Origin: an uncultured bacterium
GTDB lineage: Bacteria > Patescibacteriota > Minisyncoccia > Phycocordibacterales > UBA9973
Direction of reading: 5' to 3'
Assembly: GCA_903894955.1 (NCBI GenBank)
Contig: CAITSA010000009.1
Span: 1-32,992, forward strand
Length of the DNA stretch: 32,992 nucleotides
The notes beneath the pieces were generated by a model. The model did no database searches. It saw only the letters and a list, made by a program, of their open reading frames with translations, and had not been told where the DNA came from. Each line of letters starts with the position of its first letter. The first letter of the stretch is position 1. Below are positions 1 to 32,992 of the stretch, piece after piece. The position numbers were made by a program, and so were the translations under genes.

Positions 1-66
1 AACGGTGTCACAATTGCTACAATGCTTCCCTTGAACATGATTGAATACCTCCGTATTAACGTTTAA
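1..66 (+). CDS. C-terminal end of an unidentified protein (partial)
   Basis: Frame 1 is open from the window edge to a TAA at 64-66 and encodes 21 residues ending in IEYLRINV. The next gene, on the opposite strand, ends 3 bp later at 70, so this looks like the true 3' end of a gene convergent with the M50 protease. The residues are ordinary amphipathic protein sequence, but too few to name a family. It could be a chance open frame, but the tight convergent packing matches the rest of the window. Confidence 0.45.
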   Translation, partial: NGVTIATMLPLNMIEYLRINV

Positions 67-69
67 GAT

Positions 70-669
70 TCAAAAAGCTTTCTTGATATTCCAGATTGTC
101 GAATAATCAGAAAAGAAAACAATAAAAACAAGCAATAAGATCAAGGAGTATTGTTCATAAGCTAAGATAAATGAAAAAGCTCTCTCGGGCAGAAAAGAAA
201 AAAGTATTTTAGAACCATCGAGAGGTGGAATTGGAACAAGGTTAAAAATCGCCAAAGCTAAGTTCACAATCACAATGGCAGAAGTTATAAAATAAAAATT
301 AGGTTGCAAGGTCATGTGAGAGGTTAAGCGTATTATCATTCCAAAAATAATAGCAATGAAAAGGTTCGAGAGAACACCAGCTGCCGCAACCCAGATTGTT
401 CCCCACTTCCTATTGCTTAAATTATTTGGATTATAAGGAACAGGTTTAGCCCAGCCAAAAAGAAAGCCGGCATGACTTAAAATAAGAACAGCGGGTAAAA
501 GAATTGAGCCGAATAAGTCTATATGTGAAATAGGGTTCAAGGTCAGCCGTCCAGCATTGCGCGCAGTATCATCACCAAAATATTCCGCCATAAAACCATG
601 CGAGATTTCGTGAATCACAATAGACATAATAAGGATAAGGATATAAAAGATTGAATTGGTTGCGTCCAT
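70..669 (-). CDS. Site-2 protease family (M50) membrane metalloprotease
   Basis: An integral membrane zinc protease of the M50 / site-2 protease type, expected to cut transmembrane segments inside the membrane. The first helix holds the zinc motif HEISH, in the context VIHEISHGFMAEYFGDD. The second signature, with the third zinc ligand, is NLVPIPPLDGSKI near residue 150, matching the family's NxxPxxxLDG. At least four hydrophobic segments are visible, and no PDZ domain is present, so it is a minimal member of about 199 residues. The open frame reaches 723, but the start is placed at 669 (MDATNS) because that is the usual distance to the HExxH helix and because a TATAAT lies just upstream on this strand (679-674). 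The longer start would overlap the divergent rpmB. The natural substrate cannot be inferred. Confidence 0.85.
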   Translation of the reverse strand: MDATNSIFYILILIMSIVIHEISHGFMAEYFGDDTARNAGRLTLNPISHIDLFGSILLPAVLILSHAGFLFGWAKPVPYNPNNLSNRKWGTIWVAAAGVLSNLFIAIIFGMIIRLTSHMTLQPNFYFITSAIVIVNLALAIFNLVPIPPLDGSKILFSFLPERAFSFILAYEQYSLILLLVFIVFFSDYSTIWNIKKAF

Positions 670-673
670 ATAA

Positions 674-679
674 ATTATA
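674..679 (-). promoter_or_regulatory. -10 box for the M50 protease gene
   Basis: TATAAT read on the minus strand, four bases before the proposed ATG at 669. It lies in the 32-bp gap between the divergent protease and rpmB genes. No convincing -35 is seen. A transcript starting here would be leaderless or nearly so. Confidence 0.4.
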
Positions 680-701
680 TGATAGCATGTGAGAACTACA
701 T

Positions 702-950
702 ATGAAAACATGCATGATAACAAAAAAGAGTTCAGTGGTCGGAGGCGGATACTCTAATAGAACCCGTGCGACTAAATTTAACCCAACTGGCAAGAAAAGA
801 AAATACCCAAATCTTCAAAAGAAGAAGATTTTTGTTCCGGAACTTAATAAAACAGTCAACATAGAAGTCTCCGCTCGCGGAATGCGCACAATGAAGAAGC
901 GTGGCACCTATGCTACCCTCCTCAAAGCTGGGTTAGTAAAAGCAAAATAA
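702..950 (+). CDS. rpmB: 50S ribosomal protein L28 (bL28)
   Basis: Large-subunit ribosomal protein bL28, 82 residues, the normal size. The N-terminus MKTCMITKKSSVVGGG aligns with the family pattern of a Cys-containing start followed by a K-S-V-V-G-N-like turn, then the basic segment NRTRATKF and a C-terminal segment of the kind RTMKKRG. A start at 702 rather than the internal ATG at 714 is supported by the conserved Cys at residue 4. It is divergent from the M50 gene with a 32-bp spacer, and no Shine-Dalgarno is seen. A GC-rich inverted repeat follows the stop codon at 951-981. Confidence 0.93.
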   Translation: MKTCMITKKSSVVGGGYSNRTRATKFNPTGKKRKYPNLQKKKIFVPELNKTVNIEVSARGMRTMKKRGTYATLLKAGLVKAK

Positions 951-981
951 AAGGCCTCGGAAAAGGAAATTCGTCGGCCTT
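951..981. repeat. Inverted repeat after rpmB
   Basis: AAGGCC at 951-956 pairs with GGCCTT at 976-981 across a 19-nt loop, directly after the rpmB stop. There is no T-run after the stem, so it is a weak terminator at best. It could also be the outer stem at the 3' side of the minus-strand tRNA-like transcript that ends nearby. Confidence 0.35.
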
Positions 982-1020
982 AAGCATAGGGGTACTAATA
1001 CCACCAACCAATTCCTATCT

Positions 1021-1095
1021 CTAGGAAAGAGGAGTCGAACCTCTACGTGATAGTGGGTTCCCAGCCCACAACGCACCCCGGGAAACACCTCCTTT
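1021..1095 (-). tRNA. tRNA-Pro(GGG)-like gene with atypical D-arm
   Basis: On the minus strand a T-arm AGAGG-TTCGACT-CCTCT (1028-1044) is canonical and identical to the T-arm of tRNA-Ser at 27835. The anticodon arm GTGGG-CTGGGAA-CCCAC (1053-1069) has a perfect 5-bp stem, U33, purine 37 and anticodon GGG, which decodes proline. The acceptor is poor: only five pairs (AGGAG with TTCCT, one of them G-U). The D-arm region has no normal AGnnnGG loop, and there is no encoded CCA. The 3' acceptor strand can instead pair with the next bases (TTCCTA-GAGA-TAGGAA). This may be a divergent tRNA, a decaying copy or a tRNA-like RNA. Confidence 0.45.
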
Positions 1096-1152
1096 CGAAA
1101 ATCGATTCATTATTTATATAGCACATATTAATTCTATCTGCAATATTAAATT

Positions 1153-2466
1153 CTACGCTGGCACAAAGGTTAAGGCTGTACCTTTTTTGCCACTTCGGCC
1201 AGTACGGCCTATACGATGTATGTAAGTATCGTAAGTTTGTGGTACATCATAGTTAATAACATGAGTAACATCTGGAATATCCAACCCCCGTGCAGCTACA
1301 TCAGTCGCAATCAAAACATTAATATGATCTTTTTTAAATGAATCCAAAATACGAATACGTTCTCGACTTCTTTTGTCACCATGAATACCTCCAACCTTGA
1401 AACCTCTTTGGGCAAGTTCTTTGGCTAAAGTATCTACACTATGTTTCATTTCTCTGAAAATCAAAACTTTGTCTGAGCCGTCTTTTTTCAAGACTTCATG
1501 CAGTTTTTCTAATTTTTCTTCTTTACTTTTTACTCGAATCACGTCTTGGTCAATATTTTTTAAAGTCTCACCAGAAATTACAGAAATAAAAATTGGATTT
1601 TTTAAATATTGCTCGGTTAATTTTTTAATCTCAGGAGATAAGGTCGCAGAAAAGAAAAGTGTTTGGCGATCTTTCGCAGTTTTGCCAATTATGTAAACCA
1701 TGTCATCGCGAAATCCCATATCCAACATTCTGTCCGCTTCATCTAGTACAACCGAATGACAAGTAGATAAATCTAAAACTTTTTTTTCAATCAAATCTCG
1801 TAAACGCCCTGGAGTACCAATAACGAAAGAAACCCCCATTTTTATTTCTCTAATTTGTTTCATAATCGGCAACCCTCCAACGCAAGCCACAGAAAACATA
1901 CCAAAACCAAAAGCTAGATTTTTAAAATCAGATTCTATTTGAAGCGCCAATTCACGAGTGGGTGCCATTATCAAAACAGTTTCTCTTTTGGCTTGTCCTT
2001 TGGTTTTAGAGATTTTTTCAATTAAAGGCAATAAAAATGCTGCGGTTTTACCTGTGCCCGTATTAGCCATACCGAAAACATCCTTGCCCTCCATCATAGA
2101 GATGATAGCTTGGTCTTGAATAGGTCTAGGATTTTTAAATCCAACTCTTTCAATATTTTTGTGAAGCTGAGGATTAAAAGGAAAATCCGCAAAACTATGT
2201 TTAGACACATAGGGCTTTTCCTCTACATAAACATTTTTTTTAATGAAACGAGAAAAATCTATGCGATCACCTCTTCTCCTGCCACCACCTGGGCTTCTCT
2301 TTTTAAATGTTGGCCTTCCTCCAGAACTACGAAATGGAGGGCGAGAACTTTTACTAAAACCACCAACTCGAACAGGCCTGCTGCCAGAAAAATGACGAGC
2401 TGGTTTTTTTAACACAGAAGTATGTCTGCCGAATTTCTTCAAGGCAGATGAATTATTTTTTTGCAT
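1153..2466 (-). CDS. DEAD-box ATP-dependent RNA helicase
   Basis: ATP-dependent RNA helicase of the RhlE/DeaD kind, expected to remodel structured RNA in ribosome assembly or mRNA decay. All core motifs are present in order: Q-motif region (NPRPIQDQA), Walker A ANTGTGKT, PTRELALQ, TPGR, DEAD within VLDEADRML, SAT, and the C-terminal HRIGRTGRSG. At 437 residues it is compact. The first 75 or so residues form a basic RG/SR/PR-rich low-complexity tail; here it is N-terminal, whereas RhlE proteins usually carry it C-terminally. It lies downstream of the inositol-monophosphatase gene on the same strand. It has its own likely promoter, and the start codon is embedded in a perfect hairpin (2464-2486), which suggests translational control. 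Confidence 0.95.
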   Translation of the reverse strand: MQKNNSSALKKFGRHTSVLKKPARHFSGSRPVRVGGFSKSSRPPFRSSGGRPTFKKRSPGGGRRRGDRIDFSRFIKKNVYVEEKPYVSKHSFADFPFNPQLHKNIERVGFKNPRPIQDQAIISMMEGKDVFGMANTGTGKTAAFLLPLIEKISKTKGQAKRETVLIMAPTRELALQIESDFKNLAFGFGMFSVACVGGLPIMKQIREIKMGVSFVIGTPGRLRDLIEKKVLDLSTCHSVVLDEADRMLDMGFRDDMVYIIGKTAKDRQTLFFSATLSPEIKKLTEQYLKNPIFISVISGETLKNIDQDVIRVKSKEEKLEKLHEVLKKDGSDKVLIFREMKHSVDTLAKELAQRGFKVGGIHGDKRSRERIRILDSFKKDHINVLIATDVAARGLDIPDVTHVINYDVPQTYDTYIHRIGRTGRSGKKGTALTFVPA

Positions 2467-2486
2467 ATTGGGTCACTCCCAATATG
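2464..2486 (-). promoter_or_regulatory. Hairpin enclosing the helicase start codon and SD-like site
   Basis: CATATTGGG (2464-2472) and CCCAATATG (2478-2486) are perfect 9-bp complements separated by 5 nt. On the minus-strand mRNA the stem-loop ends exactly with the ATG of the helicase. The only Shine-Dalgarno-like run, GGGAG, lies in the 5' arm and loop. The structure would hide both the initiation codon and the ribosome site until melted. As DNA it is also a candidate operator palindrome. Confidence 0.6.
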
Positions 2487-2513
2487 TTATGTATAGATGA
2501 GAATGATATTTAA

Positions 2514-2542
2514 AGAGTAGCATTTCTGTCTTATTTTGTCAA
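2514..2542 (-). promoter_or_regulatory. Promoter for the DEAD-box helicase
   Basis: On the minus strand TTGACA (2542-2537) is followed after 17 bp by TACTCT (2519-2514). The -35 is a perfect consensus; the -10 is weak. It starts about 50 nt before the helicase ATG, giving a leader long enough to include the start-codon hairpin. The -35 overlaps the stop region of the upstream gene. Confidence 0.5.
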
Positions 2543-3346
2543 TGATTGCAACGGTTTTATAATATCAAAAATGTATTTATTAATTTCACTAGTGTTACTC
2601 ATAATAAATTTAGTTTCAGTAAATTTCTTCTCTTGTTCCCCAGTAAAATCAATGATCTGAGCTCCAGCCTCAAGTGCTATAAGCTTCCCTGCAGCAAAAT
2701 CATGAATTTCTATAGCGTCACTTATAAATGATTCAATTTTCCCAGAAGCAAGCATACAACATTCAATAGCAGCTGACCAATTATTAATAATTCTTTTGCA
2801 ATTACCACTTCCAAAAGCATCCATTATTTTACCAAAATAATTTCGATTAATTTTATAACCACAAGTATACACAATTGTTAATTTTTTTTGTTCAGTAACA
2901 TCATTAACTTTAATTGATTTTCCATCTAAAAATGCACCTCCACCCTTAGTGGCAACATAAGTTTGATTTGTTATAGGTTGATAAACAACCCCAGCGATAA
3001 CTTCATCTTTAAAAGATAAAGCAATAGAGACAGAAAAGTGCGGGATACCTAATACAAAATTATTTGTTCCATCTAATGGGTCTATGATAAAAGTATAATC
3101 TGAACCATTAAATGTTTCTCCATCTTCTTCAGAAAAAATATTATATGAAGGAAACTTAGATTTTAAAATCTCTAAAATTACTTTTTCAGATTCTATGTCG
3201 GCTTTAGTTTGAAAGTCTGCAACTGTTGATTTTTCAGTTAAATCCATCACTTGACCAAAATATTGTCGTAGCTTTTCTCCTCCCGCATGAGCAGCTTTTA
3301 TTAAAATTTGTAGATCTTTGTCTTCTGTTTTTTTCATACTAAGCAA
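2531..3346 (-). CDS. Inositol monophosphatase family phosphatase
   Basis: Mg2+-dependent sugar- or nucleotide-phosphate phosphatase of the IMPase/SuhB/CysQ superfamily. The metal-binding motifs are clear: EED (NIFSEEDGE, near residue 78), DPLDGTNNF (near residue 90) and the C-terminal segment around WSAAIECCMLASGKIE, followed by DFAAGKLIALEAGA in place of the family's WDxAAG. The last motif starts HDFAAG, with Phe after the Asp position. Length 271 is normal. The start overlaps the stop of the upstream deaminase by 8 bp; Met4 would give a non-overlapping start. The overlap suggests co-transcription and translational coupling. Substrate cannot be told from sequence: inositol phosphate, fructose bisphosphate or 3'-phosphoadenosine phosphate are possibilities known for the family. 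Confidence 0.88.
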   Translation of the reverse strand: MLSMKKTEDKDLQILIKAAHAGGEKLRQYFGQVMDLTEKSTVADFQTKADIESEKVILEILKSKFPSYNIFSEEDGETFNGSDYTFIIDPLDGTNNFVLGIPHFSVSIALSFKDEVIAGVVYQPITNQTYVATKGGGAFLDGKSIKVNDVTEQKKLTIVYTCGYKINRNYFGKIMDAFGSGNCKRIINNWSAAIECCMLASGKIESFISDAIEIHDFAAGKLIALEAGAQIIDFTGEQEKKFTETKFIMSNTSEINKYIFDIIKPLQSLTK

Positions 3347-3866
3347 ATTGCTTACCTATAATATTGCTTGGACTACTTCTTTCAAAAAGAAGTTCGCTGT
3401 CTTCAACTAAGAATACTTTTTTAATACCAAGCTCCATCATCTTGTTCCAGCATGGTTCACAACACCACCAGTGTCCCCATAAATATAATTCAGGATTGTT
3501 TAAATTATTTATTCCTTGTTTTTGAAGATTTAAAACTACACGATATTCAGCATGGCTCGAATTTGTAGCACATCCTGGGCAAAGCCAATATTTATGACCT
3601 GAAGGGATGCCGAATATTTTCCTGATACAATATTTTTTATGAAGATTAATAAGTTTAGGATTAGAAATTGGAGCCTTGTTATGTTCTCCACTCACTATCT
3701 TTCCATCAGAAACAATAACCGCCCCAGTTGGAGTATTGTGGTCATTGGATTTTCTTGCTTGATCCTTTGCCGCCATCATAAAAGCATTACTTTCTGGAAC
3801 ATAGTCAATAATACCTTCTGTAGGTAAGTATGGACATACGATGGTTTTTTGATTTTTTGTTTCCAT
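3339..3866 (-). CDS. Deoxycytidylate/cytidine deaminase-like protein
   Basis: Zinc-dependent deaminase of the CMP/dCMP deaminase superfamily, 175 residues. The zinc motifs are HAE in SSHAEYRVV (His ligand and catalytic Glu) and a C-x-x-C in WWCCEPCWNKM. The usual PCxxC reads CCEPC here. The substrate could be dCMP, a modified dCMP or another nucleotide; the N-terminal segment TPTGAVIV is the usual beta-strand before the zinc site. There is an additional Cys pair, CPGC, before the HAE. It lies divergently from the thymidylate-synthase-family gene, 25 bp apart, and overlaps the phosphatase gene behind it. A second deaminase of a different subtype lies at 5597-5983. Confidence 0.8.
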   Translation of the reverse strand: METKNQKTIVCPYLPTEGIIDYVPESNAFMMAAKDQARKSNDHNTPTGAVIVSDGKIVSGEHNKAPISNPKLINLHKKYCIRKIFGIPSGHKYWLCPGCATNSSHAEYRVVLNLQKQGINNLNNPELYLWGHWWCCEPCWNKMMELGIKKVFLVEDSELLFERSSPSNIIGKQFA

Positions 3867-3878
3867 AACTTTATATTG

Positions 3879-3884
3879 TATACT
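3879..3884 (+). promoter_or_regulatory. -10 box for the thyA-family gene
   Basis: TATACT ends 7 nt before the ATG at 3892, so transcription would begin at or next to the start codon (leaderless mRNA). On the opposite strand a TACAAT lies 8 nt before the deaminase ATG, so the two divergent genes have back-to-back -10 boxes in a 25-bp gap. Confidence 0.5.
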
Positions 3885-3891
3885 CTACTAT

Positions 3892-4725
3892 ATGACTACT
3901 TTTGACACAATCTATCAAAACATTATTAAAAAAATAATGACCGAAGGAGTTGAAGAATTAAATGAACGCACGGGCCATAAAACAAAGGCTCTCCCTGGAA
4001 TTACTTTCTCCATTGATATTGAAAAGGACGGTTTTCCTGTTTTAACTCTTCGCAAGCAACCATTGAAGTCTCCAATTGCTGAACAAGTTTGGTTTTTACA
4101 AGGTGAAAAAGACACAACATTTTTAAGAAAATTTACAAAAATGTGGGACCCTTTTATAGAGGAAGATGGTACCCTATCTTCAGCCTATGGATTCCGTTGG
4201 CGTAAATATTTCGGGCGAGACCAACTTGGTAAAGCAATTGAACTTTTAGAGAAAGAGCCAAGTTCTCGTCATGGAGTAATTATCACATGGGACCCAAAGG
4301 ATGATGGATATGGTGGAACTCCTAAAAAAAATATACCCTGTCCTTATACTTATACAATAAATATAATTGGTGGCCGGCTCAATATGCATAATATAATACG
4401 CTCAAACGACATGATGCTTGGTTGCCCATTTGATACTTTTGGTTTTGTCCTTTTACAGTGTATGATTGCAGAGAGACTTGATGTCCGTCCAGGAATCTAT
4501 ACTCACTCAATATCTAATGCCCATATTTATGACAATCATTACGAAGGAGCAAAAGAAATTATTTCTAGAAAAAATAATCATCAAAACATAGAACTGCATT
4601 TACCTAAAAATGCTTTGCTTCGAGCAGAACAAAAAGATGAAAATTTAGTCGATGAAATTTTAAAAGATTTACAAGCTCAATATAATCCTCTACCTTCAAT
4701 TGAAGGATTAGAAATTGCAATATAA
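3892..4725 (+). CDS. thyA: Thymidylate synthase family enzyme, Asp-type variant (possible dCMP specificity)
   Basis: Folate-dependent pyrimidine C5 methylase or hydroxymethylase of the ThyA fold, 277 residues. Conserved features: phosphate-binding Arg26 (ERTG), Glu64 (AEQVWFLQG), Trp85, catalytic Cys150, R170-S171-x-D173, His211/Tyr213 (AHIYDNH) and a C-terminal Ile. Two key positions differ from canonical ThyA. The His after the catalytic Cys is Pro (IPCPYTY), and the Asn of LPFN, which reads the dUMP base, is Asp181 (LGCPFD). Asp at this place occurs in dCMP hydroxymethylases such as phage T4 gp42, and Asn-to-Asp mutants of ThyA accept dCMP. The RSND stretch also resembles gp42. DHFR follows after 2 bp, which favours a reaction that yields dihydrofolate. 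A divergent but ordinary thymidylate synthase is the alternative. Confidence 0.85.
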   Translation: MTTFDTIYQNIIKKIMTEGVEELNERTGHKTKALPGITFSIDIEKDGFPVLTLRKQPLKSPIAEQVWFLQGEKDTTFLRKFTKMWDPFIEEDGTLSSAYGFRWRKYFGRDQLGKAIELLEKEPSSRHGVIITWDPKDDGYGGTPKKNIPCPYTYTINIIGGRLNMHNIIRSNDMMLGCPFDTFGFVLLQCMIAERLDVRPGIYTHSISNAHIYDNHYEGAKEIISRKNNHQNIELHLPKNALLRAEQKDENLVDEILKDLQAQYNPLPSIEGLEIAI

Positions 4726-4727
4726 TT

Positions 4728-5252
4728 ATGATTTCAATCATCGCGGCCATTGGTAAAAATAATGAACTCGGAAAGAAGAATGATCTTTTGTGGAATTTAC
4801 CTGCCGACATGAAACATTTCCGTGAAACAACAAAGGGCCATACTGTAATAATGGGCCAGAAAACATTTGAGTCTTTGGGTAGAGATGAAAATGGTAAACA
4901 AGTTGGACGACTCCTCCTAAATCGCAGAAACATTATCTTAACTCAAGATAAAACATTTGAAAAAGAAGGTGCAGAAATTGTATATTCTGTTCCAGAACTT
5001 ATGACTTTACTTGAAAAAACTTCAAATAAAAATAAAGAAAATTTTATTATCGGTGGAGGGCAAATATATAAATTATTTATAAACGAGGCAGACAAACTCT
5101 ATATTACACATGTCAATGCATCATTCCCTGACGCAGAAGTATTTTTCCCAGAAATTATTCCTGTTATTTGGAATGAAATATCTCACGAAGAACATCAAAA
5201 AGATAAAGAAAATTCTTTTGATTACACCTTTTCAGTTTACGAGAAATTTTAA
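4728..5252 (+). CDS. folA: Dihydrofolate reductase
   Basis: NADPH-dependent reduction of dihydrofolate to tetrahydrofolate, 174 residues. The N-terminal strand MISIIAAIGKNNELG, the active-site segment LLWNLPADMKHFRETT (Asp28 is the catalytic acid), GHTVIMGQKTFESLG and FIIGGGQIYKLF are all classical. It starts 2 bp after the TAA of the thyA-family gene and has no separate promoter or Shine-Dalgarno, so the two are an operon. Pairing with DHFR is the normal arrangement for enzymes that oxidise methylene-tetrahydrofolate to dihydrofolate. The gene ends 11 bp from the convergent MazG-like gene. Confidence 0.95.
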   Translation: MISIIAAIGKNNELGKKNDLLWNLPADMKHFRETTKGHTVIMGQKTFESLGRDENGKQVGRLLLNRRNIILTQDKTFEKEGAEIVYSVPELMTLLEKTSNKNKENFIIGGGQIYKLFINEADKLYITHVNASFPDAEVFFPEIIPVIWNEISHEEHQKDKENSFDYTFSVYEKF

Positions 5253-5263
5253 AAGTTTATATT

Positions 5264-5593
5264 TTAGGGGTCTTCGTCTGTTTTAACCCGAATAAAAACA
5301 TCTTTCCCTTCAGGAGATTTTTCTTTTATATATTTACGATTTTTATTTATTTCAATTTTTCTAACAAGTTCTTTTTCGAGATCAAAACCCATTTTCTCAC
5401 ACATTCCAAGAATAAAAATAACCACATCGGCAAATTCCTCGGCCACTCCATGCTGATTTTTATCATGTTTAGAAAAGGCTTCAGAAAGCTCTTCATAAGC
5501 TCGGCAAAATTCTCGCGCTACATCTGTCGTGTTAAATCCTTTCTCCACTTTATTTCTCATCACCTCTTTTTGTAATGCTTTTAAGTCAACCAT
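5264..5593 (-). CDS. MazG-like nucleotide pyrophosphohydrolase
   Basis: All-alpha NTP pyrophosphohydrolase of the MazG / dCTPase superfamily, 109 residues, which would convert (d)NTPs to NMPs plus pyrophosphate. The metal-binding pattern is visible: EELSEAF near residues 35-41, then EEFADVVIF near residues 52-60, matching EExxE followed by ExxD. A basic helix, KIEINKNRKY, follows. It lies 3 bp after the dCMP deaminase gene on the same strand, so they are co-transcribed. In this neighbourhood dCTP to dCMP is an attractive activity, but the substrate is not readable from sequence. A role as a house-cleaning enzyme for damaged nucleotides is equally possible. Confidence 0.8.
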   Translation of the reverse strand: MVDLKALQKEVMRNKVEKGFNTTDVAREFCRAYEELSEAFSKHDKNQHGVAEEFADVVIFILGMCEKMGFDLEKELVRKIEINKNRKYIKEKSPEGKDVFIRVKTDEDP

Positions 5594-5596
5594 AAA

Positions 5597-5983
5597 TTAT
5601 TTTACTTCAACTATAACTCTTTTAACACCCAAACTTTTAGCTATTTTTGAACAATCGGAACAAGGTTTCTTTTTACAATACATTGTTGCATCTTCCAATG
5701 AAATGCCAAATCTAATAGATTGAGAAATGGCGTTTTGTTCAGCATGTATAGTTCTGGAACAGTTTCCAGACTTTATATCATGTCCAACTTCATTACAATG
5801 TGGAAACCCTGAAAGAGAACCGGTGTAACCAGTAGCAACAATCCTATTGTCGCGGACTATTACACATCCACTTCCACCCCTATCACAAGTAGCTCTAGAT
5901 CCAACACAATCAGTAATATTTAAAAAGTATTCATCCCAAGAAGGCCTTTTGTTTTTAGTAAGTTTTTTTGTATTTTTTTTCAT
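5597..5983 (-). CDS. dCMP deaminase (ComEB-like)
   Basis: Zinc-dependent deoxycytidylate deaminase, 128 residues, converting dCMP to dUMP. Clear motifs: the N-terminal WDEYFLNI typical of dCMP deaminases, GCVIVRDNRIVATGYTGS, the insertion CNEVGHD, the zinc/catalytic HAEQNAI and KKPCSDC with the two Cys ligands. The C-terminus is GVKRVIVEVK. It is shorter than ComEB, which has an extra C-terminal region. It is co-directional with the MazG-like gene 3 bp downstream. This is the more canonical of the two deaminases in the window; the other (3339-3866) is more divergent and could act on a related substrate. Confidence 0.9.
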   Translation of the reverse strand: MKKNTKKLTKNKRPSWDEYFLNITDCVGSRATCDRGGSGCVIVRDNRIVATGYTGSLSGFPHCNEVGHDIKSGNCSRTIHAEQNAISQSIRFGISLEDATMYCKKKPCSDCSKIAKSLGVKRVIVEVK

Positions 5984-6001
5984 GGTTCGGTTTTTCTCAC
6001 T

Positions 6002-6029
6002 ATGACCCTGAGTTTTTCGAATGGGTCAT
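6002..6029. repeat. Inverted repeat at the 3' end of the CofE-like gene
   Basis: ATGACCC (6002-6008) and GGGTCAT (6023-6029) are perfect 7-bp complements around a 14-nt loop. The repeat overlaps the stop codon of the CofE-like gene at 6026 and lies 19 bp upstream of the dCMP deaminase start. There is no T-run, so it may be an RNA processing or regulatory hairpin rather than a terminator. Confidence 0.35.
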
Positions 6030-6757
6030 TTCTTTAATATACTCCCAAAAAGTGGTAAATACAAATCATCTTTGATCTTTATCAAAAGTTCTTTTTTATT
6101 AACTTTCTTTATAAACTCAACTGGTGCATTTGTTATTAAAGCAAATGGCTGTTGCTCTTTTCCTTCTCCCATACAAAACACCGCAGTAGTAGCCAAACTG
6201 TCTGCAACATCTGTCTGAGATATTTTCAAAACTTTACCAAAAATATCTTTTTTACCTATATAACTTTTAACACCCTTGAACCCAGCATAACCAAGCGCCA
6301 CCCCCACCGCACCAGCACGTAACGGTAAAAGTCGCGAATCAGTTATTAAAATACCAAAATTCTTTAACCGAAATTTTTTCATCAATTTTCTACGTAAAAT
6401 TTCCGCGCTCTTAAAACTATCCTTAGGTAAAAGAATAAGTTTACTTTTCGCATTTGATTCATCAATGCCAGCATTTGCCAAAACCATTCCGTCTTTAATA
6501 GTTAACCAAGCATCTTTTGTTTTTAGAGAAAATTCGCTTTCTTGTTTTATTAATTCTATTTTTTGCTTTTCATTTTTATACTCTTTTGTTCTACCTTCAG
6601 AAAGAGCTACTATTTTAGAAGTTACAACTAAAACCGAGTTCTCGGGAATTTTTTTGACATACTCTAAAATAAATGCAAATAAATCTTCGTTCTCCTCAAA
6701 TATTTTAGTTTTGATTGGTATAACTTGCATTTGATTTAACGAAATCATGCCGCGCAC
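6026..6757 (-). CDS. CofE-like gamma-glutamyl ligase family protein
   Basis: Related to coenzyme F420-0:L-glutamate ligase (CofE/FbiB N-terminal fold), which adds gamma-linked glutamates using GTP. Family landmarks: the opening VIPIKTKIFEENEDL, VVTSKIVALSEGR, the central TDSRLLPLRAGAVGVALG (the metal/GTP site region) and QTDVADSLATTAVFCMGEG. Length 243 is normal. Start choice is open: Met10 (6730) opens at the conserved VIPI strand, and no start has a Shine-Dalgarno. It sits 4 bp after the transporter gene. No F420 genes are visible in this window, so the acceptor may be something else; whether the organism makes F420 cannot be judged here. It is next to folate-dependent genes, which is suggestive only. 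Confidence 0.8.
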   Translation of the reverse strand: MRGMISLNQMQVIPIKTKIFEENEDLFAFILEYVKKIPENSVLVVTSKIVALSEGRTKEYKNEKQKIELIKQESEFSLKTKDAWLTIKDGMVLANAGIDESNAKSKLILLPKDSFKSAEILRRKLMKKFRLKNFGILITDSRLLPLRAGAVGVALGYAGFKGVKSYIGKKDIFGKVLKISQTDVADSLATTAVFCMGEGKEQQPFALITNAPVEFIKKVNKKELLIKIKDDLYLPLFGSILKK

Positions 6758-6761
6758 CGTC

Positions 6762-7409
6762 CTAGATAGCGTGGCTCTTCCCTCTTAATAAACGAATTCC
6801 TAAATATGAAAGAGGGGTATATAGAAATCCCATAAGTATTTTATAAGCCCACCATGGGATGATAATCAAAAAAATAGTTTTTATTGGTAAAATCCCAAGA
6901 TAAGCAATAAACATAAAAATAACAGAATCAAAAAACTCTGACCAAATATTGGATAAATTGGAACGCAACCAGAATTTTTTCTCACCGATATTTTTCTTTA
7001 AAAAGAAAAAAGAAAGAACATCCTGATATTGACTAATAGCAAAAGCAACTAGTGAAGCAATAGAAAAACGAACAGATAGTCCAAAAATTTGATTATATCC
7101 GTCTTGAACCCAAAGGCCTTCTTTGGCCCAAGGGGTAATTGTAGAAACTAAAGAATAAAGTAAAAATAAAATAATACTGACAATACCAGCCAGGACAAAA
7201 TTATTCGCCATTTTCTTCCCATAAACTTCTCCGATAACATCAGTCATACAAAACACAACTGGAAAAGAAAAAACTGCTACGGAAAGATGCGTACCAAATA
7301 AAAAAGGCATTAATTTAATACCAAGCGTATTGGCAGCAAAAAGAGAGGTAATGTAAAAAGTTAAACAAATGAGAATTTTTTTATAATCCTTTTCAGTAAG
7401 TGTTTGCAT
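6762..7409 (-). CDS. yhhQ: YhhQ/VUT family transporter (queuosine precursor transporter type)
   Basis: Six-helix membrane protein of the VUT (DUF165) family, which imports 7-deazaguanine precursors of queuosine. Family signatures are FAANTLGIKLMPF near the start and FPVVFCMTDVIGEVYGKK in helix 2-3, with the acidic CMTDVIGEVYG motif. Length 215 is typical. It follows rplK on the same strand after a 75-bp gap filled by a CTAG-rich palindromic repeat. A cell with reduced biosynthesis would plausibly scavenge preQ0 or preQ1, in keeping with a host-dependent lifestyle. No Tgt or queuosine biosynthesis gene is visible in the window. Confidence 0.87.
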   Translation of the reverse strand: MQTLTEKDYKKILICLTFYITSLFAANTLGIKLMPFLFGTHLSVAVFSFPVVFCMTDVIGEVYGKKMANNFVLAGIVSIILFLLYSLVSTITPWAKEGLWVQDGYNQIFGLSVRFSIASLVAFAISQYQDVLSFFFLKKNIGEKKFWLRSNLSNIWSEFFDSVIFMFIAYLGILPIKTIFLIIIPWWAYKILMGFLYTPLSYLGIRLLRGKSHAI

Positions 7410-7410
7410 A

Positions 7411-7486
7411 AAATTAGTTGCTAGGGGTTAGTGACTAGTTGCTAGTTTTTTGCATTCACTAGAACCTAGAAACTAGAACCTAATTT
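7411..7486. repeat. CTAG-rich palindromic repeat, copy 1
   Basis: A 76-bp AT-rich element containing six CTAG tetramers. The left part (AAATTAG, TTGCTAG, GTGACTAG) and right part (CTAGAACCTAG, CTAATTT) form an imperfect stem around a short loop containing CATTCA. It fills the gap between yhhQ and rplK and overlaps the rplK stop by 2 bp. A closely similar copy lies at 8663-8737. Confidence 0.75.
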
Positions 7487-7907
7487 AATTTACCTCAATA
7501 CCCATTGAACGAGCAGAACCAGCAATAATATTAATCGCGCCTTCGTCGTCTTTCGCATTCAAATCAGCCATTTTTTTCTTTGCTATTTCTAGGGCTTGTA
7601 CGCGAGTAATTTTCCCAGCTTTCGTTGCAGCATTTTTACCAGAACCTTTTTCTACTCCAGCTGCTTTTAAAATAAGTCCTGTAACAGGAGGGGTTTTAAC
7701 GATAAAATCATAACTGCGGTCTTCGTAAACGGTGATTTTCACAGATACCTTATCTCCAGCCATCTTTTGCGTGGCAGCATTAAATTTAGTAACAAAGTCT
7801 CCGATGTTAATCCCAGCCTGACCAAGCGCTGGACCTAAAGGAGGCGCTGGAGTTGCTTTAGCAGCTTGAATTTGTAGTTTTATTTTTTTCGTTATTTTCT
7901 TTGCCAT
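7485..7907 (-). CDS. rplK: 50S ribosomal protein L11 (uL11)
   Basis: uL11, 140 residues, binds 23S rRNA at the GTPase-associated centre. The N-terminus [21 protein letters not shown] with [15 protein letters not shown] is the conserved switch region, and the C-terminal domain holds [30 protein letters not shown] and [10 protein letters not shown]. It lies 18 bp after nusG in the classical secE-nusG-rplK order, but the gene that normally follows, rplA, is absent; a repeat and yhhQ come next. The last codons coincide with the edge of the CTAG-rich repeat. Confidence 0.97.
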
Positions 7908-7925
7908 ATGAATATACAGATTAAC

Positions 7926-8468
7926 TTAAATTTTCTTGATTTGCAAGAAATCGAGCTCCACTGGAGTTTCGCGACCAAACATTGAAACAAGAACTTTAAC
8001 TTTTCCACGATCCTGATCGACGGAACTTACCTTGCCCTCTAGGTCTTTAAATGGACCATCAGTGATTAAAACAGTCTCCCCAACCACCATATCAATATTG
8101 TGCTTAGTGGTGCCTACATTCATCTTTTTAAACAAATAGTCAACTTCGTCACTTTTTAGTGGAACTGGATTCACTCCGGCCCCGACGAAACCAGTTACTC
8201 GGGGAGTATTTCTTACTACATACCAAGAATCATCAGTGACAATCATATCTACCAACACATAGCCTGGATAAATTTTCTCTTCCACTTCCACTCGTTTACC
8301 TGCTTTGATTTTTATTTTCTTTTCAACTGGAACAATAACATTAAAAATCTTATCATTCATCCCAAGAGAATCAATGCGCTGTTTCAAATTACGAAGAACA
8401 ACGTTCTCGTATCCAGCGTAAGTGTGTATTGCATACCAATTTCTAACTCCCAGTGTTTCTTGTTTCAT
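7926..8468 (-). CDS. nusG: Transcription termination/antitermination factor NusG
   Basis: RNA polymerase elongation factor, 180 residues, with an N-terminal NGN domain (NWYAIHTYAGYENVVLRNLKQR at residues 10-31, KIYPGYVLVDM and TPRVTGFVG) and a C-terminal KOW domain (DGPFKDLEGKVSSVDQDRGKVKVLV). It couples RNA polymerase to the ribosome or to termination. It is preceded by secE with a 7-bp gap and followed by rplK with an 18-bp gap on the same strand. An AAAGG sits 5 nt before the ATG, one of the few Shine-Dalgarno-like sites in the window. Confidence 0.97.
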   Translation of the reverse strand: MKQETLGVRNWYAIHTYAGYENVVLRNLKQRIDSLGMNDKIFNVIVPVEKKIKIKAGKRVEVEEKIYPGYVLVDMIVTDDSWYVVRNTPRVTGFVGAGVNPVPLKSDEVDYLFKKMNVGTTKHNIDMVVGETVLITDGPFKDLEGKVSSVDQDRGKVKVLVSMFGRETPVELDFLQIKKI

Positions 8469-8475
8469 AGTGCCT

Positions 8476-8661
8476 TTATGGGGTAATTATTTTCTGTAAG
8501 CCTTGAGAGAAAATAAAATCAAAAATACCTAAATAATATGCAATAACTAAAGATAAAATAATAACGATTATCGTATAGTACAAAGTCTGGTTGCGAGATG
8601 GCCAAATCACGTGTTTTAATTCTGTTTTTGTTTCTTGAAAATACTCAGTTATTTTTGACAT
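8476..8661 (-). CDS. secE: Preprotein translocase subunit SecE
   Basis: Minimal SecE of 61 residues with one membrane helix, clamp subunit of the SecYEG channel. The amphipathic N-terminal segment ITEYFQETKTELKHVIWPSRNQT holds the conserved ELKxVxWPSR motif; the helix YTIIVIILSLVIAYYLGIFDFIF follows. It is the first gene of the secE-nusG-rplK unit. A copy of the CTAG-rich repeat begins 1 bp upstream of its ATG, so the repeat forms the 5' leader of the operon. Confidence 0.96.
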   Translation of the reverse strand: MSKITEYFQETKTELKHVIWPSRNQTLYYTIIVIILSLVIAYYLGIFDFIFSQGLQKIITP

Positions 8662-8662
8662 A

Positions 8663-8737
8663 GAATTAGTTTCTAGTAATTAGTGACTAGTTTCTAGAAG
8701 AATTCATCCCTAGAACCTAGAAGCTAAAACCTAATTT
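8663..8737. repeat. CTAG-rich palindromic repeat, copy 2
   Basis: A 75-bp element closely matching copy 1 (7411-7486): the same ATTAG opening, the same TTAGTGACTAGTT core, the same loop with ATTCA and the same CTAGAACCTAGAA and ACCTAATTT close. It has five CTAG tetramers. It occupies the leader of secE. Together the two copies bracket the secE-nusG-rplK unit. Confidence 0.75.
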
Positions 8738-8740
8738 ATT

Positions 8741-8766
8741 AAAAAGCCCCCTTTCAAGGGCTTTTT
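8741..8766 (-). terminator. Terminator-like hairpin after the beta-helix gene and inside the secE leader
   Basis: AAAAAGCCC (8741-8749) and GGGCTTTTT (8758-8766) form a perfect 9-bp stem with an 8-nt loop, and T-runs occur on both strands. On the minus strand it ends transcripts coming from the large beta-helix gene. It also falls between the best promoter for secE and the gene itself, so it may act as an attenuator or a 5' stabilising hairpin. Confidence 0.75.
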
Positions 8767-8768
8767 GT

Positions 8769-8797
8769 ATAATACTCTATTTACTCAATATAGTCAA
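8769..8797 (-). promoter_or_regulatory. Promoter for secE-nusG-rplK
   Basis: On the minus strand TTGACT (8797-8792) and TATTAT (8774-8769) are separated by 17 bp, a good housekeeping-sigma match. Predicted initiation falls near 8762, at the base of the terminator-like hairpin 8741-8766. The transcript would therefore begin with the hairpin, continue through CTAG repeat copy 2 and reach secE about 100 nt later. Confidence 0.6.
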
Positions 8798-8837
8798 TAA
8801 AAAATTATAAATATACTTTTGAAAGGATTATGATTTT

Positions 8838-11800
8838 TTACTCCATCTTCTTTCTTGTTTGTGGTCCCACCACTCCATCAACCATTAACCCATGAGCCTT
8901 CTGCCATTTTTTAACGGCTTTAGCTGTCTTTAGACCGAAATTACCATCAATAGTTAAGTGGGGTTTTAAATGTTTGTTGAGAAATTTTTGTAAGGCTTTG
9001 ACATCGTTTCCTACACTGCCTAGCTTTAGAACGGAAGAAGTGCCAGTAGTGGTAGTAGATACTTCAGGGTTAGTAGTTGGAGGAGTTTGAGGAGAAGGAG
9101 GTAAGGTTGAATTTGACGCTGGAGATGAAGTAACGACAGTAGGAGCGGTGATTGTTGGAGCAGGAGTGGTAATTGTTTTAGTAATGACTGGAAGATTGGT
9201 AAAGACTGAAGCACTGGTAACTGTTTGACAGGTAACATCGAGGTTTAGGGGGGCAGAATCTGTATAGTTGTTAACATTATCTAGGGCTCGAAGACTCCAG
9301 GTGTGATAGCCACAGGTTGGATTAGAGAGAGTATAGGGAGAAGTAATGGAAGAGGCTAAAAGAGAACTATCCCAATAGAAGTTGTAGGAAGCTGGTCCCG
9401 AGAGAGCGTCGGTGGCTGACCAAGTGAAGACAGGAGGAGGATTTCTAGTGCGAGCACTATTGTTGAGGGGTAGAAGGTTGGAGAGAAGTGGGCCGGTGGC
9501 ATCAATCCCACTGATGGCATTTGATAATGCGTAAAAATTAACATTTCCGGTATAATCCTGCGCTCTATAGCAAACCGTTTTGCCTACATCTGCTTCCGTA
9601 TGAAAATTTAATGAAGCGTAGCTTGTAAAAGTTAGACTGGCGTCGCAGGTGTTAACTCCTGTGTTATTTATGGCATAAGATAGAGTTGTTCCTGCTGTAG
9701 TTGAGGCGATAACGTTTTTACTTTGCGCCCAAGTTGCATTTGGATTATTAACAGTTATCGGATTGTAGGCAGAGGCTAAATCTGTTGAGTTAAGGTCTTG
9801 TCCAGTAGATTGTTGCCAATCTGCCAACGTGTTGTAAACATTCACGTTACCAATTACTGTACTAGAATTAGGGTGATAGTAGGTGTTGTTATTAAATGTA
9901 CCAAAGAGAGGGGGGGTATCCGGCCCTAGATTGGTTCCAGTAGATTGTCCAGTATAATACCTTGCGACAGCGTCTGTCCCAAGCGTTTCAAAAATATTGT
10001 TCGTAGCAATATTATTACGAACAAGACCAGGCGCCGCTGTAGAAGAATTTCTATTTATAGCATAGGCGTATTTTCTAGAACTATAAACATTATTGCCTGT
10101 AACTGTGGTGTCATGAGAGGAATGAAGAAAAATACCTACATCCGTGTTGGAAACAATGTTATTGAGAATACTTATGCCATAAGAAAGATCATCTAGGTAA
10201 ATCCCAAGAGACATTGTTGTCGTGTGATTGGTTCCACTGGCATTACCAATCGAATTGGTAACTGTGTTGCCGCTAATTGTTCCAAACATAGGATTACCGC
10301 TAGGCTCGGTATAAATTCCGCCACAATCATCAAGCACTAGGCATGACCTGTCTATAATGTTATTTTCAACTAAAGTCTGACTACCATTAATCTGACCACC
10401 ACGAAAATCTATACCAATATATCCGCTATTGGTAACAGTATTGTTGTTGGCCGTCATCGCGGCGCCTGTTATATAAATTGCACCATCTGACACTTTTGGC
10501 ATCCCTACATTCCCCGCATTGTTAATAGTATTATTTGAGACAACCTCGTTGCTTGTATTTGTGGTGGCCTGTATTCCATCTGACAAGGTATTCTGTATGG
10601 AATTATTGGTTATTGAAGAATTTGTATTAGTAGTTAATAATATTCCATTCTGTCCTCCGGATGCAGTAATACCGTTTATGGTTATATTACTAGCGTTAGA
10701 GATATAAACATCCTGTTGATTTGCGTTATCAATTTCTAAATTCTGAATTGTGATGTAATTTTTTCCAGTATCATTGATGCCATACGAACGATTTGAGATT
10801 TCTACAGAATGACTGCTTGGATTATCGCCATTGGGAGCCCAAAGATAAATCTGGTGCGCGGTTGAATCGTAGTACCATTCGCCAGGAGAATCAAGCATCC
10901 AGAGCATATTCTGAAGATAAAAACCATAACCAGCTATCATGCTTGATTGCGTGCCAGGATATATGCTGTCATGCAAAGTTATGGTATAAGTTGCCGGATT
11001 GTAGTCTGTCGCCACTGTCGTGCCTATATACCAATCGTTTGCTCTAACCATAACCGTCGCTCCAATAATTTGATCTGACGTTAACGTAAGATTGGAATCA
11101 ATTATAGTGTTGTAACTGGTATAATAAGAATTCGCAGTCGCTGTCAGCCAGCCGCTGTTTGGATAATGGGCAATATCATAAAAAGTTCCATCAACATAAA
11201 GCTGGTTCGGCACGTTCGCTGGGCTAGTACTGGCAACATAAATATTACCACTGTAGTTAGTCCATCCGCTTACTGTATCTGCTCCGGAAATAATTGGCTT
11301 GTTCCCTGTTCCATATGCGCCAAAAGTGATGGGGGCATTTGCTAATCCTGACGACAGTACCGTTAACTGTTCCCGCCAGGTGCAACCTCTATGGAAAAGA
11401 ATTGAATCTGCGGGATTGAAAGCAGATGAATTTACTTTAGCAACTGTAAGCCATGGAGTTGAGGGATCTGTGCCATTATTAGAATCGCTGCCTGTTACTA
11501 CGCAATTATCAACATAGTAAACGGCACCGGTAAGTGTAATGGTTATTGTTTGTGATGCGCTTGGCGAAATATTACCTTCATAATCCCTGACCCAAGCGTA
11601 GGCATTTACTACGCCCGCTTCTCCAAAAGTAAAGGTGGCCGGCGCTGTATCGGACCAATTGGGATTACCAAGCGATGGTATTGAGGATGACTCGGTGATT
11701 AGATAACCAGTAGCACCAACATCATCAGTCGCAGTAAGCGTTGCCGGTACCGTAATCGCATTTGTATTAGCAGGCATAGAAAAGGTGGTAACAGACGGGG

Positions 11801-13157
11801 CGACAAAATCAGTCCGTGTGTGAGTAGACTCGTCCGCGCCTATGTCCCAACCACTTCCAAATGGTCTAGCATCTGCATCAATGTCAGTGTTAAAGGCGAG
11901 GTTACTATCTCCGGACAAATTTGCGCCCGCGTTAATGGCGACTGCGCCTGGGGCTAAATGAAAATCTTCATTCGTGGCATCAATAAATTGAATCTTGGTT
12001 GAGTTGAGTGAATTGGAACCAGGAGCGTCATTAAAGTCAGAAATATTATTAGAAGATGAGTCTGCATAATTGCGAACAAATCCACTGGAAACGTCATCTT
12101 GAGAAATATTGTTTATGGCTGTAACTGTGCTTGGTGCCCACGTAGCGCCTATCCCTTGATAATTATTGTAGAGCGTATTGTTGTAGACATAGGCGATATC
12201 TCCGGTAACCTGCATGGCCGCGCCGCTAGCACAGTTGAAACCATAAATAATATTATTCCAAATTCTATAGACATTCGCGCTGGCTGTTGCCCTATAATTT
12301 TCAATTCCCATTTGCCCAGTACCACCACCATTACCGCTTTTAATAATATTGTTGGAAATTTGGATGTCTGTTGTATCACCAATTAACTTACCAGACACAT
12401 TTATACCCCAAGCATAGGTTGCGGTCGAGGTAATTTTGATTTGTAAGCCATCAAAACGAATGTAGTTCGTGGTACCGGAAAAGCCATTTGCGTTTGTTAA
12501 CTCAATTCTGTACGCATTGGTAGTCCATTTTCCAGTATGACGCTGTGAGGCATTTGCTTCAGTGGAAGTGCTAACCGGGGTATATATTCTTATGTAATTT
12601 AATGAACCAGTAGTATAGCTACTGACAGCTAAACCAGAGGTAGTGTCCGCACCAGTATCGTAATAACAAGGGATATTTAAAATCACATTGGCGGTCACGA
12701 GATTAGCAGTAGTGATGTGACTAGAATCTTTTGCTCCTGTTAAAGCCGCCGACATTGATGCATAGGCATGAGTAATAGATGTTACTGCTGTTGAAGCCAA
12801 ATCAACTGGAATTGCTCCAAGTTTAGTTACAACATTCCAATGCTTTGTATCTATTTTTGAAGCTAAATAATATATGTTTCCACCTGCATTCAATCGATCA
12901 CCCACGCCTAAATTATTTGCGATCTGAGCCACAGTGAAAGTGGCCACGCCAGAAGTTATGCTGATATTGCCACCACTAGAATGATCAGTGGTATTTTGGC
13001 CTACGGAGTAATAAACATTGACTGCCACAGCACTGGCATGACTGGCTATACTAAAAAACAAACCAACACACAACAGAAGTAGAACGGTTTTTGCCCTTCT
13101 TTTTTTTTCGGATTGTGTATGTTTAAATTTTAACATATTAACACTTAATGACATCAA
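8838..13157 (-). CDS. Large exported beta-helix protein with C-terminal peptidoglycan-binding domain
   Basis: A 1439-residue surface or secreted protein. A basic N-terminus (KKRRAK) and hydrophobic stretch (residues 24-39) ending SHASA give a signal peptide. Residues about 45-440 form one right-handed beta-helix-like region rich in NN-x-I repeats, ending in the GSGWDIGADE type motif. A Ser/Thr-rich Ig-like module follows (about 446-545). A second beta-helix starts at VYYVDN (about 547-1150), with many NNxI turns. Another Ig-like module (about 1219-1310), a Pro/Thr/Ser-rich linker and a peptidoglycan-binding domain (about 1372-1439, LGSVGNDVKALQKFLN, GxFGxxTxxAVKxWQ type) complete it. It probably sits on the cell wall. 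No catalytic residues were identified, so polysaccharide binding, lyase activity or adhesion remain open. By eye its base composition is richer in GC than its neighbours, a possible sign of transfer. Confidence 0.85.
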   Translation of the reverse strand: MMSLSVNMLKFKHTQSEKKRRAKTVLLLLCVGLFFSIASHASAVAVNVYYSVGQNTTDHSSGGNISITSGVATFTVAQIANNLGVGDRLNAGGNIYYLASKIDTKHWNVVTKLGAIPVDLASTAVTSITHAYASMSAALTGAKDSSHITTANLVTANVILNIPCYYDTGADTTSGLAVSSYTTGSLNYIRIYTPVSTSTEANASQRHTGKWTTNAYRIELTNANGFSGTTNYIRFDGLQIKITSTATYAWGINVSGKLIGDTTDIQISNNIIKSGNGGGTGQMGIENYRATASANVYRIWNNIIYGFNCASGAAMQVTGDIAYVYNNTLYNNYQGIGATWAPSTVTAINNISQDDVSSGFVRNYADSSSNNISDFNDAPGSNSLNSTKIQFIDATNEDFHLAPGAVAINAGANLSGDSNLAFNTDIDADARPFGSGWDIGADESTHTRTDFVAPSVTTFSMPANTNAITVPATLTATDDVGATGYLITESSSIPSLGNPNWSDTAPATFTFGEAGVVNAYAWVRDYEGNISPSASQTITITLTGAVYYVDNCVVTGSDSNNGTDPSTPWLTVAKVNSSAFNPADSILFHRGCTWREQLTVLSSGLANAPITFGAYGTGNKPIISGADTVSGWTNYSGNIYVASTSPANVPNQLYVDGTFYDIAHYPNSGWLTATANSYYTSYNTIIDSNLTLTSDQIIGATVMVRANDWYIGTTVATDYNPATYTITLHDSIYPGTQSSMIAGYGFYLQNMLWMLDSPGEWYYDSTAHQIYLWAPNGDNPSSHSVEISNRSYGINDTGKNYITIQNLEIDNANQQDVYISNASNITINGITASGGQNGILLTTNTNSSITNNSIQNTLSDGIQATTNTSNEVVSNNTINNAGNVGMPKVSDGAIYITGAAMTANNNTVTNSGYIGIDFRGGQINGSQTLVENNIIDRSCLVLDDCGGIYTEPSGNPMFGTISGNTVTNSIGNASGTNHTTTMSLGIYLDDLSYGISILNNIVSNTDVGIFLHSSHDTTVTGNNVYSSRKYAYAINRNSSTAAPGLVRNNIATNNIFETLGTDAVARYYTGQSTGTNLGPDTPPLFGTFNNNTYYHPNSSTVIGNVNVYNTLADWQQSTGQDLNSTDLASAYNPITVNNPNATWAQSKNVIASTTAGTTLSYAINNTGVNTCDASLTFTSYASLNFHTEADVGKTVCYRAQDYTGNVNFYALSNAISGIDATGPLLSNLLPLNNSARTRNPPPVFTWSATDALSGPASYNFYWDSSLLASSITSPYTLSNPTCGYHTWSLRALDNVNNYTDSAPLNLDVTCQTVTSASVFTNLPVITKTITTPAPTITAPTVVTSSPASNSTLPPSPQTPPTTNPEVSTTTTGTSSVLKLGSVGNDVKALQKFLNKHLKPHLTIDGNFGLKTAKAVKKWQKAHGLMVDGVVGPQTRKKME

Positions 13158-13221
13158 AAAAATGATATTAATACAACGTTACCAATAAAAATTTTATTCT
13201 TGATTTTTTATATAGGCTCGC

Positions 13222-14040
13222 TTATCTAATTTCGTAAGTTATCGTCACGTCCGAAGATATCGTATTCGTCCCTTTTGGAATGACGGCTGGAGCTGGGACA
13301 CTTCCTGCACTATCCATAGCTACGGCTTTTTCAGCGTACATAATTGGGTAATTTCCATTTTCAGAAAAAGAAACAATTTTGTCTAAACTCACTCCTAAAT
13401 CTTTTGCTAATACTTTTGCTTTTGCTTTTGCATCATTGATGGCTAATTTCCTTGCTTGTGCTTTCAATGCATCTTCTTTATCAATTGCAAAATTTGGACC
13501 ACTCAAATCAGAAACACCTGTTGTGCCAAGCTCTTGCATAATATCCCCAACACTATCTGTGTTTCGAACTTTTACGGTGATATTTTCACTGGCCGTATAG
13601 CCAATCAACACTTGTTTTCCACTAGGACAATAATAAGGAGCGCTGACTGTTCCAGAATCGAGTGAAGCTGGTTGTGGACAAACAGAATTTCGATATTCAT
13701 ATTTCGGATTAAAAGATGCATTAGTAGTTTGAATATCTTTATCAGCTACCCCTTTTGCCTTTAAAACATCTAAGGCTTTTTTCTCAATTACAGCCACTCC
13801 TGCTTGAGCATCTTTGACTGTTTTGTCGTCTTTACTAATCGTAAAATAAACATTCGCAATATCAGGCACAGCAGTAATTTCTCCATGACCAGAGAAAGTT
13901 ATGGTATTTGGTGTTTTATTTTCATCCCTATATCCTCTACTATAAAACAAGGCATTAGCAACCAAAACAGCCAAAAAAACAACGAGTGCAATTTTTAATC
14001 CACGATATAATCTAACTTTTTGTTCTGGTAATATTTCCAT
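13222..14040 (-). CDS. SIMPL domain-containing membrane-anchored protein
   Basis: 272 residues with one N-terminal membrane helix (IALVVFLAVLVANALFY, residues about 17-33) and an extracytoplasmic SIMPL (DUF541) domain. The domain opens with TITFSGHGEITAVPDIANVYFTI and includes the alternating pattern of paired short strands and helices (KALDVLKAKGVADKDIQTTN), closing in DVTITYEIR. The function of SIMPL proteins is poorly known; E. coli YggE of this family is linked to oxidative stress, and some members form envelope rings. It lies between the large exported protein and the FKBP gene, all on one strand, in keeping with an envelope role. Confidence 0.88.
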   Translation of the reverse strand: MEILPEQKVRLYRGLKIALVVFLAVLVANALFYSRGYRDENKTPNTITFSGHGEITAVPDIANVYFTISKDDKTVKDAQAGVAVIEKKALDVLKAKGVADKDIQTTNASFNPKYEYRNSVCPQPASLDSGTVSAPYYCPSGKQVLIGYTASENITVKVRNTDSVGDIMQELGTTGVSDLSGPNFAIDKEDALKAQARKLAINDAKAKAKVLAKDLGVSLDKIVSFSENGNYPIMYAEKAVAMDSAGSVPAPAVIPKGTNTISSDVTITYEIR

Positions 14041-14055
14041 ATATTTTTTACTTGT

Positions 14056-14084
14056 CCCGTAGTGAGCTTTGCTCTACTACTAGG
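14056..14084. repeat. Palindromic element (CCCGTA...TAC type) at the FKBP stop codon
   Basis: The segment pairs CCCGTAGTGAGC against GCTCTACTACTAGG around a TTT loop with one bulge. It overlaps the FKBP stop codon at 14080-14082. It resembles the palindrome inside tsaE at 17948-17976 (CCCCGTACC-GAGC), which suggests one small repeat family. Downstream of FKBP it could also serve as a transcript-end hairpin, although no T-run follows directly on the minus strand. Confidence 0.45.
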
Positions 14085-14568
14085 ATTTTTTAATTGCTAA
14101 TAATTCGACATCAAAAATCAAAGTTGAATTTGGAGGAATTGGACCTTGTCCATTTGCTCCATACCCATCTGCTGGCGGTATTGTTAAAGTCTTCTTTTCT
14201 CCAACCTTCATTCCAACTATCCCTTTATCCCAACCGGCAATTACTTGTCCAGCACCTAAGGTAAACTCAAATGGTTGCACATGATTAAATTTTGGATCAA
14301 CATTAGAATCAAAAACAGTACCATTTTCTAAACGACCAGTATAATTCATTGAAACCACATCACCTGTCTTTGCTACTTCTCCTGTTCCTGCTGTATTTGT
14401 AGACGTGGGGATAGAAGGTGTAAGTGTATTATTTACAACATTATTATTTATATCATTATTACTTGGAGCCATATTTACTTTATTATTTATACTAAAAAAA
14501 ATCAAAACTCCTACCAAAACTACACAAATCACAACTGCCAAAATTATATTCATATTTTTCTTTTCCAT
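14080..14568 (-). CDS. Membrane-anchored FKBP-type peptidyl-prolyl isomerase
   Basis: 162 residues: a single N-terminal helix (IILAVVICVVLVGVLIFFSI), an Asn/Thr/Ser/Pro-rich linker of about 30 residues, then one complete FKBP domain (about 66-162). Signature segments are VSMNYTGRLENGTVFDSN, PFEFTLGAGQVIAGWDKGI, GMKVGEKKTLTIPPADGYG and STLIFDVELLAI. It isomerises X-Pro bonds in exported proteins and may help fold cell-surface proteins such as the large beta-helix protein encoded nearby. It is co-directional with the SIMPL gene (39-bp gap holding a palindrome). Confidence 0.94.
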   Translation of the reverse strand: MEKKNMNIILAVVICVVLVGVLIFFSINNKVNMAPSNNDINNNVVNNTLTPSIPTSTNTAGTGEVAKTGDVVSMNYTGRLENGTVFDSNVDPKFNHVQPFEFTLGAGQVIAGWDKGIVGMKVGEKKTLTIPPADGYGANGQGPIPPNSTLIFDVELLAIKKS

Positions 14569-14620
14569 AACCTAAATTAATTAGTCTTTTAATAACCTCA
14601 TTGTAAACCTTATACTTTTT

Positions 14621-15655
14621 TTACACAATATTGACTTCAGGGATTAATTCGAGTCCAAATTTTTCTTTAACAGATTTTATGATTTTGTTGGATAAATCAA
14701 CAATCTCACCACCAGTTGCTCCCCCATAATTGACCAAAACCAGTGCTTGTTTTTCGTATACACCAACATTGCCAACTTTATACCCTTTCCACTCACATTG
14801 TTCAATGAGCCATCCAGCTGGAATTTTTATAACTTTATCTTCCTCAAAATAAGGCATCTTTGGAAAAACTTTGAGTAAATTACTTAATTGTTCTTTTGAT
14901 ACAAAAACATTTTTAAAAAAACTTCCAGCATTTCCTATAATTTTTGGATTGGGCAATTTATTTTGCCGTATAAATGTCACAGCATCACTAATATCCTTCG
15001 GACTATTTATTTTAATTTTATTCCCGTCTGCCGACGAGGCAGGTTTTTCTAAATATTCTTTTAAAATTTTATAAGAAAGATTTGGTTTTGGTATTTTGCT
15101 TAATTTTAAAGTTATAGCTGAGATAAAATATTTTCCCTTTAATTTATTTTTAAAAACACTATCCCTATAACCTAATTCGCATTCTTCCCTAGAAAAAATT
15201 TTATTTTTACCTGTTTCAACTTCGAAAGCTTCAACATTTTCTAAAATATCTTTAAGCTCTACTCCATACGCTCCAATATTTTGAATCGGAGTAGCACCAA
15301 CAGTCCCTGGAATAAATGCCAAATTCTCAATCCCCCAATATCCATTATTTACTATAAAAGTTACAAGGTCCTGCCAGAACTCTCCCCCAAAAGAACGAAC
15401 CCAGACATTTTCAAAATCTTCTTTGGCAATTTCTATCCCTTTTAATTTATTCAAAACAACCATTCCATCAAAATCTTTGGTAAATAAAATATTACTACCG
15501 CCACCTAAAAATATTCTCTGGTTATTTTTAAATTCTTCTTGAACAAAAAGCTCAGCTAAATCCTCTTCGTTATTTATTTCAGTAAAAAATTTAGCCTTCA
15601 CATCAACCCCAAATGTATTTAAATCTTTCAAATTATAGTCCTTTAGAATTTTCAT
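14621..15655 (-). CDS. murB: UDP-N-acetylenolpyruvoylglucosamine reductase
   Basis: FAD-dependent reductase of cytoplasmic peptidoglycan precursor synthesis, forming UDP-MurNAc. Features: NTFGVDVKAKFF, the FAD-binding FLGGGSNILFTKDFDG, GTVGATPIQNIGAYG, the catalytic Arg in YRDSVFK, the proton-donor Ser in GNAGSFFKN, and the C-terminal Glu in LIPEVNIV. Length 344 is slightly long. Part of the excess is the peptide PASSADG (from 15023-15043), encoded by a GC-rich palindrome inserted in frame and related to elements in tsaC and rluA. It is divergent from the NRAMP-type gene with a 12-bp perfect inverted repeat between them. Confidence 0.95.
   Translation of the reverse strand: MKILKDYNLKDLNTFGVDVKAKFFTEINNEEDLAELFVQEEFKNNQRIFLGGGSNILFTKDFDGMVVLNKLKGIEIAKEDFENVWVRSFGGEFWQDLVTFIVNNGYWGIENLAFIPGTVGATPIQNIGAYGVELKDILENVEAFEVETGKNKIFSREECELGYRDSVFKNKLKGKYFISAITLKLSKIPKPNLSYKILKEYLEKPASSADGNKIKINSPKDISDAVTFIRQNKLPNPKIIGNAGSFFKNVFVSKEQLSNLLKVFPKMPYFEEDKVIKIPAGWLIEQCEWKGYKVGNVGVYEKQALVLVNYGGATGGEIVDLSNKIIKSVKEKFGLELIPEVNIV
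15023..15043. repeat. In-frame palindromic insertion in murB
   Basis: A GC-rich imperfect palindrome (CCCGTCTGCC, loop GACGA, GGCAGG on the plus strand) in an AT-rich gene, encoding PASSADG. The arms match those of the elements at 17401 and 22681 (CCTGTCTGC / GCAGGCAGG). It lies in a surface-type loop between two conserved blocks of MurB. Confidence 0.6.
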
Positions 15656-15675
15656 ATTATGTATCTATGTTATAC

Positions 15676-15709
15676 CCCCACACTTATTTAATCAATCATA
15701 AGTGTGGGG
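15676..15709. repeat. 12-bp perfect inverted repeat between murB and the NRAMP-type gene
   Basis: CCCCACACTTAT (15676-15687) and ATAAGTGTGGGG (15698-15709) are perfect complements around a 10-nt spacer. It sits in the divergent promoter region, 24 bp before the -10 box of the transporter. It could be a two-fold operator for a metal-responsive regulator or simply another palindromic element. No regulator gene is present nearby. Confidence 0.65.
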
Positions 15710-15732
15710 ATGTACTAAAAGAAAAAATTCGT

Positions 15733-15738
15733 TATACT
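15733..15738 (+). promoter_or_regulatory. -10 box for the NRAMP-type transporter
   Basis: TATACT, 6 nt before the ATG at 15745, suggesting a leaderless mRNA. The -35 region is weak. The perfect inverted repeat at 15676-15709 lies just upstream, where an activator or repressor could act. Confidence 0.5.
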
Positions 15739-15744
15739 TTATAT

Positions 15745-17103
15745 ATGATTGAATTTCCTGATGAAATAATCGCTGACACAGAACAGGATAATACATCAGA
15801 TAAAGTAATTAAAAAAAGAAAAGCTCCAAAACGATTTGGAAGGTTTTTGAGAATCCTTGGTCCTGGTATTGTCACCGGTGCTGCCGATGATGACCCATCT
15901 GGTATTGCAACTTATTCTCAGGCTGGAGCACAGTTTGGTTTCTTGTTGCCTTGGACTATGCTCTTCACTCTTCCGCTCATGACTGCTGTGCAAGAAGCTT
16001 GCATGAGGATAGGAGCTGTCACTGGCAAAGGATTGGCCGCGGTCATTCGTGAACATTACCCAAGAAAAATATTATATCCAATTGTCTTACTAGTGGTATG
16101 CGCCAACACACTGAATATCGGCTCCGACATCGGAGCTATGGCAGAGAGTACTCGACTAATTATTCCAAATTTGTCATTTCCTGTTTTAGCAATTGGTTTT
16201 GCTTTACTTATAATATTACTAGAAGTACTCATTCCTTATCGCACCTATATACGCATTTTGAAATGGTTAGCGATGGCACTATTTGCTTACTTTATTACAG
16301 CCTTTTTGGTTGCTGTGCCTTGGGTGGAAGTATTGAAAGCTACCCTTATCCCTAAAGTACAATTTAACAGTTCATTTTTATATATTATAGTAGGAATTTT
16401 CGGTACAACTATTTCACCCTATCTATTCTTCTGGCAAACAAGCAATGTGGTTGAGGATGAGATTACAAAACATAAAATTCCACAACATGGTGGTGTCCCG
16501 AAGTTAACAAAATCATATTTAAAAAATCTACGGATTGATAATGCAATGGGAATGCTATTTTCCAACGTAACTGCTTGGTTCATTATTATTGTTGGAGCTG
16601 TGGTGTTGAACCAAGCTGGAGTGACAAATATAAACACGGCCGCTGATGCTGCCCGAGCCCTTGAACCACTAGTGCATACATTTCCCAATGCTGGATTTTT
16701 AGCCAAACTTATTTTTGCTATTGGTGTCGTTGGTATTGGTCTACAAAGCATACCTGTCTTGGCTGGAAGTTCTGCTTATGCAGTGGCTGAAACCTTTAGT
16801 TGGAAAGAAGGATTATTTCGTAAATTTAAACAGTCTCGCAATTTTTATTTTGTAATCATCGTTGGTACTTTAGTTGGATTAATTTTCAATTTTATTGGTT
16901 TTAATCCTATTAAAGCACTTGTTTTTACAGCTGTATTTAACGGCATTGCTGCGGTGCCTCTTATTTACTTTATTGCTAGAGTTTCGAGTAAAAGCGATGT
17001 GATGGGCGAACACAAAAGTGGTATAGCTTCTAAACTTGGCCTATGGACTGCATTTATAGTGATGGGCGCATTCGCCATAGCGCTATTGGTATCATTTTTG
17101 TAA
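15745..17103 (+). CDS. NRAMP-family divalent metal transporter with variant metal-site motifs
   Basis: Polytopic membrane transporter of 452 residues (about 11 helices) of the NRAMP family. The start at 15745 (MIEFPD) is chosen over the longer frame at 15613, which would overlap murB and lacks a promoter. Helix 1 reads ADDDPSGIATYSQAGAQFG, where canonical NRAMP has DPGN. The helix-6 motif, normally MPH, reads TISPYLFFWQ. So the Asp and Pro of DPGN are kept, but the Asn becomes Gly and the metal-binding Met is lost. Loss of the soft Met ligand is known in NRAMP-related Mg2+ transporters (NRMTs), so Mg2+ or Mn2+ is a better guess than Fe2+. Placement upstream of the metal site and the neighbouring palindrome suggest regulated expression. 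Confidence 0.85.
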   Translation: MIEFPDEIIADTEQDNTSDKVIKKRKAPKRFGRFLRILGPGIVTGAADDDPSGIATYSQAGAQFGFLLPWTMLFTLPLMTAVQEACMRIGAVTGKGLAAVIREHYPRKILYPIVLLVVCANTLNIGSDIGAMAESTRLIIPNLSFPVLAIGFALLIILLEVLIPYRTYIRILKWLAMALFAYFITAFLVAVPWVEVLKATLIPKVQFNSSFLYIIVGIFGTTISPYLFFWQTSNVVEDEITKHKIPQHGGVPKLTKSYLKNLRIDNAMGMLFSNVTAWFIIIVGAVVLNQAGVTNINTAADAARALEPLVHTFPNAGFLAKLIFAIGVVGIGLQSIPVLAGSSAYAVAETFSWKEGLFRKFKQSRNFYFVIIVGTLVGLIFNFIGFNPIKALVFTAVFNGIAAVPLIYFIARVSSKSDVMGEHKSGIASKLGLWTAFIVMGAFAIALLVSFL

Positions 17104-17129
17104 TTGTAAAAAATTTATATATTTAATTT

Positions 17130-17714
17130 TTATTCTCTAACAATTGTTATTGTTCCATCTTTATTTAATTTTAAAATTTTTGAGGCTTTGTTGGTAATTG
17201 TTCCACCATCTATATATAAGTCTACTGAGTCACCAAAATATTTTTTAGCCATATAAATATTTTCACTCGGTAGAGTTGTCTCCAAATTAGCAGAAGGAGC
17301 AATAAGAGGACCAACCTTTTTAAGTAAATCTCTAAGTTCTGATGAAATAGGTATTCTAAATGCTAAAGTTTTTGTTCCACGATGTAAATACTCAAATTTT
17401 CCTGTCTGCGCAGGCAGGTCACGAGGACAATCCAAAATAAAACTGGTAGGCAGAGAAAAATTTTTAATAACATTTTTTTGCTCTTCAGAAAGAGTTATTG
17501 AAAATTTTTTAAGCTCACTAATATCCCCGATGAGAATGATGCAAGGTTTATTGGGTCTTCTCTTGCGTAGAGCATAGATATGCTCTACTACTGCAAGATC
17601 CTGCGCTTTCCCAACAATCCCATATAAAGTATCCGTAGGCATCACTACCACTCCACCCTTTTCGAGGGTTTCTATTAATTCCTTGTTATCCCAAATACTT
17701 TTTTCTGTTTGCAT
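17130..17714 (-). CDS. tsaC: L-threonylcarbamoyladenylate synthase (TsaC/Sua5 family)
   Basis: YrdC-domain enzyme making threonylcarbamoyl-AMP from threonine, bicarbonate and ATP, for t6A37 in ANN-decoding tRNAs. Motifs: GGVVVMPTDTLYGIVGKA, the nucleotide-binding KRRPNKPCIILI, and PLIAPSANLETTLPS. It has 194 residues without the Sua5 C-terminal domain. The peptide LPAQTG around residue 100 comes from an inserted palindrome (17401-17418). It follows tsaE by 3 bp, so the two t6A genes are co-transcribed. TsaB and TsaD must lie elsewhere. Confidence 0.94.
   Translation of the reverse strand: MQTEKSIWDNKELIETLEKGGVVVMPTDTLYGIVGKAQDLAVVEHIYALRKRRPNKPCIILIGDISELKKFSITLSEEQKNVIKNFSLPTSFILDCPRDLPAQTGKFEYLHRGTKTLAFRIPISSELRDLLKKVGPLIAPSANLETTLPSENIYMAKKYFGDSVDLYIDGGTITNKASKILKLNKDGTITIVRE
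17401..17418. repeat. In-frame palindromic insertion in tsaC
   Basis: An 18-bp GC-rich near-perfect palindrome, CCTGTCTGC / GCAGGCAGG, with a following T identical to the copy at 22681-22698 in the RluA-family gene. On the coding strand it encodes LPAQTG. It is strikingly GC-rich against the surrounding sequence and falls between two conserved strands of the YrdC fold. Confidence 0.7.
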
Positions 17715-17717
17715 AAT

Positions 17718-18206
17718 TTATTTAAGTTCTAAAATTCTTTGCCCGTTTTCTTTATGTGAAATGTAAATAAATTTAGCATCTAAGGGAATAACTTTTTTTA
17801 CATTTTCTGGCCATTCAATGAAAACCAGGTTTTCTTTATTTTTAATAATTTCTTCCCAACCTAAATGCATCAATTCTTTATAATTTTCTAAACGATAAGC
17901 ATCAAAGTGGAACAAAAATTTATAATTAATATTTTTTAGAGGACCTGCCCCGTACCGAGCTTGCTCTGGTACGGGGTATTTTTTCATAATGACAAAAGTC
18001 GGGCTAGTGACATGGTGTTTTATTCCAAGATGTTTTGCCACCGCTTGAGTAAAAAGAGTCTTCCCAGCACCCAAATCTCCAGACAAAGCAATCACTAAAG
18101 CTCCCTTACTTTTATTTTTTTCCTTTAAAATTTTATCAAAAAATATTCTGGCGATTTCAGTAGTTTCTTTAGTATTCTTTGAAACTTTCACCATATTCTT
18201 TTTCAT
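17718..18206 (-). CDS. tsaE: tRNA threonylcarbamoyladenosine biosynthesis protein TsaE
   Basis: P-loop ATPase that drives the TsaBDE complex in t6A synthesis, 162 residues. Walker A is GDLGAGKT (near residues 44-51); SPTFVIM, FHFDAYRLE and FIEWPENV are family motifs. Between SPTFVIMKKY and FHFDAYRL there is an insertion of about 15-20 residues including PVPEQARYGAGP, encoded by the palindrome at 17948-17976; most TsaE proteins have only a short turn here. It is first in the tsaE-tsaC operon, divergent from a small membrane protein gene. A TAATAT lies 6 nt before the ATG on this strand. Confidence 0.93.
   Translation of the reverse strand: MKKNMVKVSKNTKETTEIARIFFDKILKEKNKSKGALVIALSGDLGAGKTLFTQAVAKHLGIKHHVTSPTFVIMKKYPVPEQARYGAGPLKNINYKFLFHFDAYRLENYKELMHLGWEEIIKNKENLVFIEWPENVKKVIPLDAKFIYISHKENGQRILELK
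17948..17976. repeat. In-frame palindromic insertion in tsaE
   Basis: CCCCGTACC (17948-17956) pairs with GGTACGGGG (17968-17976) in a perfect 9-bp stem, and the inner GAGC/GCTC extends it. The element encodes most of the extra peptide PVPEQARYGAG in TsaE. It resembles the hairpin at 14056-14084. Confidence 0.65.
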
Positions 18207-18231
18207 ATTTTTATATTATCATATCTTCGTG

Positions 18232-18237
18232 TATAAT
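18232..18237 (+). promoter_or_regulatory. -10 box for the small membrane protein gene
   Basis: A perfect TATAAT ending 7 nt before the ATG at 18245, suggesting a leaderless transcript. It also argues that the ATG at 18236, which overlaps the box, is not the start. Confidence 0.55.
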
Positions 18238-18244
18238 GGTCTCT

Positions 18245-18640
18245 ATGTTGATAAAAAAATTTGTAGACTTTTTTGATAAAACAGAAGATAAAATTAGAAC
18301 AAAGTTAAGTCATTACCCTATTCTTTATGCATTTATTGGAGGTACCGGCATAGTGCTTTTTTGGCGTGGAGTCTGGCACACAGCTGATGATATGGGTGTA
18401 GGAAGTATCATCTCTCTTATTATTGGAGTTTTTATTCTTATTGTGGTTGGTTTGTTTGTCACCGAATTTCTTGGAAATCGTCTCATTGTTACCGGACTGG
18501 TTGGTGAGACAAAAATCTCGGAAAAAGAAGAGGGTGAGATAGAGACAGAAGAAACTCAGCTTAAAAATTTACAAAATACTTTAAGTAGGCTAGAAAAAAA
18601 ACTAGACCATATTGATGAAGAAGTGGAAGAAAAAAAATAA
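18245..18640 (+). CDS. Small membrane protein with C-terminal coiled coil
   Basis: 131 residues, family not recognised. An N-terminal amphipathic segment (MLIKKFVDFFDKTEDKIRTK) is followed by two hydrophobic helices (YPILYAFIGGTGIVLFW and IISLIIGVFILIVVGLFVTEF) and an acidic, heptad-like C-terminal tail (LKNLQNTLSRLEKKLDHIDEE), a likely coiled coil in the cytoplasm. The TATAAT immediately upstream fixes the start at 18245; the open frame itself extends back to 18179 inside tsaE. It ends 16 bp from the convergent HNH gene. Confidence 0.75.
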   Translation: MLIKKFVDFFDKTEDKIRTKLSHYPILYAFIGGTGIVLFWRGVWHTADDMGVGSIISLIIGVFILIVVGLFVTEFLGNRLIVTGLVGETKISEKEEGEIETEETQLKNLQNTLSRLEKKLDHIDEEVEEKK

Positions 18641-18656
18641 ATGGTGTTAGATTTAT

Positions 18657-19148
18657 TCAATTTATTTCCAGAAACTTTTTTTCTATATCTTTATAATGAT
18701 GAAGTAAAAAATGACAATTATGACACAGCCAAGATAAATTTGAGATAGAACTATTTTTTTTATTATGATCCATATGATGAACAGCTAAAACTCTTGCATC
18801 TTTAGTTTTACATAATCTGCAAATTTTTGGAACTTTGCATCTAAACATTATACTTCTGTATGAATGCTTGCCATCTTTCCAGTTAGCATGTAGTGGTCCA
18901 ACAAAGACAGAATTTCTCCATTTTGTTTGGCAAGATTTTGTACAAAAATATGTTTTACTCTTAGAGACACGTAATGCTTTTTTTGTTTTATAAACTTCTT
19001 TACCGCAAGAGTGACATTTCACAAATTTGCCTGTTCTACTACCAATACGCATACATTTTTTTGAACAATATTTTGCGTACCCAATTTTTATATGATAGGG
19101 TTTTCCATAAAATTCTTTTGAACAAATTTTACATTCAATAATAGGCAT
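18657..19148 (-). CDS. HNH endonuclease with two N-terminal zinc fingers
   Basis: 163 residues. Two Cys4 zinc fingers (C6/C9/C28/C32 and C45/C48/C69/C73) precede an HNH core: C110-x2-C113, HH at 124-125 (VHHMDHNKKN), Asn138 and C142-x2-C145 with His146. This is a typical free-standing HNH homing or mobile nuclease, with the zinc fingers giving DNA contacts. It begins 94 bp after the 3' end of the odd tRNA-His gene on the same strand. It has no restriction or methylase partner. It may target the tRNA neighbourhood, as the other nucleases in this window seem to. A short shared architecture links it to the HNH gene at 27492. Confidence 0.85.
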   Translation of the reverse strand: MPIIECKICSKEFYGKPYHIKIGYAKYCSKKCMRIGSRTGKFVKCHSCGKEVYKTKKALRVSKSKTYFCTKSCQTKWRNSVFVGPLHANWKDGKHSYRSIMFRCKVPKICRLCKTKDARVLAVHHMDHNKKNSSISNLSWLCHNCHFLLHHYKDIEKKFLEIN

Positions 19149-19241
19149 TCTTTAGTTTTAACAAGAAAAATATTCCCTGTAAAGTGAACGACTTGTGGAT
19201 AAAATCCAGAAACTATATTATAAACCTATCAAACTTAATTG

Positions 19242-19313
19242 GGTGCCTATTCGGTTATGCTCCGAATCTAAAAGCTCCACAAGCTTTTGTGCTACTATTA
19301 CACCATAGGCACC
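19242..19313 (-). tRNA. tRNA-His(GTG) with non-canonical D-loop and T-loop
   Basis: The minus strand folds as a full cloverleaf: acceptor GTGCCTA/TAGGCAC, with G-1 opposite C73 as in all bacterial tRNA-His. D-stem GTGT/GCAC, anticodon stem AAAGC/GCTTT with loop TTGTGGA (anticodon GTG), and T-stem TTCGG/CCGAA complete it. All stems are paired. However, the T-loop reads AGCATAA instead of TTCRANY, and the D-loop AATAGTA lacks the GG pair, so both halves of the normal elbow contact are missing. No CCA is encoded. It may be a functional unusual tRNA, a tRNA-like RNA or a decaying copy. Confidence 0.65.
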
Positions 19314-19324
19314 ATGTAATAGTA
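19293..19324. repeat. Inverted repeat pairing the tRNA-His leader with its D-arm
   Basis: TACTATTACA (19293-19302) and TGTAATAGTA (19315-19324) are perfect 10-bp complements with a 12-nt loop. On the minus transcript the leader just 5' of the tRNA-His pairs with the D-arm, which competes with the cloverleaf. It could be a processing signal or a misfolding trap. Confidence 0.6.
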
Positions 19325-19354
19325 TTTATACCAAAAAAAGTAGAGAAATGCCAC

Positions 19355-19579
19355 TTAAAAAAATTTTTTAATTTTTAAGAGATTATAAATAGCAAATAAA
19401 GTAAAAATAATTTGCAAAACTATAAAAAGAGTATCTTTAATGTGAATACTGTAAACTTCCAAACAACAACCGCCAACTATGTAGAGAACATCTTCATATT
19501 TTCTGTTTTTTAACAACAAGCCAACAGAAATCAAAATAAGTCCAATAGCCCCTATTAATTTAAAAATATTTATATCCAT
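19355..19579 (-). CDS. Small membrane protein
   Basis: 74 residues with three hydrophobic stretches (FKLIGAIGLILISVGLLL, VLYIVGGCCLEVYSI and TLFIVLQIIFTLFAIYNLL) and a basic end KIKKFF. No family recognised. The start MDINIFK at 19579 is preferred; the frame runs back to 19639, but that part lies within tRNA-Leu. It starts 13 bp after the tRNA-Leu 3' end on the same strand and is probably transcribed with it. Confidence 0.6.
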   Translation of the reverse strand: MDINIFKLIGAIGLILISVGLLLKNRKYEDVLYIVGGCCLEVYSIHIKDTLFIVLQIIFTLFAIYNLLKIKKFF

Positions 19580-19591
19580 AAATTTACTTTG

Positions 19592-19675
19592 TGCGCAGGA
19601 GAGGATTCGCACCTCCACGCCCTTAACGGGCACCAACACCTCAAGCTGGCGAGTCTACTGTTTCTCCACCTGCGC
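19592..19675 (-). tRNA. tRNA-Leu(GAG)
   Basis: Canonical class II tRNA. Acceptor GCGCAGG/CCTGCGC, anticodon stem CCAGC/GTTGG with loop TTGAGGT (anticodon GAG), long variable arm GCCCGTTAAGGGC, T-arm GAGGT-GCGAATC-CTCTC type. The discriminator is A and no CCA is encoded. The first 21 nt of the tRNA are also the last codons and the stop of the LAGLIDADG gene immediately upstream. Confidence 0.93.
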
Positions 19676-20344
19676 ATATAATTTTTGCTGTTTCCCCTCT
19701 ATAACTAAAGCTTTTTCTATTTTTAAACGTTTCCGGGATAAACAAACTACCTCAGGATTGTAATACATTTTTTTAATAACTTCTAGTGCTTCTCGTTTAG
19801 CAAACTTAAGTTGAAAAAAGGAATTATTAGTAGACATTGTAATATGACCAGCAATATTTGCTCTAAGTTGAATAACTTTTCTTAGCCAAAGAATATGTTT
19901 TTTACTTGCAGAAGCAAATACAACATAAAACATATGACTTGAACGCCATCTTGGGTCCCAATAGGAATAGAAACAACCATCTCCGTCAAAACAGCCCCGT
20001 AAAAAATCAAAAAAATATTTATCTGGTATCACCAATTTACCCATAGTTAATGATTTTCTTGGAGTTAATCCAACAGACAAAAGAAAATCATAAAAAATTC
20101 TATTTTTAAATTGAATTCTCAAATGTTTATCTCCATTACTGTTCCATTTATTACTTATCTTAAAATCGACTCCAAGGCATTTAGAAAAATTTAATAATTG
20201 CTCTCTATCTTTAGAAGTCAAATCAATCAATAAGCCATCACTAGACAAACATCCGTCTGTAGTAATTAAGCCAATTGCATAAGCTAAATTTGCATTCCAT
20301 TTTTCATTTATGATTCTTTTCGGTTTTGGTCCCCTCTTTCTCAT
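19655..20344 (-). CDS. LAGLIDADG-type homing endonuclease overlapping tRNA-Leu
   Basis: 229 residues with two LAGLIDADG-like motifs: LAYAIGLITTDGCL (about 20-33, acidic Asp30) and FLRGCFDGDGCF (about 114-125, Asp122). This is the layout of a monomeric two-motif nuclease that cuts long DNA sites. It is free-standing, not in an intein or visible intron. Its last seven codons and TAG stop are the first 21 nt of tRNA-Leu, ending YAQVEKQ, so the gene inserted exactly at the tRNA 5' end or uses the tRNA as its site. A TATAAT lies 6 nt before the ATG. Confidence 0.88.
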   Translation of the reverse strand: MRKRGPKPKRIINEKWNANLAYAIGLITTDGCLSSDGLLIDLTSKDREQLLNFSKCLGVDFKISNKWNSNGDKHLRIQFKNRIFYDFLLSVGLTPRKSLTMGKLVIPDKYFFDFLRGCFDGDGCFYSYWDPRWRSSHMFYVVFASASKKHILWLRKVIQLRANIAGHITMSTNNSFFQLKFAKREALEVIKKMYYNPEVVCLSRKRLKIEKALVIEGKQQKLYAQVEKQ

Positions 20345-20350
20345 CCTCAG

Positions 20351-20356
20351 ATTATA
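20351..20356 (-). promoter_or_regulatory. -10 box for the LAGLIDADG gene
   Basis: TATAAT on the minus strand, 6 nt before the ATG at 20344, so the mRNA is probably leaderless. This promoter could also drive the overlapping tRNA-Leu. A perfect palindrome TAGTAG-CGT-CTACTA at 20368-20382 lies just upstream and could be an operator. Confidence 0.5.
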
Positions 20357-20396
20357 TCACCTCAAGGTAGTAGCGTCTACTAATTATTACTAAAAC

Positions 20397-20421
20397 AAAA
20401 ACCCCATAAAATGGGGTTTTT
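20397..20421. terminator. Terminator after rplS
   Basis: AAAAACCCCAT (20397-20407) and ATGGGGTTTTT (20411-20421) form a perfect 11-bp stem with a 3-nt loop. T-tracts are on both sides. It lies 11 bp after the rplS stop on the minus strand and separates rplS from the LAGLIDADG promoter. Confidence 0.85.
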
Positions 20422-20432
20422 GTTTTTTAAAT

Positions 20433-20861
20433 TTATTCGGCAACTTTTTCTACTACTTCTGTTGCTTCCGCCACGGCGGATAAATCTTCTTGATTAGTGA
20501 CTGAACGCATTTTTTTACGAACATCTTTAATAGCTTTAGTACGAATATAATAAAGCTTGGATCTACGAGCATGAGATTTTTTAGTTATTTCAATTTTGCC
20601 TATCATTGGAGAATATAATGGAAAAATTCTTTCCACTCCCACTCCCGAAGCGATTTTTCTAACAGTAAAAGTAGCACCTACTTCCGTCCCGTGTTTCCTT
20701 GCGAGAACAATCCCCTCAAAAGCCTGAAAACGAAATTTGCCTTTTTCATCTAGAATCTTTGAAGAAACAGAAACTGTATCCCCAGCCTTAAAATTAAGCT
20801 TCTTTCGTTCCTCAATATCTACTGGACTAAATTTTATTTTATTAATTTTATTTCCTGCCAT
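20433..20861 (-). CDS. rplS: 50S ribosomal protein L19 (bL19)
   Basis: bL19, 142 residues, at the 30S-50S interface. Signature segments: FKAGDTVSVSSKI, FQAFEGIVLARKHGTEVGATFTVRKIASGVGVERIFPLYSP and the basic SHARRSKLYYIR. The C-terminus is extended by about 25 acidic residues (EDLSAVAEATEVVEKVAE). Unlike in many bacteria it is not near trmD or rimM. It stands alone, ended by a strong terminator. Confidence 0.96.
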   Translation of the reverse strand: MAGNKINKIKFSPVDIEERKKLNFKAGDTVSVSSKILDEKGKFRFQAFEGIVLARKHGTEVGATFTVRKIASGVGVERIFPLYSPMIGKIEITKKSHARRSKLYYIRTKAIKDVRKKMRSVTNQEDLSAVAEATEVVEKVAE

Positions 20862-20902
20862 AGTGGATTTAATCTAACATAAACCTTTTATCTTTGCAAT
20901 TT

Positions 20903-22606
20903 TTACAAAAATTCATCTTGATAACATTTTACACAATAAACTATTCTAGGGTCTTCCGGTGCATAAGGCGTATAAATGTCGATACCACATTTCATGCAAA
21001 TTCTATTATATAGTTTAGGTTTAGTCATTCTCTCAAACCTTTTATTTTCTCGACATTTTGGACATTTTCGAGGAAGAGGTAGATTCATCTTTTTCAAAAG
21101 ATCAAATTCCAATCTCACAATTTTATATTTTCTTTTGCAAGAAATGCATGAAATTATTTCTTTTAAGATTGAATCATCTACCTCCTTGATGGTTTCTGGT
21201 AAATCTTCTCCAGCCATAGTTGCTTCATTCTGTTGTTCCACTTCTTCGTTCCAAGCATAGCCAAAAGCTAGTGCTTCTTCTTTGGTCTTTGGAAAAAATT
21301 TATAAGCGGTCGAATTATTATAAGCAAATTTACTAAAACCAGACTGAAAGAATTCCCCGTATTTCCATATTCTTCCTCTTTCATCTATATATGGATTATC
21401 TTTCATGTCAACAATAATTTTTTCTTTCAAAACTTTGTATTCTTCTTTAGAATATTCTTTATTTAAGATACAATAATTTTTACGTTTTAAACTGACACAA
21501 CCAAAATTATTTTTTACTGCTATACACCAAAAAGAATATTCTGTATTTATAACATCGTTAAAACAATACATTGAAAATTTCACATTATTTACATTAACCC
21601 CAACATTTGCTGATTCATAAATAAGTTCCGCATTATTGCCCCAACCGGAATAATCCATACAATCTTTTGCGGGTGCAACCGTTATAAATTGGCACCATTT
21701 ACAGTTTTCTGCACCATTTGCAATATACATTTCTTTCGAATTTTTTGACGTATACACATGTTCACCCGTCACATTTAAATTTAAAGAATGCCCGTTATAT
21801 TCTCTATACGGTTTAGTCATCCAAAATTCACGAGTCTTTTTTCCAAATTCATGTAATTTTGTCCAGAAATCTAACCCAAGTTCTTTCAATTTTTTCTCAT
21901 ATTCCTCCTTCCCATATTTAATGTTAAAAATATAGTTTGAAGCTCCACGAAGGTTCACGCACCCAATACAATTAGTACAACCGTAACAATTTCGAGAAAA
22001 CCATACGTCTACACAAGTATCACATTCATCTGAAAAAAAAGTCTTGTAATTTTTAGTAAAACCGATAGATTCATAGCATAGTTCAGAATTAAATCCTCGT
22101 ATGCAATCTGCACTATATTTTAAACCATTTAAAAAAGAAGAAAGATATACACTTTCACAATAATCTGCCCAAGTCGCGAGAACACAATTTTTAGAAAAAC
22201 CAATGGAATTACTATATTCACAATTTTTATTGTTTAAATAACCTGTTTCTAGGGCTGGATATGGAGTCTTTGCGGATAATTCTTTTACTTGAGCTAGAAA
22301 TGGTTGCTTTGGATTATAATCCAAAGCATGCTCTGTTCCATCCCAATCATCTGCCCACCAACACGGCTGACAATAAACGATAATTTTCTGCGAAGGTGGA
22401 TACATAGAAAGTGTACGCTTACCACATTTATCGCAATTACGATAAAAGAGATACCAACTATTTTGACATGCTATACGACGAATCATCCGACACTCCGGGC
22501 ACCATGTTGGTGGAGGCACCTTTATTTTTTCATAAAAATTAAAGTCCTCCGACTCGACAGTGAAGTCTTTTTGGCAATTTTTACAATTCTTGATTTCAGC
22601 TTCCAT
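20903..22606 (-). CDS. Cysteine-rich protein with duplicated zinc-ribbon ends
   Basis: 567 residues, function unknown. The N-terminal domain has CxxC pairs at 8/11, 36/39, 58/61 and 79/82. The C-terminal domain, from about residue 480, has pairs at 487/490, 515/518, 537/540 and 558/561: exactly the same spacing offset by 479. The ends also share residues (NFYEKIKVPPPTWCPEC and DLLKKMNLPLPRKCPKC; IIVYCQPC and RIVYCVKC), so this is an internal duplication of an eight-Cys two-site zinc fold. The middle (about 120-400) has irregular Asn/Ser/Cys-rich repeats (NCEYSNSIGFSKNC, ELCYESIGFTKN, GCTNCIGCVN) suggestive of a solenoid. No enzyme motif, signal or membrane segment is seen. I cannot assign a role; nucleic-acid binding is one possibility. 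Confidence 0.8.
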   Translation of the reverse strand: MEAEIKNCKNCQKDFTVESEDFNFYEKIKVPPPTWCPECRMIRRIACQNSWYLFYRNCDKCGKRTLSMYPPSQKIIVYCQPCWWADDWDGTEHALDYNPKQPFLAQVKELSAKTPYPALETGYLNNKNCEYSNSIGFSKNCVLATWADYCESVYLSSFLNGLKYSADCIRGFNSELCYESIGFTKNYKTFFSDECDTCVDVWFSRNCYGCTNCIGCVNLRGASNYIFNIKYGKEEYEKKLKELGLDFWTKLHEFGKKTREFWMTKPYREYNGHSLNLNVTGEHVYTSKNSKEMYIANGAENCKWCQFITVAPAKDCMDYSGWGNNAELIYESANVGVNVNNVKFSMYCFNDVINTEYSFWCIAVKNNFGCVSLKRKNYCILNKEYSKEEYKVLKEKIIVDMKDNPYIDERGRIWKYGEFFQSGFSKFAYNNSTAYKFFPKTKEEALAFGYAWNEEVEQQNEATMAGEDLPETIKEVDDSILKEIISCISCKRKYKIVRLEFDLLKKMNLPLPRKCPKCRENKRFERMTKPKLYNRICMKCGIDIYTPYAPEDPRIVYCVKCYQDEFL

Positions 22607-22610
22607 TTTA

Positions 22611-23354
22611 TTATTTTACCACTTCCTTAAATTCTTTTGGTATAACTGACTCAACTTTTACACTTTCCCCTTTCAAGTTTCCTGTCTGCGCAGGCAGGTT
22701 AAATTCTATGGATTTGGCATGAAGGGCTAAACGTTTTAAGCCTTTTGGACATGGATTATTCGGATTATAAAGCGAATCACACACCACTGGATGATTTAAA
22801 TATTTCAAATGCACCCGAATCTGGTGGGTCCGGCCAGTTTTGGGTCTAACTTCTAAATACGTAAATTTATTATGTAAAAATTGAAATCTTTTTAAAACTT
22901 TATATTCAGTAATTGCTTCACGCATTTCTCCACGCGCTCCTCGTCCGGATAAGTATCGACGAAAATCTTTAGGACTTCGTCCAATTGGTTTATTGATCAC
23001 CCCACGATCATTTTTTACCCAACCATTCACAATGGCAACATAATTTTTTTTTACTTCTCGGTCTTGGAATTGTTTCTTGAGAAATTCGTATGCTTTTTTA
23101 TTTTTTGCTAAAAGCAAAACTCCGGATGTATCTTTGTCTAATCTATGCACAATGCCTGGTCTTTTTATTTCTATTTTTTCTCCTTTGTTTTCCAAGAACA
23201 TTGGTTCTCCTATATTTTTCATTTTTGGATAATTTTTAAGCACCCAATCAGTAATAGTCTTTTCCTTGGTCCTACCATCCGGATGCACCGAAATACCAGA
23301 CGGCTTGTCTATGGCTAAAATATTAGAATCTTCATATAAGACTTTTATTGTCAT
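22611..23354 (-). CDS. RluA-family pseudouridine synthase
   Basis: rRNA or tRNA uridine isomerase, 247 residues without an S4 domain. Catalytic motif HRLDKDTSGVLLLAKN (Asp in HRLD), PSGISVHPDG near the N-terminus, YVAIVNGWV, and GRTHQIRVHLKYLNHPVVCDSLY are diagnostic. Near the C-terminus the peptide LPAQTGN comes from an inserted palindrome (22681-22698) identical to that in tsaC. It is next to the gene for the cysteine-rich protein, with a 4-bp gap, and downstream of tRNA-Arg on the same strand. The uridine target cannot be told from sequence. Confidence 0.94.
   Translation of the reverse strand: MTIKVLYEDSNILAIDKPSGISVHPDGRTKEKTITDWVLKNYPKMKNIGEPMFLENKGEKIEIKRPGIVHRLDKDTSGVLLLAKNKKAYEFLKKQFQDREVKKNYVAIVNGWVKNDRGVINKPIGRSPKDFRRYLSGRGARGEMREAITEYKVLKRFQFLHNKFTYLEVRPKTGRTHQIRVHLKYLNHPVVCDSLYNPNNPCPKGLKRLALHAKSIEFNLPAQTGNLKGESVKVESVIPKEFKEVVK
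22681..22698. repeat. In-frame palindromic insertion in the RluA-family gene
   Basis: The same 18-bp palindrome as at 17401-17418 (CCTGTCTGC / GCAGGCAGG), again encoding LPAQTG in frame, near the C-terminus. Two identical GC-rich copies in unrelated genes, in a low-GC background, mark it as a repeat family. Confidence 0.7.
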
Positions 23355-23390
23355 TTGGTCGCAAATATTTTTCTACTGAAAAATTTCGCA

Positions 23391-23442
23391 ACCCGCTCCT
23401 CACGCCGTCGCGCTGCGGACTCACAAAACTTTCAGTTTTGTG
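23391..23442. repeat. GC-rich palindromic element after tRNA-Arg
   Basis: A sharply GC-rich block (23391-23420, with CGCA/TGCG ends and CGCCGTCGCGC inside) is followed by a perfect hairpin, CACAAAACT-TTC-AGTTTTGTG, at 23422-23442. The hairpin overlaps the last two positions of tRNA-Arg. It looks like a REP-type extragenic element and may shape the tRNA 3' end. Confidence 0.5.
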
Positions 23443-23512
23443 CCCTTGGTAGGAATCGAACCTACATCAAAGCCTTAGAAGAGCTTCGTTCTATCCATTG
23501 AACTACAAGGGC
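23441..23512 (-). tRNA. tRNA-Arg(TCT)
   Basis: Canonical cloverleaf: acceptor GCCCTTG/CAAGGGC, D-arm GTTCAATGGATAGAAC, anticodon loop CTTCTAA (TCT), T-arm GTAGG-TTCGATT-CCTAC, discriminator A, no CCA. It lies 14 bp after tRNA-Val on the same strand. Confidence 0.94.
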
Positions 23513-23526
23513 AAAATGGATACATG

Positions 23527-23599
23527 TGCGCGGTAAGGGACTCGAACCCCTGACCTTCCCGGTGTAAACGGGTTGCTCTACCAACTGAGCTAACCGCGC
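23527..23599 (-). tRNA. tRNA-Val(TAC)
   Basis: Canonical cloverleaf: acceptor GCGCGGT/ACCGCGC, D-arm AGCTCAGTTGGTAGAGC, anticodon loop TTTACAC (TAC), T-arm AGGGG-TTCGAGT-CCCTT, discriminator A, no CCA. It is directly downstream of the pilus genes and upstream of tRNA-Arg. Confidence 0.94.
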
Positions 23600-23637
23600 A
23601 AAAAAATTCTGTGTAGAACCTATTTAAATTACCATTT

Positions 23638-23946
23638 TTACAGCGAAGGGTCAACGACAGGTGAAATAGAATTTAATATTTGCTGTGAATTATTTTCTCT
23701 TTCAGAAAAAATATTTAATACTTTTTCAATACGATTTTGGTTAACTAAAGGAAGTTGCCCATTGTCATTGGTGGATGACAAAACAGGTTCTTCGTTCATT
23801 TGGATAAAAAGACGATAGTTGAAAATAAAAGAGAAGAGAATGATGACTATGGCAATAGTAAAAACAATTATCCAACAAAGATTCGAGTGAAAAATAAAAT
23901 CTTTTTTCTTAAAACTATTTTCTTTTTTAAAAAAATCTATTTTCAT
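23638..23946 (-). CDS. Small membrane protein at the end of the pilMNO operon
   Basis: 102 residues with a basic N-terminus (KKENSFKKKDF), one membrane helix (WIIVFTIAIVIILFSFIF, about 27-44) and a polar tail. The start overlaps the pilO-like stop by 4 bp (ATGA), so it is translationally coupled. In canonical operons pilP follows pilO; this protein is shorter, lacks an obvious lipobox and shows no clear PilP similarity, so it is only positionally comparable. Confidence 0.7.
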   Translation of the reverse strand: MKIDFFKKENSFKKKDFIFHSNLCWIIVFTIAIVIILFSFIFNYRLFIQMNEEPVLSSTNDNGQLPLVNQNRIEKVLNIFSERENNSQQILNSISPVVDPSL

Positions 23947-24482
23947 GAAATAAAACTTAAAAGTTGTATTTTAAAAACTGCTTCCCAGCTTGCATTTTTA
24001 ACATTTTTATCTGATGTAACTGGCGATGAAAGTCTGTGTATATCCATCGAAGCAAAATCAAGCACATATGGAGAATTTTCTAATAGGGTTAAAAATTTAT
24101 AAATTGCTTCAAATCTACCAGATGCTTTTAAGTTAACTATTAATCCTGAGTTGTCTACCTTGGTATCCACTGAATCAATTTGAGAAGAAACGCCAGCTTC
24201 CTTTGCCAATTTTTCAATCATATTTAAAAATGGAACAACGTCAGAACTCTTAATAAAATGACTCTCGAGTAAAGTCCTGTCTGGAACAATTTTTTGAAGG
24301 ACTCGATCTAGAGAAGCAATATCGTCACGTCGACGCGCCTCCGTTTGCAAGCTTATAGTACTTTGTTGTGTTTTTTGATTATTGTCATTTATTTTTTGAT
24401 ATAAAAATATAAAAGCAAAGGAACCCAATAACAAAACTGCTACAGAAATAAAAAGTAAGGTTTTTTGAAAGTTGTTTTTCAT
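23943..24482 (-). CDS. pilO: PilO-like type IV pilus assembly protein
   Basis: 179 residues: an N-terminal helix (TLLFISVAVLLLGSFAFIFLY), a coiled-coil region (INDNNQKTQQSTISLQTEARRRDDIASLDRVLQKI) and a periplasmic-type ferredoxin-like domain with LLESHFIKSSDVVPFLNMIEKLAKEAGV and the GRFEAIYKFLTLLENSPYVLDF segment characteristic of PilO. It would form the alignment subcomplex with PilM and PilN. It lies 17 bp after pilN. Confidence 0.85.
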   Translation of the reverse strand: MKNNFQKTLLFISVAVLLLGSFAFIFLYQKINDNNQKTQQSTISLQTEARRRDDIASLDRVLQKIVPDRTLLESHFIKSSDVVPFLNMIEKLAKEAGVSSQIDSVDTKVDNSGLIVNLKASGRFEAIYKFLTLLENSPYVLDFASMDIHRLSSPVTSDKNVKNASWEAVFKIQLLSFIS

Positions 24483-24499
24483 AATTTTATTCTATCATC

Positions 24500-25042
24500 T
24501 TACGAAGGATTTAAACTTAAATAAAAATCGATGTTGGATCCTTTCACAAAATTTGAAATTGGCAAAACAACATTTTTAAAATTCGGGCTATCCTCTAGCG
24601 CCTGACGAAATAAAAGCAAAACCTCACGAGAAGGAGCTATCCCAGTAAGGTTAATGGTTCTACCTTTTGTCCCATTATTTTCATATAAAATTTGAGTGAT
24701 TTTAATATCAGACATTTTGTTAAGAAGAATAGCGTTAATTACCTTCGTAGAAAGGAGAAATTTATTTACTTCAAACTTTTCAACTAAAGTAAGTTTGGTA
24801 TCCATATCTTTAATCGAAGCTAGTGACTCTTGTCCTAAAATAGGTAATGGTTCTAACTTTTGGTTTTCTAATTTGGTGCTAATTAAAGAATATTTCATGG
24901 AAGTAATAAAATACGATGGCAAAATAGAAATAAAAGCGACTATGATACAAAAATCAAACATCACTATAAAAAAAATAGTAAGTCTAAGGTAAAAATCTAT
25001 AACCATCTTCTTCTTTTCTTCTTTTGGAATTAGATTAATCAT
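24500..25042 (-). CDS. pilN: PilN-like type IV pilus assembly protein
   Basis: 180 residues. The conserved cytoplasmic N-terminus MINLIPKEEKKK (the INLLP motif that docks in PilM), one membrane helix (IFFIVMFDFCIIVAFISILPSYF), and a C-terminal ferredoxin-like domain with ITQILYENNGTKGRTINLTGIAPSREVLLLFRQALE. It lies 5 bp after pilM and 17 bp before pilO, so it is part of one operon. The classical PilM-PilN-PilO inner-membrane scaffold is complete here. Confidence 0.9.
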   Translation of the reverse strand: MINLIPKEEKKKMVIDFYLRLTIFFIVMFDFCIIVAFISILPSYFITSMKYSLISTKLENQKLEPLPILGQESLASIKDMDTKLTLVEKFEVNKFLLSTKVINAILLNKMSDIKITQILYENNGTKGRTINLTGIAPSREVLLLFRQALEDSPNFKNVVLPISNFVKGSNIDFYLSLNPS

Positions 25043-25047
25043 ACAAT

Positions 25048-26145
25048 TTAATTATCTTCATTAAAATCTCCCAAGGCTAATCCTAGAGCCGTAGTAAAAG
25101 AAAGTGACTGCCCAAGGCTCATTTCTGGAATATAATTTTCCGTATTGAGTATATTAGTCCAAACATTTGCCACCTCCACAGGACTTTTCATACTGATAGA
25201 AATGTATTCCGTGAGCCCTATTAGATTAGAATCACCACCACAAAAAATTATCTTTTTAATAGGTGGATTATTTCTACCCTCTTCATCTTTGTGCGTATGC
25301 CAATATAAAAAATGTTTAACTATTTCATCACGTAAAATAGAAACACTATTTAAAAGCACTGCAAATATTTCTTTGTTGTCAGTATTACGCTCTAACCCAT
25401 ATTCTTCTTTCATTTTTTCCGCTTCGTCAAAGCTTATGTTGAAATTTTTTTGAATCATATTAGTCAACGTCACTCCTCCCAGATCAAGAGTAAAGGTAAA
25501 TACCACGATACCTCTCGAAATAATAAAAATGCCAGTTCTTTTTTTCCCAAAATCTATAATCATATAAGTATCCATATCAGTTTTTTTAATAACAGCCCTA
25601 GAAGCTGCTTGGGCTTCAAGTTCAAAAGATTTAACGGATAGCTGAGAACGTTTAAAAATTAATAAATAATTTTCAATTATATTTTTTAATATAGCCGTAA
25701 CTTGAACTTCTAGATATTGAGCATTTTCACCAATCACTTCATAATCAAAAATTGCATCTTGGGCCGAGATTGGTATATGGTCTTCGATCGCAAGCTCAAT
25801 TCCTTCTCGAACTTCTTTTAAACCTGATTTTTCTAACTTCATAGTAAAAAGGTATACTTGTTCTTCAGGTAAAGAAACTCGCACAGACTTTATCCCTTCT
25901 TCCTTTTTAAGCGTTGAGAGAATTTCCTCTATTTTTTTTGAGTCTTTAATTTTTCCAGATTCAATAACTCCAAGTGGAATGTCCCGCTCTCCATAGCGTC
26001 CAACCCTAATACCATTTTTAGTAGCAATGAGCTGTACAAATTTTAATGATTCATCTGAAATATCTAAACCAAAAGATGGCTCTGAGAGAATTTTAGGCAA
26101 AGGAAAAAATCTTAGAAAAATTCTAGTGAATGAATTACTAAACAT
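25048..26145 (-). CDS. pilM: PilM, type IV pilus actin-like ATPase
   Basis: 365 residues of the FtsA/PilM actin fold. SFGLDISDESLKFVQL is phosphate-1, YMIIDFGKKRTGIFIISRGI is phosphate-2, and IIFCGGDSNLIGLTEYI is the adenosine motif; LPEEQVYLF and ISAQDAIFDYEVI are PilM-typical. It binds the PilN N-terminus in the cytoplasm. It is the first gene of the operon. A TATAAT 6 nt before the ATG suggests a leaderless transcript. Type IV pili in these organisms are thought to serve host attachment or DNA uptake. Confidence 0.94.
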   Translation of the reverse strand: MFSNSFTRIFLRFFPLPKILSEPSFGLDISDESLKFVQLIATKNGIRVGRYGERDIPLGVIESGKIKDSKKIEEILSTLKKEEGIKSVRVSLPEEQVYLFTMKLEKSGLKEVREGIELAIEDHIPISAQDAIFDYEVIGENAQYLEVQVTAILKNIIENYLLIFKRSQLSVKSFELEAQAASRAVIKKTDMDTYMIIDFGKKRTGIFIISRGIVVFTFTLDLGGVTLTNMIQKNFNISFDEAEKMKEEYGLERNTDNKEIFAVLLNSVSILRDEIVKHFLYWHTHKDEEGRNNPPIKKIIFCGGDSNLIGLTEYISISMKSPVEVANVWTNILNTENYIPEMSLGQSLSFTTALGLALGDFNEDN

Positions 26146-26151
26146 AGTAAC

Positions 26152-26157
26152 ATTATA
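26152..26157 (-). promoter_or_regulatory. -10 box for pilMNO
   Basis: TATAAT on the minus strand, 6 nt before the pilM ATG. A TTGTTT about 18 bp further upstream may serve as the -35. Confidence 0.5.
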
Positions 26158-26257
26158 TCAAGAAACGAGGAGCATAAACAAGCTAACTAGTTTGTTTAAT
26201 GTCCGAATGCCATTGATATATGGTACTCCATATTCTATATTTAAATCTTCCTCGCTA

Positions 26258-26617
26258 TCACTTGGCATGTGTCCCAGCTGGGATATCATCATTTGGTTCT
26301 AAAAGTGAAAATTTTCCATCTTCGGTAGAGATAGCCAAGATCATCCCATTGCTTTCAAGGCCTCGGATTATTCTAGGTTCTAAGTTTGCCACGAACATAC
26401 ATTTCTTTCCCACTAAAACAGAACAATCAGGAAAATGATTGGCAATCCCAGAAATAATTTGTCTAATATCTTTTTGAGCTTCCCCACCCGCCAGCTCAGG
26501 GACGGAACCTAGGTTAACAGAAAGCTTCAAGAGCTTATCTGTCTCTGGAACTTTCTCCGCAGATAAAATTTCCCCAACTACAATATCAATTTTTTTAAAA
26601 TCTTCTATCTTAATCAT
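26258..26617 (-). CDS. Stand-alone tRNA-binding domain protein (MetRS C-terminal/Trbp111 type)
   Basis: 119 residues that are a complete OB-fold tRNA-binding domain: FKKIDIVVGEILSAEKVPETDKLLKLSVNLG at the start, then RQIISGIANHF, LVGKKCMFVANLEPRIIRGLESNGMILA. This is the domain found at the end of many methionyl-tRNA synthetases, and as Trbp111 or CsaA. Here it is separate and overlaps ruvX by 4 bp (ATGA). It may act in trans for an aminoacyl-tRNA synthetase or as a structure-specific tRNA chaperone. If MetRS in this genome lacks the domain, the first is more likely. Confidence 0.88.
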   Translation of the reverse strand: MIKIEDFKKIDIVVGEILSAEKVPETDKLLKLSVNLGSVPELAGGEAQKDIRQIISGIANHFPDCSVLVGKKCMFVANLEPRIIRGLESNGMILAISTEDGKFSLLEPNDDIPAGTHAK

Positions 26618-27075
26618 CTTTGTTTATTTGTTCGATCTAAATACCTTTGTAATATAAGTGCTGCCGCTGATGCGTCTACTCGACCAGACTTGATTTGTTT
26701 TACTTTACTGTGTGATTGTGGTGAATTCAAACTTTTTTTATTAATTCCAGATTTCCGAGCTTCAACTGAGGTCAAAAACTCTTTTTGTTTATGGACTGGC
26801 AATTTAAACCTCTCTTTTAGTTCTAAGATAAAAACTTCAATCCTGCCTGATAAAACATTTAATTTACCTGAAAAATCAACCGACTCCCCAACCACGATTT
26901 CTCCCACCTTTTCCTTCTTGATAATGTCATTAATCTTTTGAAAAGTATTTAAATCATTTAAAATAATTTCTTTGGGAAAAGCTAAGGTGTGATTTTCATC
27001 TGAAATTGCTATTCCTATTCTCTTTGTTCCATAATCAACACCCATAAATCTAAGAAAATTTGCTTCTGTGGTCAT
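26614..27075 (-). CDS. ruvX: Putative pre-16S rRNA nuclease / Holliday junction resolvase (RuvX/YqgF)
   Basis: RNase H-like fold protein, 153 residues. Motifs: FMGVDYGTKRIGIAISD (catalytic Asp), IVVGESVDFSGK and the C-terminal SGRVDASAAALILQRYL with the catalytic Asp. In E. coli YqgF acts in 16S rRNA 5' processing. It is coupled to the tRNA-binding protein gene by an ATGA overlap. A TAATAT lies 7 nt before the ATG on this strand, back to back with the promoter of the divergent DUF5652-type gene. Confidence 0.93.
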   Translation of the reverse strand: MTTEANFLRFMGVDYGTKRIGIAISDENHTLAFPKEIILNDLNTFQKINDIIKKEKVGEIVVGESVDFSGKLNVLSGRIEVFILELKERFKLPVHKQKEFLTSVEARKSGINKKSLNSPQSHSKVKQIKSGRVDASAAALILQRYLDRTNKQR

Positions 27076-27108
27076 ATGAAGAATATTAGCATAAAAACTT
27101 ATTGATGG

Positions 27109-27114
27109 TATAAT
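27109..27114 (+). promoter_or_regulatory. -10 box for the DUF5652-type gene
   Basis: TATAAT ending 7 nt before the ATG at 27122, with TTAGCA 17 bp upstream (27086-27091) as a possible -35. It implies a leaderless mRNA. Confidence 0.55.
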
Positions 27115-27121
27115 ACTTATT

Positions 27122-27376
27122 ATGGATCAATATAATGCATTGTTTATATATAGTCGTTTGGGTTGGATTATTTTACCAATTTTAATTTGGTCTTTGTTTT
27201 GGAAAGGTTGTGCCTTGTGGATCGCTAGCAAAAACAACCAGAAAGTGTGGTTTCTTGTATTGCTTGTAGTGAACACTGTGGGAATTTTAGAAATTGTATA
27301 TATTTTCTATGTTACCAAAAAGAAATGGGCTGATATTCAAGAAATTCTTACTATAGAAAAGTCATCAAATCAATAA
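27122..27376 (+). CDS. DUF5652-like small membrane protein
   Basis: 84 residues with two membrane helices (LGWIILPILIWSLFWKGCALWIAS and VWFLVLLVVNTVGILEIVYIFYV) and a charged tail starting TKKKWADI. The pattern W-K-G-x-A-L-W-x-A then W-F-L-x-L-L-x-x-N-T-x-G-I-L-E-I-x-Y-I-F is that of DUF5652, which I recall as common in CPR bacteria and some archaea. The function is unknown. A terminator follows at 27385-27413. Confidence 0.8.
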   Translation: MDQYNALFIYSRLGWIILPILIWSLFWKGCALWIASKNNQKVWFLVLLVVNTVGILEIVYIFYVTKKKWADIQEILTIEKSSNQ

Positions 27377-27384
27377 GTAAAACT

Positions 27385-27413
27385 AAAATATCCCGGATAA
27401 TCCGAGATATTTT
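27385..27413 (+). terminator. Terminator after the DUF5652-type gene
   Basis: AAAATATC (27385-27392) pairs with GATATTTT (27406-27413), and inside it CGGA pairs with TCCG around a small loop, with one C/A mismatch. A T-rich stretch follows. It ends the plus-strand transcript and separates it from the HNH gene. Confidence 0.65.
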
Positions 27414-27439
27414 TAATTTTTTTGTGGTATACTGGATGA

Positions 27440-27511
27440 GTGACTGAGCAATATAAAAGAAACCCGAATACAAATTGTACTATATGGAAAAATGATTATG
27501 TCAAAATTTAA
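27440..27511 (+). pseudogene. Possible N-terminal remnant of the HNH gene in another frame
   Basis: A GTG-started frame encodes VTEQYKRNPNTNCTIWKND and stops at 27509-27511. From memory, proteins like the HNH gene just downstream often begin with a YKRNPN-type segment and a first zinc finger, so these codons look like the beginning of that gene. The frame is shifted relative to 27492-27812, and the first zinc finger is cut short. A frameshift plus internal deletion would explain it. Confidence 0.4.
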
Positions 27512-27812
27512 TAAAAAGACTTGCAATAGAAGTTGCGCAAACATACATAGAGCAGGAATAAAATACAAAATTGGCAGACCAAGAGATAAAGCAAGAACAT
27601 TTCGAGTCATAAAATTGAGATTACTGGAAAAAAGAGGGAACAGTTGCGCACGTTGCACCTATAATAAATACGAAATTTTACAAGTTCATCACAAAGACAG
27701 AAATAGAAATAATAATAAACTTGATAATCTTGAGCTTATTTGCCCGAATTGTCACTATGAAGAACATCTCTTGGAAAAAAGCTGGTTGAAAAATACGCAA
27801 AATTTAGTATAG
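27492..27812 (+). CDS. Shortened HNH endonuclease-like protein upstream of tRNA-Ser
   Basis: 106 residues. The first Cys pair (C11, C15) and the basic GRPRDKARTF are followed by an HNH core: C52-x2-C55, VHH at 65-67 with HKDRNRNNN, Asn79 and C84-x2-C87-H88. It lacks the N-terminal zinc finger seen in the HNH gene at 18657 (163 residues). A possible remnant of that part lies in another frame at 27440-27511, so the gene may be truncated or inactive. It ends 22 bp before tRNA-Ser on the same strand and contains the likely tRNA promoter in its 3' end. Confidence 0.75.
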   Translation: MIMSKFNKKTCNRSCANIHRAGIKYKIGRPRDKARTFRVIKLRLLEKRGNSCARCTYNKYEILQVHHKDRNRNNNKLDNLELICPNCHYEEHLLEKSWLKNTQNLV

Positions 27813-27813
27813 T
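27786..27813 (+). promoter_or_regulatory. Likely promoter for tRNA-Ser
   Basis: TTGAAA (27786-27791) and TATAGT (27808-27813) spaced by 16 bp, within the 3' end of the HNH gene. Initiation near 27820 would leave a 15-nt leader before the tRNA at 27835. Confidence 0.45.
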
Positions 27814-27834
27814 AGGTTAGGTCCACTATAATAT

Positions 27835-27916
27835 GGAGGGTTCGCCTAATGGTATGGCAATAGTCTTGAAAACTATCGGGAGCAATCCCTTAGAGGTTCG
27901 ACTCCTCTACCCTCCG
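27835..27916 (+). tRNA. tRNA-Ser(TGA)
   Basis: Class II tRNA: acceptor GGAGGGT/ACCCTCC, D-arm GCCTAATGGTATGGC, anticodon stem TAGTC/CTATC-type with loop TTGAAAA (TGA), variable arm CGGGAGCAATCCCTT, T-arm AGAGG-TTCGACT-CCTCT, discriminator G, no CCA. Its T-arm is identical to that of the tRNA-Pro-like gene at 1021. Confidence 0.93.
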
Positions 27917-27935
27917 CAAAATTTTTAAATAACCA

Positions 27936-27974
27936 AACAAAAAACCACGCTACATAGTAGCGTGGTTTTTTGTT
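27936..27974. terminator. Bidirectional terminator between tRNA-Ser and the DUF5666-type gene
   Basis: A perfect 18-bp stem with a 3-nt ATA loop: the arms meet at CCACGCTAC / GTAGCGTGG, flanked by A6 and T6 runs. It serves tRNA-Ser on the plus strand and the convergent gene on the minus strand. Confidence 0.92.
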
Positions 27975-27989
27975 ATTAAATAATAATAT

Positions 27990-29018
27990 TTAGAATCCAA
28001 AAAGATGCGCAAAGAATGAACCAATTGAACCAAAAAATCCTTGGTTCGTTTTTTCATTCGTTGTTTGATCAATTACACTTGAAGCAACTATAGAATTACC
28101 ATTTACTGTTCCCTGCACAATGATAGCATCGCCTACAGCAACACCGGAAATCGTGATGGTATCTTTGCCTTTAGTTATTTTGGCATTGGTTGTATCAATA
28201 GTATAAGTTACATTACTTTTATTTGTAATTGTTAATGTCGCACCATTTACAACAGTCACATTACCAGCAACCACAGGCTGTCCATTACCAATATCTACTA
28301 TTCCTTTTGTGTTACCATTAGTATCTTTTTTGGGTAAAACTACGCCATCACGAATTTTTGTGGCTATGATGGAAGTTCCACTAACTGTTCCTTCGATTGA
28401 GATAATATCGCCAACGGCAATATTTGAAACCAAACTTGCTACACCATTTTTTTCTACTGTTGCATTGCTTGCATCAACAGTATAGGTTATTGAAGTTTCT
28501 GTTGTGGTGGTACTGATTATTTTTTTAACAGGATTTTTACTTATCACTGTAATAGTCGTACCACTTATAGCAGAAACAGTACCCATGATGTTAGGCTTTT
28601 TAATAAATGTTCCTTTTTTATTATCCATTTTGTTGTTTATTCCACCGACACCATCAATAACAAATGTCGCTGTGATGGAAGTTCCACTAACAGAACCTCC
28701 TACAATTAGAGTATCGCCAACGGCAATGTCTGAGACAGAAATTGTAACCATCTTTTTCTCAATTTTTGCATTAGAAACATCAACCGTATAAGTCGTTTCT
28801 CCTGTTGCTTCTGGGCCCTGTTTCCCTGTCATGGTAATTATGTTGCCATTTATGACAGTAACCTTCCCCAAAAAACCTGGCTTATTTTGCATTACACTGA
28901 TAACTGGAGGTTTCCCCATATATCCTTCAAAAGGATTAATGGTTTGAGCCAAGGCTAATGTTGTAAACCCTAAACCGATTATCATTATTAATAATAATGA
29001 TAGATATTTTTTATTCAT
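27990..29018 (-). CDS. Exported protein with three DUF5666-like repeats
   Basis: Start placed at 29018 (MNKKYLSLLL), giving a clean signal peptide (LSLLLIMIIGLGFTTLALAQ) and a 342-residue protein; the frame continues to 29144 without better support. Three tandem repeats of about 80-100 residues each contain G-x-V-x-x-I-x-G-x-x-I-T then TYTVD-x-(S/T)NA-x-I-x-K, (S)DIAVGD-x-(I/L)-x-(V/I)-x-G-(S/T)VSGTSI-x-A. This is the beta-barrel repeat annotated DUF5666 in many bacteria. The C-terminus (FFGSIGSFFAHLFGF) is hydrophobic and aromatic. It is likely secreted or surface-bound; the function is unknown. Confidence 0.82.
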   Translation of the reverse strand: MNKKYLSLLLIMIIGLGFTTLALAQTINPFEGYMGKPPVISVMQNKPGFLGKVTVINGNIITMTGKQGPEATGETTYTVDVSNAKIEKKMVTISVSDIAVGDTLIVGGSVSGTSITATFVIDGVGGINNKMDNKKGTFIKKPNIMGTVSAISGTTITVISKNPVKKIISTTTTETSITYTVDASNATVEKNGVASLVSNIAVGDIISIEGTVSGTSIIATKIRDGVVLPKKDTNGNTKGIVDIGNGQPVVAGNVTVVNGATLTITNKSNVTYTIDTTNAKITKGKDTITISGVAVGDAIIVQGTVNGNSIVASSVIDQTTNEKTNQGFFGSIGSFFAHLFGF

Positions 29019-29182
29019 AAATTTAAAAAAGCTTAGTAATAAAGGAATAAAACTATAGACAAATAATTTCATTCTTATATAGAGTATACGTTTAAAACTA
29101 TTAAAAAGTTGCACAAAAATCATTAAACTCTTATCCCACAACAAACTAAAGAGTTAGCTACCCGTGTATTCTTATTTAAATA

Positions 29183-29191
29183 TGCTAAAAT
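29183..29191 (+). promoter_or_regulatory. Extended -10 promoter for the first V4R-like gene
   Basis: TGCTAAAAT forms an extended -10 (TG-n-TAAAAT), 28 nt before the ATG at 29220. The surrounding 30 bp closely match the region before the six-helix gene (29837-29845), so the promoter seems to have been duplicated. A TATACT at 29212-29217 is too near the ATG to fit. Confidence 0.5.
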
Positions 29192-29219
29192 AGAAGTGTA
29201 AAAATAATTTTTATACTAT

Positions 29220-29828
29220 ATGGAAGAAATAATTTCGCAAGAAGAAATAAGTCGATTGATGAATAAGAAGGGTGAGGTAAGAGGCATAGCTCTTATAAAC
29301 GAGAATGATTTTATCATTAAAGAAAAAGGTAAAGAGGGGTTGAAAAAGTTCGAAGAAGCAGTAGCCCGTCTTGGTATTAAAAAAGAAGAGAAAGAATTAA
29401 ATAAGTGGGAATTTTATCCGATAGGGCAAGAGATAATAGAATTACTTGTTATAAAGAAAATTTTTAATTTTAGTGATGACAAAATGAAAGAAATTGGTAT
29501 TTTAGGCTCTAAGCTTTCTTATATTGTTAAATTATTTTTTCAATATTATATGGGCTCTATGAATTTTTTGGCCCAAAAGGCGCCTGAACTATGGAGGAAG
29601 TATTATACGGTTGGTGATTTAGTTGTTGAAGAAATAAATGAGGAGAAAAAATATATAATTATAGACATTAAAAATTTTAATTTTCATCCAATACATTGTT
29701 TACATCTTAGTGGTTATTTTTCAAATATGGTAAAGATGACTGCTGGCACTAAGACAACTGTAGATTGTCAGGAAATAAAATGCGTTCACCGGGGAGATGA
29801 GTATCATCAGTTTTTGATTAAATGGTAA
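29220..29828 (+). CDS. V4R-like sensory domain protein, paralogue 1
   Basis: 202 residues, soluble. It is similar throughout to the gene at 30760: KGEVRGIALINEND and PGEARGVVFITDYN; EGLKKFEEAVARLG and DGLKKLEEEMTALG; WEFYPIGQEIIELLVIKKIFNF and LSFHPIGLRVISLLAIKKVFSF. The C-terminus HPIHCLHLSGYF then C-x-HRGDEYHQFLIKW is like the V4R/HNOB-type domains, whose end often reads C-x-x-x-GD-x-x-C-x-F. A conserved His/Cys set (HPxxC and C-x2-RGDEYH) could bind a metal or ligand. The end overlaps the long frame of the next gene by 7 bp. It is probably a ligand-sensing partner of the histidine kinase. Confidence 0.65.
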   Translation: MEEIISQEEISRLMNKKGEVRGIALINENDFIIKEKGKEGLKKFEEAVARLGIKKEEKELNKWEFYPIGQEIIELLVIKKIFNFSDDKMKEIGILGSKLSYIVKLFFQYYMGSMNFLAQKAPELWRKYYTVGDLVVEEINEEKKYIIIDIKNFNFHPIHCLHLSGYFSNMVKMTAGTKTTVDCQEIKCVHRGDEYHQFLIKW

Positions 29829-29836
29829 TTAAAATA

Positions 29837-29845
29837 TGCTATAAT
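29837..29845 (+). promoter_or_regulatory. Extended -10 promoter for the six-helix gene
   Basis: TGCTATAAT is a perfect extended -10, 33 nt before the ATG at 29879. It supports a start at 29879 rather than 29822. Confidence 0.6.
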
Positions 29846-29878
29846 AAAAGTATAAAAAATAATTCGTCAAGAAATTTT

Positions 29879-30742
29879 ATGCCAATTAAAGTTTTAGACC
29901 AAACCTCAGAACTAAAGGACATTCTCGATAAAACTGCGTATACATTAAAGTTAAGATTTATAACGCTTGTCTCGTTTTTTTTGGGCGTTTTACTTGTTTG
30001 GTCACTACATCTTTTTCCTGATGCTCAATATGTTTGGCTTTCTGCCCTAATTATATTTTTTTGGATTATAAGCGCTCTTATCTTCAATATCGTAGTCAAG
30101 AGAATGGAAACTGTTTCGAAAATCAGCAACTTATATCTTGCCTATTCTGCTATATTTGAGTTAGGTTTTTTAACAATTATTGTCTATGCTAATGGTGGCA
30201 TCGTGTGGATGGGAGCTATTTTTTATCTTTTTACTATTATTTATTGCAATATTGTTTTAACTAAAATAAAAGGAACTTTGGTAAGCCTAGTTGCTTTTTT
30301 ATGGTGCGGAACATTAGCCTGTCTGGAATACTTTCAAATAATTCCCTATATTCCCTTTGCTCAATTCAGGGAAAATCTCTATCTGGACCCCAAATATGTT
30401 ATCACCACCCTTTCTTTTATTTTCCTAGTATTTATTTTGTCGGGTATGGCAACCAGCGCTCTTACAGATATTCTTAGAAAAAGAACCGAGGAGTTAGAAA
30501 AAACGAAATTCCAATTGGAAAAATCCAAAGCTGTACTAGAAGAAAGAGTAGACGCTAGAACAAAAGAACTACAAGATATTGCCAATAATTTAGACCAACA
30601 AGTGCAAAAAAGAACCGAGGAGTTAGAAGATAAAGTGAAGGACTTAAAAAGATTTCAAGAACTTTCTGTTAATCGTGAATTGAAAATGATAGAATTAAAA
30701 GAAGAAATTAAAAAAAACGCTAAAATTAATTTAACAACCTAA
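29879..30742 (+). CDS. Six-helix membrane sensor with coiled coil, no kinase domain
   Basis: 287 residues from MPIKVLDQ (start set by the extended -10 at 29837-29845). Six hydrophobic helices, beginning FITLVSFFLGVLLVW and ending LSFIFLVFILSGMATSAL, are followed by a long coiled coil with two copies of KRTEELE and the stretch ELSVNRELKMIELKEEIKK. Histidine kinases commonly have such a linker just before a PAS or kinase domain, but this protein stops 10 residues later. It may signal by docking with a separate kinase, such as the one encoded at 31362. It lies between the two V4R-like genes. Confidence 0.8.
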   Translation: MPIKVLDQTSELKDILDKTAYTLKLRFITLVSFFLGVLLVWSLHLFPDAQYVWLSALIIFFWIISALIFNIVVKRMETVSKISNLYLAYSAIFELGFLTIIVYANGGIVWMGAIFYLFTIIYCNIVLTKIKGTLVSLVAFLWCGTLACLEYFQIIPYIPFAQFRENLYLDPKYVITTLSFIFLVFILSGMATSALTDILRKRTEELEKTKFQLEKSKAVLEERVDARTKELQDIANNLDQQVQKRTEELEDKVKDLKRFQELSVNRELKMIELKEEIKKNAKINLTT

Positions 30743-30759
30743 AAAATTAATCTAATATT

Positions 30760-31371
30760 ATGGATCAGGAATTAAATAAAGAATTAGTTGATAAATTAAT
30801 GGCTTTGCCCGGAGAAGCCAGAGGAGTAGTTTTCATCACAGACTACAATTATGTTTTAAAAGAAATGGGTGAAGACGGATTAAAGAAATTGGAAGAAGAG
30901 ATGACTGCTCTTGGTTGTCCAATTGATTATAAAAAAATTGATACGCTGTCTTTCCATCCTATAGGTTTACGCGTTATTTCTCTGCTAGCTATAAAGAAAG
31001 TTTTCTCTTTTAATGATGAAAAAATAAAAGAAATGGGAATGTTTGCCAGCAAAACATCCCTGATGCTCAAATTGTTTATTAATTATTTTCTTTCTAGACA
31101 AAAGGTATTTTTTGAAGAAGCACCCAAAATTTGGCATAAGCATTATTCTTCAGGAGAACTTATTCCTTTAGAGCTTGATGAAGAAAAAAAATACTCAATT
31201 ATCCAAATAAAAAATAATTACAAATTACACCCTGTTTTCTGTATGTATCTGGGAAGTTACTTTTGCGGATTCTTTCATATGTTATTCAAGAGCGACGAAA
31301 TAAATTTTCAAGAAACAAAATGTCTTTTCCGAGGAGATGAATATCATGAATATAAAATAACATGGAAATAA
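30760..31371 (+). CDS. V4R-like sensory domain protein, paralogue 2
   Basis: 203 residues, paralogue of 29220-29828 (see that entry for matched segments). Its C-terminal pair reads LHPVFCMYLGSYF and TKCLFRGDEYHEYKITWK. So the His and Cys of HPxxC and the Cys and His of C-x2-RGDEYH are shared by both copies. It starts 17 bp after the six-helix gene and overlaps the histidine kinase gene by 10 bp, so sensor and kinase are translationally coupled. Confidence 0.68.
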   Translation: MDQELNKELVDKLMALPGEARGVVFITDYNYVLKEMGEDGLKKLEEEMTALGCPIDYKKIDTLSFHPIGLRVISLLAIKKVFSFNDEKIKEMGMFASKTSLMLKLFINYFLSRQKVFFEEAPKIWHKHYSSGELIPLELDEEKKYSIIQIKNNYKLHPVFCMYLGSYFCGFFHMLFKSDEINFQETKCLFRGDEYHEYKITWK

Positions 31372-32927
31372 AAAACCTCACTTCAGAAAAAGATAAAATT
31401 TCTGTTATGCTGGATGATTTGGCATTGATGGAAAGCTACGCACGTGATTTATTTTCTTTTTTACCGCTACCAATATGTATGGTTAGTCCAACAGGCATTA
31501 TTTTAGAAACCAATCCGTCCGTAGAAAAAATTTCCGGATATGAAGCGGAAGAACTTGTGGGCGGTACCCTGGAAAAACTTCTCAATAATTCAGATGTTGA
31601 ACAAATAAACAAAACAACAATCGAGAAAGGATTAGTAGTTTCTCTGGAGGTTGTTTTGAAAACTAAAGAAAAAAATGAGATTCATGTCAGTGTTTCTACT
31701 TTACTGCGAAAAAATCAACAAGGAGAAATTATTGGTTTTTTTATAAGTTTTTTTGATCTTACGGTTTTTAAGGAAAGTGAAGGAAAACTGCACGAATCTC
31801 AGAAGGCTTTGTTGAATATGCTTGAAGATGTTAACGAAGAAAAGAAAAAAGCTGAAACAGAAAAAGAAAAAACCATGGCTTTAGTATCAAATTTTTCCAC
31901 ACCGATTATTTTTTTAAATAATTATCACAAATTAACGCTGTTTAATTCCTCAGCCAAAGAAATTTTAAACATTAGTGATACTGATCTAGGCATTGAAATA
32001 TCGAATAGCGATAACTTTAGTTTGAATAATTTTACCAACATTATTCATAATAAATTCTCGATTGAAAAATTGATCGAAGAATCAGACGGCACTAAACTGG
32101 AAGAAGCTATTGTGACATATAACAAAGAACAGAAGGTTTATAAAGTGGTTACTTCTAAGGTTTTGGATAAAAATCAAAATTATTTGGGATTAATGAAGAT
32201 CTTTTATGACACGACACGTGAAAAAGCGATTGATAAAATGAAATCGGAATTCATTTCTATTGCCGCTCATCAATTAAGAACTCCTCTCTCTGCTATTAAA
32301 TGGATACTTAAAATGGTGTTGGATGGCGATATGGGCAAATTAAATACCGAACAACAGGAACTGCTCAATAAGGGATATCTAAGCAACGAAAGAATTATCG
32401 CGTTAGTTAACGATTTATTAAATGTTTCTCGTATTGAAGAAGGCAGATTCGGATTTAATTTTGAAAAAACTGATTTTCAGGAAATTTTGAATATAGCTAT
32501 TAGCAACCTTGATAGCCTGGTAACCCAAAATCATCAAGAGTTGATTCTTGAAATTCACCCGGGGCTACCAAAAATATCTTTAGACAAAGAAAGGATGGTC
32601 ATGGTCATGCAAAATTTATTAAGTAATGCTGTAAAATACACTCCCGAATACGGAAAAATTCAAGTTATTGCTGAAATTGACAAGCAAAGTTTACATGTTA
32701 AAATTAAGGATCAGGGAGTAGGTATTCCTAAGGAAGATCAGCCTAAAATGTTTTCTAAATTTTTTAGAGCATCCAATGCGATTAAGATGAAAACAGAGGG
32801 ATCCGGATTGGGATTATTTTTAGTTAAAAATATTATAGAAAACCATAACGGTACAATTAGTTTGAAAAGCGAGGAAGGCAAAGGCACAGAAGTAGACTTT
32901 TTTATTCCTCTTGTTAGAAATATTTAA
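31362..32927 (+). CDS. PAS-PAS sensor histidine kinase
   Basis: 521 residues, no membrane helix. PAS 1 (about 24-130: LPLPICMVSPTGIILETNPSVEKISGY), a coiled coil (about 130-170), PAS 2 (about 170-290: STPIIFLNNYHKLTLFNSSAKEILNI), a HisKA domain with phospho-acceptor His303 (SIAAHQLRTPLSAIKW), and a HATPase_c domain with N-box NLLSNAVKYTPEYG, G1 DQGVGIP, F-box MFSKFFRA and G2 GSGLGLFLVKNI. It is soluble, so it relies on partners for input; the two V4R-like proteins and the six-helix coiled-coil protein are obvious candidates. A response regulator starts 30 bp downstream. Confidence 0.94.
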   Translation: MEIKNLTSEKDKISVMLDDLALMESYARDLFSFLPLPICMVSPTGIILETNPSVEKISGYEAEELVGGTLEKLLNNSDVEQINKTTIEKGLVVSLEVVLKTKEKNEIHVSVSTLLRKNQQGEIIGFFISFFDLTVFKESEGKLHESQKALLNMLEDVNEEKKKAETEKEKTMALVSNFSTPIIFLNNYHKLTLFNSSAKEILNISDTDLGIEISNSDNFSLNNFTNIIHNKFSIEKLIEESDGTKLEEAIVTYNKEQKVYKVVTSKVLDKNQNYLGLMKIFYDTTREKAIDKMKSEFISIAAHQLRTPLSAIKWILKMVLDGDMGKLNTEQQELLNKGYLSNERIIALVNDLLNVSRIEEGRFGFNFEKTDFQEILNIAISNLDSLVTQNHQELILEIHPGLPKISLDKERMVMVMQNLLSNAVKYTPEYGKIQVIAEIDKQSLHVKIKDQGVGIPKEDQPKMFSKFFRASNAIKMKTEGSGLGLFLVKNIIENHNGTISLKSEEGKGTEVDFFIPLVRNI

Positions 32928-32957
32928 TAAAATAATTAAAAATATAAATAAAAAATT

Positions 32958-32992
32958 ATGAAAAAAGTATTAATAGTTGAAGATGAGGAAGT
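32958..32992 (+). CDS. Response regulator, N-terminus (partial)
   Basis: The frame MKKVLIVEDEEV runs to the window edge. This is the first beta strand and the acidic pocket of a CheY-like receiver. It follows the histidine kinase by 30 bp on the same strand and is its probable partner. The output domain is outside the window. Confidence 0.85.
   Translation, partial: MKKVLIVEDEE

Follow-up and report, generated by a model that had tools for sequence, protein, structure and literature searches.

How does a cell make thymidylate when the only member of the thymidylate synthase family that it seems to encode carries aspartate at the position that selects the base? This question is raised by a gene in a 32,992-nucleotide stretch of DNA (the whole stretch analysed, hereafter the window) from a bacterium whose nearest named relatives are Candidatus Nomurabacteria (Patescibacteria). 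ThyA and ThyX both act on dUMP. Reviews recognize these two families of de novo thymidylate synthases (e.g., PMC3498832). As judged from genome comparison, the enzyme encoded here, which we call TS-Asp, is very probably a dCMP C5-methylase standing in for thymidylate synthase, with a partner enzyme, deam2, carrying out deamination afterwards. The features of the window that bear on this reading are the following:

2531–3346, reverse strand: phosphatase of the inositol-monophosphatase family, overlapping the end of deam2 (homology)
3339–3866, reverse strand: deam2, a zinc deaminase of the CDA fold, putative 5-methyl-dCMP deaminase (PF00383, motifs, tree, co-occurrence)
3892–4725, forward strand: TS-Asp, predicted dCMP C5-methylase (PF00303, alignment, tree, relatives)
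4330–4344, forward strand: active-site motif Asn147-Ile-Pro-Cys150-Pro151 of TS-Asp (alignment, PMC6400193)
4432–4434, forward strand: codon GAT of Asp181, the base-selecting residue (Asn177 of E. coli ThyA; alignment)
4728–5252, forward strand: dihydrofolate reductase (DHFR), which would recycle the dihydrofolate (DHF) from TS-Asp (PF00186)
5264–5593, reverse strand: MazG-like NTP pyrophosphatase, a candidate dCTPase supplying dCMP (homology, locus comparison)
5597–5983, reverse strand: short ComEB-like dCMP deaminase of 128 amino acids, kept in some TS-Asp genomes (homology)

The reading frame of TS-Asp is unbroken (277 amino acids) and matches PF00303 (Pfam) with 188 bits. Since it scores 125.8 against a cut-off of 108.35 for TIGR03284 (NCBIfam), automatic annotation would name it thymidylate synthase; it falls under all five PRK01827 cut-offs. 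Like canonical ThyA, it retains the fold, a neighbouring DHFR gene and the catalytic residues, with Cys150, Glu64, Arg170, Ser171, Asp173, His211 and Tyr213 aligning with the catalytic Cys, Glu58, Arg166, Ser167, Asp169, His207 and Tyr209 of the E. coli enzyme. Unlike ThyA, it has Asp181 for Asn177, Pro151 for His147, Phe88 for Trp83, His127 for Arg127, Ile169 for Gln165 and Asn172 for Cys168, and Asn147 replaces Leu143 three residues before the catalytic cysteine (Cys-3). The initial annotation had proposed the Asn-to-Asp exchange at 4432–4434, the proline in place of the histidine that follows the catalytic cysteine, and the list of kept residues from Cys150 to Tyr213, and had pointed to an Asp at the same place in T4 dCMP hydroxymethylase; alignment with E. 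coli ThyA and comparison with T4 gp42 agree on each count. A structure model of TS-Asp (pLDDT 60.7) was too poor for use.

Is Asp181 peculiar to this one genome? Asp177 (E. coli numbering) is present in 13/13 members of a local alignment, in all 80 related genome loci that we retrieved and also in the nearest homologues from phages; Pro147 occurs in all but one of the 80 loci. Asp181 is thus neither a chance change nor a sequencing error and, in the sequences compared, is a clade-wide trait rather than an odd point mutation. The 80 loci come nearly all from Patescibacteria (Nomura-, Taylor-, Kaiser-, Doudna-, Uhr- and Saccharibacteria, among others). In trees built with a quick method (SH-aLRT support only for this family), they form one group that also takes in a small number of viral-classed contigs and lies outside a ThyA group (support 100) that includes the ThyA of the window's own genus. 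The outcome that the initial annotation had named as contrary to its reading, a placement within ordinary ThyA with the Asp misaligned, is therefore not what we found: the clade is separate and the column firmly aligned. The altered active site (Asp/Pro/Asn/Phe) and the separate clade are, by alignment and tree, properties of the whole group. As our contig pattern scan was biased toward the TS-Asp clade, we took its frequency from an even sample of the phylum, in which it occurs in 9 of 286 genomes (about 3%), with a clear gap between TS-Asp scores (at least 359 bits) and the next match (157 bits). One locus, in a Saprospiraceae bin (L109), is probably bin contamination, because its TS-Asp is almost identical to that of a Patescibacterium (L111). 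Four viral-classed contigs (L136, L137, L138 and L139) encode a TS-Asp that closely resembles the Patescibacteria type; a MazG-like gene is present on three of them and a deam2-like gene on L138. It is possible that these are phages of Patescibacteria that shift the TS-Asp module.

If TS-Asp occurs throughout this clade, what has become of ThyA and ThyX? The 36 genomes of the window's genus contain ThyA with asparagine (21 genomes; Asn confirmed at position 177 in 21/21), TS-Asp (12) or ThyX (3), never two together, and TS-Asp occupies the thyA locus of its relatives, in the order helicase, TS, DHFR, MazG-like and ComEB. The check for thyX or a second thyA that the initial annotation had suggested gave the same answer at both scales, with neither found beside TS-Asp in the genus or, in the phylum sample, in the nine TS-Asp genomes, which have no second match to the TS family and no ThyX. 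Mutual exclusion with ThyA and ThyX is thus a feature of the genomes surveyed. Thymidine kinase was absent from 20 of 21 TS-Asp genomes, the sole exception being G143, so these cells seem to be without another source of dTMP. Since the window's genome (0.63 Mb) is 76.6% complete, these absences rest on its relatives, most of which are 94–100% complete. Thymidylate kinase was found in 20 of the 21, one match being weak, and lies beside TS-Asp or deam2 in five (G058, G143, G264, G325 and G334). A thymidylate kinase gene within the cluster or adjoining it agrees with dTMP being the product and with deamination of the monophosphate.

Which genes accompany TS-Asp? deam2 is transcribed divergently from it, the two start codons lying 25 bp apart, and adjoins it in 11/11 genus genomes with a readable flank; in the twelfth (G021), the TS-Asp gene starts where its contig ends, and fragments of deam2 are on other contigs. 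At 75 of the 80 Patescibacteria loci deam2 is beside or near TS-Asp. Four of the other five have a contig end no more than 0.4 kb from TS-Asp, with deam2 pieces elsewhere in L075 and L131, and the fifth (L126) is a real gap in the MAG. Across the 286-genome sample, strong deam2 matches (at least 125 bits) occur in exactly the nine TS-Asp genomes, the best match outside them reaching 57.6 bits; in G096 and G270 deam2 is present though far from TS-Asp. The hypergeometric chance of this 9/9 co-occurrence is about 10^-16.5 when shared ancestry is ignored. Most sampled TS-Asp genomes have no short deaminase of this type besides deam2, and the other deaminase hits, of about 330–400 amino acids, look like RibD by length. 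Two TS-Asp MAGs (G345 and G347) yielded no deaminase, a point against the proposed route that may, however, reflect incompleteness. A search for a hidden deam2 among the deaminase matches of the ThyA and ThyX genomes of the genus gave only weak cross-scores.

deam2 shares the CDA fold and the HxE and CxxC zinc motifs with ComEB/DCTD, but it carries a distinctive GHWW[CA]CxxC motif, scores 26.5 bits against the ComEB family profile, whose cut-off is 219, and forms a branch apart from both ComEB and the dCMP deaminases of phages (support 100 in a quick tree). HxE and CxxC are present in 85 of 88 deam2 frames, the other three being partial or split. We found no characterized close homologue, and Foldseek, given a deam2 model with pLDDT 73.8, gave much the same similarity to dCMP, guanine and tRNA-adenosine deaminases. 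Related dCMP deaminases accept 5-methyl-dCMP (PMC12088426). Given its obligate pairing with TS-Asp, which in these genomes is a plain matter of gene content, deam2 is best read as carrying out the step after methylation. Variants of deam2 include frames of about 360 amino acids with an extra region (G325, at L200, and G143, at L201) and a tandem pair of deam2-like genes (G143 and G090).

A second deaminase gene in the window encodes a short ComEB, which lacks the internal loop and C-terminal region of its homologues in ThyA-type genomes and forms its own branch. Within the genus, four genomes with TS-Asp retain it (the window's, L032, L036 and L037), which counts against our reading; it may be decaying there or may have taken on a new role. 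As loss of ComEB is not universal among TS-Asp genomes, we regard it as supporting evidence only. A promoter scan stayed at chance level.

Does TS-Asp methylate its substrate, and is that substrate dCMP? Dihydrofolate is a product of ThyA-type methylation, but not of hydroxymethylation or of ThyX. All 33 genomes of the genus that encode ThyA or TS-Asp also encode DHFR, and none of the three with ThyX does, a distribution which suggests that TS-Asp makes DHF and hence methylates. Published work agrees that hydroxymethylation produces no dihydrofolate and identifies Asp or Glu at Cys-3 as the signature of dCMP hydroxymethylases, a T4 D145N mutant forming no product (PMC6400193). In every TS-Asp that we read, Cys-3 is Asn, as it is in phage relatives of Xp12, whereas it is Asp in T4 gp42 and in the Asn177 phage relatives that we retrieved. 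A further mark of T4-type hydroxymethylases is Ser or Thr two residues ahead of the conserved Tyr (T4 Ser94-x-Tyr96); this position is Ser in the window's TS-Asp but is not conserved among its relatives. DHFR tracking is thus observed across the genus, and TS-Asp probably methylates and yields dihydrofolate. As for the base, Asp at position 177 goes with cytosine substrates in characterized family members and mutants (PMC5175136; PMC6400193; PMC8670742), positions 177 and 147 are those that phage metagenomes link most strongly to cytosine modification (PMC8670742), and an Asn-to-Asp change switches ThyA to dCMP methylation (PMC8670742). The last finding upholds the statement of the initial annotation that such mutants accept dCMP, and the genomic evidence favors dCMP as the likely substrate of TS-Asp, as it had suggested. 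Of the two chemistries that it had left open, methylation gains from DHFR tracking and kinship with Xp12-type enzymes, and hydroxymethylation loses by the missing signature. Of the two fates that it had named, a route to dTMP is favored by the exclusion of ThyA and ThyX, the obligate deaminase and the lack of thymidine kinase, and DNA modification is disfavored.

The pathway would then begin with the conversion of dCTP to dCMP, by the MazG-like enzyme in the window's genus and by a relative of dCTP deaminase lacking Glu138 in other lineages. TS-Asp would convert dCMP and CH2-THF to 5-methyl-dCMP and DHF, the adjacent DHFR would recycle the DHF, deam2 would deaminate 5-methyl-dCMP to dTMP, and thymidylate kinase would phosphorylate the dTMP. 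Methylation would precede deamination, and dUMP would be bypassed. We infer the substrates and products given here for each enzyme, and also that the amino group is removed from the monophosphate and not from the triphosphate.

Where might the dCMP come from? The MazG-like gene is also found at ThyA-type loci of the window's genus. Outside this genus, TS-Asp or deam2 has a dCTP-deaminase-family protein as its neighbour; Pfam and NCBIfam name it dCTP deaminase, and some copies score above TIGR02274. Its catalytic Glu138 has become Pro in all 64 strong readable frames at TS-Asp loci (a few loci being counted twice), whereas canonical dCTP deaminases of other Patescibacteria retain Glu138. Examples are L042:7431–8084, L126:7329–8024 and L199:5113–5784, with about 60 more. 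Loss of this Glu, which is evident in the translated frames, makes deamination unlikely, and the protein is probably not a true dCTP deaminase. We would guess that it hydrolyzes dCTP to dCMP. Two points count against our reading here: the supplier of dCMP is not the same in all lineages, and its dCTPase activity is a guess.

It is also possible, though unlikely, that the order of steps is the ordinary one, with deam2 a replacement dCMP deaminase giving dUMP and TS-Asp methylating dUMP despite its Asp. This would account equally well for the pairing of the two genes and for the absence of ThyA and ThyX from genomes with TS-Asp, and deam2 does lie within the dCMP-deaminase superfamily. In addition, dUTPase is retained, so that dUMP still arises, which counts against a bypass. 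However, dUTPase is kept in genomes of both the ThyA and the TS-Asp type, with a separate dUTPase in some TS-Asp clusters, and therefore does not discriminate. The ordinary order is also at odds with the tie between Asp177 and cytosine substrates described above, the co-conservation of Asp, Pro and Asn with phage relatives of Xp12, and the loss of the deaminating Glu from the dCTP-deaminase relative at TS-Asp loci. It would moreover leave as an unexplained coincidence that ComEB was exchanged for an unrelated deaminase alongside an Asn-to-Asp enzyme.

Less probable still is that 5-methyl-dCMP made by TS-Asp is phosphorylated and serves DNA modification, yielding genomic 5-methylcytosine as in phage Xp12. 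Characterized dCMP methylases do serve phage DNA modification (PMC8670742; PMC9206674), and viral-classed contigs are among the nearest relatives of TS-Asp. But with no ThyA or ThyX, and no thymidine kinase in 20 of 21 genomes, this would leave the cell no source of dTMP; it also sits poorly with a near-invariant deaminase partner and with a chromosomal gene at the thyA locus of relatives. 5-methylcytosine in DNA could nevertheless be a by-product of the TS-Asp route. That TS-Asp is a dCMP hydroxymethylase giving 5-hydroxymethyl-dCMP, as Asp177, common to it and T4 gp42, might suggest, is highly improbable given the missing Asp or Glu at Cys-3 (compare T4 D145N, which gave no product), the unconserved T4 Ser94 position, the bulky Phe in place of T4 Val85 and the DHFR that tracks it.

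The closest precedent for methylation of dCMP ahead of deamination is viral. Work from 1982, as cited in PMC12088426 (Kuo 1982, "A new thymidylate biosynthesis"; Wang and Ehrlich 1982), describes cells infected with Xp12 in which dCMP is methylated and a 5-methyl nucleotide is then deaminated to give thymidine nucleotides. Xp12 DNA contains 5-methylcytosine in place of all cytosine, the infected host makes a deoxycytidylate methyltransferase, and phage AXL1 is closely related to Xp12 (PMC9206674; PMC8543423). With AXL1, PaMx74 and Mallos as proxies for Xp12 itself, we find that their TS shares KN[VI]PCP, Phe83 and Asp177 with TS-Asp, at an identity of about 32–36%, and that its gene adjoins those for a dCMP deaminase, for DHFR and for a pyrophosphohydrolase. 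In both systems dCMP would be methylated before deamination, making thymidine nucleotides independent of dUMP. They differ in that the TS-Asp route is chromosomal and apparently the sole cellular route to dTMP, in that deam2 belongs to another family than the 5-methyl-dCTP deaminase of Xp12 and probably acts on the monophosphate, and in that the TS-Asp genomes give no evidence of cytosine replacement in their DNA. Other family members are more distant. T4 gp42 shares the superfamily and the Asp at the base-reading position, but its Cys-3 residue is Asp where that of TS-Asp is Asn, its Val85 corresponds to Phe, and it lacks a ThyA-like tail, whereas TS-Asp ends in a hydrophobic C terminus. The CMP hydroxymethylases MilA and BcmA likewise have Asp where the base is read (Asp186 in MilA), but MilA, which uses ribonucleotides, has Ala176 where TS-Asp retains Ser171; a second MilA marker, Lys133, has an insecure placement in the TS-Asp alignment.

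So far, thymidine synthesis by methylation first has been known only from a phage, and we found no report of a cellular route in the literature searched, which covered few subscription journals. The new element here is a chromosomal and apparently obligatory cellular version, with a deaminase of another family and an altered dCTP-deaminase relative. If our reading is correct, a route that bypasses dUMP would join those of ThyA and ThyX, probably as a third cellular route of de novo dTMP synthesis and the only source of thymine in several lineages of Patescibacteria. The order of deamination and methylation would be reversible, and a free 5-methyl-cytosine nucleotide would exist inside cells. 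In addition, deam2 would represent a new family of 5-methyl-dCMP deaminases, a dCTP-deaminase relative would have turned into a dCTPase in many lineages, and the automatic names "thymidylate synthase" and "dCTP deaminase" would be wrong in these genomes.

Finally, we note several genes near TS-Asp or at related loci. The inositol-monophosphatase-family gene adjoins deam2 in no more than a few relatives. An F420 ligase-like protein (6026–6757, reverse strand), whose best match is TIGR04132 (putative folate gamma-glutamate ligase), below its cut-off, has its gene close to the TS-Asp cluster in several relatives. Frames of about 480–550 amino acids with a divergent TS-like domain occur in G039 (L048:5222–6817), G067, G123, G147, G060, G182, G228 and G330; the L048 frame has PCIT at the cysteine and, next to genes for MazG-like and ComEB proteins, takes the place that ThyA has in others. 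Farther along the window, 8838–13157 (reverse strand) encodes a repetitive, secreted-looking protein of 1439 amino acids that, by eye, ends in a peptidoglycan-binding-like region.
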